From Proteiniphilum acetatigenes DSM 18083 (lineage in GTDB: Bacteria > Bacteroidota > Bacteroidia > Bacteroidales > Dysgonomonadaceae): DNA of 64,000 nucleotides. Position numbers and translations under genes: made by a program. Position 1 is the stretch's first letter. Every line of letters starts with the position of its first letter. The stretch spans positions 1 to 64,000 of the forward strand of contig NZ_KB905707.1 of the NCBI RefSeq assembly GCF_000380985.1, given 5' to 3'. A model generated the notes under the pieces. The model saw only the letters and a program-made list of their open reading frames with translations. It had not been told where the DNA came from and did not search any database. Shown here one piece after another: positions 1-64,000 of the stretch.

Positions 1-166
1 CATATCTCCCTAATTGTAGGAAATTAATCCTGCCGGGAATGACCAGATACAAAATAAACGTCTCCATAAGGAATGATTTGAAACTTTTGTTTAACTTCGT
101 GGTTAGTTCAATTAGAACATCACCGCAGATACCTCTATATTGGTTAAGTATGCTGGTTTTATCCAT
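1..166 (-). CDS. Transposase, N-terminal part only (cut by window edge)
   Basis: The minus strand reads open from an ATG at 166 to the window edge, giving 55 residues without a stop. The peptide starts MDKTSILNQYRGICGD and later has KSFLMETFILYLVIP and GRINFLQLGRY. This resembles, from memory, the N-terminus of Bacteroidetes DDE transposases of the IS4-like type, which begin with a short helical region ending in an NFxQLGRY-type motif. The catalytic DDE residues would lie outside the window, so the family is not proven. It is divergent from the susC gene at 347 with 180 bases between them, so one end of the insertion sequence should lie in 167-346; no terminal inverted repeat can be recognised without the other end. 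Confidence 0.6.
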   Translation of the reverse strand, partial: MDKTSILNQYRGICGDVLIELTTKLNKSFKSFLMETFILYLVIPGRINFLQLGRY

Positions 167-346
167 CTTTAATAGACTTTGATCAGCTATAAAGATACTG
201 ATAATCAGCTGCTTAACCATCTTTTTTATGTTAAACTATGTTATGTAAATCATTGAATTTTAATTAGTTAATTGAATATTTACCGAAGTATTGTAATAAA
301 AAACAAAACTTTATTTCGAATAAATTATTAATTAAAAACGTAGAGT

Positions 347-3300
347 ATGAAAAGAAAGCTAATGATGTTTTTGGCCCTGTTCTTTATTGGGATAGGGCTT
401 GCTGTGGCTCAGACCCAGGTACGTGGTACCGTGGTGGATGAAGCAGGCGAACCGGTGATCGGGGCTACCATCCAGATCAAAGGAACTTCACAGGGAACAG
501 TAACCGATATGGACGGGAATTTTAATCTGTCTGCTCCTGCCGGTGGAACACTTGTTGTTTCTTATGTGGGAATGCAAACACAGGAAGTGCCGGTAAGTGC
601 GAATGTGCGTGCAGTGTTAACATCAGATACGGAATTGCTGGATGAACTGATTGTAGTTGGTTATGGAACACAAAGAAAGAGAGACGTCACCAGTTCTATA
701 TCCAATGTAAGCGGTGAGGCCCTTGCCAATTTGGCAACTCCCAGTTTTGACAGCCAACTTGCTGGACGTGCCGCGGGAGTACAGGTAATTCAGCCTTCAG
801 GAGTTTTAGGAGCGCCCCCTAAATTTAGGGTTCGGGGTGTTAACTCGTTGTCCGGAGGAACCCAACCTCTTATTGTTGTGGATGGGGTTCCGATGACAAG
901 CGGTGATATTTCCCAGGGATACGTTGCCGCCAATGCGTTAGGGGATATAAATCCCGACGATATCCAGAGCATAGACATTCTTAAAGATGGGGCCGCCACT
1001 GCCATTTACGGTTCGCGTGCGGCGAACGGTGTTGTACTGATCACTACTAAAAAAGGTCAAAAGGGTTCAGTTAAAGTGAATTATAGTGGTTATATTGGAT
1101 TTGCGCAGGCATCCAAACTTCATGATTTATTGAATGGAGAGCAATTTACAGAGATTGCCAACGAAAAGTATGAAAATTGGGGTGATACGGGTTTAGCCGT
1201 ATATGATGGAGTCAATACAAACTGGAATGACTACGTTTACCGTACAGCTACTCAGCATAACCATACGGTAAGCGCAAGCGGAGGAACAGAAAAAAGCCAA
1301 TACTATTTTTCCCTTGGATATACCGGACAGGAGGGCATTATCCGTGCTAATGATCTGAACAGGCTTACTGTAAAGGGGGATGTTTCAAGTAATATTAATA
1401 AATGGTTGAATGTTGGTATAAGCTTGAATGCTGCAAAAACCAAAACAAATGGTATTGTAGAAGGGGCGAACTCATTAAGCGATGCTTCTTTTGCAGGTAT
1501 TCGTATGCTGCCAAATGTCCCGGTATATAATAGTGAGGATATAACAGGATACAATATAGATGCTTCAAACAGGAAAGCCTTAGGGCGTGGGGCCAATAAA
1601 AGTACCATCGCAAATGGAATTCCCAATATTGTGTATGTTTTAGACAAGAATGTGAATCGCGCGACAAATTATAGGATAATCTCGAATGCGTTCCTGGAGC
1701 TTACTTTAATGAAAGGACTTACTCTTAAAACTTTAGGCGGTATGGACGTTTCATTGATGAACAACTATATGACATGGGATCCGTTCTCCGGTGATGGATA
1801 TGGTTACGGTGGTCTTATCGATCAGATTTATACGAATTATTCGACATGGAACTGGCAAAATATTTTAAGCTATAATACATCGATTGATAACTTGCACAAT
1901 ATAGATATTACGGCTGTACAGGAATATACACGTAATGATTTTGATTGGGATAACAGTTCGGTAAATATAATATCCGATCCGTTTTTTATGGATCATATTA
2001 TTTCAGGGACTTTCGGGGAAAAGGATGTATATGGGGGTAAAACGTTCAATGGATTAGCCTCTTACTTATTCCGGGCAAATTACAATTATGACAGTAAGTA
2101 CTATATTGGTGCGTCGATCAGGCGTGACGGCCTTTCCCGTTTGCCGAAAGATACACGCTGGGGTACTTTCTGGGGCGCTTCGGGTGCCTGGCGTATATCG
2201 AGAGAAGCATTCTGGAATAGTGATATTTTCAGTGACTTGCGTGTAAGGGGTAGTTATGCCACGATTGGTAATCAGGATTTGGGTTCCAATGTATTTCCTT
2301 ATTTAGGAACATACAGTGCGCAAAAATACGGATCGCAAAATGCGACAGCATGGCTCAATATGGGAAATCCCAATCTGAAATGGGAAAGTACTGAAACATA
2401 TGACATAGGTATAGACGGTTCCCTTTTCGATAATAGAGTAACATTTGAGGTTGCTTATTGGAATAAAAACAGCAAGAATTTGGTTTTAAGAGTTCCGACA
2501 GCACCATCAATGGGGATTCCGAATAACTCTTTCATTAACAATGTGGGAAAAATCAATAACAATGGATTTGAGTTCACCATTGGAAGTACTGTAATACACA
2601 ATAATGATTTTACATGGAAAACCGATCTGAACTTCTCAACTTTGAATAATGAAGTTGAAGAGTTGGTAGGACATAATGATATCGTAGGAGCCTACACCAT
2701 TATGCGCGAAGGTGAATCCATGAATTCCATTTACGGATATGATTACGTGGGTGTAAATAAGGAGAACGGATATCCGATCTATAGAAAGGCAAACGGAAAT
2801 TTAGTGCAGTTCGACTTATTAGGCGATTATAGCTGGAAGGAATATGATCAGGCAAATCCCGGGGATGTTTCCAAAGCCGCGAATTTAAGCGCTTCCGAAG
2901 ACCGGAAGGTACTAGGTAGTGCTATTCCTACCTGGTTTGGGGGATGGAATAATACATTTATTTATAAAAATTTCGACGCAACTCTGTTTATTCGCTTCTC
3001 CGGCGGTAATAAAATATTTAACCGTACAAGGCAGGACGATTTGTTGAACATGTCCTTCTCAAATAACGGAACGGAGATTTTAGGGCGTTGGCAGAGCAAG
3101 GAGAATCCGGGAGACGGAGTAACTCCAATGGTAGGAATCGGAGATGATATCGCACTGAATTTTCAGGGTTCGGCCACTTCACGTTTCGTTGAGAATGGGT
3201 CTTATCTGAAATTATCCACCCTCAGTTTTGGATATACATTACCAAAAGATGTTGTGAGAAAACTGGATGTGTCTAATATCCGATTCTATATTTCAGGACA

Positions 3301-3454
3301 AAATCTTTTGACATTGACAAAATATAAAGGGCTGGATCCCGAATTGTTTACGGATCTTTCAACTACTACCGATTTTATGGGGGCATTCGGAGTCGATGCA
3401 GGCGGAAAAGCGCAACAGAGGGTATTTACCTTTGGCGTAAATATTGGTTTTTGA
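347..3454 (+). CDS. SusC/RagA-family TonB-linked outer-membrane receptor (pair 1)
   Basis: A 1035-residue outer-membrane transporter that, with its SusD partner, would import a glycan or peptide using TonB energy. A signal peptide (about residues 1-21, ending LAVAQ) is followed by a CarboxypepD_reg-like beta domain (about 23-95), a TonB-box region ending VVGYGT (about 104-109), a plug domain with the VDGVPM motif, and a 22-strand barrel ending in an aromatic residue (VNIGF). There is no STN domain, so a FecR/sigma link is unlikely. susD follows after 28 bases. No degradative enzyme is next to the pair, so the substrate cannot be named. The first ~109 codons are about 90 percent identical in protein to the susC at 49297, while the rest is not. 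No clear TAnnTTTG promoter was found upstream. Confidence 0.95.
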   Translation: MKRKLMMFLALFFIGIGLAVAQTQVRGTVVDEAGEPVIGATIQIKGTSQGTVTDMDGNFNLSAPAGGTLVVSYVGMQTQEVPVSANVRAVLTSDTELLDELIVVGYGTQRKRDVTSSISNVSGEALANLATPSFDSQLAGRAAGVQVIQPSGVLGAPPKFRVRGVNSLSGGTQPLIVVDGVPMTSGDISQGYVAANALGDINPDDIQSIDILKDGAATAIYGSRAANGVVLITTKKGQKGSVKVNYSGYIGFAQASKLHDLLNGEQFTEIANEKYENWGDTGLAVYDGVNTNWNDYVYRTATQHNHTVSASGGTEKSQYYFSLGYTGQEGIIRANDLNRLTVKGDVSSNINKWLNVGISLNAAKTKTNGIVEGANSLSDASFAGIRMLPNVPVYNSEDITGYNIDASNRKALGRGANKSTIANGIPNIVYVLDKNVNRATNYRIISNAFLELTLMKGLTLKTLGGMDVSLMNNYMTWDPFSGDGYGYGGLIDQIYTNYSTWNWQNILSYNTSIDNLHNIDITAVQEYTRNDFDWDNSSVNIISDPFFMDHIISGTFGEKDVYGGKTFNGLASYLFRANYNYDSKYYIGASIRRDGLSRLPKDTRWGTFWGASGAWRISREAFWNSDIFSDLRVRGSYATIGNQDLGSNVFPYLGTYSAQKYGSQNATAWLNMGNPNLKWESTETYDIGIDGSLFDNRVTFEVAYWNKNSKNLVLRVPTAPSMGIPNNSFINNVGKINNNGFEFTIGSTVIHNNDFTWKTDLNFSTLNNEVEELVGHNDIVGAYTIMREGESMNSIYGYDYVGVNKENGYPIYRKANGNLVQFDLLGDYSWKEYDQANPGDVSKAANLSASEDRKVLGSAIPTWFGGWNNTFIYKNFDATLFIRFSGGNKIFNRTRQDDLLNMSFSNNGTEILGRWQSKENPGDGVTPMVGIGDDIALNFQGSATSRFVENGSYLKLSTLSFGYTLPKDVVRKLDVSNIRFYISGQNLLTLTKYKGLDPELFTDLSTTTDFMGAFGVDAGGKAQQRVFTFGVNIGF

Positions 3455-3482
3455 TTAATTTGAATTTAATAAACGAAATAAT

Positions 3483-5072
3483 ATGATACAGAAATATATA
3501 TATAAAATCATTGCCGCATTCTGCTTTACGTGTGGCCTTTTTATATTGACATCCTGTGAGAACGATACGGTAGATTTAATGCCTGTTGACAGGATTACCG
3601 ATGAAACCGCTTTTGATACGCCGGAAAGGTGTGCCTTAGCCGTTACGGGAATGTATGACGCGATCCAAAGTGGTTATTATCCCGGTAACAATGCGCGTCG
3701 GGGATATCCTTTCGGCGCGGCTTCAATCATACAGTCCGATATGAGAGGAGAAGACCTTGTAAATATGGAGGCCTTCTATCAAATTACCTACGAAGCTACA
3801 CACGGTACCACATCTGCCAATAATGTAGCAATGTGGGAGAACTCTTTTGCCGCTATCAACCGGATTAATGTTGTGATAGAAGGAATAAATAAAGCTAAAG
3901 AGAATGATATTATAACAGCGGATGTTGCCGACCAGTATATTGGGGAAGCTTATTTCTTGCGGGCTTTAACTTATTCAAACCTGCTGATTCATTTCTGTCT
4001 TCCATATGGAGTGGACGGTAATAATAATTACGGTTTACCATATTATGAGATAGCGATTAATACTCCCGAGAGATTGGAAGAATCCTTGTTGATTGAGAGA
4101 TCTTCCCTTGCAGATACATACGCCAAGATACTTACGGATTTGGATAATGCCGAAGATCTACTTGCCCCCAAACACAATGTGGATGCTATAACAAGAGCAT
4201 CGTCCGGAGCGGCAATCGCACTTAAGACAAGGATTTATCTATGGAAGAAAGATTGGGCAAATGTTATTTCAGAAGCGAAAAAAATTGTTCCGCAATCGGA
4301 GGCCCCATTCTCAAGTCCTATTGGAGATTACAAATTGGCAGATACACCTGATGTTCCGTTTACAAATTATACGAGTAACGTTGAGTCTGTGTTCTCAGTA
4401 GAAAACAGCACTGACGATAATGCGACGGTAAATGGCTCTTTAGCACAAATGATGAGTAACCGTACCGGTGGTAGAGGATTGATCGCTTTATCCCCCATAT
4501 TGTATAACTCTACATTTTGGCTGGAAGACGACTTGCGTCGTAATTTAATACTAAGGAGTAATAATAAGTATTATGCGGATAAGTATCAAAGACCGCAGGA
4601 ACAGGATGAATATGCCCCAATTATACGCTATGCCGAAGTATTATTGAACTATGCAGAAGCAGAACTGAGAAGCAGCGATAATACGGAAATGGCATTAAAG
4701 CTCCTGAATGCTGTGAGAAACCGGTCAGTGAAAGAGGCGGATCGATATACTTCATCAACTTTCCCAACAAAAAAAGCAATGTTAGAAGCCTTATTATGGG
4801 AAAGACGCATTGAGTTTTTCGCTGAAGGAAGAAGATGGGAAGATATTCATCGCTTAATTAACGATACAGATTTTGATTCGCAGGGTATTCCTGCAAAAGT
4901 TGATCCTAAGAAATTAACGGCGTATGATGTATATGAAATAGGAAAGAGTACAACTTCGCTAATTTATAAAGATCCGATACCATACACGGATAGAAGATTC
5001 CTGTGGCCTATCTCCCAAGACGATATTATCCGGAATCCGACGTTGGCAAAACAACAAAATGCCGGATGGTAA
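3483..5072 (+). CDS. SusD/RagB-family surface nutrient-binding lipoprotein (pair 1)
   Basis: A 529-residue lipoprotein forming the lid over the SusC barrel. The signal peptide ends in the lipobox LTSC with Cys25 as the lipidation site. The N-terminal SusD-like part (TPERCALAVTGMYDAIQSG) and the C-terminal RagB/SusD part are both present, including the family's RRIEFFAEGRRWEDIHR motif and the usual ending in a QNAGW-type sequence. It sits 28 bases after susC and must be cotranscribed. A rho-independent terminator lies about 100 bases downstream. The ligand is unknown. Confidence 0.94.
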   Translation: MIQKYIYKIIAAFCFTCGLFILTSCENDTVDLMPVDRITDETAFDTPERCALAVTGMYDAIQSGYYPGNNARRGYPFGAASIIQSDMRGEDLVNMEAFYQITYEATHGTTSANNVAMWENSFAAINRINVVIEGINKAKENDIITADVADQYIGEAYFLRALTYSNLLIHFCLPYGVDGNNNYGLPYYEIAINTPERLEESLLIERSSLADTYAKILTDLDNAEDLLAPKHNVDAITRASSGAAIALKTRIYLWKKDWANVISEAKKIVPQSEAPFSSPIGDYKLADTPDVPFTNYTSNVESVFSVENSTDDNATVNGSLAQMMSNRTGGRGLIALSPILYNSTFWLEDDLRRNLILRSNNKYYADKYQRPQEQDEYAPIIRYAEVLLNYAEAELRSSDNTEMALKLLNAVRNRSVKEADRYTSSTFPTKKAMLEALLWERRIEFFAEGRRWEDIHRLINDTDFDSQGIPAKVDPKKLTAYDVYEIGKSTTSLIYKDPIPYTDRRFLWPISQDDIIRNPTLAKQQNAGW

Positions 5073-5174
5073 GCAAATCTGTTATAAGAGAATACTGAGT
5101 AAGTAAAACAATAAAACCTTTCAGTTCAATTTATCATAAACTCTACATTAAATTAAACACTAATGAAAGGACCG

Positions 5175-5211
5175 GACAGGGCCAGGAGCGATTCCCCGCC
5201 CTGTCTTTTTT
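5175..5211 (+). terminator. Rho-independent terminator after susD
   Basis: GACAGGGC at 5175-5182 pairs with GCCCTGTC at 5198-5205 (8 bp, 15-base loop), followed directly by TTTTTT at 5206-5211. It would end the susC/susD transcript. The same block recurs at 7531 in weaker form. Confidence 0.8.
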
Positions 5212-5285
5212 ATCCGGCAGTTCGGAGGTGATAATCCTGACCTGCCGGGGCTTTTCTAAAGAAGAACCCGCAGAAGATATTTTGA
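5181..5285 (+). repeat. Intergenic repeat, copy A
   Basis: About 100 bases that align with 7531-7635 in the same orientation. The best block, ATTCCCCGCCCTGTC plus TTTTTTATCC, is identical in both copies; after it come GGCAG/GGTAG, CGGAG, TGATA, CCTGA, GGG and AGAAG in the same order with small gaps. The two copies bracket the toxin-antitoxin-like cluster. Copy A contains the susD terminator. Confidence 0.65.
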
Positions 5286-5561
5286 GAGGACGTTTTTTAT
5301 CTATCTGTGTTGGTATTTTAAAGAAAATCAGAGGATCCAGCTTTGCCGGTCACGCCGTAGAATGAATTATTTATTTTGTATAATTTGAAAAAGATAGTAT
5401 ATTCGTGGAAAATTCCTGCGAACTTACATTCAACAACTTAATAATGTGATTTTTTTTGCTCTATCTCTGAAGTATCTAATTTTTAACAACAGTTTATGAC
5501 ATTCTTCCTGTTTTTTATGGGAATAATCTTATATTTGTAGTGTTTTAAAAAAGATATCAAT
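5286..5561 (+). promoter_or_regulatory. Intergenic stretch with -7 box for the UPF0175/PIN pair
   Basis: Between the repeat and the UPF0175 gene only one signal is visible: TATATTTG at 5530-5537, matching the Bacteroidetes -7 consensus TAnnTTTG, 24 bases before the start codon. A convincing -33 TTTG is not seen (CCTG is at the right distance). The remainder is AT-rich and shows no coding sequence. Confidence 0.5.
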
Positions 5562-5789
5562 ATGAGAACAATAAGTATAGATGTCCCTGAAATGTCTGAA
5601 CTTGATTCTGCTCAACTGTATATGATACTTGCGAGTAGCCTGTATGAGAAAGGAAAGTTGTCACTGGGGCAGGCGGCTAAGGTTGCAAAACTGTCAAAAC
5701 GGGCCTTTGCAGAACTTTTAGGTAGCTATAACGTATCGGTATTTAATTACCCTGCATCAGACCTGTTAAATGAAGTGGATCATGTTTGA
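5562..5789 (+). CDS. UPF0175-family small HTH protein, likely antitoxin
   Basis: A 75-residue protein of the UPF0175 type: an N-terminal strand (MRTISIDVPEM) followed by a helix-rich segment, KGKLSLGQAAKVAKLSKRAF, which looks like a winged helix-turn-helix. Members of this family are commonly encoded just before DUF3368 PIN-domain proteins and are thought to act as their antitoxins. Here its last codons overlap the start of the downstream PIN gene, which supports translational coupling. A -7 box lies 24 bases upstream. The antitoxin role is inferred from family and neighbour, not from a binding motif. Confidence 0.8.
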   Translation: MRTISIDVPEMSELDSAQLYMILASSLYEKGKLSLGQAAKVAKLSKRAFAELLGSYNVSVFNYPASDLLNEVDHV

Positions 5790-6237
5790 GACGGTTATTT
5801 CAGATACAAGTTGTCTTATTGTGTTGTCTAAGATAGGGCAGTTGGATTTGCTGAATAAAATTTTTGGGCATATTGTAACTACATCTGAAATCGCAGAAGA
5901 GTTTGGAGAAAATTTGCCTGATTGGATTGGGGTCGTTGATCCGGAAGATAGTCATAAGAAACGGCTACTCGAAATACATATAGATAAAGGTGAAGCCAGT
6001 GCGGTTGCTTTGGCTTTAGAGTCTGAAAATCCGTTGTTAATTGTAGATGACTTTAAGGCAAGAAAAATGGCTCGTATGCTTAATATAGGCTATACAGGCA
6101 CAATAGGGATTATTATTTTGGCGAAAAACAAAGGTATTATCGACAGTATAAAACCTGTTTTGGAAAAAATAAAAGAGACAAATTTTCGGATTTCGCCCGA
6201 ATTAGAACTTCAAGCACTTTTGTTAGCGAAAGAATGA
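5782..6237 (+). CDS. DUF3368 PIN-domain protein, likely toxin nuclease
   Basis: About 151 residues with a PIN-like fold: the first acidic residue in VISDTSCLIVLSKIGQLDLL, a middle GEASAVALALE block, LIVDDFKARKMARMLNIGYTG carrying further acidic residues, and IGIIILAKNKGII. PIN proteins are Mg-dependent RNases; with UPF0175 partners they are treated as toxin-antitoxin pairs. The start at 5782 (MFETVISDTS) is preferred over 5770 because family members begin a few residues before the first Asp; either start overlaps the UPF0175 gene. The gene converges on the frameshifted higA at 6326. Confidence 0.8.
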   Translation: MFETVISDTSCLIVLSKIGQLDLLNKIFGHIVTTSEIAEEFGENLPDWIGVVDPEDSHKKRLLEIHIDKGEASAVALALESENPLLIVDDFKARKMARMLNIGYTGTIGIIILAKNKGIIDSIKPVLEKIKETNFRISPELELQALLLAKE

Positions 6238-6325
6238 AAAAGCAGAATAATCAATTCGGATGTACTGTAATGGTAATGGTAAATAACGATTTCAAACCGA
6301 TGACTATTGAGTAATTGTGATTATT

Positions 6326-6675
6326 TTATGCGCCAAGTACAATGCCCGGATCAATATTGAGTTGTTTGCTTATGGCCCGGGCCACTTTCAGCGTGGGTTC
6401 AGTTTTTCCTGTGAGGTAATCGCTTATGCGCGATTGGCTCAATCCAAGCATTTCGGTGAGCTTTTCCTGCGTGAGGTTCATTTCGTACATTCGCAGTTTG
6501 ATGACATCGGCAAAGAGGGTGTTCCGACAGGATAATGTTCTAATTCGTATTCCTCAGCCAAATCAGACAGCATTTCCAATTCGACTATTTCTTTGCTGTC
6601 AACCGGTGTATTGTCATCTGTAATAAGCAGTAAATCCTTTATTCGTTGCCTTACAACTTCATATTGTCTTACCAT
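6326..6675 (-). pseudogene. higA: HigA-type antitoxin (XRE HTH), broken by a one-base frameshift
   Basis: The first part (6675 down to about 6512) reads like a HigA N-terminus: DLAEEYELEHYPVGTPSL. It then leaves the family frame and stops at 6478. In the next frame the family continues without a gap: ADVIKLRMYEMNLTQEKL, then a full helix-turn-helix (LGLSQSRISDYLTGKTEP) and the C-terminus NIDPGIVLGA, stop at 6326. One missing C on the plus strand near 6510 (GGCAAAG where GGCCAAAG is expected) joins the two parts. No HigB toxin gene lies next to it; upstream on the same strand is the DUF2442 gene. Either a real decay product or a sequencing error; with the toxin missing, decay is plausible. Confidence 0.75.
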
Positions 6676-6725
6676 AAAGAAAAAGTCAGCTTAAAGATAA
6701 CAAAACAAATAGGAGTGTCTGCCGG

Positions 6726-7157
6726 TCACACCGCTATCAGTTTGTATCCTAACTGATGTAGCGCATCTTTTATCTGTTGAAATCGCTCCGGGGACGGAGT
6801 CTTTACTCCGCATGCATAATGCCTCATAAGCGTGGGACTGATACCGGCTAAAACGGCCAGTTCGCTGATATTTATCGCGGGAAATCGGGCAAGCAGCATT
6901 TGTACTTCCGTGCGGTTGTTGTGTATCTTGTCTTTGTCGAAAGTGAAAAAACCGGAATAACTCAAATCTTCGTCCAGTTTTTTCCAATGCAACCCCCATA
7001 TCCGCATTTCATAATCGTTTCTTTCTGCTTCTGTTGCATTCTGCAAGCGGGGAAACCATCTCAATGGCATCCCTTTTTCATTGCCGTTTTTGGTGCGAAG
7101 GTAGATATGATCTCCTGCAAACCAAACTTTATCCACATCATTAATTGTCAATTCCAT
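6726..7157 (-). CDS. DUF2442 protein with C-terminal XRE-type HTH, likely antitoxin/repressor
   Basis: A 143-residue two-part protein. Residues 1 to about 60 match DUF2442 (NDVDKVWFAGDHIYLRT, GMPLRWFPRLQNATEAERNDYE), and the C-terminal half holds a helix-turn-helix (AINISELAVLAGISPTLMRHY). DUF2442 genes are regularly paired with DUF4160 genes, as here (9-base gap), and the pair is regarded as a putative type II toxin-antitoxin module. The HTH makes this partner the likely autoregulator, and a palindrome fills the spacer of the promoter upstream of the pair (7443-7462). Function is inferred. Confidence 0.8.
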   Translation of the reverse strand: MELTINDVDKVWFAGDHIYLRTKNGNEKGMPLRWFPRLQNATEAERNDYEMRIWGLHWKKLDEDLSYSGFFTFDKDKIHNNRTEVQMLLARFPAINISELAVLAGISPTLMRHYACGVKTPSPERFQQIKDALHQLGYKLIAV

Positions 7158-7166
7158 AATCCCAAG

Positions 7167-7409
7167 TCATTTGTTGAAATATTTCACCCATTCGTCGATA
7201 ATTTCATCTTGATATGCCTCCGCCAGGATTTGGGCTGTTTTCAGTTCAGATACCTTCATATTTACTGATCTTTTCAACTCTACTTTCCCATCATTCGTAA
7301 ACTCAAATCTTGCTTCCCCATCTCCTTTTCTCACATGAATATGAATAGGTAAATGCTCATCAGAGAAGAAATAGAAAGTAAACCCCTGTTTCCTTAAAAC
7401 CTCCGGCAT
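7167..7409 (-). CDS. DUF4160 protein, likely toxin partner of DUF2442
   Basis: An 80-residue protein with the DUF4160 pattern: MPEVLRKQGFTFYFFSDEH followed by PIHIHVRKGDGEARFEF, which corresponds to the family's P-x-H-V-H-V-x-x-G-D signature. It is first in a minus-strand operon with the DUF2442-HTH gene 9 bases downstream and the broken higA beyond that. The biochemical activity of DUF4160 is not established; the toxin label rests only on pairing with a DNA-binding partner. Confidence 0.78.
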   Translation of the reverse strand: MPEVLRKQGFTFYFFSDEHLPIHIHVRKGDGEARFEFTNDGKVELKRSVNMKVSELKTAQILAEAYQDEIIDEWVKYFNK

Positions 7410-7435
7410 ATTGCTTGTCTGTTTATTTGTCAGTG

Positions 7436-7467
7436 CAAATATAGGTATCTAAAATGATACCTGCAAA
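7436..7467 (-). promoter_or_regulatory. Promoter with palindromic operator for DUF4160/DUF2442
   Basis: On the minus strand, TTTG (7464-7467) and TATATTTG (7436-7443) are 20 bases apart, a full match to the Bacteroidetes promoter. The spacer is almost exactly filled by the inverted repeat AGGTATC-N6-GATACCT (7443-7462). A repressor dimer here would block sigma binding, the standard arrangement for self-regulated toxin-antitoxin operons. The start codon at 7409 lies about 25 bases downstream. Confidence 0.78.
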
Positions 7468-7530
7468 ATTTGATATTATTTTCTTCCATTTTTTTTGCTT
7501 ATAAGGGGATTGTGTGCGTTTTTCTCAAAA

Positions 7531-7635
7531 GGGCCGGGAGTAATCATTCCCCGCCCTGTCTTTTTTATCCTATCCGGTAGCGGAGAGTTGATAGGCCTGA
7601 TCCGTCGGGCTTGTCGCAAGAAGATCTGATAGAAG
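7531..7635 (+). repeat. Intergenic repeat, copy B
   Basis: Second copy of the element at 5181-5285, same orientation, with an identical core ending in TTTTTTATCC. The left arm of the terminator hairpin is degraded here (AAAAGGGC instead of GACAGGGC), so it is a weaker terminator. It lies between the toxin-antitoxin cluster and the M13 peptidase gene. Confidence 0.65.
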
Positions 7636-7648
7636 AGATAGTTCAACC

Positions 7649-7679
7649 TTGCGAATGTACACCGAACAAAATATTTTTG
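7649..7679 (+). promoter_or_regulatory. Promoter for the M13 peptidase gene
   Basis: TTG at 7649-7651, 20 bases, then TATTTTTG at 7672-7679, fitting TTTG-N20-TAnnTTTG. The start codon is 80 bases further on; the leader contains a CTTGTGTCTTGG-type tract that recurs before other genes in the window. Confidence 0.65.
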
Positions 7680-7759
7680 TACTTTTGTATGTGCTTAAGA
7701 TTTAAGATATAATTTCAAATGTCTTGTGTCTTGGCGCTTGTCTCTAAATATTCAAATAT

Positions 7760-9793
7760 ATGAAACGGATTGTATATCCTATTATCGTTTTAGCTGTTAT
7801 GATCACCACAAGCTGCACACAGCAGAAAACAGGACAGCCGCAGGAACGGCTCGACCTCTCTAATCTCGACACCACGGCCGCGCCCGGGGTGAGTTTTTAC
7901 CAATACGCCACCGGAGGATGGCAGAAAGCCAACCCTATCCCCGATGAGTATGCGCGATACGGTTCTTTCGACCAACTACGGGAAGAGAATCAGGTGCAGA
8001 TCCAGTCGCTGATTGAGGAACTCGGAAAGCAGAAAAACCCTGTAGGCTCCAATGCGCAGAAGGTGGGAGACCTCTATAAGATGGGTATCGACAGCGTGAA
8101 ATTGAATGCCGACGGTGCCGGACCTGTCCGCCGGCAACTGGAGGAGATAGCAGCGGTATCAGGCAAAAAAGATATTATCAGATTGATGGCCAGGATAAGC
8201 CGTTATGCGGCTAATCCTTTCTTTGGATTTTATGTAGGACCAGACGACATGAATAGCTCCATGAATATCGCTCACCTTTACCAATCCGGCATAAGCATGA
8301 GCGACAGGGACTACTATCTGTTACAGGATGAGCATACCAAAATGGTGCGTGGAGAGTATGAAAAGCTGATAAAAACACAGTTCCGGAACGCAGGTTATAA
8401 CGAAGTAGATGCAGAAAAAGCAGCCGTGAACGTGTTGAATATAGAGACCAGGCTGGCGGAAGCGCACTTCACCAGGGAGATGCGGCGTCAACCGGAACTT
8501 AACTATCATAAGCTGGCAGTGGCTGACCTGAACAGGGCTGTTGCCCCGTTCGAATGGACATACTATTTGGAAGAGATGGGCGCTGCCGGTATCGACAGCC
8601 TGAATGTTTCACAGATAGAGCCGATAAAAACCGCTATCGACATTGTCGACAAAGAACCGGTAGAAGCGCTGCGCGACTATCTGAGCTGGAAAGTAATCAA
8701 TTCTGCCGCCGGCTATCTCAGCGATAATTTTGTCAATGCCAATTTCGAATTCTACGGTAAAACGCTGAGTGGCAGTAAAGAACTGCGTCCGCGCTGGAGG
8801 AGAAGTATTGATGCTGTGAACGGAGCGATGGGCGAAGCAGTCGGACAGCTCTATGTGCAGAAATATTTTCCGCCGGAAGCCAAGGAGCGGATGCTCGGAT
8901 TGGTGGATAACCTGAAGACAGCTTTGGGTGAACGGATCGCTGGTCTGGAATGGATGAGCGATGCCACGAAAGAGAAAGCGCTGGAAAAACTGAGTACCTT
9001 TATTGTGAAGATAGGATATCCTGATAAGTGGAAAGACTATTCTTCACTCGAGATAAAGGGTGATTCTTACTGGCAGGACATGGTGCATGCTTCTGAGTTT
9101 GCCTATGCCGAGATGATTGATGAACTGGGCAAGCCGGTCGATAAAGCGAAATGGTATATGTCGCCCCAGACGGTCAATGCCTATTACAATCCATCATCCA
9201 ACGAAATTTGTTTCCCTGCCGGGATACTTCAACCTCCGTTCTTCTATATGGATGGCGACGATGCGATCAATTATGGCGGTATCGGTGTGGTAATCGGCCA
9301 TGAGATGACGCACGGTTTTGACGATCAGGGGCGTAAATTCGATAAAGATGGAAATCTGGCTGAATGGTGGACTGCTGAAGATGCACAACGGTTTGAAGAG
9401 AGAGCCAACGTACTGGTCGAGTATTTCAATAATATTGTGGTGCTCGATACCGTGCATGCCAACGGACGTTTTACTCTTGGAGAAAATATTGCCGATCATG
9501 GAGGTTTGCAGGTTTCCTATCATGCCTTTCTGAAAACAGAGCAAGCAAAGGCAGGCGAACTTCTTGACGGATTCACTCCGGCGCAGCGTTTCTTCCTGAG
9601 TTATGCTGCTCTTTGGGCCGGCAACGTGCGTGATGCTGAAATTCTCCGACTCACGAAGGTGGATCCGCATTCACTTGGCAGATGGCGTGTAGATGGAGCG
9701 TTGCCCCATATCGCTGCATGGTATGAAGCATTTAATATCCATCCATCCGATCCGATGTATCTGCCCGAAGAGAAACGGGCTTCTATCTGGTAA
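7760..9793 (+). CDS. pepO: M13-family (neprilysin-like) zinc metallopeptidase lipoprotein
   Basis: A 677-residue endopeptidase of the PepO/neprilysin family, probably attached to an envelope membrane: the signal peptide ends in the lipobox TTSC (Cys19). The zinc site is VIGHEMTHGF (HExxH) with the third ligand in GENIADHGGL (ExxxD), and the family's substrate-binding VNAYYNPSSNEI stretch precedes it. Length matches the family. The usual bacterial C-terminus CxxW is replaced by ASIW, so the structural Cys is absent; bacterial members often lack disulfides. It stands alone with its own promoter. Substrates are likely small to medium peptides. Confidence 0.93.
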   Translation: MKRIVYPIIVLAVMITTSCTQQKTGQPQERLDLSNLDTTAAPGVSFYQYATGGWQKANPIPDEYARYGSFDQLREENQVQIQSLIEELGKQKNPVGSNAQKVGDLYKMGIDSVKLNADGAGPVRRQLEEIAAVSGKKDIIRLMARISRYAANPFFGFYVGPDDMNSSMNIAHLYQSGISMSDRDYYLLQDEHTKMVRGEYEKLIKTQFRNAGYNEVDAEKAAVNVLNIETRLAEAHFTREMRRQPELNYHKLAVADLNRAVAPFEWTYYLEEMGAAGIDSLNVSQIEPIKTAIDIVDKEPVEALRDYLSWKVINSAAGYLSDNFVNANFEFYGKTLSGSKELRPRWRRSIDAVNGAMGEAVGQLYVQKYFPPEAKERMLGLVDNLKTALGERIAGLEWMSDATKEKALEKLSTFIVKIGYPDKWKDYSSLEIKGDSYWQDMVHASEFAYAEMIDELGKPVDKAKWYMSPQTVNAYYNPSSNEICFPAGILQPPFFYMDGDDAINYGGIGVVIGHEMTHGFDDQGRKFDKDGNLAEWWTAEDAQRFEERANVLVEYFNNIVVLDTVHANGRFTLGENIADHGGLQVSYHAFLKTEQAKAGELLDGFTPAQRFFLSYAALWAGNVRDAEILRLTKVDPHSLGRWRVDGALPHIAAWYEAFNIHPSDPMYLPEEKRASIW

Positions 9794-9799
9794 TTATCA

Positions 9800-9836
9800 A
9801 TTAGTAATTAGTAATTACAAATTACTAATTACTAAT
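9800..9836. repeat. Perfect 17-bp inverted repeat, loop ACA
   Basis: ATTAGTAATTAGTAATT at 9800-9816 pairs perfectly with 9820-9836. Each arm is itself built from a 7-base unit (TAATTAG), so the element is both tandem and palindromic. It starts 7 bases after the M13 peptidase stop and could act as a weak terminator or mRNA-stabilising hairpin; no T-run follows. Confidence 0.8.
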
Positions 9837-9886
9837 GGGCGACAAATCGTGAAATCAGTAAATCAACAAATCATCACATCAATAAT

Positions 9887-10492
9887 ATGTTTTCAGGAAT
9901 TGTAGAAGAAGCGGCAACGGTAGTAGCACTTAAAAAGGATAAAGGGAACCTGCATATTACTCTGAGGTGTTCCTTTACAGGAGAACTAAAGATCGATCAA
10001 AGCGTGTCGCACAACGGTGTATGTCTTACTGTGGTCTCTATCGAAGGAGATACCTATACTGTAACAGCGATCCAGGAAACTCTCGACCGATCGAATCTCG
10101 GTCTGTTGGAGGTCGGTAGTAAGGTTAACCTGGAACGCAGTATGCCGATAAACGGGCGACTCGACGGCCATATCGTACAGGGACATGTGGATCAGACTGC
10201 AGTTTGTACGGATGTGACTGAGGCTGATGGCAGTTGGTACTATACTTTCGAGTATACGTTCGACCGTGAGATGGCCAAAAAAGGATATTTGACAGTAGAT
10301 AAAGGCTCCGTTACGGTAAATGGTGTCAGCCTTACAGTGGTGGAGCCTACGGACAACAGCTTTAAGGTAGCCATTATCCCTTATACTTATGAGTTTACTA
10401 ATTTCCATCAGATAAAGAAAGGAACGGTGGTGAATCTTGAGTTTGATATTATTGGTAAATATATCAGCCGGATAGCTGCATTAAACGCATGA
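9887..10492 (+). CDS. ribE: Riboflavin synthase, alpha chain
   Basis: A 201-residue enzyme that makes riboflavin from two molecules of 6,7-dimethyl-8-ribityllumazine. The N-terminus MFSGIVEEAATV is the family signature, and the protein shows two tandem lumazine-binding halves, each with a VNGVSLTV- or HNGVCLTV-type motif (about residues 42-50 and 140-148) and GHIVQGHVD linking them. The nitroreductase gene begins 2 bases after its stop codon, so the two are cotranscribed; a flavin-making enzyme next to a flavoenzyme is a sensible pairing. The rest of the riboflavin pathway is not in the window. Confidence 0.96.
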   Translation: MFSGIVEEAATVVALKKDKGNLHITLRCSFTGELKIDQSVSHNGVCLTVVSIEGDTYTVTAIQETLDRSNLGLLEVGSKVNLERSMPINGRLDGHIVQGHVDQTAVCTDVTEADGSWYYTFEYTFDREMAKKGYLTVDKGSVTVNGVSLTVVEPTDNSFKVAIIPYTYEFTNFHQIKKGTVVNLEFDIIGKYISRIAALNA

Positions 10493-10493
10493 T

Positions 10494-11051
10494 ATGGATT
10501 TTTTAGAATTTGTTTCTACCCGCCAGAGTGATCGCGCTTTTGATCCTGCACGCCCGGTGGAGAAAGAAAAAATTGAACGTATCGTAGAGGCGGCACGATT
10601 GGCTCCTTCTGCCTGTAACGCACAGCCATGGCACATGATTGTAGTGGATGATCCGGAACTGAAGAGCAGAGTCGCAGATGCCACCTCTGCCCGCGCCCTG
10701 GGTATGAACCATTTTACCAAACAGGCACCGGTACATATTGTCCTGGTGGAAGAGAAGGTGAATCTTACTTCCGGCGTTGGCGGATGGGTAAAGCAGAAAG
10801 ATTATGCCCAGATGGATCTCGGAGTAATTGCTGCACACATTGCGTTGGCAGCTCATGCCGAAGGATTGGGTTCCTGTATTCTTGGCTGGTTCAACGAACC
10901 TAAGATGCGGGATATCTTGTCAATCCCCGGCTCAAAGAGGGTGTGGCTCGACATTGCCATAGGGTACAGTGTGCAGCCGTTAAGACCGAAAAAACGAAAA
11001 CTATTGGAGGAAGTAGTCTCCTACAACGGTTATAGGAATAGTATAAAATAA
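10494..11051 (+). CDS. Nitroreductase-family FMN oxidoreductase
   Basis: A 185-residue nitroreductase-family flavoprotein. Visible signatures are the N-terminal FMN-binding stretch FVSTRQSDRAFD followed by ARLAPSACNAQPWHMIVV, and the C-terminal GLGSCILGWFNEPKMRDIL. Such proteins use NAD(P)H to reduce nitro compounds, quinones or flavins; the true substrate cannot be read from the sequence. It starts 2 bases after ribE and is likely translated from the same mRNA. Confidence 0.9.
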   Translation: MDFLEFVSTRQSDRAFDPARPVEKEKIERIVEAARLAPSACNAQPWHMIVVDDPELKSRVADATSARALGMNHFTKQAPVHIVLVEEKVNLTSGVGGWVKQKDYAQMDLGVIAAHIALAAHAEGLGSCILGWFNEPKMRDILSIPGSKRVWLDIAIGYSVQPLRPKKRKLLEEVVSYNGYRNSIK

Positions 11052-11143
11052 TTGTATGAATATAGCTTGCCGCTGCTGAATATACTTAAATCGTTTATAA
11101 ACATTAAACTTTAATCTTTTTAACACGATGTTTGTTCCGATTT

Positions 11144-11174
11144 TTGGTGACATCGCAAAAATATGTCATCTTTG
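11144..11174 (+). promoter_or_regulatory. Promoter for the envelope-biogenesis run
   Basis: TTG at 11144-11146, 20 bases, then CATCTTTG at 11167-11174 (one mismatch to TAnnTTTG). The first gene starts 60 bases later. Confidence 0.5.
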
Positions 11175-11234
11175 TACACGCTAAAAAAAAATATGAAACA
11201 AGGCGGCTAAGAGCTGGTTATATATCTGAAACAG

Positions 11235-12581
11235 ATGAATATTAGGAAAAAACGTTTCTCTTTATTGATCGCTTTTCTCTCGATTACCACAGTTATTCTC
11301 GCACAACAAGTAGGGTCTAATTCACCCTATAGCAGGTATGGATACGGACTTTTAATGAATCCGGTACCAGGTGCGTCGGAGGCTATGGGAGGAATCAGCT
11401 ACGGACTGCGAAGAAGTCAACAGGTGAATTGGGCCAACCCGGCATCCTATTCGAAACTCGACTCACTCACCTTTATCTTTGATTTGGGTATTTCCGGGCA
11501 TCTTGCCCGCATGAACGACGGAGTGAATGAGCCGAGGGATTTTTATAACGGCAATCTTGATTATGTGGCCATGCAGTTCCCAATCTTCCGCAAAGTGGGG
11601 GCGAGTATTGGCCTTCTCCCCTATTCCAAAATGGGATATAATTTCGGAGATCGCCGCTCAGTGTCGAATACCTGGTATGATGAGCATTACAGGGGTACCG
11701 GGGGCTTAAGCCAGATATATGGGGGGATTGCCTGGGAGCCCATTAAAAATATTTCCATAGGAGCCAATCTTTCTTATCTGTTCGGTAATTTTTCGCGTAG
11801 TAGTGTGGTTATTCCGAGCTCCGGGTTAGTGGGAGAGACCAAATATGGTTATTCTTTCCGTGAATTGAAATATGATCTCGGAGTACAATTTACTTATCCC
11901 ATCGATAAGACCCGTTCGGTAACCATTGGCGCAGTTTATTCACCTCAGTTGAATGCCCGGGCCGATGTGAATCCTACCGAGATGTTATATACCAGTGACC
12001 CGTATAACACCCCGGGACTGACACCTTCCCAGATATTGAAGACTGATACGTTGAGGAATGCTTCTTTCCAGCTGCCCCATACGTTTGGTGCAGGTATTAC
12101 ATACAGTACCGGCCGGTTTTTGGTCGGCCTGGATGGAACCTACCAACTGTGGAAAAATCTGGATTATCCCGACCTGCTGGATAATCTTTCATCGGAAAAC
12201 CGATTTAATAACGCTTTTCGCATTAATGCCGGTATGGAATATATCATCGATCCGATGAGTCAGAACTTTTTTCACCGGATACGTTTCAGGGGAGGGCTTT
12301 CTTATTCCAACTCCTATAGCAATTTCAGTGTGAATGACCCGACTGATCCTGTGAACGGTATCGGAAAGTATATTGGCACCTTCAATGAATACGGAATTAA
12401 TGTGGGATTAGGACTGCCATTAAGAGATTATATGTCGGGGCATGTCTCGATGCTTAATATCGGATTTGGCTATACAAGACAGCAACCTAATACTGACTAT
12501 ATGATCAGCCAGGATATGTTTAAGATATCTGTAAATATGAATATAAATGAGCTCTGGTTCTTTAAACGGCAGTTTAACTAA
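11235..12581 (+). CDS. Outer-membrane beta-barrel protein of unknown function
   Basis: A 448-residue protein with a signal peptide (ending VILAQQ at about residue 24) and then alternating strand patterns rich in aromatic and Gly residues (SPYSRYGYGLL, ANPASYSKLDSLTF, ISIGANLSYLFGNFS), typical of a FadL/OmpP1-like Bacteroidetes barrel. It heads a gene order (barrel, TPR protein, lptC, CNNM/CorC protein, PpiD-like chaperone) that I recall as conserved in Bacteroidales. The neighbours suggest an envelope role; substrate transport is only a guess from the fold. Confidence 0.75.
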   Translation: MNIRKKRFSLLIAFLSITTVILAQQVGSNSPYSRYGYGLLMNPVPGASEAMGGISYGLRRSQQVNWANPASYSKLDSLTFIFDLGISGHLARMNDGVNEPRDFYNGNLDYVAMQFPIFRKVGASIGLLPYSKMGYNFGDRRSVSNTWYDEHYRGTGGLSQIYGGIAWEPIKNISIGANLSYLFGNFSRSSVVIPSSGLVGETKYGYSFRELKYDLGVQFTYPIDKTRSVTIGAVYSPQLNARADVNPTEMLYTSDPYNTPGLTPSQILKTDTLRNASFQLPHTFGAGITYSTGRFLVGLDGTYQLWKNLDYPDLLDNLSSENRFNNAFRINAGMEYIIDPMSQNFFHRIRFRGGLSYSNSYSNFSVNDPTDPVNGIGKYIGTFNEYGINVGLGLPLRDYMSGHVSMLNIGFGYTRQQPNTDYMISQDMFKISVNMNINELWFFKRQFN

Positions 12582-12727
12582 TGCTTTGTATAGGAAAAAG
12601 TAGAGTCAAAAAAGAAATCAAATTCGGGCAGTTGTTTAAACTTTTCCTTTAACACTCTGTCCAATCCACAAAATAGATTTTTGTCAAGCAAATGAGTTGA
12701 AAAAACAATTTATAAACATCAAGGAAT

Positions 12728-14092
12728 ATGAGAAAGTTATTATTATCGGGTTTGGTAGCTATTGTGGTAGTAGCTGCCGCCTCAGCGCAAAAACCGGGAT
12801 ATGATCCTGTGAAAGCGCCTTACGGCCATGGAGAGGATAGTGTGAACTGCCGGCTGAATTTAAGTCTTATGCAAACATCTGCCAAGGCGGAAGATTATAA
12901 AGGTGCATTGCAACCGTGGGTTTATACCTATGAGAATTGCCCCGCCTCAAGCAAGAATATCTATATCTATGGCCCCCGTATTTTCAAAGCGCTTCATGCT
13001 GCCGAAACAGATGCAGCCAAGAAAAAAGAGCATCTCGACAAAGTGATGGAGATATATGATACACGTCTCAAATACTACGGTCAGGATGATGCCAAAGGAA
13101 CAATCCTTGCTTATAAAGCTTACGATTATATGGAGCTGATGGGTGAGCAGGCTGACCAGTCGGTTATTTATGACATGTTGAATGAGGCTATCGAAGATCT
13201 GAAAGACCACATGAACCCGCTCGATGCCTATTCTTATTTTATGGTTGCCTCTTTGAATGAATATCTGAGTGATAATTCCAAAAAAGACCGGTATATCTCT
13301 GACTATTTTAGAGTGGCAGGTTATGTGGACCAGGCTATTGCCAATGCCCGCACCGCGAATGACGAAGCCAGCGCTGACTATCTGGGACAGGTGAAAGAGG
13401 GGATTGTAAAGGGATTTGTCAATAGTGGTGCCGGTGATTGCAAGACGCTCACTGATTACTATGCCGATCAGGTGGAACCTAATAAGGGTGATAAGGCATT
13501 CCTGAATGAAGTACTGGATGCATTGGCTTCAGTAGGTTGTTCTGATACCGATCTCTACTTTACCGCTGCAGAGTACCTCTACCATCTTGAACCATCAGCG
13601 GGAGCTGCTCTCGGATTGGCTAACAAGAGCCTGAGAGATAAGGACTACGAAACAGCTGTGAAGTATTATGGCGATGCTGCCAAGATGGAAACCGACAAGA
13701 ATAAAGCATCCGATTATATGATGCAACTTGCAGGTATTTTCTCTAACCAGCGCAATTTTGCAAGGGCAAGACAAGCCGCTTACGATGCGTTGGAGTATAA
13801 CCCGAACAACGGAGAAGCATATATCCTGATTGCCCAGCTCTATGCCAGCTCGGCAGCCAATATCTTCCCTGAACCGGAAAAAGCGGGATTGGTATACCTC
13901 GCGGCAGTAGATAAACTGCAAAAAGCAAGATCGGTAGACCCCAGTGTGGCAAGTAAGGCGAATAATCTTATCAATCGTTATTCTGCTGCCTTTATGGATA
14001 CCGAAACAGCTTTTATGATGGGGATTAAAGCCGGTGAGACGGTAACTATTCCCGGTTGGATCGGAGAAACGACCACTGTTCGTTTGAGATAA
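12728..14092 (+). CDS. Periplasmic tetratricopeptide-repeat protein
   Basis: A 454-residue exported protein: a signal peptide ending ASAQ (about residue 20), then helical repeats; the clearest TPR units are near the C-terminus (DYETAVKYYGDAAKMETDK and FARARQAAYDALEYNPNNG followed by AYILIAQLYASSA). TPR proteins act as scaffolds, and next to lptC and a PpiD-like chaperone it may serve outer-membrane assembly or LPS export; that role is inferred from position. The lptC gene starts 26 bases downstream. Confidence 0.8.
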   Translation: MRKLLLSGLVAIVVVAAASAQKPGYDPVKAPYGHGEDSVNCRLNLSLMQTSAKAEDYKGALQPWVYTYENCPASSKNIYIYGPRIFKALHAAETDAAKKKEHLDKVMEIYDTRLKYYGQDDAKGTILAYKAYDYMELMGEQADQSVIYDMLNEAIEDLKDHMNPLDAYSYFMVASLNEYLSDNSKKDRYISDYFRVAGYVDQAIANARTANDEASADYLGQVKEGIVKGFVNSGAGDCKTLTDYYADQVEPNKGDKAFLNEVLDALASVGCSDTDLYFTAAEYLYHLEPSAGAALGLANKSLRDKDYETAVKYYGDAAKMETDKNKASDYMMQLAGIFSNQRNFARARQAAYDALEYNPNNGEAYILIAQLYASSAANIFPEPEKAGLVYLAAVDKLQKARSVDPSVASKANNLINRYSAAFMDTETAFMMGIKAGETVTIPGWIGETTTVRLR

Positions 14093-14118
14093 TCCGTACA
14101 GTCTGATTAATTGAACAA

Positions 14119-14769
14119 ATGTTGCGAAGACATCGTTACATAAAATATTTATGGCGCATAACAATCACTGTTTCAGTGGTTGTTATGTCGCTTTTTTCAT
14201 GTAAGGATAAGAACGATAATCTGATAGCATTTGCCTATGACCCGGACACGGTGCCGACTATGATCACCACTTCCGTTTCACAACTTATTTCAGATTCCGG
14301 TATTACCCGTTATAGAATAGTTGCGGATGTGTGGATGGTTTTCGATCAGGCGAAAGAGCCTTATTGGTATTTTCCCGAAGGATTATATTTTGAACAGTTC
14401 ACGCCCGATTTTGAGATTGAGGCTACTGTTGAGGCCGATACGGCGTGGTATTACAATACGAAAGACCTGTGGAGATTAAAAAAGAATGTCCATGTGGAAA
14501 ACAGGAAAGGGGAGCAGTTCGATAGCGATGAGCTCTTCTGGGATGGAAAAAACGGGAAAGTCTTTTCCGAGGCATATATCGAGATCAAGAGCGGTCTTAC
14601 AGAACTCAAAGGTTATGGGTTTGAATCGAACCAGACGATGACCGATTACCGTATTTTTCGGCCGCATGACGGGAAACTTCCTTTCTCTGAGACTACGCCT
14701 GCCGATTCTATTCAATCGGACTCCGGAGAAGTAAGTGAAGCGGAAAACCTGATGCCTGAAACTGAATGA
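14119..14769 (+). CDS. lptC: LptC, LPS-export periplasmic protein (lipoprotein form)
   Basis: A 216-residue LptC/YrbK-family protein. In the LPS transport chain LptC bridges the LptBFG transporter to LptA across the periplasm. The N-terminal segment ITITVSVVVMSLFSC ends in a lipobox-like SLFSC, as in Bacteroidetes versions. The beta-jellyroll is recognisable from PTMITTSVSQLISDSG at the start and TAWYYNTKDLWRLKKNVHVE and SDELFWDGKNGKVFSEAYIE at its end; this last block is shared with the LptA/OstA fold. It follows the TPR gene closely and precedes the CNNM protein, as in related genomes. Confidence 0.88.
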   Translation: MLRRHRYIKYLWRITITVSVVVMSLFSCKDKNDNLIAFAYDPDTVPTMITTSVSQLISDSGITRYRIVADVWMVFDQAKEPYWYFPEGLYFEQFTPDFEIEATVEADTAWYYNTKDLWRLKKNVHVENRKGEQFDSDELFWDGKNGKVFSEAYIEIKSGLTELKGYGFESNQTMTDYRIFRPHDGKLPFSETTPADSIQSDSGEVSEAENLMPETE

Positions 14770-14810
14770 TAATTAATAATTGACAATTGACAATTGATAA
14801 TTGGTAATTT

Positions 14811-14837
14811 ATAACTCATAACTCATAACTCATAACT
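14811..14837 (+). repeat. 9-bp tandem repeat ahead of the CNNM gene
   Basis: The unit ATAACTCAT is repeated three times and ends three bases before the ATG at 14841. Before it, 14769-14810 is made of ATTGACA/ATTGATA units. The whole lptC-CNNM gap is therefore simple sequence, with no room for an ordinary ribosome site. Confidence 0.75.
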
Positions 14838-14840
14838 AAA

Positions 14841-16130
14841 ATGTATAACCATGTAGAAATAGGGTGGTGGATTACATTCCTGCTTCTCTCTATTCTTTTT
14901 TCGGGAATAGAGTTGGCCTATATTTCTTCAGGTAAGTTGGAATATGTTGTCAGCAGTGGTTCGTCGCGGGCTTACAGGTATATACTGGACACTATCTACA
15001 GCCGCTTCCGCCGGTTTCAGGTTACAATGATGGTGGGAAGGATTATTCTACTCCTCTTTTTTGTTTATTTTACTACCCTGGTCATATACCAATATTCGAA
15101 TGAAACACTACATAACGATTTTATAAAAATATTACTGATCATTGCGGTTGCCACACTTTTGCTTTTGCTGACGAATGAATTTCTGCCGCGCATCCTGTTT
15201 GGTAAAAAGCCTGATCTTTGGGTGAAACTGTTTCTCGTCCCTGCTTTTTTGTTCTATATATTGCTTTATCCGCTTGCGGGACTGTTTGAGGGTTTGTCAA
15301 AGGTAATATTCAGATTATCAGGCGTTAATTTCTCCGGGGCAGAACAGGATGATCTGTTTTACAGAGTTAATTTCGATACCGTTATAGAAAAGAATACCGG
15401 TGATATGTCGAAAGAAGTAGAGGTCGATTCAGAGGTTAAGATATTTCGTAATGCCCTTGATTTTTCCTCCAAAAAAGTGAGGGATTGCATGGTGCCTCGT
15501 GCCGATATTGTGGCGGTAAGCCTTGATACCGATCTCAATAAATTGAAAGAGTTGTTCATCGAATCCGGCATCTCCAGGATTTTAGTCTTTAAAGAAAATC
15601 TCGATAATATAGTCGGATATATCCATATGTGGGAGATTTTCAATAATCCGCAGGACTGGACAAATAATCTCGCTTCCATCTCTTTTGTGCCGGAAAGTAT
15701 GCAGGCCAACCAGTTGATGAGCGACCTGATGCAGCATCGTAAAAGTATCGCCGTGGTAGTGGACGAGTTTGGTAGTACATCCGGGATTGTTACTATGGAA
15801 GATCTTGTAGAAGAGATATTCGGGGACATCGAAGATGAATATGATGTGGAATCAAAATTTGTGAAACGGGAGGGAGAAAACGAATTGGTGATGTCGGGAC
15901 GTGTGGAAATAGATCATCTGAACGAAGTGTACCATCTGGATATTCCGGAGTCGGACGAGTATTCTACTATTGCCGGTTACCTGTTGTTTCACACTCAACG
16001 TTTCCCGAAGACCTATGAAACTGTTATTATTGGAAAATATACCTTTAAAATACTAAAAGTAACGGCGCGGAAAATAGAAGTCGTACGGCTTATTACCAAA
16101 AGCAAAACAGCAGAGGAGATGTTGTCCTGA
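14841..16130 (+). CDS. CNNM/CorC-family membrane protein with CBS pair (hemolysin-type, GldE-like)
   Basis: A 429-residue inner-membrane protein. Domains in order: a DUF21/CNNM membrane part with about four segments (WWITFLLLSILFSGIELAYIS, MMVGRIILLLFFVYFTTLV, ILLIIAVATLLLLLTNEFLP, LVPAFLFYILLYPLAGL), two CBS motifs (VRDCMVPRADIVAVSLDT and KSIAVVVDEFGSTSGIVTMEDL), and a C-terminal CorC_HlyC domain. Family members are linked to Mg/Co efflux; in Bacteroidetes the GldE relatives are placed with gliding/secretion genes. The old name hemolysin is misleading. Confidence 0.88.
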   Translation: MYNHVEIGWWITFLLLSILFSGIELAYISSGKLEYVVSSGSSRAYRYILDTIYSRFRRFQVTMMVGRIILLLFFVYFTTLVIYQYSNETLHNDFIKILLIIAVATLLLLLTNEFLPRILFGKKPDLWVKLFLVPAFLFYILLYPLAGLFEGLSKVIFRLSGVNFSGAEQDDLFYRVNFDTVIEKNTGDMSKEVEVDSEVKIFRNALDFSSKKVRDCMVPRADIVAVSLDTDLNKLKELFIESGISRILVFKENLDNIVGYIHMWEIFNNPQDWTNNLASISFVPESMQANQLMSDLMQHRKSIAVVVDEFGSTSGIVTMEDLVEEIFGDIEDEYDVESKFVKREGENELVMSGRVEIDHLNEVYHLDIPESDEYSTIAGYLLFHTQRFPKTYETVIIGKYTFKILKVTARKIEVVRLITKSKTAEEMLS

Positions 16131-16165
16131 TTATATGGACACGTTAATCTGCACTTTTCCTTAAA

Positions 16166-16191
16166 AAAATAACGCTGTCTGCGTTATTTTT
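16166..16191. terminator. Terminator hairpin after the CNNM gene
   Basis: AAAATAACGC (16166-16175) pairs with GCGTTATTTT (16181-16190), loop TGTCT, with a T-run on the plus strand and an A-run on the other side. It overlaps a TATTTTTG box (16185-16192) that could drive the next gene. Confidence 0.65.
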
Positions 16192-16260
16192 GCTAACTTC
16201 GTGCCCTTATTTGAATTATAACAATTTATCACGTTCTAAGTACAATAAAAAGATAGTTAG

Positions 16261-18390
16261 ATGGCTACTTTACAGAAGATTAGAGATAAAGGTACGCTTC
16301 TCGTCATTGTAATCGGCGCGGCGTTGATTGCCTTTGTGTTGGGAGATTTACTCACTTCCGGAACAACATTATTTGGAAGAGCGCAGGACAAGGCGTTCGT
16401 AGTGAATCGTGAGGTGATATCAACCCAGCAATATGCCGATAAAATTACGCAGTTCGAAGAATTCCAGAAGATGGTAAGCGGACAGTCGTCCCTCGATGAA
16501 AATGTGTCGTCGCAGATACGCGAAGCCGTGTATCAGCAAATGGTGCGGGATCGTTTGCTCGGTCACCAGACAGCAAAACTGGGACTCACTGTAACCAAAG
16601 AGGAACTGAATGATCTGGTGCACGGACAATCTATTTCGCCTGTGTTACAGCAACTTCCGTTTTTTCTCGATCCGCAGACGGGTATGTTTGACCGGAATGC
16701 CCTGATAGAATTTATTAATACGGTTAACATCCCAAGTCCCAATCCCCAGGAACAGGCTTTGGTGAATCAATACAAGAGTTTGTGGTTGTTCATCGAAGAA
16801 ATGGTCAGGACACAACGGCTGGAAGAAAAATATATCTCCCTTCTGTCTAATGCTGTCATTGTGAATGATATGGAAGCGAAGACCGCATTCGAACTTTCAC
16901 AGCGGAATGCCGACATTGAGTATGCGATGAAGAGTTATTTTACTATTCCTGATTCTACTGTAAATGTAACTGATGACGAAGTAAAAGCGTTTTATAACAA
17001 GCATAAGGGATCTTTCAGGATGGAAGCTCCTCTCGTAAGGCTCTCTTATTTTACCAAAGGCATCACTCCCAGTGAAGAAGATTATGCCGAAGTAGAAGCA
17101 GAATCGCGCAAAGCCTTTGATGAACTGAGCGGTGCTGCTAATCCTGCGGCTATTGTGGCCGATTATTCGCAAACGCCCTATCGTGATGTATTTGTAAGCG
17201 AGCATATGCTGACTCCCACGCAGGTGGAGTTTGTCCGCTCTGCTGCAGTCAATGAAATGTACGGTCCTGTGCGTGAAGGTGATTCATTTCATATTTACAA
17301 GCTGATCGATAAGACTATAGCTCCCGACTCTGTGTATCTGAGGATGATGGCCGTTCCGAATGCTTCTATGGTTGGACAGGATTCTATCATCACCCACTTT
17401 GTGGATAGTATTTACGGGGCTATTGCCGGAGGTACTCCTTTTGCAGAGGTTGCCAACAGCCTCAACCCCAATTCCAACGGCGGAGATATGGGATGGGCAC
17501 GAGAGATCGATCTTGCAGGCTTCAGCACAGATCTGGTAAAAACTGCTTTTAATGCACCTATAGGACAACCTGTTAAATTGTCTATCCCCGGACAGCAACT
17601 CATCCTTCAGGTAGAACAACGCACCCGTCCGGTCAATAAATATAAACTGGCAGTTATCGATATGCCGGTATTGCCAAGTGAAAAGACCTCGAACAATATC
17701 GATAACGAACTGAATCAATTCGTCTCCACGCCCGGTGTAGAGCAGAAGTTCAATGAATTGGCCTCTGAAAAAGGATATATGGTGATGCCTGGTATTACTG
17801 TTTCTGCAAATGATTTTACATTGGCGCAGATACCCGGTTCCCGCCAGGTAATCAGCTGGGCTGCCAATGAGAAGAAAACAGGAGCCGTGAAGAAGTTCGA
17901 TCTCACCAACCTGCGTATTATAGCAAGGGTGGAGAGGGTGATACCGTCAGGTACGACACCGCTGTCGGAAGTCTCTTCAGGTATCCGTGCCCAATTAGTG
18001 AACGAGAAGAAGGCTGAAAAGATCATTAACGATCTGAAGGCGCAAAACCTGTCCTCTCTCGATGCCTATGCCTCAGCCATGAACACCAATAGCGATACCG
18101 TTCGTTTTGTAAATTTCAATACGCAGAATATTACCGGATTAGGATTTGAACCGGCATTGAACGCTGTGTCTGCATTTGCACCACTCAATAAGGTTGTAGG
18201 CCCGTTGAAGGGGAATATGGGTGTGTATGTGGCTGCAGTTGCCAACCGCTCGGAAGGTACGGAAGACTACGATGCGGAAGAGCAGAAGAATCGGATACTC
18301 AATAACAATGCTTATCGCTTGCAGATGCAATCGGTAGAGGTGTTGAAAGATAAACTGGGAGTAGAGGACAATCGTTTCAGGTTCTTTTGA
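16261..18390 (+). CDS. PpiD/SurA-like periplasmic peptidyl-prolyl isomerase chaperone
   Basis: A 709-residue envelope chaperone anchored by one N-terminal membrane helix (TLLVIVIGAALIAFVLGDLL, about residues 13-32). A SurA_N-type helical chaperone domain follows, then a parvulin rotamase (PpiC) domain around residues 345-440 (YLRMMAVPNA to NSNGGDMGWAREIDLAGF), then a long C-terminal helical part with a second degenerate region. The arrangement is that of PpiD, which assists folding of outer-membrane proteins leaving the Sec channel. It closes the envelope-biogenesis run started at 11235 and is followed by a strong terminator. Confidence 0.9.
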   Translation: MATLQKIRDKGTLLVIVIGAALIAFVLGDLLTSGTTLFGRAQDKAFVVNREVISTQQYADKITQFEEFQKMVSGQSSLDENVSSQIREAVYQQMVRDRLLGHQTAKLGLTVTKEELNDLVHGQSISPVLQQLPFFLDPQTGMFDRNALIEFINTVNIPSPNPQEQALVNQYKSLWLFIEEMVRTQRLEEKYISLLSNAVIVNDMEAKTAFELSQRNADIEYAMKSYFTIPDSTVNVTDDEVKAFYNKHKGSFRMEAPLVRLSYFTKGITPSEEDYAEVEAESRKAFDELSGAANPAAIVADYSQTPYRDVFVSEHMLTPTQVEFVRSAAVNEMYGPVREGDSFHIYKLIDKTIAPDSVYLRMMAVPNASMVGQDSIITHFVDSIYGAIAGGTPFAEVANSLNPNSNGGDMGWAREIDLAGFSTDLVKTAFNAPIGQPVKLSIPGQQLILQVEQRTRPVNKYKLAVIDMPVLPSEKTSNNIDNELNQFVSTPGVEQKFNELASEKGYMVMPGITVSANDFTLAQIPGSRQVISWAANEKKTGAVKKFDLTNLRIIARVERVIPSGTTPLSEVSSGIRAQLVNEKKAEKIINDLKAQNLSSLDAYASAMNTNSDTVRFVNFNTQNITGLGFEPALNAVSAFAPLNKVVGPLKGNMGVYVAAVANRSEGTEDYDAEEQKNRILNNNAYRLQMQSVEVLKDKLGVEDNRFRFF

Positions 18391-18414
18391 TTACATCCCG
18401 GACGAAATGAAAAG

Positions 18415-18451
18415 AAGAGGTGGCTTCGGATTATTCGAGGCCACCTCTTTT
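18415..18451. terminator. Bidirectional terminator between convergent genes
   Basis: AAGAGGTGGC (18415-18424) pairs with GCCACCTCTT (18440-18449), flanked by an A-run and a T-run, so it can end both the ppiD-like transcript and the minus-strand pfp transcript. Confidence 0.85.
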
Positions 18452-18473
18452 ACTATTCGTATTAAGTGAGTTA

Positions 18474-20132
18474 TTACTCGATGTTACCCTTCTGTTCTAA
18501 TTGCAATGTTTTGCTCGGCTGGTCGCACACTTCGGTCGGGCCGAAGTACTGGATCGGGCCGGGATATACATAGTCCGTTTCGATTGCCCACTGGTCTCGC
18601 TGGCTTTCGAAATACTTGAACGGGGCGCCATCCAATTCCACCAGTGCTTTCTGGATTACCGGTTTCAATTCTCCGTGACGCCGTTCCATATTCATCATCA
18701 TGGTGATGGGTACGCCGCCGGCAATCCATTCCTTGGCTGGGGCGGTGGTGTTGCGTACGGATGACATATATCCGGTCTTGCCCGCTGCAATCAGCATGGA
18801 AGCGGTGTAGCCGAGAGAGTAGCAGTAGTCGGCGTCATAGTTCGACGGGGCGGCACAACGTCCCTCATATCCGAAGAAGTGGGTGATGCTGGAGAATTTA
18901 CCTTTATACCGGCCTTCTTGCGTCCATGCATCAAGCCGTTTCTTCACCATCTCGGCGAGTAATTTTTCGGTTTCGATGAGCGATACCTGTACGTTGCCGT
19001 GCGGGTCACGGTCGAGTGTGAGCTGGCGGGCTACCGTTTCGGGAAGGCTGGCGTAAATCTCCGCGTTCTCGCGCGAGAGCTTGCTGATAATATAATCGCG
19101 TTTCCCGGAGCGGCGCACCAAGTCGAATTCCTCCTGATTGTGCGCGAGGAAATCGTTCAACTCATGGATCAATTTCTTCATCGCCGGAATAAATTCGATC
19201 AGTCCTTCGGGGATGACCACCGTGCCGAAATTCAATCCTTTTTCTGCCCGCTGGGTAATCACACCGGCTATGTAGTCGATGATATCGTCGAGCGACTGTC
19301 CTTTGGCTGCCACCTCTTCCGATACGATGCAGATATTGGGTTGTGTTTGCAATGCACACTCCAGTGCGATATGTGATGCCGAGCGGCCCATTACTTTGAT
19401 GAAGTGCCAGTACTTACGCGCCGAATTGCAGTCGCGCTGGATATTTCCAATTAGCTCAGAATATACTTTACATGCGGTATCGAAACCGAAAGAGGTCTCG
19501 ATCTGCTCGTTTTTCAGGTCACCATCGATGGTCTTGGGGCAACCGATCACCTGTACGCCGGCGTTGATTGATGCGTAATACTCGGCCAATACACAGGCGT
19601 TGGTATTGGAGTCATCCCCCCCAATGATAACCAGTGCTTTGATGTCCAGCTTTTTCAGTATTTCAAGTCCTTTGTCGAATTGCTCTTTGGTTTCCAGTTT
19701 TGTACGTCCGGAGCCGATGATATCAAATCCTCCTGTATTACGATACTCATCAATGATATCGGCGGTAAGTTCTTTATATGTATGCTTGACCAGTCCGTCA
19801 GGTCCAAGGATGAAACCATATAGTTTGCTGTCACTGTGCAGTCTTTTGATCCCATCGAATATCCCGGCAATCACATTGTGTCCTCCGGGTGCCTGTCCTC
19901 CTGAAAGGATCACGCCTACATTTACCGGTGTAGATATCCCGGCTTCACCGGCAATCTGTGCAAACTGAACAATCGGCATCCCGTAAGTATTGGGGAAGAG
20001 CTTTTGTATCTCTTCCTGATCTAGTACTGATTGTGTGGCAACACCTTCCTGGATGTTTACATTGCCCTTCAAACCTTCGGGCATCTTGGGCACATAACTT
20101 GCCCTTGCAATTTGTAAAGCACTTTTTGTCAT
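18474..20132 (-). CDS. pfp: Diphosphate-fructose-6-phosphate 1-phosphotransferase (PPi-PFK)
   Basis: A 552-residue phosphofructokinase of the long PPi-dependent type; it interconverts fructose-6-phosphate plus PPi and fructose-1,6-bisphosphate plus Pi, a reversible step. Motifs: [11 protein letters not shown] near residue 75, [10 protein letters not shown] where the second Asp replaces the Gly of ATP-using enzymes and signals PPi use, [10 protein letters not shown], and [11 protein letters not shown]. Length fits the plant-beta-like group II enzymes. It is monocistronic. On the minus strand a TACTTTTG box at 20277-20284 is a likely -7 element, leaving a leader of about 140 bases. Confidence 0.95.
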
Positions 20133-20446
20133 TAGATCGATTTTTTTTATGATGAATTGTATTTGTCTCTTCTCGGATAGTTTGTGCCGGACTTTGCGTT
20201 AAGCAAACGGGTGGAGGATAACTCCACACGGATTTATACGTCCGGACAACGACTGACAGTCGATGAAGTTCAACCCCAAAAGTACTATTTTTTCGGGAAA
20301 TAATGAACAATTTTACTATCTTTACCATTCATATTTAATAGTGGGAAGGAGGAAAGGTGGAAAAGTGGGAAGGTGATTAATTTTTTATTCTTCTCTGTTC
20401 GTTTTTCACTCTTCACTATTCATTTTTCACTTTTTGAAATTGACCG
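20133..20446. promoter_or_regulatory. Divergent promoter region pfp/sucA
   Basis: For pfp the minus strand carries TACTTTTG at 20277-20284. For sucA the plus strand has TATCTTTA at 20317-20324, one mismatch from TAnnTTTG. After 20341 the sequence is low complexity: GGGAAGG/GGAAAGGTGG units, then TTTTTCACTCTTCACTATTC-type units running to within about 10 bases of the sucA start. Confidence 0.5.
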
Positions 20447-23182
20447 ATGAATGCCAAAGATGAGATGAATGCAGTGGATCTGGAAGCCATAGAGGATTTA
20501 TATAGAAAATATAAGGCAGATCCCGAAAGTGTGGATGAGAGTTTTCGTTATTTCTTTCAGGGGTTTGACTTAGCCATTACCCGTTTCCCGGTAAAGCCGG
20601 GAGAGAGTAGTGTCTCGGTAGAAAACTCCCGGAAAGAGTTGGCGGTAATGAAATTGATTACCGGTTACAGGCGAAGAGGCCATCTTTTTACCAAGACCAA
20701 TCCGGTACGTACGCGCCGGAGTTATTTCCCGACTCTTGCCATCGAGAATTTCGATCTTACCGAAAGTGATCTCGACAGGCACTTTGAGGCCGGGCATGAG
20801 GTGGGGGGGATGGGAAAGGCCACACTGAGGGAGATTATCGCCCGTCTCGAAAAGACCTATTGTAAATCGATCGGAGTGGAATACCGTTATATGACCAAGC
20901 CGGAGATTGTTCGATGGTTGCAGGACAAAATGGAGGATTCCGAAAATCGGGATGTACTGTCCCGGGAAGCAAGGCTGCGGATCCTTGACCGGCTTATCGA
21001 GGCATCAGGCTTCGAGGATTACCTTCACAAAAAGTTTGTAGGACAAAAGCGGTTTTCTTTGGAAGGATCAGAGTCCATCATACCGGCGCTGGATGCCGTA
21101 ATGTCGCGTGGTGGCGCTTACGATGTGAATGAGATCGTGATAGGTATGGCGCATCGCGGACGGTTGAATGTCCTTACCAATCTGATGAAAAAGCCTTATG
21201 CACAGGTCTTCCGCGAATTCAATGCCCAAAATTACGATGAGGAAATTAAATACGGTGATGTAAAATACCATCTTGGATATAACAGTACGATCGAGTATGA
21301 AGGACGTACTATCACGCTTAGCCTTACTCCTAATCCTTCTCATCTTGAAGCGGTAGGACCCGTAGTACAGGGTATTGCCAGGGCGATGCTGGAAAACGTG
21401 CACAATTATGATTATGATCAGGTATTGCCGATCCTTATTCATGGTGATGCGGCTATCGCGGGACAGGGTGTTGTTTACGAGACCATTCAGTTTTCAAAAC
21501 TCGAAGGTTACAAAACAGGAGGTACTATCCATATTGTGATTAACAATCAGGTGGGATTTACCACTAATTATTTGGAGGCACGATCCAGTACCTATTGTAC
21601 CGATGTGGCAAAGGTGACCCATTCACCCGTATTCCATGTGAACGGAGACGATATAGAGGCGATGGTATATGTAGCCAAGCTGGCGTTGGAATTTCGTCAG
21701 AAGTTCAATATCGATGTTTTTATCGATCTGCTCTCTTACCGAAAATACGGTCATAATGAAGGGGATGAGCCACGTTTTACACAGCCAAAACTCTACGATA
21801 TCATTGCCAAACATAAAAATCCGCGTGATATCTATGCGGAAAAACTGATTGCTGAAGATGTCATTACCCGACAGGAGTTTGAAGCAAAAGTATCCGGATT
21901 TCACCGGCGCTTAGAGGAGGCTTACGAAGAATCGCTCAAATCCAATAAACTAAACCTTCAGCCCTTTTTCCCGAAAAGATATAAAAATATACGTTATCCG
22001 GAGGCTGCGGATTTTGAAAAGAGTGTCGATACGGCCATTTCAAAAGAGTTGTTCATAGAACTGGCAAAAGATATTACAAAGCTGCCGGAGGATAAAAAAT
22101 TCTTTAACAAGACCCGGCGCCTGTTCGCGCAGAGGGCAGCTATGATCGAACAGGATAGTTACGATTGGGCGATGGGTGAACTGATGGCATATGCTTCATT
22201 AGCGAAAGAAAAGCATTCGGTAAGGCTGAGCGGTCAGGACTCCGAGCGGGGTACGTTTTCGCATCGCCACGCTGAGGTAATCACCGAAGACGGTGAAGAG
22301 AAATACTTTCCCCTGAAAACCCTGGGTGAGGGACAGGCGCCTGTACGGGTCTATAATTCGCCCCTCAATGAGTATGGTATACTGGGCTTTGAGTATGGTT
22401 ATTCACTGGCTCATCCCGAAGGGCTTACCATCTGGGAAGCGCAGTTTGGTGACTTCTACAATGTAGGGCAGGTGATCGTGGATCAGTATATCTCAGCCGC
22501 ACAGGAGAAATGGGGTATAAGATCCGGGCTGGTGATGTTTCTTCCGCACGGCTATGAAGGGCAGGGAGCGGAACATTCGAGTGGACGAATAGAACGTTTC
22601 CTGAGCCTTTGCGCTAACTATAACTTACAAGTGGTAAACTGTACTACTCCCGCCAACTTTTTCCACGTGCTTCGCAGGCAGTTGCACCGCGATATCCGTC
22701 TTCCTCTGATCGTCTTTACACCCAAGAGCCTCCTGCGTCACCCTGAGTGTACTTCTTCCCTTGCCGATTTCACTGAAGGTAGATTTATGGAGGTGATAGA
22801 AGACAAGTCCATAAAAGATCTGTCGAAAGTGAGAAGAGTGCTGCTTTGTAGCGGTAAGATCTATTACGAACTCAATGCAGTGCAGAAAGAGAGAAAAATA
22901 AACGATATCTCCATTCTGCGTGTGGAGCAGCTCTATCCCTTCCCGGAAAAGCAGATCAGGAAGGTATTACAGCGCTATCCTGCAAATGTGGAGCTTGTGT
23001 GGGTACAGGAGGAACCATTCAATATGGGTGCAGCCCTTTTTGTAAAACAGCAAATGGATGATTGTACCTTGCAGATTCTCAGCCGTCCCGCCAGCGGCGT
23101 CACGGCCGAAGGCCTTACGGCACAGCATAAGGTGTGTCAGGCAGTCATCATGGATAAAGCGTTCAATTTTCTTGGAGAATAA
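20447..23182 (+). CDS. sucA: 2-oxoglutarate dehydrogenase E1 component
   Basis: A 911-residue thiamine-diphosphate enzyme that decarboxylates 2-oxoglutarate and passes the succinyl group to the E2 lipoyl arm. Visible: the N-terminal E2-binding segment (EAIEDLYRKYKADPESVDESFRYFF), the GMAHRGRLNVL motif, the ThDP/Mg stretch HGDAAIAGQGVVYE, the transketolase-type central part with FLPHGYEGQGAEHSSGRIERFL, and the C-terminal VWVQEEPFNMGA. Length is normal. sucB follows, so E1 and E2 form one operon; E3 (lipoamide dehydrogenase) is not in the window. It implies an oxidative 2-oxoglutarate step. Confidence 0.96.
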   Translation: MNAKDEMNAVDLEAIEDLYRKYKADPESVDESFRYFFQGFDLAITRFPVKPGESSVSVENSRKELAVMKLITGYRRRGHLFTKTNPVRTRRSYFPTLAIENFDLTESDLDRHFEAGHEVGGMGKATLREIIARLEKTYCKSIGVEYRYMTKPEIVRWLQDKMEDSENRDVLSREARLRILDRLIEASGFEDYLHKKFVGQKRFSLEGSESIIPALDAVMSRGGAYDVNEIVIGMAHRGRLNVLTNLMKKPYAQVFREFNAQNYDEEIKYGDVKYHLGYNSTIEYEGRTITLSLTPNPSHLEAVGPVVQGIARAMLENVHNYDYDQVLPILIHGDAAIAGQGVVYETIQFSKLEGYKTGGTIHIVINNQVGFTTNYLEARSSTYCTDVAKVTHSPVFHVNGDDIEAMVYVAKLALEFRQKFNIDVFIDLLSYRKYGHNEGDEPRFTQPKLYDIIAKHKNPRDIYAEKLIAEDVITRQEFEAKVSGFHRRLEEAYEESLKSNKLNLQPFFPKRYKNIRYPEAADFEKSVDTAISKELFIELAKDITKLPEDKKFFNKTRRLFAQRAAMIEQDSYDWAMGELMAYASLAKEKHSVRLSGQDSERGTFSHRHAEVITEDGEEKYFPLKTLGEGQAPVRVYNSPLNEYGILGFEYGYSLAHPEGLTIWEAQFGDFYNVGQVIVDQYISAAQEKWGIRSGLVMFLPHGYEGQGAEHSSGRIERFLSLCANYNLQVVNCTTPANFFHVLRRQLHRDIRLPLIVFTPKSLLRHPECTSSLADFTEGRFMEVIEDKSIKDLSKVRRVLLCSGKIYYELNAVQKERKINDISILRVEQLYPFPEKQIRKVLQRYPANVELVWVQEEPFNMGAALFVKQQMDDCTLQILSRPASGVTAEGLTAQHKVCQAVIMDKAFNFLGE

Positions 23183-23305
23183 AGAACAAAGATTTCTGAT
23201 AAACTAAAAACGAAAAGTGAAAAGAGCGAATTTTAATATTTGCGATGCTTGGTGTTTCGAAATTACCAATCTAAATTTTCACTATTCACTATTCACTTTA
23301 AGAAT

Positions 23306-24655
23306 ATGGCAATTATAGAAATAAAAATACCAAGTCCCGGAGAATCCATTACGCATGTGGAGCTTTCCCGCTGGTTGGTAGAAGAGGGTGCCTTCGTGCA
23401 AAAAGATACTGAAATAGCGGAATTGGAATCGGAAAAAGCTACGCTGATGCTGATGGCCGAAGAGAGCGGGAAAATATCACTCAAAGCTACGGAGGGAGAA
23501 TCGATAGAGGTGGGTGCTGTGGCCTGTACCATAGATACCTCGGTACAACCGGAAGAGTCTGTAGCGCCGGCAGCAGATGATAAGACATCCTTGGAACAGC
23601 CTCCCGCTTCGGGGCAATCCTCTGAGAAAGCAGATACAACACAAACGGCATCGCAGGACGGAAAAAAAATTTCTGTTCCGTCGGTAGAAGAATCTACCGC
23701 AACAGGTATCTCTACGGCGAAAACTGCCATTGAGCCATCTGAATCCCAAACTGATTATGACAAAATAAAGATCACCCCTCTGGCAAAAAAAGTGATGATA
23801 GAGAACGGGTTGTCGGTAGAGGATGTGATCAACGGTTTGAGGAGATTAAAGCGTGAGGATGTGGAGACTGTACTGGGTGCAGCATCGGACAGAATTGGTG
23901 CGAATGGACTGAAGCGTCCGGTCACCCGGGAATCCAAAAGTGAACGGATGAGCTCACTCCGGAGGAAGTTAAGCGAGCGTTTGGTATCAGTGAAGAACGA
24001 GACAGCCATGCTGACCACTTTTAATGAGGTAGACATGAAGCCTATTATGGATTTGCGGAAGAAATACCAGACCCAGTTCATGGAGAAACACGGTATCAAG
24101 CTGGGCATCATGTCTTTTTTTCTGAAAGCCTGCTCTGTAGCTCTACGCGAGTTTCCCAATGTAAATGCCATGCTCGACGGTGAGAATATGATTACTTACG
24201 ATTATGCCGATATTTCGGTTGCAGTAAGTACACCCAAAGGATTGATGGTACCTGTCATCCGCAATGTAGAAAGCCTGGGATTGGCAGAAATAGAGCGTGC
24301 GCTTGAGGAACTTGCAGCAAAGGCACGGAGCGGCAAGATCTCCATCCCCGAAATGAGTGGCGGCACGTTCACCGTGACTAATGGTGGTATATTCGGCTCC
24401 ATGATGTCCACACCTCTTATCAATCCCCCTCAGTCTGCCATACTGGGTATGCACAATATCCAGGAGCGTCCGGTAGCCATAGACGGTCAGGTAGTAATCC
24501 GTCCTATGATGTATGTGGCATTATCGTACGACCATCGTGTGATTGATGGCAAGGAGTCGGTCGGTTTTCTGGTCAGGGTTAAACAATTGCTGGAAAAACC
24601 GACTGATATACTGTTCGGAGGAAGTAGCGGGGAGAAGGCATTACTTGGAGTCTGA
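23306..24655 (+). CDS. sucB: Dihydrolipoyl succinyltransferase, E2 of 2-oxoglutarate dehydrogenase
   Basis: E2 transfers the succinyl group from the lipoyl arm to CoA. From the start at 23306 ([20 protein letters not shown]) the order is: lipoyl domain with the lipoylated Lys in [10 protein letters not shown], a long Ser/Thr/Glu/Gln-rich linker, a peripheral-subunit-binding domain ([19 protein letters not shown]), and the acyltransferase core with the catalytic [16 protein letters not shown]. An upstream in-frame start at 23240 would add residues encoded by simple repeats and is rejected. The final [11 protein letters not shown] extends a little beyond the usual C-terminus. The gap after sucA holds TTCACTA repeats. 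Confidence 0.95.
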
Positions 24656-24720
24656 AAAAAGATTCTGTACTTTCTTTGCTACACGAGGTGTGTTATATAA
24701 ATCTGGCATTTGTGATGAAT

Positions 24721-27030
24721 TTACTCAACAATCGAGAATTTGGCAAATTTGAGTAACAGTTGTTTCTTACCGGCGGACTCGAACTCTACAAATGCACGTC
24801 GATCGTTGCCGCTCATCTCGATGGAAGTCACCACACCGCGTCCAAATCGCTCATGTTCTATTATATGTCCGACTTCCAATTCTTGTGCCTCTTTCGATAA
24901 GGGAGTGGAGGAAGCGACTCGTTGAACGGGTACCACTCGCTTTGGAGTAATGGTGTGATTGCTCATGGTATTCTGTAATCGCTGCTCCCGCATAGATCCC
25001 CAGAAATCATCTGCCGGGGCCGTCCTGGTAATAAAGTCATTTTCCCCACCTTCAATATAGGAGGAGTCAATGTCTTTCAGGAAGCGGCTTGGTGTGGCGG
25101 GATTAGTCTGTCCATTCCTGAAGCGGCTTTTCGCGTAGGTAATAGTACAGCTTTTCTTTGCGCGGGTGATCGCCACATAAAAAAGGCGACGTTCCTCTTC
25201 CAGGCCCCGTATTTCCGATTTCGCCATAGCAGAAGGAAAGAGATCTTCTTCCAGTCCCACCACGAATACGTGGTCAAATTCCAGCCCTTTGGCAGAGTGG
25301 ACCGTCATCAGTGTTACCCTCTCGTTATCGGCTTCATTGTCAGTGTCCTGATCGGTGAGTAATGACACTTCTGAGAGGAAGTCTGCCAGGCGGATATTTT
25401 CTTCACCCTGCTCCTGTTGCGTTTCCACGAATTCGTTCATCGCATTAAGCAACTCCTGCATATTCTGTGCACGGCTCATCCCTTCGGGGGTCATGTCGTC
25501 ATAAGCTTCTTTGGCGATTCCGCTGTTTTTAATTATCTCCTGTGCCAGTTCGAAGGCGTTCATCGTTTCGTTTTTATCGATAAAACCCTGTATCAGGGAA
25601 TAAAAACCTTCCAATTTCTTTGCCGTACCCGTGTTTACATCCAGATTATATTCCAGTGGAGCGGTAACCACCTGCCAGAGACTGACGTTGTGGCGTTGTG
25701 CGGTAGAAGTGATCTTGGCGACAGTTACAGCACCGATACCTCTGGTCGGGTAATTGATGATACGGCGGAAAGCTTCTTCGTCGTTCGGATTGACGATCAG
25801 CCGGAAATAACTGATGATATCCTTGATCTCCTTGCGTTGATAGAACGACAGTCCCCCGTATATCCTGTAGGGAATATTATTCTTTCTAAGCGCCTCTTCA
25901 AAGGCACGCGATTGGGCGTTGGTACGATAAAGGATAGCGAAGTCGTTGTAGCCGGCATATTTTTCGAGCCGCATCCGGGCGATTTTGTTGGAGACGATCA
26001 GTGCTTCCTCAAAATCGGAAAAAGCGCTCCTTATCTCGATCTTCTCACCCTCTTCATTCTCGGAGAACACATTTTTGAATATCTGCTCACTGTTTTTTTT
26101 GATCAGGCTGTTGGCCGCATTCACGATATTCCGGGTGGAACGGTAGTTTTGTTCCAATTTGAATATTTGTGTACCAGGAAAATTCGATTTGAATTTCAGG
26201 ATATTGTCGATATTGGCACCCCTGAATGAGTAGATGCTTTGTGCATCGTCACCCACCACGCATACACGGTGATGTGCATCAGCCAATTGCTTCACAATAA
26301 GGTGTTGGGCAAAATTGGTATCCTGGTATTCATCTACTAATATATACTGGAATTGGTTCCTGTATTTTTCCAGTACTTCCTTGTGGTCGCGAAACAATAT
26401 ATTGGTATACATCAGCAGATCGTCGAAATCCATGCTGTTGCCCGAGCGGAGTCTGCTCTGGTAGCGTTGATAAATCTCGAAGAGCTGTGGCCTTTTCGCC
26501 ATCCGGTCGTACTGTATAATTTCGGTGTTAGCTGCGTACATGGCTGGTGTGATCAGGCTGTTCTTTGCCCTCGATATCTGTCCATGCACCACCCCCGGCC
26601 TGTACTGTTTGTCATCCAGCTCCATCTCTTTGATGATCAGCCTTACTAAATTGTTGGAGTCAGATGAGTCGAAGATGGTGAAATTCGACTGAAAACCGAT
26701 CGCTTCCGCTTCACTCCGTAGTATACGAGCAAAGATGGAGTGGAAGGTCCCCATCCAGAGCCGCCGGGCCCTTTTTTCTCCCACCAGATCGGCAATACGC
26801 GATTTCATCTCGCGTGCCGCCTTGTTGGTAAAGGTGAGCGCCAGGATGTAATAAGGGGGAAGTCCCTGCTCCAGGAGGTAGGCGATCTTATAAGTGAGTA
26901 CCCGTGTTTTTCCCGATCCTGCACCGGCAATCACAAGTGAAGGTCCGTCACAAAATGCTACGGCAGCCCGTTGTGCTTCGTTCAGGTGGCTGAGCAAGCC
27001 GGAGTCACTATTTTTTTCGGTTTTCTGCAT
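24721..27030 (-). CDS. pcrA: ATP-dependent DNA helicase, UvrD/PcrA family
   Basis: A 769-residue superfamily 1A 3'-5' helicase acting in repair and replication restart. Motifs: Q motif near LNEAQRAAV, Walker A AGAGSGKT (35-42), ALTFTNKAAREMK (Ia), DEYQDTN (II), GDDAQSIYSFRGA (III), LEQNYRST (IV), VTLMTVHSAKGLEFDHVFVVG (V) and RRLFYVAITRAKK (VI). The C-terminus (VGHIIEHERFGRGVV to the end) is the Tudor-like domain that in PcrA contacts RNA polymerase. It converges on sucB. A TACTTTTG box at 27036-27043 lies only 5 bases before the start codon. Confidence 0.95.
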   Translation of the reverse strand: MQKTEKNSDSGLLSHLNEAQRAAVAFCDGPSLVIAGAGSGKTRVLTYKIAYLLEQGLPPYYILALTFTNKAAREMKSRIADLVGEKRARRLWMGTFHSIFARILRSEAEAIGFQSNFTIFDSSDSNNLVRLIIKEMELDDKQYRPGVVHGQISRAKNSLITPAMYAANTEIIQYDRMAKRPQLFEIYQRYQSRLRSGNSMDFDDLLMYTNILFRDHKEVLEKYRNQFQYILVDEYQDTNFAQHLIVKQLADAHHRVCVVGDDAQSIYSFRGANIDNILKFKSNFPGTQIFKLEQNYRSTRNIVNAANSLIKKNSEQIFKNVFSENEEGEKIEIRSAFSDFEEALIVSNKIARMRLEKYAGYNDFAILYRTNAQSRAFEEALRKNNIPYRIYGGLSFYQRKEIKDIISYFRLIVNPNDEEAFRRIINYPTRGIGAVTVAKITSTAQRHNVSLWQVVTAPLEYNLDVNTGTAKKLEGFYSLIQGFIDKNETMNAFELAQEIIKNSGIAKEAYDDMTPEGMSRAQNMQELLNAMNEFVETQQEQGEENIRLADFLSEVSLLTDQDTDNEADNERVTLMTVHSAKGLEFDHVFVVGLEEDLFPSAMAKSEIRGLEEERRLFYVAITRAKKSCTITYAKSRFRNGQTNPATPSRFLKDIDSSYIEGGENDFITRTAPADDFWGSMREQRLQNTMSNHTITPKRVVPVQRVASSTPLSKEAQELEVGHIIEHERFGRGVVTSIEMSGNDRRAFVEFESAGKKQLLLKFAKFSIVE

Positions 27031-27368
27031 AACTACAAAAGTACGAATTTTCGACGGAACGGAATAAAAAAACTGTCCCTCTTTGAAGGTGTCACGGTAA
27101 AGGGTGAATCAATGGTTTGCTTATATGGGTGTTAAGCAAGGGGGGACTGGGAGAGTATTCAGAATAATCGGGTGAAAAAGGGAAATTTAAGAAAAAATAG
27201 ATAACTTTGTCGGACTGACAATGTTTTTCCTATGAGTTTTGCCATCAGTTCAACCAAAGATCCTTCCGGGAAAAACAATCTGATGCGCTCGCTTTTACAG
27301 CCGTTTCGTATCAACCGGATTTCAGAATAAAAATTGATAACAGCACCCATTACGGATGATCAGTGATT
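27031..27368 (+). promoter_or_regulatory. Gap between helicase and sigma factor genes
   Basis: Contains TAACTTTG at 27202-27209, a good -7 box for the plus strand, 160 bases before the sigma gene. From 27232 a 32-codon ORF runs to 27330 (MSFAISSTKDPSGKNN...RINRISE); whether it is translated is unknown. For the minus strand TACTTTTG at 27036-27043 serves the helicase. Confidence 0.4.
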
Positions 27369-27941
27369 ATGAAAAAGAGTGACACCAATGATCCCGTTTT
27401 ATTATGGAATAGTTTCAGAAATGGGAACGATGATGCATATATTCTTATTTATAGGACATATGTCCGGGATTTATATTTTCAGGGACTTCAATTTACCAAA
27501 AATAAGGAAATCATTAAGGACTGTATACAAGATGTTTTCACCAAGTTATATAAATACCGTTCGAATTTAGGGGATACTGACAATATAAAATATTACCTCC
27601 TGACCTCCATGCGTAATCAGTTGCTCACCGCGATATCCAAAGAGAAAATATATATGGATGTTGAGAGGGAAGACACAAATGCAGGGAATCTGCCTGAAAA
27701 GAATATAGAAGACATCCTGATAGAACGGGAAGAGGATAGGGCCATGGGAGATAAAATCAACCTGGCCATGTCCCTTCTGACCGACAGGCAAAGAGAAGCA
27801 GTCCGTTACCGTTATATAGATTGTTTAACCCCTGAAGAAATATGCCGTCTGATGGATCTGAACTACCAGTCTTTGCAGAATATCCTTTCCCGGTCTTTAA
27901 AAAAAATTCGTCAACATTTGAAAAAAGATTCGTTGAAGTGA
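27369..27941 (+). CDS. ECF sigma-70 factor of the PUL
   Basis: A 190-residue ECF sigma factor of the Bacteroidetes FecI-like group. Sigma region 2 covers about residues 20-90 (AYILIYRTYVRDLYFQGLQF, KDCIQDVFTKLYKYR) and region 4 the C-terminus (LLTDRQREAVRYRYIDCLTPEEICRLMDLNYQSLQNILSRSLK), with its helix-turn-helix for -35 recognition. ATG at 27369 is chosen over GTG at 27363. The FecR-type anti-sigma gene follows 46 bases later, and an STN-domain SusC is two genes on, the standard arrangement for substrate-induced expression of a polysaccharide utilisation locus. Confidence 0.92.
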   Translation: MKKSDTNDPVLLWNSFRNGNDDAYILIYRTYVRDLYFQGLQFTKNKEIIKDCIQDVFTKLYKYRSNLGDTDNIKYYLLTSMRNQLLTAISKEKIYMDVEREDTNAGNLPEKNIEDILIEREEDRAMGDKINLAMSLLTDRQREAVRYRYIDCLTPEEICRLMDLNYQSLQNILSRSLKKIRQHLKKDSLK

Positions 27942-27987
27942 GTATTAAAAAATAAACCCGAAGTTATATATATAACGTTCATGTAAT

Positions 27988-29169
27988 ATGCTTTATTCAG
28001 ATCACAAGAACAAATACGTAAACTATAGGTCCGAAGAGTTTCTGTCAGATACTTTTTTTATACGCTCAATGAAGGAACCGACGGAAGAATCCGAGAATTT
28101 CTGGTCCGAATTCACGAAAAGGAATCCGTCCAATATAGGGGAATTCATTCAGGCAAAACAAATACTTCTTGCGATCAGGGATGACGAAAGCCGGATGTTG
28201 CCTGACGAAGAGGTGGATCAGCTGCTAGATCGGATCATGGATATAAACCTCGGGCGGACAAATAAAAAAAGGCGGGTTGTACGCTATTGGATGGGGGTTG
28301 CGGCTGGTATTGCTGCATGCGTTATTGCCGTAATAATGATAGTTCAAGAGCCCGGACCATTGACCCTCGGGCAGGATAAAATATTGTCATACGTGGAAAA
28401 AAACAAAACAATTAATCTGGATGATACGACAGTCAAACTGATTATTTCTGATCAGAAAATAATTGTCACCGAAGAAGTTGAACCTGTCATTGCCTACGAT
28501 TCGAAAGAGATAAAATTAGCGACGACAGAAATTTCCAAGGCCGAATCGGCAGAATATAACCAGTTGATTGTCCCATATGGAAAAAGATCAAGACTTACAT
28601 TGTCCGATGGTACCAAAATATGGGTAAATGCGGGAACCCACCTTACTTATCCTGTTGAATTCACGGATACGAGGCGAGAGATCTATGTAAGCGGAGAAGT
28701 CTTTCTGGATATTGCCCACGATACGGATCGCCCTTTCATTGTAAAAACGGATAACTTTGATATCCGGGTTTTGGGTACGAAGTTCAATGTCTCCACGTAT
28801 GAGAATGAAATCAATAACGTTGTGTTGGTCTCCGGGTCGGTAAAAATATCCCAATCGGGCAAACGGCAGGATGTTTTCCTGCAACCGAATGAAATGTTTG
28901 AGCTTCACGAGGGGCAGTCCATGAAAAAACAGGTCAATGCCGAATATTATACATCATGGATCAACGGGTTATATATCGTTGATAATGAAAAGCTCGAGGT
29001 CGTCCTGAAACGCCTTTCGAAGTACTATGGAAAGAAAATAGCGTGCAGCCCTGAAACCGGACAGTTACGGTGCTCGGGAAAACTTGATTTAAAAGAAAGT
29101 TTAAATGATATTTTAGATAATCTCAACCTGAAATATACATCCGGTAATAATACCTATAAAATTTATTAA
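27988..29169 (+). CDS. FecR-family anti-sigma factor
   Basis: A 393-residue inner-membrane anti-sigma factor. The cytoplasmic N-terminus (1-100) should hold the sigma factor; one membrane helix follows (WMGVAAGIAACVIAVIMIVQ, 101-120); the periplasmic FecR domain spans about 195-300 (YNQLIVPYGKRSRLTLSDG, WVNAGTHLTYPVEF, VLGTKFNVSTY); the C-terminus (LEVVLKRLSKYYGKKI onward) is a DUF4974/STN-like domain. Signal flow is SusC STN domain to FecR to sigma. It is cotranscribed with the sigma gene. Confidence 0.92.
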   Translation: MLYSDHKNKYVNYRSEEFLSDTFFIRSMKEPTEESENFWSEFTKRNPSNIGEFIQAKQILLAIRDDESRMLPDEEVDQLLDRIMDINLGRTNKKRRVVRYWMGVAAGIAACVIAVIMIVQEPGPLTLGQDKILSYVEKNKTINLDDTTVKLIISDQKIIVTEEVEPVIAYDSKEIKLATTEISKAESAEYNQLIVPYGKRSRLTLSDGTKIWVNAGTHLTYPVEFTDTRREIYVSGEVFLDIAHDTDRPFIVKTDNFDIRVLGTKFNVSTYENEINNVVLVSGSVKISQSGKRQDVFLQPNEMFELHEGQSMKKQVNAEYYTSWINGLYIVDNEKLEVVLKRLSKYYGKKIACSPETGQLRCSGKLDLKESLNDILDNLNLKYTSGNNTYKIY

Positions 29170-29512
29170 TCCGGATGCCATACGGTCCTATATATAATAA
29201 CACTATAAAAAATTAAATAATGAAAATGAAAAGCCCCTCTTAAATCTCATTGATTTTCAGAATACTGACTTTTCTCTGAAAGAAATCTGAACCGGATTTT
29301 TACCGATATTCTGCCGGATTAAAGATCATCTGCATGATCCGGCCATGAGAGATGTATGCTTTTTTATATGAAAAATTTCTTTAATTGTATAGCATAAGGA
29401 ACATTCATTCCATGAATAAATAATCATTTAAAGGAAGTCGGCGATTTCGCTTCGCTCAATTATCTACGACATCTTTATTTAACGTTAGTAAAAAAATATT
29501 AATTTAAATCAT
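29170..29512 (+). other. Gap between anti-sigma and first GH105 gene
   Basis: No gene seen. CCGGAT (29314-29319) can pair with ATCCGG (29337-29342), and inside it GATCAT-CTGC-ATGATC (29324-29339) can form a competing stem; TTTTTT follows at about 29360. This may be a terminator or attenuator for the sigma/anti-sigma transcript. No TAnnTTTG box was found before the GH105 gene, which fits expression from a PUL-specific ECF sigma factor. Confidence 0.4.
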
Positions 29513-30694
29513 ATGAAAAAAAGAATTTTAATTGCTGTGACCCTCTTTTCTTTTTATACTGTTTCCCATTTATATGGCTGCTCGTCAGATCATCCGGCTG
29601 AGAGCGGGAATACAGGAAAAATAACGCCGGAGAGTTACGATTTAACAAATTTTCCCCAGGGAGCCGATCCTAAGGCAATCGGTGTAAGACTCTCCGAACG
29701 ATATATTCGTACCATCGATACCCAAAACCCCCGTGTGAACTATCCCTATGTGTGTACCTGGTTGGGCGCTTTCCGGTTTACACAGACTATCAGCGACGAT
29801 CAGTTATATAACAGGCTGCTTGAAAGATATGACAATATCTTTTTTTCTTCAGAATCGAATAACCTGTACCCCGCTCCAAACCATGTGGATAATAATGTAT
29901 TCGGATCGGTTCCGCTGGAAATATATAAAACAAAGAAAGAAGATAAATACCTTGAACTGGGATTGATGTACGCGGATACGCAGTGGGAACTGCCGCCGGA
30001 TCCCAAGGAATCGCAAAAAAACTGGCACGATCAGGGTTATTCCTGGCAGACACGTATATGGATTGACGATATGTATATGATCACAACTGTTCAGTCACAG
30101 GCATACCTGGTCACCGGAGACAGGAAATATATTGACAGAACGGCACGGGAAATGGCAATGTATCTCGACCGGATACAACGACCTAACGGACTGTTTTATC
30201 ATACTCCCGATGTGCCATTCTTCTGGGGCCGAGGAAACGGATGGATGGCCGTAGGGATGGCGGATTTATTGAGGGTGCTGCCGAAAGATAATCCCGACAG
30301 GGAAAAAATCGAAAAAGCCTATAGATTAATGATGCAGACCTTACTCAAATATCAAGCGAATGACGGGATGTGGCGCCAGCTCATAGACGATTTTTCATCA
30401 TGGAAGGAAACGTCATGTACCGCCATGTTTACCTATGCGATGATTGTCGGGGTAAAGAATGGCTGGCTCGATGAAAAAACATACGGTGCGGCTGCCCGTA
30501 AGGGATGGCTTGCGCTCTTAACCTATCTGAATGAGGACGATAATATCAAAAATGTTTGTGAGGGCACAAATGCCAAAAACGACCATCAATATTACCTTGA
30601 CCGCAAACGAAATACCGGCGACCTGCATGGCCAGGCACCCCTCCTTTGGTGTGCGGATGCTTTGTGCCGCGATAGGGAAACGACAAAAAAATAA
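29513..30694 (+). CDS. GH105 unsaturated glycosyl-uronate hydrolase, lipoprotein
   Basis: A 393-residue glycoside hydrolase family 105 enzyme. GH105 removes the 4,5-unsaturated uronic acid left on oligosaccharides by pectate or rhamnogalacturonan lyases. The signal peptide ends in a lipobox (HLYGC, Cys23), so it is membrane-anchored. The alpha6/alpha6-barrel signatures are VCTWLGAFRFT, PNHVDNNVFG, ADTQWELPPDP, the acidic RIWIDDMYMI (181-190) holding the catalytic Asp, and PFFWGRGNGWMAVGMADLL. A paralogue at 37917 shares all of them. Its place between fecR and the STN-susC is unusual. Confidence 0.9.
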   Translation: MKKRILIAVTLFSFYTVSHLYGCSSDHPAESGNTGKITPESYDLTNFPQGADPKAIGVRLSERYIRTIDTQNPRVNYPYVCTWLGAFRFTQTISDDQLYNRLLERYDNIFFSSESNNLYPAPNHVDNNVFGSVPLEIYKTKKEDKYLELGLMYADTQWELPPDPKESQKNWHDQGYSWQTRIWIDDMYMITTVQSQAYLVTGDRKYIDRTAREMAMYLDRIQRPNGLFYHTPDVPFFWGRGNGWMAVGMADLLRVLPKDNPDREKIEKAYRLMMQTLLKYQANDGMWRQLIDDFSSWKETSCTAMFTYAMIVGVKNGWLDEKTYGAAARKGWLALLTYLNEDDNIKNVCEGTNAKNDHQYYLDRKRNTGDLHGQAPLLWCADALCRDRETTKK

Positions 30695-30772
30695 CGATTC
30701 AGAAAAGAACAGATTCACTTTATTTAAAAACAGATAGCCTATGGAAAGATACCCCGAACATTAAAAAAAATA

Positions 30773-30807
30773 ACCGGACGGCACTCTCACATACCGCCCG
30801 GTCCGGT
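30773..30807 (+). terminator. Hairpin between GH105 and susC
   Basis: ACCGGAC (30773-30779) pairs with GTCCGGT (30801-30807); the inner bases can extend it with a bulge. Only a short TTT follows, so it may act as an attenuator or mRNA processing site rather than a full terminator. Confidence 0.45.
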
Positions 30808-30857
30808 TTCAACAAGTTAACGATTTTTATAACAATATTAAAACCATTTACAAATGT

Positions 30858-33800
30858 ATGAAAAATTTCGATAAGTATGGTATTAGCCATATCATTAATA
30901 TTCAGCTGTTACGGAGGATGAAAATAGCAACTATACTCTTATTGACATGTGTCGGTATCTGTGGAGCTGCCAACAGCTATTCACAAGACAAGGAACTCTC
31001 TTTAAACCTGGAAGAAAAAACCGTCAAAGAAGTCTTTGCGGAAATAGAGAAGAACAGTGAATTTATATTTTTTTATTTCCATGATGATGTGGATCTGGAT
31101 AGAAAGGTTACAGTGAATGTGAAAGAGAAGAAGATCAATGAAATACTGGATCAGATTTTCAGATCAACCGATACAGGTTACTTGATCAAAGACAGACAGA
31201 TCTACCTGTCCAAAAAGCACCCGCAGATAAGGCAAAGTGGAAAAAAACGCATCACCGGTACCGTCACCGATGCCAACGGCGATCCCATGATCGGGGCGAA
31301 CGTGTCGGTCAGGAACACGACAAATGGTACCGTCACCAATATAGACGGATTGTATGTAATCGATGCCAATGATACGGATATTCTTGTATTCAACTATATT
31401 GGTTTTCTCACCCAGGAAGTCCGTATAGGGGACCGGAATGTATTGAACATAACGCTTCAGGAAGACGAACAGATGCTCGAAGAAGTGGTGGTTGTCGGTT
31501 ACGGGCAACAGAGCAAATCGAGTGTGGTGAGCTCTGTAAGTACGGTCACTTCAAAAGAATTGTCCGTGCCCACCAGTAATCTTACGAATAACCTGGCAGG
31601 CCAGCTTGCCGGACTGATCAGTATCCAGCGCTCCGGGGAACCCGGTCGTGATGACGCGGAATTCTGGATACGGGGTATCAGCACATTCAAAGGGGGAACC
31701 AATCCGCTTGTGTTAGTCGATGGGATTCCCAGGGCAATCAGTAACATTGAGCCTGATGAAATAGAAACGTTCAGCCTGTTGAAAGATGCCGCGGCCACAG
31801 CGGTATACGGAGCCGAAGGAGCGAACGGCGTTATCCTGATCACTTCCAAACGCGGAAATATCTCAAAACCGAGGATCTCTTTTCGCGGCGAATATTCGGT
31901 TTCCCAACCGACCCGCCTGCCTGAATTCGTCGATTCGTGGGATTATATCGAACTGGCCAATGAAGCCAACTTCAATGACGGGGAGAACCCTTATAAATAT
32001 CCGGAGGAAATAGAAAGATACCGTAACAGGGTCGACAATGACCTGTACCCGAACAGTAAATGGATGGATGAGTTACTGGCCAATAATTATTCCAACCAGC
32101 GGTATACCCTGAATTTCAGGGGTGGGGCGGAGAATGCCAAGTACTTCGTGTCAATGGCCTATTTCCAGCAGGAGGGGATCTTCAAGCAAAATCCGATGGA
32201 AAAGTATAAAGGCGACTTCGGGTTTGAGCGGTATAATCTCAGGAGCAATATCGATTTGAATGTAACGAAATCGACCCTTCTGAGCATTGACCTAAGCGGG
32301 CAGTATGTCAATCGCACGACATCCAACCGGTCGCCCGGCGATATCTTCAGATTCATGTTGCATACCCCGCCCCATTTGTTCCCTCCTGTTTACAGCGACG
32401 GCACGCTTGCCACTTATCTTACCCAGAGTGACGGCAATAACAGGAATCCGTATAATATGCTGATGAACCAGGGATACAGGAAAATGTGGGGGACAATGAT
32501 CCAATCGAATATCGGTTTAAACCAGGATCTTAGCTTTGTTACTCCAGGATTGAAATTTAACGGGAAAGTCAGTCTGGATTATGACGGAAATTTCCAGACC
32601 TTAAGAAATCACTGGCCCAGCTTGTTCAATGCCATCGGGCGTGATGAAGACGGAACCCTGATTTTCGCGACATCGGAATCCGGTTCTCCTGAGCTGAAAG
32701 ATCCTGAAACGCAACCAAGCGTATCGTACCGCAGGATCTATATAGAAGGTTCATTCAATTACTTACGCACCTTTCAGGAGAAACATACGGTAGGAGGTAT
32801 GCTCCTGTATATGCAGAAAGAAACGCAGGCATCGGATGTGGTTCTTCCGTTCAGGAAGCAGGGGATGGTAGGCCGTGCGACTTATTCGTACGACGACCGG
32901 TATTTTATAGAGGGTAACTTCGGATATACCGGCAGTGAAACCTTTGCCAAAGGCAAAAAATTCGGATTCTTCCCTGCCGTGGGATTGAGCTATTATATTT
33001 CGAACGAAAAATTCTATCCTGCAGCATTGAGCAATATCATGAACAAGGCGAAGATAAGGCTTTCTTACGGACGTACGGGAAATGACGATACCGGAAGCGC
33101 CCGTTTCCTTTACCGCGCTACATTTCAGATGGATGCAGGCGGTTTCAATCAGGGAATAGGTTCCAACGGCGGCACCAATGGACTGGGAGACGGGATCAAG
33201 GATATCCGGTTCGTGAATAACAATATCCAATGGGAAATTGAGAATAAAAGAAATGTGGGTGTCGATCTTGGATTCATGAACAACCGGATCGAACTGACCG
33301 CCGATTATTTCAATAACAGGAGGGAGAATATACTGATGGAGCGGAACACCATTCCCGGTGTAGCCGGGTTCCACGCAAGGCCCTGGGAAAATTTCGGGAT
33401 TGTGGATAACCGGGGTGTGGATGCCAGTCTGAATGTCCGCCAGGATTGGGGACCGGTAAAAGTAAGCATGAGAGGTACCTTCACTTTTGCACGGAATAAA
33501 ATTATCGAATACGATGAATTGCCGAAGGAATATCCGTGGCAGGCCGTCACCGGCACAAGAGTGGGAGACCATGAGTTGTATATTGCTGAAAGGCTGTACA
33601 CGGAAGACGATTTCATAAAAACACAAAAAGCGAATGGTACTTATACATACGAACTGAAACCCGGATTACCCGAAGTCACGTTGGAAGGTATCCTAGGTCC
33701 CGGTGATATCAAATACAGGGATATCAATAATGACGGCAGGATCGACAACTTTGACAAGGTAAGAGGAGTCGGTCATCCTTACAATCCGGAAATAAACTAT

Positions 33801-34286
33801 GGCTTCGGGATAAATGTCGAGTACAAAGGATTTTATGTAAGTACTTTTTTCCAGGGGACAGGTAATTCATCTATCCTTCTGGCAAGCGGCAACAACACCT
33901 TCTGGCCTTTCAACTGGGGAATCGAAAAATCAAATATCCGTAAAGAGTTCCTCGACAGTCGGTGGACAGCCGACAATCCAAGCCAGGATGTGATCATGCC
34001 GAGATTACACGTAGGCTATGCTAAAAATGTGAACAAGGAACCCAGTACGTGGTGGTTGAGAAACGGAAGTTTCCTTCGTTTCAAGAATCTTGAAGTAGGC
34101 TATAACATCCCAAAGCAATATACGCAGCAGTTACTGTTGAATGGCGCCAGGGTATACCTCCAGGGGTATAATATGTATGTATGGGATGATGTGAAATATT
34201 GGGATCCGGAACTCGGTAACCAGAACGGGGGAAATAGTTATCCGCTGCCCCGAACGTTTACGTTGGGGGTTGAATTAAATTTTTAA
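30858..34286 (+). CDS. SusC-family TonB receptor with STN signalling domain (PUL)
   Basis: A 1142-residue outer-membrane transporter-transducer. Order: long N-terminus with signal segment (MKIATILLLTCVGICGAANSYS), STN domain about 45-120 (LEEKTVKEVFAEIEKNSEFI, VNEKKINEILDQIF-like pattern), CarboxypepD_reg domain about 131-201, TonB-box region EEVVVVGYG (208-216), plug with LVDGIPRAIS and the AVYGAEGANGVILITSK motif, and a barrel ending LGVELNF. The STN domain should contact the FecR anti-sigma factor at 27988, so import of the ligand induces the locus. The SusD partner starts about 210 bases downstream, across a gap with a hairpin and decoy starts. Confidence 0.95.
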   Translation: MKNFDKYGISHIINIQLLRRMKIATILLLTCVGICGAANSYSQDKELSLNLEEKTVKEVFAEIEKNSEFIFFYFHDDVDLDRKVTVNVKEKKINEILDQIFRSTDTGYLIKDRQIYLSKKHPQIRQSGKKRITGTVTDANGDPMIGANVSVRNTTNGTVTNIDGLYVIDANDTDILVFNYIGFLTQEVRIGDRNVLNITLQEDEQMLEEVVVVGYGQQSKSSVVSSVSTVTSKELSVPTSNLTNNLAGQLAGLISIQRSGEPGRDDAEFWIRGISTFKGGTNPLVLVDGIPRAISNIEPDEIETFSLLKDAAATAVYGAEGANGVILITSKRGNISKPRISFRGEYSVSQPTRLPEFVDSWDYIELANEANFNDGENPYKYPEEIERYRNRVDNDLYPNSKWMDELLANNYSNQRYTLNFRGGAENAKYFVSMAYFQQEGIFKQNPMEKYKGDFGFERYNLRSNIDLNVTKSTLLSIDLSGQYVNRTTSNRSPGDIFRFMLHTPPHLFPPVYSDGTLATYLTQSDGNNRNPYNMLMNQGYRKMWGTMIQSNIGLNQDLSFVTPGLKFNGKVSLDYDGNFQTLRNHWPSLFNAIGRDEDGTLIFATSESGSPELKDPETQPSVSYRRIYIEGSFNYLRTFQEKHTVGGMLLYMQKETQASDVVLPFRKQGMVGRATYSYDDRYFIEGNFGYTGSETFAKGKKFGFFPAVGLSYYISNEKFYPAALSNIMNKAKIRLSYGRTGNDDTGSARFLYRATFQMDAGGFNQGIGSNGGTNGLGDGIKDIRFVNNNIQWEIENKRNVGVDLGFMNNRIELTADYFNNRRENILMERNTIPGVAGFHARPWENFGIVDNRGVDASLNVRQDWGPVKVSMRGTFTFARNKIIEYDELPKEYPWQAVTGTRVGDHELYIAERLYTEDDFIKTQKANGTYTYELKPGLPEVTLEGILGPGDIKYRDINNDGRIDNFDKVRGVGHPYNPEINYGFGINVEYKGFYVSTFFQGTGNSSILLASGNNTFWPFNWGIEKSNIRKEFLDSRWTADNPSQDVIMPRLHVGYAKNVNKEPSTWWLRNGSFLRFKNLEVGYNIPKQYTQQLLLNGARVYLQGYNMYVWDDVKYWDPELGNQNGGNSYPLPRTFTLGVELNF

Positions 34287-34316
34287 AAATAAAATAATCG
34301 TATGAAACCGACATGC

Positions 34317-34358
34317 TTAAGATAATCATTAAACACCCGAAGGGAATGATTATCTTAA
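34317..34358. repeat. 14-bp perfect hairpin in the susC-susD gap
   Basis: TTAAGATAATCATT (34317-34330) pairs with 34345-34358, loop of 14 bases, no T-run. It lies between two copies of AAATAAAATAATCGTATGAA (from about 34287 and 34393). Likely an mRNA processing or stability element that sets the susC to susD ratio; that role is inference. Confidence 0.7.
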
Positions 34359-34498
34359 ACATCAAAGGTTCCATACACATTGATGTAAACAAATAAAATA
34401 ATCGTATGAAACAACCATGATAAAAGATGAATAACCGGACGAATGATGAAATCGTCTTGGATCTTGATTCTTGACTCTTGGTTCTAAAATTTAATCGT

Positions 34499-36334
34499 AT
34501 GAAAATCAAATCAATAAAAATACTGATTATCGGCTTATTGGTCAGTTCTTTCAATTCTTGTTTGGATTATCTGGACGTATCTGACGAACTCTCGGGAGGA
34601 CTGTCCTCTTTCGATCAGGTCTTTAGCAATGTGGATTATACCAAGAGATGGTATGCAAATGTGTATAGTAATATGCCTAATTATTCCAGGTTTTGCAATG
34701 CGAATGGAATGGGTGGTATATGGAGCGCGTATACCGATGAGGTGTATAACCGGTGGGCAAATAATACAGGGCGGTATAACGACTGGAATGCAACGAACAA
34801 CACTTCGGAAAGGTGGGTCGAGTTATACCAGAGGATAAGGCAGGCGAATATATTCCTGGAAAAAGCCAAACCCATCGTAGAAGAAGGAGGTCCTAATGCA
34901 GCCACACTTACGCAGGCGGAGGTTGATCGATATAAGGCCAATGTGCGCTTTATGAGAGCATTGTATCATTTTTACCTGATGGAGTTAAATGGGCCGATAC
35001 CTGTTATTACCCAGTCTTTTACACTGGATGATGAGCTGGATATCCCCCGTAACTCATTGGATGAAGTCATTGATTTTATAGATACCGAGATCAAGGAAGC
35101 CATCCCGGGCATGGAGCAGGAACCTTACCATGATAATGAAAGTTTCAGGGCGGTACCTACCAAAGGAGTGGCCCTGGCTGTGCTTGCTAAATTATGGATG
35201 TATGCTGCCAGCCCGCTTTATAACGGCGAATATACGGAGGCTTTGCAGTTGCAGAATAAAGACGGTAAATACCTGTTCCCTGCCAAAGATGAAAGCAAAA
35301 AGCAGAAAGCGCTTGATGCGTGCAAGGCTTTCATCCACTATGCAGAAGAAAATAACAGGTACGAATTGTATAGAGTGATGTCTAACGGAGTTTTAGATCC
35401 TGATCAATCCGTTTACGGGGTTTTCCAGGAGTATAACAGGGAGATCATATGGGCTACTTCGGTCACCTCCTGGGGAGGTGCGGACGGAAACGATTATGAT
35501 ACCTTTACCACACCCCGCAGCGAGAGTAAGGGATTGGGAGATATAGCGGTTGTACAGGAACTGGTTGACGATTTTTATATGAAAGACGGGTTGCCGATCA
35601 AAAATACGTCTTTTTTGTCTAAGTCTCCATTGTACAGTGAAACCGGATTCGGCACATACAATGGAGTGGAGGTTTCCAATATGTATATCGACCGTGAGCC
35701 GCGCTTTTACAATACGGTCACCTTTTCCGGGAAAAGATGGCATATCAGTAATAAAGAAGTGCAGTTCTACAGAGGTGGGAACGCCGACAACAGGGTGGAA
35801 GGATCCCCGAGGACAGGGTATCTCCTCTATAAGAGGGTTAATCGTACCGTGCACATGGATTCCCCGGGAGTCAAGTCCAAGTTCAGACCTTCCATCATCT
35901 TCCGCCTGGCTGACTTTTACCTGTTATATGCCGAGGCATTGAATGAAGTCACCCCGTCCGATCCCGATGTATTGGAATATGTAAACCGTGTAAGGGAACG
36001 TGCCGGATTGCCGAAGCTGGAAGAACTCAACCCTGCTATAAAAGGAGACCAAAATTTACAACGGGAAGCCATCCGCAGGGAAAGGCGCATCGAGCTGGCA
36101 ACCGAAGGACAACGTTATTTCGACGTGCGGCGGTGGATGATCGCTGAAAACGCGCCGGGAGAAGGCGGACAGGGAGGAAACTTCCACGGCATGAACATGT
36201 ATGGGAACAAAACCACATTTCATACAAGAACGGTCATACATGACCGTAGCTTTAAAAGGAAAAATTATTTTGATCCCATACCTTACGCCGCCATTCAGAA
36301 AAGTGAGCAACTTGTTCAGAATCCGGGTTGGTAA
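34499..36334 (+). CDS. SusD-family surface glycan-binding lipoprotein (PUL)
   Basis: A 611-residue SusD homologue. Start at 34499 is chosen because it gives a normal signal peptide, MKIKSIKILIIGLLVSSFNSC, with the lipobox FNSC (Cys21); the longer in-frame reading begins with TTG inside a repeat. TPR-like SusD segments include RWVELYQRIRQANIFLEKAKPI and VRFMRALYHFYLMELNGPIP, and the C-terminus has RRERRIELATEGQRYFDVRRW and ends QNPGW. It forms the lid on the STN-SusC receptor and would bind the pectic ligand at the cell surface. Confidence 0.94.
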   Translation: MKIKSIKILIIGLLVSSFNSCLDYLDVSDELSGGLSSFDQVFSNVDYTKRWYANVYSNMPNYSRFCNANGMGGIWSAYTDEVYNRWANNTGRYNDWNATNNTSERWVELYQRIRQANIFLEKAKPIVEEGGPNAATLTQAEVDRYKANVRFMRALYHFYLMELNGPIPVITQSFTLDDELDIPRNSLDEVIDFIDTEIKEAIPGMEQEPYHDNESFRAVPTKGVALAVLAKLWMYAASPLYNGEYTEALQLQNKDGKYLFPAKDESKKQKALDACKAFIHYAEENNRYELYRVMSNGVLDPDQSVYGVFQEYNREIIWATSVTSWGGADGNDYDTFTTPRSESKGLGDIAVVQELVDDFYMKDGLPIKNTSFLSKSPLYSETGFGTYNGVEVSNMYIDREPRFYNTVTFSGKRWHISNKEVQFYRGGNADNRVEGSPRTGYLLYKRVNRTVHMDSPGVKSKFRPSIIFRLADFYLLYAEALNEVTPSDPDVLEYVNRVRERAGLPKLEELNPAIKGDQNLQREAIRRERRIELATEGQRYFDVRRWMIAENAPGEGGQGGNFHGMNMYGNKTTFHTRTVIHDRSFKRKNYFDPIPYAAIQKSEQLVQNPGW

Positions 36335-36373
36335 AATAAATGATAGATGATAATAACATAAAAACAGTGTGCT

Positions 36374-37492
36374 ATGACAAAAAATACATTAATAGTCATT
36401 CTTCTGGTGTTCTTTGTTACCGGATTATCATTGACCAATTGTGACAATAACATACCCAAATATGAGAATGTCAGTGTGGAAAGTATAACATTGGACGAAG
36501 ACCTCAAAAAAGGAGTAAGTATAGAGATCGGCGACTCTCTGGTGATTGCAAACCGGTTAACCGTTTTTCCGGAAGATGCCACCAATAAAATGCAAACGTT
36601 TGCCTCTTCCGATGCCGATGTGGCCGTGGTGGATGCCAGGGGAAAAATCAATACAAATTCAGTGGGTACCGCTGTAATAGCTGTAACGGTAGATGGAAAA
36701 TCCGACGAATTTACATTGACGGTAAGAGAAAAAGACGTCATCGAAATCTCTGAAATAGAAATCATTGATCCTGAAATACATATCAATGTAGGATCTGCCG
36801 AAGATCTGAAAACACTCATCATCATATCTCCCGCGGAAGCTTCTATCAACGATTTGCTCTACAGTTCCGACAACCCGTCGGTCGTGGATGTAAACACAAG
36901 CGGGATCATCACGGGGGTCGCTGGTGGAACCGCAAAGGTAACCGTTACATCCAAATATGATCCATCCGTTTCGGGAGAATTTAATGTAAGGGTGTTTGAA
37001 GACTATTCGCGTGAAGGATGGACGTTAACCGCCTCGCAAAATCCTCTTTTTGTAGAAGGGAACAATAATAAACTGGAACATGCACTCGACGGAGATCCTG
37101 CTACATGGTTTGCTTTGGTGAAACCGGGGAAAAGTCATGCGGGTATTTCAATACCTACTGCGGCAAATGGCGGCTTTGTTTATTTCATTGTCGATATGAA
37201 AGCAGAACGCGAGGTAAGTTACTTCAGGATCCGTCACAGGAGCGGTACCGATACGCTTCTCAGATACCGGATCATAGAAGAGGTTTCCGGGAGTAACGAT
37301 GGCGTGAATTTCACTCCTATTGCTACGGATGTTGTTGTCCCGGGCTGGGATGTAGCGGCCACAGTAGAGACGCCGAATCTTGTGATCCCTCAATCGACAT
37401 ACAGGTATCTGAAATTTTATTCTCAGAAGCCGGAATGTTTTGCAACAGACCGGGGATCGGTACAGTTGGCCGAAATCTATATAGGTAAATAG
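36374..37492 (+). CDS. Surface lipoprotein with Ig-like (Big_2) repeats and discoidin-like domain
   Basis: A 372-residue lipoprotein (lipobox SLTNC, Cys23) placed right after susD, where SusE/SusF-type or other surface glycan-binding proteins usually sit. Two bacterial Ig-like Big_2 repeats are visible: one ending VGTAVIAVTVDGKSDEFTLTV (about 100-125) and one with SPAEASINDLLYSSDNPSVVDV then GVAGGTAKVTVTS (about 165-205). The C-terminal 150 residues look like an F5/8 type C (discoidin) domain: LEHALDGDPATWFA, then YRYLKFYSQKPE and VQLAEIYIGK. Carbohydrate binding is likely; no catalytic residues are seen. Confidence 0.75.
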   Translation: MTKNTLIVILLVFFVTGLSLTNCDNNIPKYENVSVESITLDEDLKKGVSIEIGDSLVIANRLTVFPEDATNKMQTFASSDADVAVVDARGKINTNSVGTAVIAVTVDGKSDEFTLTVREKDVIEISEIEIIDPEIHINVGSAEDLKTLIIISPAEASINDLLYSSDNPSVVDVNTSGIITGVAGGTAKVTVTSKYDPSVSGEFNVRVFEDYSREGWTLTASQNPLFVEGNNNKLEHALDGDPATWFALVKPGKSHAGISIPTAANGGFVYFIVDMKAEREVSYFRIRHRSGTDTLLRYRIIEEVSGSNDGVNFTPIATDVVVPGWDVAATVETPNLVIPQSTYRYLKFYSQKPECFATDRGSVQLAEIYIGK

Positions 37493-37600
37493 TATTCTTC
37501 CATTGATGAACTGAGGTTATAAATGATCCGTGATGCATGGTTGATTATTCCGTCACGATTGAATAGAAAATGTATCACGGGTCATTCAAATATTTATATA

Positions 37601-37804
37601 ATGGAAAGATTTTTCAAAGCAACAGTTTTACTGGCACTCTGCTGTGTCTTTATAGCCTGTGGTGACAAAAATGACGGTCCGGGAAATAATAGTCCGGTTA
37701 CGGATGCCCCTAAACTATACCGGATAAGGGTGTCACATGACGGGCTGAGGAGCACCGAGTTTCCGATGCCTCCCTGGCAAGTACGGCAAACCAGATACCT
37801 GTAA
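37601..37804 (+). CDS. Short lipoprotein, possibly the remnant of a longer gene
   Basis: A 67-residue ORF starting MERFFKATVLLALCC and continuing VFIACGDKNDGPGN; the lipobox FIAC and Asn/Gly-rich tether are those of an exported surface lipoprotein. Only about 45 residues follow the lipidation site (ending MPPWQVRQTRYL), too few for a domain. Either a very small lipoprotein or the 5' end of a gene broken by a frameshift or deletion; 37805-37870 holds no obvious continuation. It sits inside the PUL between the Ig/discoidin protein and GH105. Confidence 0.55.
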   Translation: MERFFKATVLLALCCVFIACGDKNDGPGNNSPVTDAPKLYRIRVSHDGLRSTEFPMPPWQVRQTRYL

Positions 37805-37916
37805 CCGGATTGTAAGTTAAAATCAATGAATTGTATAAAACGAGCATGGGCATTATTACTCCCAAGGCATACTTAAATTGTCTTGTGTCTTGATTCCTGG
37901 CTCCAACATTTATCGT

Positions 37917-39032
37917 ATGAAAAAGAATTACCGCTTTATTTGTGTATTATTTGTAACTGTTTTCTTGGCAACAAACTCTGTTGCGTCTCAGGATTATTTT
38001 GATAATTTCCCTGTAAATGCAGATCCCAAAAGTGTTGGTGATAAACTGAGTAAACGCTTTTTGGAGAGTAAACATCAGTTGTATTTCGATAAAGGAATAC
38101 ATTATGCTGAAGTATGCACCTGGTATGGAGCACTCCGGTTCGCAGAGCTGACCGATGATCAGGCATTGATAAAACAACTGAGAAACCGCTTCGAATTACT
38201 GTTCCACATAGAAAAGGATCTTCTTCCCCCGCCCATCCATGTAGACCAGAATATGTTCGGATGCCTGCCTCTCAGATTGTACGGTATAACCGGGGATAAG
38301 CGCTATCTGGATCTCGGGCTGCCCTATGCCGACACCCAATGGATACTGCCGGCCAATGCCAGAGAGGAAGAGCGTAAATGGCATGAGAAAGGATATTCCT
38401 GGCAAACCCGCCTCTGGATAGATGATATGTATATGATTACGATCGTACAATCCGAAGCCTATACTATTACCGGGAATGCCGAATACATGAACAGGGCCGC
38501 CAAAGAGATGGTATTGTATCTGGATGAGTTGCAACATGCCAATGGCCTTTTCTACCATGCACCGGACGTGCCTTTTTATTGGGGACGGGGCGACGGCTGG
38601 ATGGCGGTAGGAATGACCGAACTTCTGTTCAATTTACCGGAAAGCGATCCCAACAGGGAACGCATCCTTAAAGGGTATCTCCTGATGATGAACAATCTGA
38701 AAAAATATATCAACAGAGACGGACTTTGGAATCAACTGATCGATGATCCCGAATCCTGGACGGAAACATCCGGATCGGCCATGTTCACTTATGCCATGAT
38801 TGCCGGTGTGAAGAACGGCTGGCTGGATGAGGGGGAATTTGCACCTGTCGCCCGCAGGGCCTGGCTCTCATTGTGCAATTATATAAACGATGACAATGAT
38901 CTTACCGAAGTATGTATCGGCACTGGTAAAAAGAACAGTAAGCAATATTACCTTGATCGCCCTCGTATAGCAGGCGATTTTCATGGACAAGCGCCTGTAT
39001 TATGGTGTGCTTATGCCTTACTCGATAAATAG
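37917..39032 (+). CDS. GH105 unsaturated glycosyl-uronate hydrolase, secreted
   Basis: A 371-residue second GH105 enzyme. Start 37917 gives MKKNYRFICVLFVTVFLATN and a signal peptide cut near SVAS; unlike the first copy there is no lipobox, so it should be periplasmic. Shared signatures with the paralogue at 29513: EVCTWYGALRFAEL, PIHVDQNMFG, YADTQWILP, TRLWIDDMYMI (165-175), PFYWGRGDGWMAVGM and SGSAMFTYAMIAGVKNGWLD. Two GH105 enzymes of different location or specificity in one locus suggest stepwise cleavage of products from different pectin lyases, which must be encoded elsewhere as no lyase gene is in the window. Confidence 0.9.
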   Translation: MKKNYRFICVLFVTVFLATNSVASQDYFDNFPVNADPKSVGDKLSKRFLESKHQLYFDKGIHYAEVCTWYGALRFAELTDDQALIKQLRNRFELLFHIEKDLLPPPIHVDQNMFGCLPLRLYGITGDKRYLDLGLPYADTQWILPANAREEERKWHEKGYSWQTRLWIDDMYMITIVQSEAYTITGNAEYMNRAAKEMVLYLDELQHANGLFYHAPDVPFYWGRGDGWMAVGMTELLFNLPESDPNRERILKGYLLMMNNLKKYINRDGLWNQLIDDPESWTETSGSAMFTYAMIAGVKNGWLDEGEFAPVARRAWLSLCNYINDDNDLTEVCIGTGKKNSKQYYLDRPRIAGDFHGQAPVLWCAYALLDK

Positions 39033-39175
39033 TCTAATGAAATTGAACGTTTTCGTTAAGCTAAATGAGCAGAGGATAAGCTTGCTTATACTATGCCATA
39101 GCGAAAAAACGCCTAATGAAATTGAAAGGTTAATGTGTCAGCGATTTAGAATACTTCAATAAAACAACTTCAATT

Positions 39176-40546
39176 ATGAGACATCTGTATGCTTGTTTAT
39201 GTATCTTTTCCCTTCTTTGCTTTGGTTGTGAAGATGGTCCGGATGATCCGGGCAATAGCGAAAAGCCTGCTCTGAAAATAAATACACAGGAAAAACTGGT
39301 TGCGAATGCTGCCGGATCATTCGACATCTATGTGACTTCCAATAGTTCATGGACCATTGAATCCAAAAATTCATGGCTGAGACCGGAAAGAAAGGAAGGA
39401 AAAGGGGATATATCGGTAAGAATTCAGTATGATGAGAGTACTGCGGATAAACGTACCGGTATCATTGTGTTTACCTGTGAAGGGGTATCCCCTGTTGAAC
39501 TGACCGTAACCCAGACCAGGCTTACGTTCACCAATCCCATAGCGGGAATACCGGATCCGTGGATCATAAAGCATGAAGGATCTTATTACCTGTGTAAAGC
39601 GGACGGAAATGGAATAAATATAGCCCGGTCCGACAAGCTGTCCGAATTCCCCCATACCCGCAGGGTATGGAATTGTCCTATTGACGTGGGGAACAGTAAA
39701 CCGTGGAACGTGACACATGTCTGGGCGCCCGAATTACATCGCGTCGACGGCAGGTGGTACATCTATTACGCTGCCGGACGTCCCCACTCAGAGACAAATT
39801 CCTACGGCTATCAGCGTAGCGGGGTATTACGGGCGAAGACCGACGATCCGATGGGGGAGTGGGAAGATATGGGCATGCTCTATACGGGCGATAACTACCA
39901 GCCGGGCGTCGTGCCCGATGCTTCCAACACCCATTACGCGATTGATCTGGGTGTATTCATGTTGAACGGAAAATTATACGCTGTGTGGTCGGGGAATCCG
40001 GCTGGCAGTTCCGAGCAAAAGCTCTACATTGCCGCCATGTCTGATCCCTGCACCATATCCTCGTCAAGATCCGCGATATCGGGTGCCGATAAGTATTGGG
40101 AACTCATCTCTTCTGCGACGAAAATAAATGAAGGACCGGCATTCCTGAAAAACAGGGAGCAGGGTAAATTTTTTGTGGTCTACTCCTGCAACGGTTCATG
40201 GACAAAGCACTATCGTCTGGGTTATATTATGCTCAATGATACGTTGGCTGATCCCACCCATCCTGCTAACTGGACTAAGTCCGTAACGGACGTCTTTTAC
40301 CGCAACGATGATTCGGCCGGTGCTGATGGAGTGAACGGAGTGGGGCACTGTAGCTTCACAAAATCGCCTGACGATGCGGAAGACTGGATCGTCTACCATG
40401 TCAAAAACCGTAACGACAGCGGTTGGTCATCAGGCAGGTCGACATTCATTCAGAAATTTACGTGGAAGCCCGATGGAACACCGTCTTTCGGAACTCCTGC
40501 GGGATGGGGAGAGAGCCTGGCAATCCCTTCGGGTGAAAGCCACTGA
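39176..40546 (+). CDS. BACON-domain GH43 glycoside hydrolase, lipoprotein
   Basis: A 456-residue lipoprotein (lipobox CFGC, Cys18). Residues about 45-115 form a BACON domain (VTSNSSWTIESKNSW, GIIVFTCEGVSPVELTVTQ). From about 118 a five-bladed GH43 propeller follows: GIPDPWIIKHEG with the putative base Asp127, THVWAPELHRVDGRWYIYY, and KINEGPAFLKN with the putative acid Glu. GH43 covers alpha-L-arabinofuranosidases, arabinanases and beta-xylosidases; in a locus with two GH105 enzymes, removal of arabinose from pectic side chains is the likeliest role. It is the last gene of the PUL; a direct repeat (CTAATGAAATTGAA, twice) lies in the gap before it. Confidence 0.88.
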   Translation: MRHLYACLCIFSLLCFGCEDGPDDPGNSEKPALKINTQEKLVANAAGSFDIYVTSNSSWTIESKNSWLRPERKEGKGDISVRIQYDESTADKRTGIIVFTCEGVSPVELTVTQTRLTFTNPIAGIPDPWIIKHEGSYYLCKADGNGINIARSDKLSEFPHTRRVWNCPIDVGNSKPWNVTHVWAPELHRVDGRWYIYYAAGRPHSETNSYGYQRSGVLRAKTDDPMGEWEDMGMLYTGDNYQPGVVPDASNTHYAIDLGVFMLNGKLYAVWSGNPAGSSEQKLYIAAMSDPCTISSSRSAISGADKYWELISSATKINEGPAFLKNREQGKFFVVYSCNGSWTKHYRLGYIMLNDTLADPTHPANWTKSVTDVFYRNDDSAGADGVNGVGHCSFTKSPDDAEDWIVYHVKNRNDSGWSSGRSTFIQKFTWKPDGTPSFGTPAGWGESLAIPSGESH

Positions 40547-40567
40547 TGCTCATCATCAATATTATTG

Positions 40568-40598
40568 TCGGCACGGGTATGGGGCATATCCGTGCCGA
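40568..40598 (+). terminator. Hairpin at the end of the PUL
   Basis: TCGGCACGG (40568-40576) pairs perfectly with CCGTGCCGA (40590-40598), 13-base loop, 21 bases after the GH43 stop. Followed by TGTTTATC rather than a clean T-run. A second small palindrome, CCGCCTTGAAGGCGG, lies at 40654-40668. Confidence 0.55.
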
Positions 40599-40729
40599 TG
40601 TTTATCAGTGTTGTACCGCTTGTACTTTAGGAATATGAGGGTAAAATAGACATCCGCCTTGAAGGCGGTCGTCGGGTGCCCGGGTAAACAAATATATGCA
40701 AGATACTGTTTTTTCTGTAAGAACAGGGA

Positions 40730-41212
40730 TCAGGGAATATCCTGTAATCTGCTTTTACGGGGTGGAATACCGTAACGTTTGGTATATAGGCTTATCAAAT
40801 GCGATATATTCTTGAAGTTGTACATGGCGGCTATATCTGTAATGCTCATATCCGAATTGACCACTAATGAGTTGATTTCTTCCATTTTCCTGTCTAACAT
40901 CCATTGATAAGGCGTTTGTCCGAAACACTTCTTAAAATGACGTGTGAAAGTTTTTATGCAATCATAACCACAAAGTCCCGCCAGTTCATACATATTTTTT
41001 GCAGAAGAGTAATTACTTAACACACTATCCTCAAAGCGTTTTGATTTTGAAGAACGCGGGATCAGTTTTACAAGTACGATCTCATTATCGGGCGACGAGG
41101 TAACTCTGCTTTTTAGTCCGTCCGAGAAAGTAAACGTGCATGATACTACATCCGTCAGCAAATATTTGCGTACGTCATTCCTTCTGTTATTTTTTAATTT
41201 AATGCCGTCCAT
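40730..41212 (-). CDS. AraC-type transcriptional regulator, single-domain (copy 1)
   Basis: About 160 residues. The C-terminal half is an AraC/XylS DNA-binding domain: ELAGLCGYDCIKTFTRHFKK and FGQTPYQWMLDRKMEE, then the second HTH in MSITDIAAMYNFKNISHLISLY. The N-terminal 60 residues (YLLTDVVSCTFTFSDG) are not a known ligand domain and are nearly identical in the copy at 62764. Start 41212 (MDGIKLK) is preferred over 41224 because the copy starts at the matching ATG. It points toward the PUL but on the opposite strand; a link to the PUL is not shown. Confidence 0.85.
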   Translation of the reverse strand: MDGIKLKNNRRNDVRKYLLTDVVSCTFTFSDGLKSRVTSSPDNEIVLVKLIPRSSKSKRFEDSVLSNYSSAKNMYELAGLCGYDCIKTFTRHFKKCFGQTPYQWMLDRKMEEINSLVVNSDMSITDIAAMYNFKNISHLISLYTKRYGIPPRKSRLQDIP

Positions 41213-41342
41213 ACAATCTTCCACTACTTAGATGAATATTTTTAATGACCGCAGTCAAGACAGCGAATATGCTACTTTTACAGGGTTTTGCAGATAAGTG
41301 TATAAATTATTGATATATAGTTGGGTAGGGTGTTTTTGACTT

Positions 41343-41525
41343 TTATTTGTCGATAATTTTTAATTCGACACCCCCTTTTGCAATCGCTGTTTGTCTGATT
41401 CTTTTTGATAATTCCGTATTTGTTTTACCATTTAACGCCTTCCGGATCGTAGGGTACGTTACATTGAGCAGTTTCATAATCTCTTTTCGTACCGAATAGT
41501 CAACTTTTATGATAGTATTTTCCAT
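41343..41525 (-). CDS. Small DNA-binding-type protein (60 aa)
   Basis: A 60-residue protein with a helix-turn-helix-like core: VRKEIMKLLNVTYPTIRKAL followed by NGKTNTELSKRIRQTA, the pattern of small Bacteroidetes HTH proteins that sense or control mobile elements and host genes. It is divergent from the repressor-like gene at 41646 with 120 bases between, and that gap carries repeated GACAATTTTCTA motifs. I do not recognise a named family. Coding status is supported by the HTH pattern and the divergent arrangement. Confidence 0.6.
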   Translation of the reverse strand: MENTIIKVDYSVRKEIMKLLNVTYPTIRKALNGKTNTELSKRIRQTAIAKGGVELKIIDK

Positions 41526-41596
41526 TTTTGTTATATGTGAAAATTTTTCTATACCTTTATAGCGGTTTTCAAATTGAAACTTTACGCAAAGTTATA

Positions 41597-41638
41597 GACA
41601 ATTTTCTAATTAATCAAATTTTCCCGGACAATTTTCTA
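41597..41638 (+). promoter_or_regulatory. Operator-like direct repeats, 30-bp spacing
   Basis: GACAATTTTCTA occurs at 41597-41608 and 41627-41638, exactly 30 bases (about three helical turns) apart, immediately before the start at 41646. A third copy lies inverted within the gene: AATAGAAAATTGTCCGG at 41795-41811 is the exact reverse complement of 41624-41640 (17 bases). Confidence 0.7.
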
Positions 41639-41645
41639 TTTTTTC

Positions 41646-42026
41646 ATGAAAATAATACAAAGGTTATATCAATATATAAATGAGAAGGGGGTAAGGCCGG
41701 CTGAGTTTGAGAGGATGATTGGCGTTTCCAATGGTTATATAAGTAAAATGTATGCAAGGCTTTCGGATGTAGGGGAGGGTATTCTTTTACAGATAATAGA
41801 AAATTGTCCGGATTTGAACCCGATGTGGTTGATTTTAGGCAGAGGTGAAATGTTCAATGATCCGGGAGATAATAATATTCCGGAACCGGTTTTAGATAAA
41901 CTTCTCAATGAGATCAAAGAATTATCAGCCAAGAATGAGAGACTAAAAATGGAAAATGAACGTTTAGCCAATGAAATAGGAAAAAAAAGCCTGTCTTATA
42001 AATCTTCTGCTGTCGTCGGGCCGTAA
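41646..42026 (+). CDS. Phage-repressor-like HTH protein with coiled coil
   Basis: A 126-residue regulator. The N-terminal HTH (RLYQYINEKGVRPAEFERMIGVSNGYISKM) is of the XRE/CI type found in prophage and mobile-element repressors of Bacteroidetes, followed by CPDLNPMWLILGRGEMF, a segment typical of that group. Residues about 85-112 form a charged coiled coil (LLNEIKELSAKNERLKMENE), suitable for dimerisation. There is no peptidase or sensor domain. It is divergent from the 60-residue HTH gene and has three copies of an operator-like motif around its start. No phage genes are nearby. Confidence 0.8.
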   Translation: MKIIQRLYQYINEKGVRPAEFERMIGVSNGYISKMYARLSDVGEGILLQIIENCPDLNPMWLILGRGEMFNDPGDNNIPEPVLDKLLNEIKELSAKNERLKMENERLANEIGKKSLSYKSSAVVGP

Positions 42027-42059
42027 TTGAGGTCATATAATTTTACCATCCATTTGGTC

Positions 42060-42094
42060 AAAAAAAAAGGAGTTGCCTTGTTAGAGACAACTCC
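42060..42094 (-). terminator. Terminator of the small barrel gene
   Basis: On the minus strand GGAGTTG (42094-42088) pairs with CAACTCC (42075-42069), followed by nine T (42068-42060). It ends the transcript of the gene at 42143-42613. Confidence 0.85.
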
Positions 42095-42142
42095 CTCTCT
42101 AGAAAAGAATTACTCGTAAAATTCAAAACAGTTTCTTAATTT

Positions 42143-42613
42143 TTATCTGAACGTGTAGCGCAAACTGAGTGCAAATCCGCTAAACCAATAGTCGTTGTAG
42201 CTGTTGGTGAAATTAAACGAGGGCTTCCAGTCTAAAGAGACATTAAACGGAGCCGTGGGGAAGACATACTCGATACCTCCAATCAGATCAGCTCCAAGCA
42301 GAAAAGCGTTGTCGTAACGGTTTTTATCTTTGCGTATTCCCCCGAGATGGGCGCCAAGTCCCACATACCAATCTAAGCCGGGTGCACCGGGGATAGGTTG
42401 TTGATATTCGTACAACCCGGTAAGCAAGAAGTAATTGGGTGATGCTGCAAGGATAAACTCGCCTGCCGATGCGGGTGCAAAGAAATGTTTCAGCGTTACA
42501 CCGCTGTCATAGCCCAATCTCACACCGAGGGCGGTATTGTACTGTTGTGCGTTGAGTGTAGTTGCAAAAGCTGTCATTAGAAGAGCTGCGAAAAGTAGTT
42601 TTTTTAGTTTCAT
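42143..42613 (-). CDS. Small outer-membrane beta-barrel protein
   Basis: A 156-residue protein with signal peptide (MKLKKLLFAALLMTAFATTL, cut near NAQ) and about eight amphipathic strands (NTALGVRLGYDSGVTLKHF, WYVGLGAHLGGIR, LLGADLIGGIEYVF, FSGFALSLRYTFR), ending in an aromatic-Arg pair. It is the size of an OmpX/OmpW-like eight-stranded barrel. Function unknown; such proteins are often stress- or adhesion-related. It has its own strong terminator downstream. Confidence 0.75.
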   Translation of the reverse strand: MKLKKLLFAALLMTAFATTLNAQQYNTALGVRLGYDSGVTLKHFFAPASAGEFILAASPNYFLLTGLYEYQQPIPGAPGLDWYVGLGAHLGGIRKDKNRYDNAFLLGADLIGGIEYVFPTAPFNVSLDWKPSFNFTNSYNDYWFSGFALSLRYTFR

Positions 42614-42724
42614 ACGATTGGTTTATATAGGAAGATAACAAATAACCGTGCATATTGTTTGCTGTCATTTAAAAACATTATCGAATTATCATCCCAACCT
42701 CTTCCCGGTTTCACTATTAGTTTT

Positions 42725-43306
42725 TCACTTTTCACTTTTCACTTCTAAATAGCATTTTCTGCAGAGAGGCTGGTATTCGTCGGTCTCGCCTAACATCACC
42801 TGTTTATCGTTTTTTACCAACCGGTGCGAGTAGTTTGCCAGGTTACCGCAACGTACGCAGATGGCATGTACTTTTATTACATCATCGGCAATGGCACACA
42901 ATGCCGGCATCGGGCCGAAGGGAATGCGTTTGAAATCCATGTCGAGCCCGGCAATGATCACCCTGATCCCCTGGTCGGCCAGATTCTGGCACACATCCAC
43001 TAATCCCATGTCGAAGAACTGTGCCTCATCGATCCCTATCACTTCCGCTCCCGAGGAGAGAAGTAAGATATTACTGGAGTGTTCCACAGGGGTGGAAAGA
43101 ATGGCGTTTTTATCGTGCGATACTACCTCCTCTTCGGAATAGCGGGTATCGATGGCGGGCTTAAAGATTTCTACCGTTTGACGTGCAAACTGGGCACGGC
43201 GTAATCTGCGCAGTAATTCTTCGGTTTTGCCGGAGAACATTGATCCGCAAATAACTTCGATGCGTCCGGTGCGTGCTGTTTCGTTTAGTTTGTTTTCGTT
43301 ATACAT
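42725..43306 (-). CDS. tdk: Thymidine kinase
   Basis: A 193-residue type II thymidine kinase of the dNTP salvage pathway (thymidine plus ATP to dTMP). Motifs: P-loop [19 protein letters not shown] (19-37), the DEAQFFD switch ([11 protein letters not shown]), and the zinc lobe with CVRCGN and CRKC near the C-terminus. The last residues EVKSEK are encoded by GTGAAAA/TTTTCAC repeats that continue past the stop codon, so a simple repeat forms the gene's 3' end. mutS lies 69 bases upstream on the same strand and may be cotranscribed. Confidence 0.96.
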
Positions 43307-43375
43307 CTTCTGTTCGGATGTTTCTTTCCTGATATGTTTTCTGACGGTTTACCAGGTACGGCAATATAAGGGGAA

Positions 43376-45991
43376 TTATTTTCCTTTGACAATTTTCTTG
43401 ATTTCGTTTAGTTTGTTGAGTGCCTCGATGGGGGTTAGGTTGTTTACATCGAGGTTGATGATCTCGTCTCGCACCTGACTGAGGATCGGATCATCCAATT
43501 GGAAGAAACTCAACTGATAGCCTTCCCGTTTTTCTACAAAATCCTGAATAGGTTTTTTGATCATCTCTTTCCGGTTAGAGGATTCCATCTGGGCAAGGAT
43601 CGCATCTGCCCGGTTGGTAATACTTTGTGGAACACCGGCCATTTTTGCCACATGGATACCGAAGCTGTGCTCGCTTCCGCCCGGCACTAATTTACGCAGG
43701 AAGATCACTTTATTGTCGATCTCCTTTACCGCCACATTGTAGTTCTTAATACGTTTGAACGATTTCTCCATCTCATTCAGTTCGTGATAATGCGTAGCGA
43801 AGAGTGTCTTGGCTCGCGCTTTCGGATTTTCGTGTATATATTCCACTATCGCCCAGGCGATGGAGATACCGTCGTAGGTGCTTGTCCCACGTCCCAGTTC
43901 ATCAAAAAGGACCAAACTGCGATCTGACAGGTTATTGAGGATATTGGCCGCTTCGTTCATCTCTACCATAAAAGTGGATTCACCAAGAGAGATGTTGTCC
44001 GATGCACCTACTCTGGTAAATATCTTATCTACCAGTCCGATCTTCGCGGAATCGGCCGGTACAAAACATCCGATCTGTGCCATCAGCGTGATAAGTGCAA
44101 TCTGGCGGAGGAGTGCCGATTTTCCCGCCATATTGGGTCCCGTAATGATGATGATCTGTTGGTTTTCGCTATCCAAATAAAGGTCGTTTGCAATAAACGG
44201 TTCTCCGGCAGGGAGTTGTTTCTCGATTACCGGATGGCGGCCGCTTTGTATGTCGATGATTTCGGAGTCGTTGATCTCCGGCCGGATATACTTGTTTTCT
44301 TGTGCTACGTTGGCGAAAGCGAGAAGACAATCGGCCCGGGCAATTATGTTAGCGTTGGTCTGTATAGCAGGAATATATCCCAGCAGGCTTTCTACCAATG
44401 AGGAGTAAATACGGTTCTCAAGCGAGATAATTTTCTCTTCGGCTCCCAGGATCTTCTCTTCATATTCTTTCAGTTCTGCCGTGATATATCGTTCGGCGTT
44501 TACTAATGTCTGTTTGCGTATCCAGTCTGCCGGGGCTTTGTCTTTATGGGTGTTGCGTACTTCGATATAATAGCCGAAGACATTGTTAAAAGCTACTTTT
44601 AGCGATGGTATACCGGTCCTTTCACTCTCTCGTTGCTGGATTTGCATCAGGTAATCTTTACCTGAATAGGCGATCTGGCGCAGTTCGTCCAACTCTTTGT
44701 CCACACCCTTCCTGATATATCCACCCTTGTGTAGCAAGGTCGGTGGGTCAGGGACAATCTCTTTTTCGATACGATCCCGGATCGCGAGGCAGGGGTCGAG
44801 TTTCTCTCCCATCTCTACAATACTTTGGTTATCGGATGAGAGGAAAGCTTCCCTGATTGGCTCAATGGCAGTGAGCGCTACTCTCAATTGCGCTACTTCC
44901 CTCGGATTGATCCTCCCCGTGGCGGCTTTAGAGATGATCCGCTCTAAATCGCCTATGAGTGGGAGTTGTTGTTCAAGCAACATTTTCAGTTCCGGATTCC
45001 GGAAAAAATGTTCTACTACGTCCAGGCGTGACTCGATAGGTTTAGCTTCCTTCAAGGGAAACACCGTCCATCTGCGCAGCAGTCGTGAACCCATTGGGGA
45101 AATGGTTTTGTCAAGCACATTGAGAAGGCTTTTTCCTCCTTCGTTGAGAGGATTGATCAATTCCAGGTTGCGTATGGTGAATCTGTCGAGTCTTACGAAA
45201 CGCTCTTCTTCAATACGTAACAAGGAAGTTATATGTCCAATATGTTTATGTTGCGTGATATCCAGGTAATGGAGTATGGCACCTGAAGCGATAATTCCTT
45301 GTGTAAGCTGCTCGATCCCGAAGCCTTTCAGATTTTTTGTCTGAAAATGGGAAAGTAATCTGTCGCGGGCACTGCTTTCAGTAAAAATCCAGTCGTCCAG
45401 TTCAAAAAGGAACCATTGAGAACCGAAGGCTTCTTCAAACTTCTTTTTATTGCCTCGTTCAATGAGTATCTCTTTCGGAGCAAAGTTGGAAAGAAGCTTA
45501 TCAATATCATCCACTGTACCTTCAGCAGTGAGGAATTCACCGGTAGAAATATCGAGAAAAGCAGTCCCGAACCGATTCCCTTTTTCCATATGCATTGCAC
45601 AGAGAAAATTATTTTCTTTGTGATTCAATATGTTATCGTTGATAGAGACCCCAGGAGTGACTAATTCCGTAATTCCCCGCTTCACCAGTTTCTTGGTCAT
45701 CTTTGGATCTTCCAATTGGTCGCAGATAGCCACCCGTTTGCCTGCACGCACTAGTTTCGGCAGGTAGGTATCCAGAGCATGATGAGGAAAACCTGCCAGT
45801 TCCACAAACTGCGCCGTACCGTTTGCCCTTCGTGTAAGTGTAATACCCAGTATTTCTGAAGCCACGACGGCATCATCCGAAAATGTCTCATAAAAATCAC
45901 CTACACGAAACAGCAATATAGCGTCGGGATGTTGTGTTTTTATCTCAACGTACTGCTTCATCATCGGTGTTTCTGCTATCTTTTTTCCCAC
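43376..45991 (-). CDS. mutS: DNA mismatch repair ATPase MutS
   Basis: An 871-residue MutS1. It recognises mismatches and small loops and recruits MutL. Domains in order: N-terminal mismatch-recognition with [10 protein letters not shown] (the Phe-x-Glu motif), connector, core/clamp domains with long helices, and the ABC-type ATPase: Walker A GPNMAGKS at 618-625, [21 protein letters not shown], Walker [13 protein letters not shown] and FATHYHEL. Length and motifs are complete. Its leader (45992-46060) is built of TTCAAGA and TAATTAG units. tdk follows on the same strand. Confidence 0.97.
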
Positions 45992-46004
45992 AAATCTTTA
46001 TTTA

Positions 46005-46060
46005 CAATTACCAATTAGCAATTACTAATTACCAAATCTTGAATCTTGAATCTTGAATTT
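46005..46060 (-). repeat. Short tandem units in the mutS leader
   Basis: On the minus strand three TTCAAGA units are followed by TAATTAG/TAATTGC/TAATTGG units, ending about 15 bases before the mutS start. The same two unit types recur separately near 9800 and 34450/37880. Confidence 0.6.
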
Positions 46061-46247
46061 GAAATTGTGAATCCAAGAAGCGAAATTACAAAAAAAGCAT
46101 GACTATCGAAAAATTAAAATCGATTTGTAATTTTCTCGATAATGATAAAACCTGCTTTATGGGATACAATCAGTGTATTTATTCCGTGAAATTATTGATG
46201 TCTATATCATACGAGATCAGATCATTAATGAACAAACGCTTTAAGAA

Positions 46248-46934
46248 TTACTGTAGCAGTCGTCTTAGTTCTTTAATCCCTTCCGAAGCCCCTTTTTGAA
46301 TATGATGGATATCGTAACGGTTTGTATGCACATCTTTTGGATCAATTAAATATACCGGTGCATTCTTTCTTATGTCATTGAGCAATCCGGCGGCCGGATA
46401 TACATTCATGGAAGTACCGATGATAACGAAGATATCGGCCTGCCGGCAAATTTTTTCCGCTTCGTGGATCATAGGAACCGCCTCGCCGAACCAGACGATA
46501 TGGGGGCGTAGCTGGAACCCTTTTTCACAGGTGTCACCCAAATGCATATCGATATGCTCCGGGTCGATATCGTAAACAAGCGAATCATCTCCGGTAGAAC
46601 GTGCTTTCATCAGTTCCCCATGTAGATGCAGTACCTTTGTGCTTCCGGCCTGCTCATGCAGGTTATCGATATTTTGAGTGATAATGTGGATATCGAACTC
46701 TTTTTCCATCTCTGCCAGTTCATAATGCCCTTCATTGGGTATGGCTTTCATCAGTTCACGACGGCGTATATTGTAGAAATTCAGGACTAATTCGGGATTC
46801 ACTTCAAACCCTTCGGGAGTAGCTACTTGTTCCACCGGATATTGTTCCCACAACCCTCCGGAATCCCGGAAAGTAGCAATCCCGCTCTCTGCGCTCATCC
46901 CGGCTCCTGTAAGTACAACCAGTTTCTTTTGCAT
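46248..46934 (-). CDS. cobB: Sir2-family NAD-dependent protein deacylase without zinc cysteines
   Basis: A 228-residue sirtuin removing acyl groups from lysines with NAD. Start 46934 (MQKKLVVLTGAGMSAESG) is preferred over 46964 because a TATATTTG -7 box on the minus strand lies at 46962-46969. Motifs: GAGMSAESGIATFRDSGGLW, TQNIDNLHEQAG, catalytic His in LHLHGEL, RPHIVWFGEAVPM, IIGTSMNVYPAAGL. The four Cys that usually bind structural zinc are not present: the segment between HGEL and RPHIV has one Cys only. A zinc-free variant seems fixed rather than decayed, as all NAD and catalytic motifs are intact. Confidence 0.92.
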   Translation of the reverse strand: MQKKLVVLTGAGMSAESGIATFRDSGGLWEQYPVEQVATPEGFEVNPELVLNFYNIRRRELMKAIPNEGHYELAEMEKEFDIHIITQNIDNLHEQAGSTKVLHLHGELMKARSTGDDSLVYDIDPEHIDMHLGDTCEKGFQLRPHIVWFGEAVPMIHEAEKICRQADIFVIIGTSMNVYPAAGLLNDIRKNAPVYLIDPKDVHTNRYDIHHIQKGASEGIKELRRLLQ

Positions 46935-46961
46935 ATTCTTCTTTGTTATGTCAGCCAGAGG

Positions 46962-46969
46962 CAAATATA
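46962..46969 (-). promoter_or_regulatory. -7 box of the sirtuin gene
   Basis: TATATTTG on the minus strand. Transcription would start near 46955, downstream of the alternative ATG at 46964, which decides the start at 46934. Confidence 0.6.
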
Positions 46970-47012
46970 GTTTTTTATTGCCGGAAAATGAAGATAATTC
47001 ATATTAAAATCT

Positions 47013-47020
47013 TACTTTTG
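47013..47020 (+). promoter_or_regulatory. -7 box of the first FKBP gene
   Basis: TACTTTTG, matching TAnnTTTG, 28 bases before the ATG at 47049. No clear -33 element. Confidence 0.5.
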
Positions 47021-47048
47021 TGAGTTAAAATCAAAAAGAAAGAGTTAG

Positions 47049-47633
47049 ATGGACAAACTAAGTTACGCGTTAGGGATGAGTATGGCTTCAAATTTGATGA
47101 ATTCAGGATTGAAGCTGATCGATGTGGAATCATTTGTGAAAGCCTTTACGGAGATTATGAATAATACCACCCCCTCCATGAGCCCTCAGGAGGCAAATCA
47201 GGTTATTCAAAGCTATTTTAGCAAGATACAGGATGAGATGTTGGAGAATAATCTGAAAGAGGGAGAAGCATTTCTTGAAGAGAACAGTAAAAAAGAGGGT
47301 GTAGTTACGCTTTCCAGCGGATTACAGTATGAAGTGCTGAAGGAAGGAGACGGAGCTAAACCGAAAGCTACCGACAAAGTGAAATGCCACTATCACGGCA
47401 CATTATTGAATGGTCAAGTCTTTGACAGTTCCGTACAGAGAGGCCAACCTGCTGTTTTTGGTGTAAATCAGGTGATCAAAGGATGGGTAGAAGCGCTTCA
47501 ACTAATGTCTGTAGGGTCGAAGTGGAGATTGTATATTCCTTCCGATCTTGCTTACGGAACACAGGGGGCAGGAAACTCCATTGAACCTAATTCCGCTCTT
47601 ATTTTCGATGTAGAGTTATTGGGAATAGAGTAA
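47049..47633 (+). CDS. FKBP-type peptidyl-prolyl isomerase, cytoplasmic form
   Basis: A 194-residue Mip/FkpA-like isomerase without signal peptide. The N-terminal FKBP_N dimerisation domain (MDKLSYALGMSMASNLMNSG) is followed by the catalytic FKBP domain: GLQYEVLKEGDGAKPKATDK, VKCHYHGTLLNGQVFDSS, GVNQVIKGWVEALQLMSVGS and LIFDVELLGIE. It speeds cis-trans isomerisation at proline. The lipoprotein paralogue begins 74 bases downstream; their catalytic domains are very similar, so this is a tandem duplication with one copy sent to the envelope. Confidence 0.93.
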   Translation: MDKLSYALGMSMASNLMNSGLKLIDVESFVKAFTEIMNNTTPSMSPQEANQVIQSYFSKIQDEMLENNLKEGEAFLEENSKKEGVVTLSSGLQYEVLKEGDGAKPKATDKVKCHYHGTLLNGQVFDSSVQRGQPAVFGVNQVIKGWVEALQLMSVGSKWRLYIPSDLAYGTQGAGNSIEPNSALIFDVELLGIE

Positions 47634-47707
47634 TTAATAATACTTATATTACTTTCTTATTTTCCCTTACAAAATCAACATAATACATTATTAATATATA
47701 GAAGAAA

Positions 47708-48721
47708 ATGAAGAAAACAATTTTAGGCGCATTTTGTGCCATGACTGTGCTGGCAGTGTTGATGGTGTCCTGCGGAGGAGCCTCCACGCCGAAGACCTCC
47801 CTGAAAAATTCTGTGGACAGTGTCTCTTATGCCTATGGTGTAAGTATGGCAGAGCAGGGATTAGTGCAATACCTCGAACAGCAAGGAGTATTGCAAAGTG
47901 CATCCAACATCGAATACGATTATCAGATGAGGATTGCTGCTGCCGATTCTACCCAAAAGGCAGCATTACAAAAAGAGATGGCCGCAAAGATCGACTCAGT
48001 GAACAAGATCAATGCTCCCCGTCTTAATGAATTTATTAAAGGGTTAAAAGCAGCAATGAATCTTGAGGAGAAGTCTCCTTATGCCCAGGGGTTAAGTATT
48101 GGAGTACAGTTTTCCCAGATGATGCTTCCTCAATTCAACTCGATGCTTTTCGGATCCGACTCCACACAAAAAGTGGATAACGACCAGATTATGGCCGGAT
48201 TGATCTCTGTATTGAAAAATCAACAGTTGGCTATCAGTACGATGGATGCCAACGCGTTAGTGCAGAAAAAGATGGAGGAGGCCCAGGCTGCCAGCCAAGC
48301 TCGTCAGGAAGAAGAACTTAAGGTACAGTATGCCGATAGTATTGCCGCCGGTGATGCGTATCTTGCCGAGAATGCTAAAAGAGAAGGAGTGGTTACGCTC
48401 CCCAGCGGATTGCAATATGAGGTCCTTCGTGAAGGTAACGGGCCGATTCCCACTGATACCGATCGTGTGAAAGTACATTACCACGGTACGTTGATCAATG
48501 GTACTGTGTTTGACAGTACTGTAAACAGGGGAGAACCCGCCACATTTGGTGTGAACCAGGTGATCGCCGGTTGGACTGAAGCGTTGAAGCTGATGCCCGT
48601 AGGATCGAAATGGAGATTATATGTTCCCTATGATCTGGCATACGGAGCACAGGATCGTGGAACCATCAAACCATTTTCCAATCTTATTTTCGATGTAGAA
48701 TTATTGGGAATAGAAGAATAA
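47708..48721 (+). CDS. FKBP-type peptidyl-prolyl isomerase, lipoprotein form
   Basis: A 337-residue paralogue of the preceding gene with an added signal peptide and lipobox (LMVSC, Cys22). The FKBP_N part is longer and interrupted: SVSYAYGVSMAEQGLVQYLE, then a charged helical insertion, then a second FKBP_N-like stretch SPYAQGLSIGVQFSQMML. The FKBP domain at the C-terminus (GLQYEVLREGNGPIPTDTDR, VKVHYHGTLINGTVFDST, LIFDVELLGIEE) is complete. It should help fold exported proteins. A good terminator follows. Confidence 0.93.
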   Translation: MKKTILGAFCAMTVLAVLMVSCGGASTPKTSLKNSVDSVSYAYGVSMAEQGLVQYLEQQGVLQSASNIEYDYQMRIAAADSTQKAALQKEMAAKIDSVNKINAPRLNEFIKGLKAAMNLEEKSPYAQGLSIGVQFSQMMLPQFNSMLFGSDSTQKVDNDQIMAGLISVLKNQQLAISTMDANALVQKKMEEAQAASQARQEEELKVQYADSIAAGDAYLAENAKREGVVTLPSGLQYEVLREGNGPIPTDTDRVKVHYHGTLINGTVFDSTVNRGEPATFGVNQVIAGWTEALKLMPVGSKWRLYVPYDLAYGAQDRGTIKPFSNLIFDVELLGIEE

Positions 48722-48745
48722 GCAATTCTCGGAATAGGAGTAAGA

Positions 48746-48776
48746 AAGGGTGGCCAAAAGGTCACTCTTTTTTTGT
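48746..48776 (+). terminator. Terminator after the FKBP pair
   Basis: AAGGGTGGCC (48746-48755) pairs with GGTCACTCTT (48760-48769) with two G-T pairs, loop AAAA, followed by a run of T to 48774. Confidence 0.8.
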
Positions 48777-49296
48777 TTTATTGTTTTTTGAATAATCGAT
48801 TGGTTTTATCTTTTTTATATTGATTTCTTCAATATTCAATAAAAAATAAAGAAATTTTCAATTTTTACTTGCATAATGTTTTTTGAGGGTGTATATTTGC
48901 ACTATTATAGATTGTAAGGTTGTAGTATTTGAATTTGTTAAAATCCCATGACCGTTTTTGCTATTATGTTTCGGTGGAATTTTTAATGAAATATATCAAA
49001 AACAGGGATGAAAATTTCAGTCTGACGTTTTTTTTAAAAAAAAAGTGCAAAAAACCACGTAATTAAAATAAATGATTTATATTTGCGCAACGTATATATA
49101 ACCACAAAAATGTTAAAATTATGTAGAGTGGTGTTGTAAGATAGTAGAGTTATAGAGTCTCTATGATAGGAAAGGTGTTTGTATGTTAATTATTTTGATA
49201 ATTAATCTTGTATTATTAGTTAAAGCCCTTCCAGCCTATTGAATTGATAGGATAAAAGATGATATTATAATAGTGTTTAATTTAAAAGTAGAGTTT
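48777..49296 (+). promoter_or_regulatory. Long upstream region of susC pair 3 with two promoter-like sites
   Basis: 520 bases without a gene. Site 1: TTG (48869-48871), 20 bases, TATATTTG (48892-48899), a full promoter. Site 2: TATATTTG at 49078-49085 without a clear -33, preceded by a run of eleven T and nine A around 49028-49044. The leader from site 1 to the start codon would be about 390 bases, enough for a regulatory RNA structure or small RNA; ORFs in it are under 30 codons. Confidence 0.55.
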
Positions 49297-52200
49297 ATGA
49301 AAAGAAAGCTAACTATGTTTTTAGCCCTGTTCTTTATTGGGATAGGGCTTGCTGTGGCTCAGACCCAGGTACGCGGTACCGTGGTTGATGAAGCGGGCGA
49401 ACCGGTGATCGGGGCTACCATCCAGATTAAAGGAACATCGCAGGGAACCGTTTCCGATATTGACGGTAATTTCAACCTGTCTGCCCCTGCCGGTGGTACG
49501 CTCGTGATTTCCTATGTAGGATATCAAACACAGGAAGTGCCCGTGAGTGCAAATGTGCAGGTGCAATTAACTACTGACACAGAATTATTGGATGAGGTGG
49601 TTGTGGTTGGGTATGGAACAACAACCCGGAGAGCTTTTACCGGTGCCGCTTCCTCTGTTTCCAATGATTTAATTGAAAACAAGATTGATATTAATCCTGT
49701 TAAGGCACTTGCCGGAACTGTTCCCGGCTTGCAGATGAATGTAGGTTCCGGACAACCGGGTGCTCCGGCCAATATCTTTATTAGAGGTCGAAACTCCGTA
49801 AACTCCGGTACGCAACCTTTATATGTAATTGATGGAGTACCCTTCGAGACGGGTATACAGGGAATGCGTCAGAGTGAAGGGCAACAGATGAGCCCTCTGG
49901 CCACCATTAGTGCGCAGGATATTGAAAGTGTTACGGTACTGAAGGATGCAAGTGCTACTTCTATTTATGGAGCAAGGGCTGCCAATGGTGTAATTGTGAT
50001 TACCACGAAAAAAGGTAAGAGAGGATTGAATATTGATTTTACGGCAAGAGTGGGTACCGAGAGTATGCCGAGTTATACAGATAACTATAAACTTGTGGAT
50101 GCCGATACCTATAGACAACTTTCAAAGGAAGCATTGTTGAATGGTTATAATTATGCTTCGACAGTAGGAAGATCAAGTTACTTTCAACTATATAATGACG
50201 CTTATAGCTTAGGACTTCCTTATAATGAATCGGGAGCAGAAGATTTTTTCAGTTGGTATACCGAAATTGATTACGACTCTCCTTATAATACTGACTGGTT
50301 AAAAGAGGTTACACGTACGGGATTGATTCAAAATTATACCCTGACACTCAATGGAGGCGGTGAAACTGCTACAGCGGCACGTTATTATACTTCTGTGGAT
50401 TATTTCGATACGAAGGCTATCGTGAGAGGAAAAGACATGAAGAGGTATTCTTTCCGTTTTAATTTTGATCAGGCACCTACTGAGAAAGTAGCTTATGGAT
50501 TCAATTCCAATGTGGCACATACCATTACCAATATGGGAGCCGGAGGAGGATATTTCTCCGATCCCATCACGCAGGCTATTATGCAAAGTCCGCTTTCTCC
50601 TGTCTATAATGAAGACGGCACATGGAATTTTAATACCATTAATGGTTATAACCCGGTTGCCCAAAGAAGTGAGTTAGGAGATAAAAGTGAAGCAAAACAG
50701 TATCGTTTTATTTTTTCTCCCTATGTAACTTATAAATTTATTGATGAATTAAGTTTTACATCACGATTAGGTGTGGATGGGTACCTGATTGATGAGTTTG
50801 GAACCTGGTCATTCCTGCAACCACAAGGTAAGGATATGAGAGGCTTGGGTGAAAATGGTTACAGGGCTAATTTTGTTACAACCATTACGAACACACTCAA
50901 TTATGGCAAAAATTTTGACGGACATAATCTGGATGTATTGTTAGGGCAGGAAGGACAAAAAACCAACTATAAAGGTACTTATCTGGCCGGATCAAATTAT
51001 CCCGTTGACTATTTGGAAGATGTTGAACTGGCAGCTACTCCGGGTAGTGCTTCTACAACCAGGAGGGAGTTGGTTTTAAATTCATATTTTTCAAGAGCTG
51101 AATATAACTATAATGAAAAATATTATCTGTCCGGAAGTTTTCGTATGGATGGTTCTTCCAGATTCTCAAAGGAAAACCGATGGGCTCCTTTCTGGTCAGC
51201 CGGTGCTAAGTATCGTATATCAAGTGAAAACTTTATGCAAGGAATTGACTGGTTGGATGATTTGACCGTTCGTGCCAGCTACGGTACATCAGGTAATCAA
51301 ACAGTAGGAAATCTTGATATAATGCAGGGTTGGTATGCTTCGCGCAATCTCTATGATTTTGGTTATAACTACAATGGACAACCGGGTTCAAACCGTTTGC
51401 AGATTGGAAATAGTTCGTTGAAATGGGAAAGAACTGCCAAATTTAATGTGGGATTGGATGTTATGTTATTTAATTTCCTGACTGTGTCTGCCGATTATTA
51501 TAAACACAGAACAAAGGATATGGTATTTGGTGTACCGCTTTCACGCACTACAGGTATGAGTTCTTCTTACCTCAATGTGGGAGAATTGGAAAACCAAGGT
51601 GTGGAATTCTCCATAATGGCACGTCTCTTCAGTCGGAATGATTTCTCCTGGAACGTGACTCTAAACGGTTCACACAATAAAAATGAGATTATCAAGTTAA
51701 GCACTGATAATCCAATTGAATATACTTATCAAATTATAGAACCGGGAAAAGATTACTATACTTTCTTTATGAAAGAGTGGGCTGGGGTTGACCCGGAAAC
51801 CGGAGTTGGTATGTGGTACCTGAACGAAGAAGGAGATGAAACAACCACCAATTATAATGCTGCTAAAAAACGGTATGTGGGTAAAGCGACTCCTGATTTT
51901 CAAGGTGGACTTACCAATAATCTCCAATGGAAAGGGTTTGATATGAGTTTCCAAATTAATTTCTCGGTAGGCGGTAAAATATATGGAAACCATCTGCGTT
52001 ATGATGAACAAATTGGTAATTCGTTCGGATCTCCATTTACAAAATATGTGGCTGAAAACAGATGGCAGAAACCTGGGGATATTGCAAAGGTGCCGATGTT
52101 AATGTTTACCACCGGTGTAACCGAAAATTCGCATTCATCCCGTTTCCTGATGGATGGCTCTTATGTGAAATTCAGATCTTTGTCTTTAGGTTATACCTTG

Positions 52201-52389
52201 CCTAATCGCATTGTATCGAATATCGGATTGAGTAAGACCCGTCTGTTTTTCAATGCTGAAAATCTATTCACGATTGCCGATGCAGATTATAGGGGTTTTG
52301 ATCCCGGAAGCGTTGATGCTAATGGTGTTCAATGGTGGAATTATCCTACTCCACGTTCATTTGTGTTTGGTTTAACTTTAGGATTTTAA
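49297..52389 (+). CDS. SusC/RagA-family TonB-linked outer-membrane receptor (pair 3)
   Basis: A 1030-residue receptor. Start 49297 (MKRKLTMFLALFFIGIGLAV) is chosen over 49273 because it matches the start of the first susC and gives a clean signal peptide. Signal peptide, CarboxypepD_reg domain (23-95), TonB-box region ELLDEVVVVGYGT, plug with YVIDGVPFE and YGARAANGVIVITTKKG, and barrel ending FGLTLGF. No STN domain. Residues 1-109 differ from the susC at 347 at only 11 positions, whereas the plug and barrel are unrelated beyond family level. susD follows after 12 bases. Substrate unknown. Confidence 0.95.
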   Translation: MKRKLTMFLALFFIGIGLAVAQTQVRGTVVDEAGEPVIGATIQIKGTSQGTVSDIDGNFNLSAPAGGTLVISYVGYQTQEVPVSANVQVQLTTDTELLDEVVVVGYGTTTRRAFTGAASSVSNDLIENKIDINPVKALAGTVPGLQMNVGSGQPGAPANIFIRGRNSVNSGTQPLYVIDGVPFETGIQGMRQSEGQQMSPLATISAQDIESVTVLKDASATSIYGARAANGVIVITTKKGKRGLNIDFTARVGTESMPSYTDNYKLVDADTYRQLSKEALLNGYNYASTVGRSSYFQLYNDAYSLGLPYNESGAEDFFSWYTEIDYDSPYNTDWLKEVTRTGLIQNYTLTLNGGGETATAARYYTSVDYFDTKAIVRGKDMKRYSFRFNFDQAPTEKVAYGFNSNVAHTITNMGAGGGYFSDPITQAIMQSPLSPVYNEDGTWNFNTINGYNPVAQRSELGDKSEAKQYRFIFSPYVTYKFIDELSFTSRLGVDGYLIDEFGTWSFLQPQGKDMRGLGENGYRANFVTTITNTLNYGKNFDGHNLDVLLGQEGQKTNYKGTYLAGSNYPVDYLEDVELAATPGSASTTRRELVLNSYFSRAEYNYNEKYYLSGSFRMDGSSRFSKENRWAPFWSAGAKYRISSENFMQGIDWLDDLTVRASYGTSGNQTVGNLDIMQGWYASRNLYDFGYNYNGQPGSNRLQIGNSSLKWERTAKFNVGLDVMLFNFLTVSADYYKHRTKDMVFGVPLSRTTGMSSSYLNVGELENQGVEFSIMARLFSRNDFSWNVTLNGSHNKNEIIKLSTDNPIEYTYQIIEPGKDYYTFFMKEWAGVDPETGVGMWYLNEEGDETTTNYNAAKKRYVGKATPDFQGGLTNNLQWKGFDMSFQINFSVGGKIYGNHLRYDEQIGNSFGSPFTKYVAENRWQKPGDIAKVPMLMFTTGVTENSHSSRFLMDGSYVKFRSLSLGYTLPNRIVSNIGLSKTRLFFNAENLFTIADADYRGFDPGSVDANGVQWWNYPTPRSFVFGLTLGF

Positions 52390-52401
52390 AATTGATAGAT
52401 T

Positions 52402-53799
52402 ATGAAAAGAATACTTATATATATATTTAGTCTGGTTGTCGGATTATCGACATTCTGGTCTTGCGATTTCGAAACGGATATCTACACAGCCATTGACATG
52501 GATAATGCTTTCGGATCGGCACAGGATATAGAAAATGCATTGAATGGAGCATATAGAAATGTGGGAAGTTATTACTACAGGGGAAACAGGGTGATTGCTA
52601 TAGGCGATATGGCTTCAGATGTAGCTGAAGCGGATGCTAGTACAGGTCACTTCGTCGCAATCAATATGTGGACATTTACCGATACCAGTGGTGAATTATT
52701 GGATGCCTGGACATATGCTTATAAAGTAATAGACCAGTCCACAAGAGGGATCAACGGTTCCCTGGAATTGCTTAATGGCGGAAATCTGCCTGAGGGTGAT
52801 GATGCCAGGTTGGAATCAGCTCTCTCTCAATTCTATGCATTGAGAGCATTAGCACATTTTGACTTAGTAAATCTTTTTGGTCTTCCTTATAAGGCAGGTG
52901 GAAATAACTCTCAGTTGGGTATAGTTATTGTAGATCAGGAGCCTATTGAAGATTTTCAACAAGTTTCAAGATCGACAGTAGAAGAGACCTATGCACATGT
53001 ATTGAAAGATATCAACAGTGCCAAGCAGTATGTAACAGGAGGGATCAATCAATATTATTTCAATGAAGCGGCCATCTATGCGTTGGAAGCACGTGTAAAT
53101 CTCTATATGCATAGGTATGAAGCTGCAATCACAGCAGCCAATAAAGCCATTGAGCTCCGCAACTCTAATGGAGTCGATAATGCGACCTATTTGTCAATGT
53201 GGAGAAGTACGGCTATAAGTGGTGAGGATATATTCACTTTGGTAAAATCAAATGATGATAACTTGTCCGCTAATGCATTGAACACGTTGTACGGATCATA
53301 TGGAGGACAGGTATCTCAATTTACAAAAGAAAAATTTGCAGCTAATGATATCCGTGGAGGTTTAATTTCTGCTACGAATCATCCCGGAAAATATGATGGA
53401 ATACCTTCTGCTGCTGCAGTTAGTAACGTTCCTGTTTTCAGGCTATCTGAAATGTATTTGATCGTTGCTGAGTCTCAAGCACAATTGAATAATATCAGTG
53501 CTGCCCAGACTGCTCTGCTTTATACTGCAAAAAGAAATACCGATATAACCACAGTCGCAGATCTACCTGCTACCCAGGCCGGTTTATTGGAATTTATAGC
53601 GGACGAAAGAATTCGTGAGTTCTTCACAGAAGGACATCGTTTCTATGATCTGAGAAGAACCGGAGCAGTCGCTACCATTGCAGGTGATGATCAGTTTGTA
53701 GCTGCCAACTTTGTATATCCTATTCCTTCTGAAGAGATCAATGCTGGATTTGGTGTGATCCAAAACGAAGGTTGGAGTGATAACTTGCCCAATCGCTAA
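52402..53799 (+). CDS. SusD/RagB-family surface lipoprotein (pair 3)
   Basis: A 465-residue SusD-family lipoprotein; signal peptide MKRILIYIFSLVVGLSTF ending in the lipobox FWSC (Cys21). Family features: IENALNGAYRNVGSYYYRG, ALRALAHFDLVNLFGLPY, FRLSEMYLIVAESQAQLN, ADERIREFFTEGHRFYDLRRTG and the C-terminal PIPSEEINAGFGVIQNEGW. It is shorter than the other two SusD proteins, so the ligand may be smaller or a peptide. Cotranscribed with susC; a strong terminator lies 56 bases after the stop. Confidence 0.93.
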   Translation: MKRILIYIFSLVVGLSTFWSCDFETDIYTAIDMDNAFGSAQDIENALNGAYRNVGSYYYRGNRVIAIGDMASDVAEADASTGHFVAINMWTFTDTSGELLDAWTYAYKVIDQSTRGINGSLELLNGGNLPEGDDARLESALSQFYALRALAHFDLVNLFGLPYKAGGNNSQLGIVIVDQEPIEDFQQVSRSTVEETYAHVLKDINSAKQYVTGGINQYYFNEAAIYALEARVNLYMHRYEAAITAANKAIELRNSNGVDNATYLSMWRSTAISGEDIFTLVKSNDDNLSANALNTLYGSYGGQVSQFTKEKFAANDIRGGLISATNHPGKYDGIPSAAAVSNVPVFRLSEMYLIVAESQAQLNNISAAQTALLYTAKRNTDITTVADLPATQAGLLEFIADERIREFFTEGHRFYDLRRTGAVATIAGDDQFVAANFVYPIPSEEINAGFGVIQNEGWSDNLPNR

Positions 53800-53854
53800 A
53801 AAGTTGAAATTATACAAATAACCATAGTTTAGATTCTGTGATTAAGCTAAGAGG

Positions 53855-53886
53855 AAAAGCTGTCTCAAGACGAGGCAGCTTTTTTG
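53855..53886 (+). terminator. Terminator after susD pair 3
   Basis: AAAAGCTGTCTC (53855-53866) pairs with GAGGCAGCTTTT (53872-53883), one G-T pair, loop AAGAC, ending in a T-run. Confidence 0.85.
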
Positions 53887-54220
53887 GTGATATGCTGTGC
53901 AGTGTGCCGTGAAAACGGGAGATAATTCTCTCGTTCGTAACTGCAATATAGATGGGAGTTTGGCCTCCCGCAATCGCTTTACAGGAAGAGGTGTAAGCCG
54001 GTGTATGCTGCTTTGTCCAAAAGTCAAGGTAGTAAGTGATACATTTAAAAGGCGAAAGATATCCGTCAGGTGACTATATAGGAGATGACCGCAACTTTCA
54101 GGAAGAAAACCCGCCGAAAACGTAGGCAATATAGAATGAGATTTAGGATATCGTCTGCATAATAAACAAAAGTTTATTACCTTTGTCGAGTCGAAGAAGG
54201 ATAATTAACAAAGGAGCGCC
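53887..54220 (+). promoter_or_regulatory. Non-coding stretch with promoter for a small ORF
   Basis: No gene is seen to 54177. TACCTTTG at 54178-54185 matches TAnnTTTG, and a strong purine-rich ribosome site, AAAGGAG (54210-54216), stands before the ATG at 54221. Such an explicit Shine-Dalgarno is unusual among the genes of this window. Confidence 0.5.
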
Positions 54221-54352
54221 ATGAAACAGTACGTGTCAAAAGAACGGAGGAAACTGGAAAAGGAACACCTATTTTATCTTCGTAAATACCGGTTCTTCAA
54301 TCCCGGTTTACACATAAAAATGATCTGGGTTGGATTATATCGCAAATCGTAG
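54221..54352 (+). CDS. Small basic protein (43 aa), unknown
   Basis: A 43-residue ORF, MKQYVSKERRKLEKEHLFYL then RKYRFFNPGLHIKM and an end at LYRKS. It has its own -7 box and a strong ribosome site, and is rich in Lys/Arg. The 35 bases coding YVSKERRKLEKE recur at 54989-55023 with four mismatches, there also readable as YVSRERRKLEKE but followed by a stop, so a second, decayed copy exists. I do not recognise the family. Confidence 0.45.
   Translation: MKQYVSKERRKLEKEHLFYLRKYRFFNPGLHIKMIWVGLYRKS
54230..54264 (+). repeat. 35-bp repeat P, copy 1
   Basis: Matches 54989-55023 at 31 of 35 bases, same orientation. Lies in the small ORF before the DUF5053 gene. Confidence 0.75.
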
Positions 54353-54422
54353 AGGAGTTGAAAAGTGATGTTTAACAGAAGGTCTTACCTGATAAGGGGT
54401 AAGACACAAAAACGAAAAAAAT

Positions 54423-54818
54423 ATGACAACAGGCGAAAAATTTGAAGAGATGAAAAAGAAAGACATAGCTGCCAAATCTGATCGGGAGCGGATGGTTATT
54501 GATAAAGAATTAGAACAGCTTGCAAATAACGATCCGGAAGGTTTTGAAGCCGCTTTTATAGCAAGTGCAAAGCAAACGCTTGTAGACGCCAAGCGTTTGA
54601 GAATAAAAGAGCAAATGAGAGAGATTACACAATTCGTATCCATGTCGTATATCGCGAAGAATTATTTCAACAAAACAAAAAGCTGGCTTAGCCAGCGTAT
54701 AAATGGGCACGATGTGAACGGCAGACAGGCTCAATTTACGCCCGAAGAAATAGATACGCTCAACAAAGCGTTTTCCGATCTGTCTCAAAAATTAGCTGCA
54801 TTTCGTGTTTCTTTGTAA
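54423..54818 (+). CDS. DUF5053-type protein
   Basis: A 131-residue protein resembling DUF5053 proteins found in Bacteroidetes accessory regions. The N-terminus is highly charged and helical (KFEEMKKKDIAAKSDRERM, KELEQLANNDPEGFEAAF); the C-terminal half has a possible HTH: FVSMSYIAKNYFNKTKSWLSQRINGHDVNG followed by TPEEIDTLNKAFSDLSQKLA. The SWLSQRINGH stretch looks like a recognition helix, so DNA binding is possible. Function is not known. Its last codons begin a 76-bp sequence repeated at 55789. Confidence 0.7.
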   Translation: MTTGEKFEEMKKKDIAAKSDRERMVIDKELEQLANNDPEGFEAAFIASAKQTLVDAKRLRIKEQMREITQFVSMSYIAKNYFNKTKSWLSQRINGHDVNGRQAQFTPEEIDTLNKAFSDLSQKLAAFRVSL

Positions 54819-54883
54819 ACAACCCCGCATTCGCTACCCGGATGTGGAACCCATTTAATCCCTGATCAGCGGTCAGGGTAAAG
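54808..54883 (+). repeat. 76-bp repeat R, copy 1
   Basis: Aligns with 55789-55865 in the same orientation: shared blocks TTTCTTTGTAAA, CATTC, GGA/CCCATTTA, CCT, ATC and GTCAGGGTAAAG. In copy 1 the first block encodes the VSL-stop of DUF5053. Confidence 0.65.
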
Positions 54884-54988
54884 GAAAAAGGAAGGTGGCT
54901 CCTTATTGTATTACCTTGGCTATAAGAAGGCGAAATGCGTGATAATTCATGAAACTGTTTCCCCGGTTCTTCCAGCAAGCGGATATTC

Positions 54989-55023
54989 TACGTATCAAGA
55001 GAACGGAGGAAATTAGAAAAGGA
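54989..55023 (+). repeat. 35-bp repeat P, copy 2
   Basis: Matches 54230-54264 at 31 of 35 bases. Its 3' end runs into the first unit of the 23-bp tandem repeat. Confidence 0.75.
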
Positions 55024-55163
55024 GCTTGTAGCCTAATATCGAACGATGCGGTATTCTAATAACGAATAGTTTGATAGCCTAATGTCGACCGGTTCGATAG
55101 CCTCGTATCGAATAAACCGACAGCCCCGAGTAGAATAGTCCGACAGCCTCGTGTCGAATGCCC
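55016..55163 (+). repeat. 23-bp tandem repeat, about six units
   Basis: Six consecutive 23-base units at 55016, 55039, 55062, 55085, 55108 and 55131 and a partial seventh to 55163. The best units read TCGAATArnCCGAcAGCCtC plus GTG, with TCGA at the start and AGCC at positions 15-18. Conservation improves toward the right. The array ends exactly at the stop codon of the HU-like gene on the other strand. Confidence 0.8.
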
Positions 55164-55736
55164 TTATACGGTGAGCGGATACTCGAATGTGTATGAACGG
55201 GGTTCTTTCAGTAGTGTTTTCGGGGCATCCCCTTTGATACGTATGCGGGTGCCCTTTACATTGACCCCGCCCCCGGGCGTGAGTTGGCTGTTCTCTTTGC
55301 CGGAAGTGGTATCCATTACGGAGTTAATGACGGTATCGGAAACAGCCAGTCCCCTGACGTTGACGGTAGTCGATTCCAGGGCCTTTCGCACGTCCGGACT
55401 TGGAGCCATGCGTATCGACAGGCTATGCCTGCTACTGTCCCACTGGGCATTGTCCCCTATGAACAGGCCGTTTACCTTTAGCATGAAAAAGCCAAGGCCG
55501 AAAGAGACGGATGCCCCGTTACAGAGTTCCTCCACGGCTACTTGTTTGAGGATGTCGAAAGATGCTTTCAGGGTAGTGGCATTCAGGTCGGTCCGGCGGG
55601 CTACCGCCGTTCTTATCAGGTCGTCCTCAGTGAGCGATTTACTGGTTACCACACGGCCGAAACGGTCGTCTTTGCGCTTGGTGATCGGAAGGTCGTACAA
55701 CTCTACCATTACCTTGTTTTTTCCAGTTGTTGCCAT
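55164..55736 (-). CDS. HU-like DNA-binding protein with DUF4469-type C-terminus
   Basis: A 190-residue protein. Start 55736 (MATTGKNKVMVELYDLPITK) is chosen over 55811, whose extra residues are atypical. Residues about 1-120 match the Bacteroidetes HU-DNA-binding family (TSKSLTEDDLIRTAVARRTDLNATTLKASFDILKQVAVEELCNGASVSFG), and the C-terminus (LTPGGGVNVKGTRIRIKGDAPK to PRSYTFEY) resembles the Ig-like DUF4469 domain. Such proteins are predicted nucleoid or mobile-element-associated DNA binders. It lies alone between the tandem repeat and repeat R copy 2. Confidence 0.8.
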   Translation of the reverse strand: MATTGKNKVMVELYDLPITKRKDDRFGRVVTSKSLTEDDLIRTAVARRTDLNATTLKASFDILKQVAVEELCNGASVSFGLGFFMLKVNGLFIGDNAQWDSSRHSLSIRMAPSPDVRKALESTTVNVRGLAVSDTVINSVMDTTSGKENSQLTPGGGVNVKGTRIRIKGDAPKTLLKEPRSYTFEYPLTV

Positions 55737-55788
55737 TATTATTTGATTTAGATATTGTTTCAAGGATATAGATTTGCTACATTCCTCG

Positions 55789-55865
55789 TTTCTTTGTAAA
55801 TGACCCTTCATTCACAATCTCGAACATGGATCCCATTTAGTTCCTAATCCGAAGTCAGGGTAAAG
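55789..55865 (+). repeat. 76-bp repeat R, copy 2
   Basis: Second copy of 54808-54883, upstream of the HU-like gene. It begins with the bases that encode the end of DUF5053 in copy 1, although no DUF5053 coding sequence precedes it here. Confidence 0.65.
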
Positions 55866-55932
55866 TCATACTATTTAATGAAAAAGTGAATAATTGTTTG
55901 CTTTTAGGACTCGGGGTGATAAGTTTTCAAAA

Positions 55933-55989
55933 TATCCTTTGGAAAAATGTATTTTATAACATATTATCCTTTGGAAAAATGTATCTTTG
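55933..55989 (+). promoter_or_regulatory. Promoter with 20-bp direct repeat before DUF4143 ATPase 1
   Basis: TATCCTTTGGAAAAATGTAT occurs at 55933-55952 and again, identical, at 55965-55984 (32-base period). The second copy runs into TATCTTTG (55982-55989), a -7 box. The repeats fit an operator for a regulator of the downstream ATPase. Confidence 0.7.
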
Positions 55990-56033
55990 CGCATGGTTTC
56001 CTCGGGTAATTTCTTTAAAAGCACAATATTGAT

Positions 56034-57338
56034 ATGGAAAGAATAGCAATGAATCATCTAAAAACGTGGAAGCATAAGGCGAAAAGAAAACCGCTTATTG
56101 TGCGCGGAGCACGTCAGGTAGGAAAAACGTGGCTGATAAAAAAATTCGGTAGAGAAGAGTATGCACAAATGGCATATATCAATTTTGAGGAGTCAAGAAT
56201 CATGCAAGGTTTATTCTCCTCTGATTTTGATATTCCAAGGATTATCAATGCCATACAGATTGAGACAGGGATACAGGTGCATGCGGAGAGCACGTTAATT
56301 GTTTTTGATGAGATACAGGAAGCTGAGGGAGGGCTTACCTCGTTAAAGTACTTCTGTGAAAATGCGCCCGAATATCATATAATCGCGGCCGGTTCTTTAT
56401 TGGGCATTTCATTACATAGTACAAAGTCCTTCCCCGTCGGGAAAGTCGAATTCATGGAGCTTTATCCGTTGAATTTCGCTGAGTTTTTGTCGGCCCTTCA
56501 TCAGAAACCTCTGTTAGACCTTTTACAAAGCAGAGACTGGGGACTCGTGAGAACGTTTAAAGAAAAATACAGCTATTTTTTGCGCCACTATTATTATATC
56601 GGGGGGATGCCGGAAGTTGTTTCTTCGTTTATTCATAATAATGATTATGATGAGGTGAGAAGTATTCAAAAAGAAATTCTGACTGCCTATGATCAGGATT
56701 TTTCTAAACATGTACCTCCTGATGTTGTTCCGCGTTTGCGGCAGCTATGGAATTCTATCCCCAGTCAATTATCAAAAGAAAACAGGAAGTTTATTTTCGG
56801 GTTGATAAAAAAAGGAGCCCGTGCAAGGGAATATGAGATGGCCTTGATGTGGCTTATCGACTGTGGTCTCATATACCAGATCAAACGGATTTCCAAACCG
56901 GATATTCCGCTGAAAGGGTATGCCGACAATTCCGCATTTAAAATATATATGTCAGATGTCGGTTTGTTGGCCGCTATGGGGGATATAGACGTAAAAACAC
57001 TATTGGAAGGTAATGCTATCTTTGAAGAATTTAAAGGAGCGTTGACCGAACAATATGTGCTCCAGCAACTTATTGTCAATCCGGATATGCCGATTTTTTA
57101 TTGGTCTGCTGAAAAAGCAACGGCAGAAGTGGACTTTGTCATACAATATTCCGGAAAAGTAATTCCAATTGAAGTAAAAGCCGAAGAAAACCTCAAAGCA
57201 AAAAGCTTACAATCCTATTGTCAAAAATACAATCCGGATGTTGCTCTAAGGATTTCCATGTCCGACTACCGGGAACAGGATAGGTTAATTAACATCCCCT
57301 TGTATGCCTTGGCTATACAGGATATTTTAGAGCCATAG
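56034..57338 (+). CDS. AAA ATPase with DUF4143 domain (1)
   Basis: A 434-residue ATPase of the large DUF4143 group. Walker A is RGARQVGKTWL (G25-T32), Walker B LIVFDEIQEA (about 88-97), followed by the sensor region HIIAAGSLLGI. The C-terminal DUF4143 part starts near residue 200 and ends with a PD-(D/E)xK-like nuclease pattern: FYWSAEKATAEVDFVI then KVIPIEVKAEEN. The role of these abundant proteins is not known; defence or DNA-repair roles have been proposed. The gene has direct repeats at its promoter and converges on a second member at 57691. Confidence 0.88.
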   Translation: MERIAMNHLKTWKHKAKRKPLIVRGARQVGKTWLIKKFGREEYAQMAYINFEESRIMQGLFSSDFDIPRIINAIQIETGIQVHAESTLIVFDEIQEAEGGLTSLKYFCENAPEYHIIAAGSLLGISLHSTKSFPVGKVEFMELYPLNFAEFLSALHQKPLLDLLQSRDWGLVRTFKEKYSYFLRHYYYIGGMPEVVSSFIHNNDYDEVRSIQKEILTAYDQDFSKHVPPDVVPRLRQLWNSIPSQLSKENRKFIFGLIKKGARAREYEMALMWLIDCGLIYQIKRISKPDIPLKGYADNSAFKIYMSDVGLLAAMGDIDVKTLLEGNAIFEEFKGALTEQYVLQQLIVNPDMPIFYWSAEKATAEVDFVIQYSGKVIPIEVKAEENLKAKSLQSYCQKYNPDVALRISMSDYREQDRLINIPLYALAIQDILEP

Positions 57339-57353
57339 CACAGAAGTTGAAGT

Positions 57354-57386
57354 TTACAATTTTGGAATTCAATTCCAAAATTGTAA
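57354..57386. repeat. Perfect 33-bp palindrome after ATPase 1
   Basis: TTACAATTTTGGAATT, a central C, then its exact reverse complement. 16-bp arms with a one-base centre. It begins 15 bases after the stop codon. It may serve as a terminator-like structure or a binding site for a dimeric protein. Confidence 0.8.
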
Positions 57387-57546
57387 GAAATATTTCAGGG
57401 GTTGAAACGTAATAACGTCAACCTGTCATTCGTATCGGACGAAGTCATTTCCAGAATTGAATTACACGATACGATAACGAAAACCCCATGTATATATTAT
57501 TAAACGAAATACCCGGAGCGATAAAATAGGTAGACGAATGCATAAA

Positions 57547-57665
57547 AAGTTACTGATTACAAGAGGAAATTCAATCATCCTTACATTGATAAAAAAGATG
57601 TCGATGGTGTTGTCTTTACGAATATCTATGAGTTCTTGATGGATGGAGATAGTTTGAAGGCGTGA
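57547..57665 (+). pseudogene. Possible gene remnant between the two ATPases
   Basis: After a stop codon, one frame reads KVTDYKRKFNHPYIDKKD then VDGVVFTNIYEFLMDGDSLK and A, stop at 57663-57665. The composition is protein-like, unlike the rest of the gap, but there is no start codon and it is only 39 residues. It could be the C-terminus of a gene whose front was deleted. Family not recognised. Confidence 0.35.
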
Positions 57666-57690
57666 TATTTCTTGTGAGTGTAAATTTCTA

Positions 57691-58881
57691 TTACAATTCG
57701 AATAAATCAGTTGGATTCATGCTCAAAAATTGCTCAAAAGGGATACCGTTCGTACCAATAGTAAAAATTCCGTATGGATGAAATTCTTCGTCAAATAATG
57801 TTAACCCCTTGCTGACACTTTCTTTCCCGCTTTTTACCTCTAACGCAACGATTTTACTTCCTTTTTCAATCACGAAGTCTACTTCATAACTTCCCCGGTT
57901 CCAGTAGTATACGTTAAATCTGTATTTCAATCCACTGTTAATCAAATGTGCACCGACAGCAGACTCAACAAAACGGCCCCACTCTTTGGCTTCGTTACGC
58001 AAAATACCGAATGACAAATTTTGCCCCGCGGTGAGCAAAGCATTGTTATGTACCTGAAATTTTGGTTTAGAAGCGCGCTTTCGTATTACATCAGCAGCAT
58101 ATTTCTCTAATCCCGAAAGTAAACCGGCTTCCTTCAACAGATTAAGATATCCCGATAAGGTTGTTAAATTCCCGGATTCCTGTAATTCTCCCTGTACTTT
58201 CGTCAAAGACAATATCTGGGAAGAGTATTTACAACCTATATCGAATAAACGTTTGAGTAGTATTGGTTTATCCACACGGGTCATCATCAGTATATCTTTT
58301 GAAATAGTGCTTTCCACCAGTGAATCACGTACATAATCTTTCCACCGCTCCTCGTCAGAGACTAATGATGCTGATCCCGGATAACCCCCAAAATAAATGT
58401 ACTGTTCAATATTCCAGCCAAAAGCTTCGCGCATCTCTTCGAAAGACCAATGCGTGATGTTGGTTAATTCGTAACGGCCCGCAAGAGATTCGGTAAGCCC
58501 CTTCTGAATAAGAAGACGTGAAGAACCCAACAGGACGACTTTGATGTTGGTATCGGAAAATGTGTCTTCATCCCATTCCTTTTTTACCGCCTCACTCCAA
58601 TTCGGGGCCTTTTGTACTTCATCAACAATAAGTAAAAACTCTTTTATGTTGTTTTGTTGCATTTGGAGCCGTGCATTTCCCCATTCCCGCCTGATCCATG
58701 TGGTGTCCGCAGCATATAAATCATCAGCCGTAACAAAATAATGAGGCATATCTGTTTTTTGCAAGAATTGTTTGATTAATGTGGTTTTTCCTACCTGACG
58801 AGGTCCAACCACTACCTGTATAAACTTGCGTGGTTCAGAAATCCTTTTTGTAATATCTTTTAAAACAGCTCTTTCAAACAT
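57691..58881 (-). CDS. AAA ATPase with DUF4143 domain (2)
   Basis: A 396-residue relative of the ATPase at 56034 but from a different subgroup. Walker A is VGPRQVGKTTL (G26-T33), Walker B FLLIVDEVQKA, sensor KVVLLGSSRLL, and the C-terminus has the nuclease-like pattern NVYYWNRGSYEVDFVIEKGSK then IVALEVKSG. Residues about 195-280 form the DUF4143 helical region. Its start codon is preceded by 12-bp direct repeats next to a -7 box. Tail-to-tail with ATPase 1. Confidence 0.88.
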   Translation of the reverse strand: MFERAVLKDITKRISEPRKFIQVVVGPRQVGKTTLIKQFLQKTDMPHYFVTADDLYAADTTWIRREWGNARLQMQQNNIKEFLLIVDEVQKAPNWSEAVKKEWDEDTFSDTNIKVVLLGSSRLLIQKGLTESLAGRYELTNITHWSFEEMREAFGWNIEQYIYFGGYPGSASLVSDEERWKDYVRDSLVESTISKDILMMTRVDKPILLKRLFDIGCKYSSQILSLTKVQGELQESGNLTTLSGYLNLLKEAGLLSGLEKYAADVIRKRASKPKFQVHNNALLTAGQNLSFGILRNEAKEWGRFVESAVGAHLINSGLKYRFNVYYWNRGSYEVDFVIEKGSKIVALEVKSGKESVSKGLTLFDEEFHPYGIFTIGTNGIPFEQFLSMNPTDLFEL

Positions 58882-58887
58882 GATAAA

Positions 58888-58929
58888 TAAATTATTAGGT
58901 GCACCTCGTTAAATTATTAGGCAAATATA
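58888..58929 (-). promoter_or_regulatory. Promoter with 12-bp direct repeats before DUF4143 ATPase 2
   Basis: CCTAATAATTTA (minus strand) at 58921-58910 and 58899-58888, a 22-base period, directly downstream of TATATTTG (58929-58922). The first copy should cover the transcription start, a position suited to repression. Confidence 0.7.
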
Positions 58930-58991
58930 ATAAATTATTTCCATTTCTTCTGAAAATCACCGGGTCGATTGCACATTGGGATAAAACTTAC

Positions 58992-60203
58992 TTACCCTTG
59001 CCGGTCGAGCCGCATGGCGGAGGGGGTGAGGAAAGCCGCAACCCCTATTAAAAGGATTATGATCCCTGATAGGATAAAAGATGTGGTGAGCCCCAGTCCG
59101 TCGGCAAGGAATCCGATTCCGACTAGTCCTAACATTGCCGGTATAAGGCTGAAAGTGAAAAACATGGAGAAGACCCTTCCCAGTGCTGTGGGATCTATCT
59201 TAGTCTGTATCAATCCTGTGAAGGCCGAGTTGTAAACCGCTCCAGAAACACCTCCGATAGCGGTCAGCACGGCAAACCAGACAAATCCGTCGGGTGACAG
59301 GAGACCCGACAACAAAAAGGTAAGCCCACACAAAAGGTACATCCAGTTTACCAATGCAACGCGATTGACTTTGTAGACCTTCGCTCCCATGATAGCGCCC
59401 CCCGCCAATGCGCCCACACTCCATATCGCTTCTATAATACCAGCCTGGAATTCTGTCCCTTTGAAATACTCCAGCGTCATCAGGGGGAACAGTACACTAA
59501 TAGGAACCAGGAAGAATACCACCAGTACGGAATATAGGAAAACAAGGCTTAATCCCCTGTTCCTGAGTATGATCATGGCCCCTTCTTTCATTTCCTTTAA
59601 AATATCCCTCTCTTTTCCTTCTTCTTTTTCCGGATTGGGGATATGTACAAAGAAAAGCGATGTGACCGCCAGCAAAGCGCCTGCTACGTCAAATAGAAGG
59701 ACATATTCTATATCCCATATAGTTATCAGCATAGCGCCAAGAGCCGGACCGGCAATCTGACTGACCGAGGCTATGATCTGGTTTACTCCCGCGATGCGGG
59801 TCAACTGGTCCGTGGGAGCAAGCAAAGGCACTGAAGCCTGCATCGCCGGCATATGGAATGCCGAACCTATTGAGCGCAGCCCCAGCAGAGCGAATATATG
59901 CCATATCTGTGCTATATCAAGCCAGAAAAGGGTTGCCAGTACCAGTGTACACAACGCGATGAAGGAGTCGGCAAGCATCATGATCCGTTTACGGTTCCAG
60001 CGATCGATCAATGCTCCGGTGAAAGGGCCAATGACCGTTTGGGGTAACAAGGCGGCAATAGCCACCCATGCAAGCATTTCAGCTGAACCGGTTTCCAGGC
60101 TGATCCATATAATGATAGCGAAATTAACAAGGCTACTGGTCAATATAGAGAAAAACTGACCACTCCAGATGATCGCAAAGGCTCTCTTCCAATTATTATT
60201 CAT
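58992..60203 (-). CDS. MFS exporter, macrolide-efflux/enterobactin-exporter type
   Basis: A 403-residue transporter with about 12 membrane segments. The first helices (AIIWSGQFFSILTSSLVNFA) and the loop 2-3 motif GALIDRWNRKRIMML are those of the MefA/EntS-like drug exporters of the major facilitator superfamily, which use the proton gradient. A central cytoplasmic loop (PNPEKEEGKERDILKEMKEG) divides the halves. It ends in RLDRQG. Substrate unknown; expression may be driven by TACTTTTG on the minus strand at 60257-60264. Confidence 0.88.
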   Translation of the reverse strand: MNNNWKRAFAIIWSGQFFSILTSSLVNFAIIIWISLETGSAEMLAWVAIAALLPQTVIGPFTGALIDRWNRKRIMMLADSFIALCTLVLATLFWLDIAQIWHIFALLGLRSIGSAFHMPAMQASVPLLAPTDQLTRIAGVNQIIASVSQIAGPALGAMLITIWDIEYVLLFDVAGALLAVTSLFFVHIPNPEKEEGKERDILKEMKEGAMIILRNRGLSLVFLYSVLVVFFLVPISVLFPLMTLEYFKGTEFQAGIIEAIWSVGALAGGAIMGAKVYKVNRVALVNWMYLLCGLTFLLSGLLSPDGFVWFAVLTAIGGVSGAVYNSAFTGLIQTKIDPTALGRVFSMFFTFSLIPAMLGLVGIGFLADGLGLTTSFILSGIIILLIGVAAFLTPSAMRLDRQG

Positions 60204-60439
60204 CCTGTTTGATTATAAAAACCGCAATTATAGTTAACGATAGTGCTATAACGGCACAAAAGTAATAACAGTTTATGGATTGACAGAATTTAGGGAAATA
60301 ATACCGGTTAATTGAGATTTTTTATCTTTTTACACCATGATTCCATATTTCATCAGTTGTCTTTTTTTCTGTGAATGATACCTTACAAATGTTTACAAAT
60401 ATACCAATACCGGATTATGATGTCACGGAAGTTATGAAA

Positions 60440-60473
60440 TTTGGACACCACAGGAAAAAAAATACTATATTTG
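60440..60473 (+). promoter_or_regulatory. Promoter of the TPR/HTH regulator gene
   Basis: TTTG at 60440-60443, 22 bases, TATATTTG at 60466-60473; start codon 28 bases later. Confidence 0.6.
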
Positions 60474-60501
60474 TATTCTTTTTCATTTGAGATTATAATA
60501 A

Positions 60502-62175
60502 ATGCGGCGCGTGTTCATTTTTTCGCTGTTCCTGGTTTGCCTTGTTATCTGTAATTCTTGCAGGAACAAGGCTGATGAACGCATGTATCAATGGTTGTCT
60601 TATTGGGACAGTATGGTCGATAGTGTACCGCAACTTGTGTCGGATAGCCTTCAAAGAGTTGATCCTGAAGATCTGGGCCGATCTAACAGAGCTTATTACG
60701 GCCTGTTAAAGGTGATATCGGACGATAAGACCTATGTCAATTTCACCAGCGACTCCCTGATCAACTCCGTTACCGAGCACTACCGCCTTCACGACCCTAA
60801 GAACAGGAATTATATCCGCGCCCTGTCCTATCAGGGGATTGTCCGCACTCGGATGGGAGTGAGGGACAGTACGGTATATGAACCGCTCAGGGAAGCCGGT
60901 AAATTGTTTGCCTCGATGGCTAATCCGGACCCCTCGCTGGGATACATGATCAATTACTTCCTAGGCAATATTCACTATAACAACCGGAATTACACGTCGG
61001 CGGACGAGTACTTTCGTCAGACCCTTAGGTATGCCCGTGAAGAGAGGGACTCCATCCACCTGTTCGATACCTATCTGGCGCTCTACTGGAACGAGATGGA
61101 GCAGGAAAAATTCGACAGAGGCAAATTATACCTGGACACCCTTTCCGGTTTTTACAACCGATTGCCTGGGAAAGACTATTTTATCTTAAATGCCCAATCC
61201 ATTTATTATGATGTAAACGGTGAACCGGAAAGAGCATTGGAACGGGAAAAGACTAAGCTCCTTTTGTTCAGAAATCAGGAGGAAAATATTGAACTCTCAA
61301 GGGTCTATTACAATATTTCCTATAGATATGTCGGGCTGGAACAGTTGGATAGCGCCATGTTATATGCGCAGATGGCAATAGATTGCATTGAAGATCCGTC
61401 TTTTATGCAGAATTATCTTTATTACCATAATGTAGCCAATATTGCCGAGAAGCAGGGCGATTTCGCCCTATCCAACAAATACCTGAGAGACGCTTTTGAA
61501 TTATACAACCAATCTATCAGCGACCGGTTGGATACCCGGATCGTGGAACTGGAAAAGAAATACGACCTGTCGGAGGCGGAGAACGAGGCGCTCAGGGCTC
61601 GCCAGCAGAGCCTCCGCGTTATCATCGGCGCCCTGATACTGGTCATTATCCTGATCTTTATTCTAATGTATTCATGGAAAATAAGGAGAACCGCCAAGTT
61701 GAAACTGTTGAATGCCGAGTACAAGATGCAACAGCAGGAACTGCAGGCAAGGATATTAAGGGAGGAGGCAGGCAAACGCAAATGGCTGTTGCAACTCTAC
61801 AGCCATATATCGGGCCGGCTTGCTTTCCTGCAGGGAGAGATTGAAACGCTTACCCAACGTTATATCTCTTCCCATCCGAAAGTGTACAGGGAAATGGAGA
61901 CGATCTTGAAAAATACGGACACCGATTTGCGAGATATTACTAAAACCCTTGCTATGGATGACGAGACCTTTTACTCCTATACCCGACTCAGAGATGAAGA
62001 AGGTATATTCAATGCTACCGAAAAAATGTTGCTGATGCTGTTGGCCTGTGATGCCGATAACCGGCAACTGGCCACTTTTATGAATACCAGTTTGGAGAGT
62101 GTCCGGGTGAGAAAATCGCAACTCAAGAAAAAAATGCAGGAAAAAAATATGGATACGAGCCTGTTCAATGAGTAA
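60502..62175 (+). CDS. Membrane-spanning TPR sensor with cytoplasmic HTH
   Basis: A 557-residue one-component regulator. The N-terminus has a lipobox-like signal (VICNSC, Cys20), then a periplasmic helical region with TPR units (SLGYMINYFLGNIHYNNRNY, SADEYFRQTLRYAREERDS, DSAMLYAQMAIDCIED), a coiled coil (LDTRIVELEKKYDLSEAENE), a membrane helix at about 372-393 (VIIGALILVIILIFILMYSW), a second coiled coil, and a C-terminal LuxR-like HTH (TEKMLLMLLACDADNRQLAT, then NTSLESVRVRKSQLKKKM). A periplasmic signal would thus reach DNA directly. It precedes a DUF3244 gene and an AraC-type gene, its likely targets. Confidence 0.82.
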   Translation: MRRVFIFSLFLVCLVICNSCRNKADERMYQWLSYWDSMVDSVPQLVSDSLQRVDPEDLGRSNRAYYGLLKVISDDKTYVNFTSDSLINSVTEHYRLHDPKNRNYIRALSYQGIVRTRMGVRDSTVYEPLREAGKLFASMANPDPSLGYMINYFLGNIHYNNRNYTSADEYFRQTLRYAREERDSIHLFDTYLALYWNEMEQEKFDRGKLYLDTLSGFYNRLPGKDYFILNAQSIYYDVNGEPERALEREKTKLLLFRNQEENIELSRVYYNISYRYVGLEQLDSAMLYAQMAIDCIEDPSFMQNYLYYHNVANIAEKQGDFALSNKYLRDAFELYNQSISDRLDTRIVELEKKYDLSEAENEALRARQQSLRVIIGALILVIILIFILMYSWKIRRTAKLKLLNAEYKMQQQELQARILREEAGKRKWLLQLYSHISGRLAFLQGEIETLTQRYISSHPKVYREMETILKNTDTDLRDITKTLAMDDETFYSYTRLRDEEGIFNATEKMLLMLLACDADNRQLATFMNTSLESVRVRKSQLKKKMQEKNMDTSLFNE

Positions 62176-62363
62176 AAATACCGGAAAGCACCGTTAAACT
62201 GCTTCTGTTAAATCTATTGATAATCAATTGTTTATATGCTTTAGAGCCGTTAAATTTCCGGTAGGGTATTGTTTTTTCTGTCATTACTCTGTTATTTTGT
62301 GTCTGTAATTCATAATTATTCAAGAAAAAAATTATCATAATTAATTATTAAAAGAATTAGGAT

Positions 62364-62774
62364 ATGAAAAAGACAATGTGGGTGTTTTTCTTTATGACAA
62401 TGTGTAGTGCATTTCTGTTTTCGGTCTCCGCGCAAAGTCAACTCGCGGACAGGATTAATTTGAGCCGGGAAGGAGGAACTACCCGGGGGGCGTCGGCGAT
62501 GAACCAGTCGTATGGTGTTCAGGCTGCAACTCCGATTGTAGAGGCTTATAATTCCGAACAGGTGATCTCCATATCGGTGCAAAACTATCGCGGTGGTGCA
62601 TGGGTTGAAATTATTGGTCCGAGGGAAGTAAAACAAAGTTATATTGAAGTATATGACATGGGTTTTGATGTAGTGAATCTTTCCGGCCTCCGTGCAGGAC
62701 AATACACCATACGTATTACACTCGGTACGGAAGTATATACAGGAACATTTAAAAAAGAATCTTATGGACGCTAA
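62364..62774 (+). CDS. DUF3244 small secreted protein
   Basis: A 136-residue exported protein: signal peptide MKKTMWVFFFMTMCSAFLFS, cut near VSAQ, then a beta-rich domain (EQVISISVQNYRGGAWVEII, SYIEVYDMGFDVVNLSGLRA, GQYTIRITLGTEVYTGTF) typical of DUF3244, an Ig-like fold resembling the C-terminal sorting/attachment modules of Bacteroidetes. Its function is unknown. The last 11 bases overlap the start of the AraC-type gene, so the two are translationally coupled. Confidence 0.82.
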   Translation: MKKTMWVFFFMTMCSAFLFSVSAQSQLADRINLSREGGTTRGASAMNQSYGVQAATPIVEAYNSEQVISISVQNYRGGAWVEIIGPREVKQSYIEVYDMGFDVVNLSGLRAGQYTIRITLGTEVYTGTFKKESYGR

Positions 62775-63240
62775 GGCTAAAATAAACAAAGAAGACGTAC
62801 GCAAATATTTGCTGACGGATGTGGCATCATGCACATTTACTTTCTCGGACGGGTTGAAGAGCAAGGTTACTCCATCGCCCGATAATGAGATCGTACTTGT
62901 GAAACTGATCCCGCGTACTTCAAAATCAAAACGCTTTGAGGATAGTGTGTTGAGTAATTACTCTTCTGCAAGAAATATGAATGAACTGGCAAAACTATGC
63001 AAATATGACTGTCTAAGGACATTTACCCGCCACTTCAAGAAATGCTTCGGACAAACGCCCTATCAGTGGATGCTCGATCGTAAAATGGAAGAGATACAGT
63101 CTCTGGTACTTAACTCTGATATTAGTATTACCGAGATATCCAGGATGTATGACTTCAAAAGCGTGTCGCATTTGGTGAACGCTTATAGTAAGAGGTTTGG
63201 TATTTCACCGCATAAAAGCAGATTATCGAATGCTATCTGA
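62764..63240 (+). CDS. AraC-type transcriptional regulator, single-domain (copy 2)
   Basis: A 158-residue near-copy of the regulator at 40730. Start 62764 (MDAKAKINKED) overlaps the DUF3244 gene by 11 bases. The DNA-binding half: ELAKLCKYDCLRTFTRHFKK, FGQTPYQWMLDRKMEE, ISITEISRMYDFKSVSHLVN. In the N-terminal 60 residues only five positions differ between copies, in the remaining 85 about 25 do, mostly in the second HTH and C-terminus. A bidirectional terminator follows. Confidence 0.85.
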   Translation: MDAKAKINKEDVRKYLLTDVASCTFTFSDGLKSKVTPSPDNEIVLVKLIPRTSKSKRFEDSVLSNYSSARNMNELAKLCKYDCLRTFTRHFKKCFGQTPYQWMLDRKMEEIQSLVLNSDISITEISRMYDFKSVSHLVNAYSKRFGISPHKSRLSNAI

Positions 63241-63319
63241 CTCTACCCTTTGATAATAAAGAAGACACAATCTTCGTAATTGTTTTCGATTACTATTTCT
63301 TTGTGTGTCGGTGAAATTG

Positions 63320-63352
63320 AAAAAGCGCCACTCGTGAGAGGGCGCTTTTTTT
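63320..63352. terminator. Bidirectional terminator
   Basis: AAAAAGCGCC (63320-63329) pairs with GGCGCTTTTT (63341-63350), followed by more T; it serves both the AraC-type gene and the convergent phosphorylase gene. Confidence 0.88.
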
Positions 63353-63371
63353 TATCTCATTGGCGACTGTA

Positions 63372-64000
63372 TTATATCCATCGCATATAGGCGAAATCCA
63401 TCCTGTGAGGCAGGTCGGGATTTTTTGGATATACACGCAGGCCATACTGGTGTATACCGGGATCGTTCAGCGCTTTACGCGATTCGAAATAGAGCAGGGA
63501 ACCTTCGGTCTTGACAAGATCGAATTCGTATGACTCCACAAACTGAGGCTCTTTGTTCATCGTATCGTGATCCACAACTACGCATTCAACACCTAAGTCA
63601 CAGATCATATCTTTCCTGTCGATTATAACACGACCGTAAACCTCATGGTGTCCGTTATTGAAATTTACCTTCTGGTTGGGATTGAACTCTAGTTTGACGA
63701 CTTCCAACTTATTCCATTTTGAGGCCGTATCTATTTTCCACTCCACAATCTCCCTGGCTTTTGCATAGTTGTTATCGTGGAGCAAATGAGAGCGACGTGC
63801 CAGTTTATTGTAGAAACGGTCGAAATAATCGTCCATCATCCGTTTCGTAGTGAAATGAGGAGCTATTTCGGCCATTGATTTCTTGATATATTGTATCCAT
63901 TCGTGGGAGTAACCGTTGCTGTTATGCGCATAGTAGAGTGGTACGATCTCGTTCTCAAGCAGAGAGTAGATTGTAGAGGCATCCAGCTCATCCTGATAAA
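63372..64000 (-). CDS. glgP: Alpha-glucan (glycogen) phosphorylase, C-terminal 208 residues
   Basis: The frame is open from the right edge to the stop at 63372. The first residues in view, DASTIYSLLENEIVPLYYAH and HEWIQYIKKSMAEIAPHFTT, then KRMMDDYFDRFYNKL, match the C-terminal part of the short glycogen-phosphorylase-like family (DUF3417-containing) common in Bacteroidetes, which releases glucose-1-phosphate from alpha-1,4-glucan. After it comes a beta-rich tail (LEFNPNQKVNFNNGHHEVYG, ending DFAYMRWI) typical of this family. An internal ATG at 63875 is not the start, since the homology extends upstream past it. The catalytic pyridoxal-phosphate lysine is outside the window. Confidence 0.85.
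   Translation of the reverse strand, partial: YQDELDASTIYSLLENEIVPLYYAHNSNGYSHEWIQYIKKSMAEIAPHFTTKRMMDDYFDRFYNKLARRSHLLHDNNYAKAREIVEWKIDTASKWNKLEVVKLEFNPNQKVNFNNGHHEVYGRVIIDRKDMICDLGVECVVVDHDTMNKEPQFVESYEFDLVKTEGSLLYFESRKALNDPGIHQYGLRVYPKNPDLPHRMDFAYMRWI

Follow-up and report, generated by a model that had tools for sequence, protein, structure and literature searches.

Introduction

The window analysed here, a stretch of 64,000 nucleotides from Proteiniphilum acetatigenes DSM 18083, contains two successive slots, each opening with a copy of a short repeat (P) and closing with a copy of a longer repeat (R). An earlier note on this DNA had recognized that the enclosed genes differ, with a DUF5053 gene in slot 1 and an HU-like gene in slot 2, and had proposed that P and R are conserved borders around an exchangeable payload. 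The locus therefore raises the question of whether the two repeats are borders of this kind or parts of a single ancestral unit. Quite probably, the slots represent two copies of a phage-borne two-gene DUF5053 operon, of which the first survives and the second is dead, and in which DUF5053 would be the autorepressor of its own operon.

Nature of the Repeats P and R

The two copies of P (P1, 54230–54264, and P2, 54989–55023, both on the + strand) agree at 31 of 35 positions in the window comparison, exactly as the earlier note had counted, and a P-derived pattern with up to three mismatches is found at these two sites of the window only and in none of 100 shuffles. The two copies of R (R1, 54791–54883, and R2, 55772–55865, both on the + strand) had likewise been correctly paired, but the length of 76 bp assigned to them was too short, since they extend over 93–94 nt with 75.5% identity and a single 1-nt gap; the order of repeats and genes is as that note described. 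P is coding sequence inside a short open reading frame (ORF) that starts at 54221, with a promoter upstream, and P1 and P2 are distinguished by three silent changes and one K-to-R replacement; P2 is a remnant of the small ORF of the dead unit and has no start codon. R begins within the final nine codons of DUF5053 (LAAFRVSL-stop) and continues into the 3′ flank, and R2 opens with a remnant of the same frame end (FATFLVSL-stop), so that its resemblance to the DUF5053-ending codons had been correctly read. Because P lies in the first gene and R at the end of DUF5053, the interval from P to R spans a two-gene operon, and P and R are, judged by sequence, the ends of a small operon and not generic borders. 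Folding, considered in connection with a terminator of the unit, gave z-scores of −1.63 for R1 and 0.16 for R2 in the window.

P and R were searched for separately in 199 genomes, of which the best four candidates per genome were scored. At this depth, R over its full length and P over a long stretch are matched in P. acetatigenes and in one relative (G015) only, each having two matches to the P region and two to R (identities of 100 and 76% in P. acetatigenes and of 97 and 89% in G015). Within the same best four candidates per genome, another relative (G025) matches just the first 27 nt of R, which are DUF5053 codons, a further 22 genomes match R over 17–34 nt with E of 0.005 or weaker, and a further 68 match the P region over 17–35 nt with E of 0.001 or weaker. 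The P. acetatigenes genome itself (4.78 Mb in 37 contigs, the window belonging to contig C16) has no further P or R match at E ≤ 10 among the best 40 of 43 candidates. A 2.2-kb query was additionally compared with 61 genomes, namely P. acetatigenes and 60 relatives, 37 of the 61 being from one genus; among the best four candidates per genome it matched 11 of the 61, mostly at other parts, and the arrangement P-DUF5053-R was found in G015 only, as two units that share approximately 92% identity with unit 1 and occupy the same locus. Both G015 units contain DUF5053. At this depth of search, the proposal of conserved borders with an exchangeable payload is thus not borne out, P and R enclosing DUF5053 in both G015 units, and a constant gene is the outcome which the earlier note had itself set against that proposal. 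Its suggestion of a duplicated ancestral P-gene-R unit, by contrast, agrees with the two whole units at one locus in G015. Furthermore, a Pfam search of the four gene-sized ORFs in the gap revealed no recombinase among them, in line with the absence of a nearby integrase already remarked upon, and no plasmid match was found. In a set of 84 DUF5053 loci, P-like DNA is present in two phage loci at the equivalent position upstream of DUF5053, and this set contains no HU homologue, AAA homologue, R non-coding DNA, or array of the kind found in slot 2.

A Probable Dead Unit in Slot 2

Because long P and R matches, among the best four candidates per genome, are confined to this locus and that of G015, where both units contain DUF5053, slot 2 is read as a dead unit. 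R2 (76%) has diverged further than P2 (89%), and the two ends might hence derive from different units. The HU-like gene (55164–55736, − strand) belongs to the HU domain family PF14848 (E 2.6e-24); in comparison with a 62%-identical homologue in another genome (G084), approximately 54 alignment columns, or codons, of the Ig-like part are missing, and the Ig-like tail (PF14734) is incomplete, covering profile positions 1–37 of 101. A second HU-like gene is present on contig C4 of the same genome, and a short HU-family 3′ remnant on contig C1. The possibility that the HU gene is regular cargo of DUF5053 units was considered and rejected, as no HU homologue occurs in 28 DUF5053 loci or in the 84-locus set; literature searches for HU-HIG or HU-CCDC81 returned only apparently unrelated items. 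The HU-like gene in slot 2 thus has the appearance of debris and not of a payload carried by a system that swaps genes. Of the payload replacement envisaged in the earlier note, the part that stands is that the original gene of slot 2 is gone and another gene is present, whereas the cassette-like exchange is not supported.

Between P2 and the HU-like gene lies a 23-bp tandem array (55027–55159) of decayed palindromic units; its core as detected by Tandem Repeats Finder (TRF; 55095–55159) comprises 2.8 copies with 76% matches, and decayed units can be followed by eye back to P2. Array units read as palindromes, e.g., TTCGATA-GCCTCG-TATCGAA, others being decayed, and the array, when folded as single-stranded DNA, does somewhat better than its shuffled versions (z −2.1, 5/200). 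A dispersed repeat was rejected as its identity: the motif has six exact matches in the genome, of which four are inside the array itself, and allowing one mismatch raises it to 42, no more than the 52 of a backwards control. A 20-base core is absent from the viral contigs searched.

An ancestral P-DUF5053-R unit, as the comparison with G015 suggests, would have been present twice at the same chromosomal place. Unit 2 would have lost its interior, with only its two ends being left, and an AAA gene located between the two units would have been mostly deleted. The HU-like gene and the 23-bp array would have arrived by ordinary, not site-specific, events, and the HU gene would itself have lost a portion of its coding sequence.

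The Chromosomal Site

The site is bounded by a SusD-like gene and a major facilitator superfamily (MFS) gene, the latter being found in 12 of 39 genomes of the genus at E ≤ 1e-100. Where the SusD-like match and the MFS gene share one contig, the distance between them is 143 (G036), 298 (G022), 445 (G012), 1052 (G010), 1686 (G008), 1945 (G007), and 3215 bp (G031), reaching 5192 bp in the window and 10581 bp in G015; no SusD-like match was found in G001, G002, and G025. Of the 12 MFS loci, three, namely those of the window, G015, and G025, contain DNA of the P/R/DUF5053 unit. At the same locus of G025, a C-terminal remnant of DUF5053 (58 residues, 86% identical) remains, which is read as adjoining a PIN-domain gene and apparent SusD and OmpA debris, and the gap in G015 also contains two DDE transposases and AAA/DUF4143 fragments. 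The site is one that gains and loses genes.

One of the two G015 units, copy A, is adjoined by a convergent AAA_14/DUF4143 gene. In the window, the match to copy A continues past R1 over 54884–54954 (− strand), comprising the 3′ flank and approximately the last 15 codons of this gene; since it ends there, an AAA_14/DUF4143 gene is missing between the two slots. Two further AAA_14/DUF4143 genes are located at 56034–57338 (+ strand) and 57691–58881 (− strand), both assigned by PADLOC to the candidate defence family PDC-S01 (E 1.8e-184 and 3.7e-178, respectively), and the genome has 11 DUF4143 matches. As a constant partner of DUF5053, AAA_14/DUF4143 was rejected, with none in the 28 loci and none in the 84-locus set that includes them. 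A literature search for DUF4143 in Bacteroid- taxa found nothing.

Two side observations concern the surroundings. At 49273–49557, a SusC-like gene matches G015 DNA, but the match extends no further than 49557 even though a SusC-like gene is found here in both genomes; it looks as if the 5′ part had stayed constant and the sequence following it had been exchanged. Furthermore, the DNA at 57350–57493 is common to two places in the G015 gap that form a 486-bp direct repeat (97.5%); it reads as a remnant of another AAA/DUF4143 gene and includes a 33-nt palindrome.

The Surviving Unit and DUF5053

Unit 1 begins with a promoter and predicted operator (54161–54185, + strand), in which the palindrome AATAAAC-AAAA-GTTTATT (54161–54178) runs into a −7 box, TACCTTTG (54178–54185), this assignment resting on the class test described below. 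The small ORF (54221–54352, + strand; 43 codons), which contains P1, is frameshifted relative to the intact 51-codon ORF of G015 copy A, small deletions having broken the ORFs of the window and of G015 copy B. An RNA hairpin (54382–54405, + strand; −13.6 kcal/mol, z −5.0) is located between the small ORF and the DUF5053 gene (54423–54818, + strand), a predicted helix-turn-helix (HTH) autorepressor. The encoded protein belongs to PF16476 (E 3.1e-29; 100.9 bits versus a gathering score of 26.6), matching profile positions 1–68 of 71, and is kept under purifying selection, dN/dS being 0.063 between the window and copy A, 0.103 between the window and copy B, and 0.087 between A and B.

The Pfam family DUF5053 carries no stated function, and a literature search by family name found no paper naming it. 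An AlphaFold2 model (mean pLDDT 90.5, pTM 0.65) shows a helical protein in which two short helices and a small β hairpin precede the last helix, an arrangement that may be read as a C-terminal HTH with a small wing. Fold searches with this model yielded no match at E ≤ 0.001; the window protein has no match in PHROGs, in which four families each match one DUF5053 member weakly. The small protein is probably a coiled-coil and would act as an effector or modulator in the proposed mechanism.

Exchange of Sequence Between Unit Copies

At 72 informative substitution sites, where copies A and B of G015 differ, the window unit agrees with B at 49 and with A at 23, and this agreement falls into 12 runs along the unit, with as few in 0 of 10000 shuffles. 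The unit copies are therefore mosaics that have exchanged sequence, most simply by homologous recombination; on this comparison of sequences, recombination between copies took place in either the window lineage or that of G015.

DUF5053 Operons in Phages and Hosts

DUF5053 operons are common on Bacteroidales phage contigs and also occur in hosts. Relatives of DUF5053 were found in 23 of the 199 genomes, in 57 contigs predicted to be viral, not all of which need be so, and in 15 phage records, of which 13 are Porphyromonas phages with mostly partial matches. Of 63 units, 60 have an ORF of 35–70 codons no more than 350 nt upstream of DUF5053, a raw count that includes some ORFs unlike the family (e.g., in L115). 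Comparison of 23 pairs of small ORFs gave pN/pS ≤ 0.55 in each and 0.25 when summed, which places the small ORF of other units under purifying selection. Ten small proteins have no significant Pfam match, and PADLOC, run on one small ORF and two DUF5053 proteins, returned nothing convincing (best E 0.0014). A hairpin upstream of DUF5053, at a threshold of −12 kcal/mol or below, occurs in 52 of 63 units versus 175 of 374 control ORF starts, a moderate excess as a trait of the class.

The Promoter Palindrome and Its Probable Reading by DUF5053

The palindrome was first noticed in 26 units and then tested on viral loci, 56 of the 57 being used (L047 omitted) and 45 remaining after removal of near-identical proteins; three of the 45 (L139, L188, and L148) overlap loci of the discovery set (L048, L050, and L108). 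The box TANNTTTG is present at −200 to −310 in 41 of the 45 loci, with 0.05 expected per locus. A dyad of at least 6/7 accompanies it in 28 of these 41 versus four of the 316 control boxes, which are occurrences of TANNTTTG elsewhere in these loci, and TTG occupies the −33 place in 40 of 43 (for a wider distance range) versus 87 of the 316 controls, contrasts that are slightly flattered since the best box and phase were chosen for units and the best phase only for controls. Among 11 further loci, a dyad of at least 5/7 is in place in five (L076, L078, L080, L082, and L191), that of L191, a Porphyromonas phage, being 7/7, and the element is not in place in the other six.

Coupling between operator and protein was assessed in 51 of 63 units; 11 had been dropped, eight for want of a box in range and three because their dyad was below 4, and a duplicate was removed. 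Uncontrolled, operator distance correlates with the wing at r 0.405, the N-terminus at 0.347, the tail at 0.285, and the recognition helix at 0.265. When the N-terminus and tail are controlled for, the wing retains r 0.305, a value reached by 1 of 2000 permutations, and coupling of the recognition helix is weak (0.185; 56 of 2000); the N-terminus, with the other parts controlled, has 0.111 (86 of 2000). Single-site couplings, expressed as z-scores that ignore ancestry, connect the outermost base to residues 11 and 17 after the invariant Trp and the inner bases to residues −2, −1, and +2. Since the palindrome varies with HTH and wing residues of DUF5053, this protein is probably an autorepressor, acting on its own operon via the predicted operator palindrome. 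For a site placed between −33 and −7 boxes, autorepression is the most straightforward interpretation; activation, or binding of another protein at the palindrome, would be a possible alternative. Mechanistically, DUF5053 would bind the palindrome between these boxes and shut its own operon.

Alternative Explanations

A cassette exchange, with P and R serving as conserved borders for recombination and the enclosed gene as the cargo that is swapped, accords with two slots of like ends and unlike contents and with the exchange of sequence between unit copies. It is very improbable, given that P and R are the coding ends of one operon, that their content elsewhere is DUF5053 throughout (best four candidates per genome), that no recombinase is encoded by the four gap ORFs, and that the 84-locus set is devoid of HU, AAA, R non-coding DNA, and the array. 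A toxin–antitoxin operon would instead comprise the small protein as toxin and DUF5053 as antitoxin and repressor, the surviving unit having lost its toxin. Two small genes with apparent autoregulation, found in phages and, in one contig (L114, 4649–8681), inside a host trp operon between trpC and trpF, are in keeping with this, as is the persistence of purifying selection on DUF5053 while the small ORF is disrupted both in the window and in G015 copy B, which fits loss of a toxin and retention of its repressor. However, the lack of a significant Pfam match for the ten small proteins and the unconvincing PADLOC result argue against it, and a phage accessory regulator would look alike, so that a toxin–antitoxin role is possible but unlikely.

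It is doubtful that the palindrome is bound by another regulator, i.e., a host or phage repressor, with DUF5053 simply carried along behind a shared promoter. A palindrome in the promoter spacer is indeed a general feature of repressed genes, but this one varies with the wing residues of DUF5053 beyond the rest of the protein, and the element precedes DUF5053 operons at unrelated phage and host positions. Beyond the preferred reading of one surviving and one dead copy of an autorepressed operon, a speculative and rather improbable extension would regard DUF5053 operons as a widespread immunity-type module of Bacteroidales phages, each with a repressor variant and its own operator, in which a resident unit would silence incoming units that share its operator type, or be silenced by them, and homologous recombination via the conserved ends would reshuffle the copies; the two slots would then be fossils of such traffic in a spot with candidate defence genes.

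Relation to Known Systems

HicAB is an autoregulated toxin–antitoxin operon with the small gene first, and the unit resembles HicAB-type operons in having a small gene first, a gene for a (predicted) DNA-binding protein second, and a palindromic promoter, although its small proteins match no Pfam family. It also resembles a phage moron, having its own promoter in 41 of 45 viral loci and lying among phage genes, after a terminase gene in L048 (a weak PHROG match, E 2e-5), adjoining a tape-measure gene in L108, and after an integrase gene in L154; unlike a moron, the DUF5053 unit is also found in bacterial chromosomes. With integron-type and other site-specific cassettes, the locus shares two slots with similar ends and different contents; it differs from them in having no recombinase among the gap ORFs, borders that are the coding ends of one operon, and no variety of cargo elsewhere among the best four candidates per genome. 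The slots would reflect ordinary duplication, recombination, and decay, a case in which the two ends of one operon imitate the borders of a cassette. The membership of the slot-1 gene in DUF5053 (PF16476) is established, and the partner gene, operator, and autorepressor role are predictions made here for this family, for which the natural pairs of operator and protein variants constitute a ready specificity data set.

Two other arrangements of DUF5053 units were observed. In G044 (L107, 6880–8499), a unit lies between near-identical copies of a 111–112-aa gene and is hence repeat-bounded too, and in G120 (L112, 1196–12372), five DUF5053 matches are found on one contig, some of them beside apparent HicA/HicB genes.
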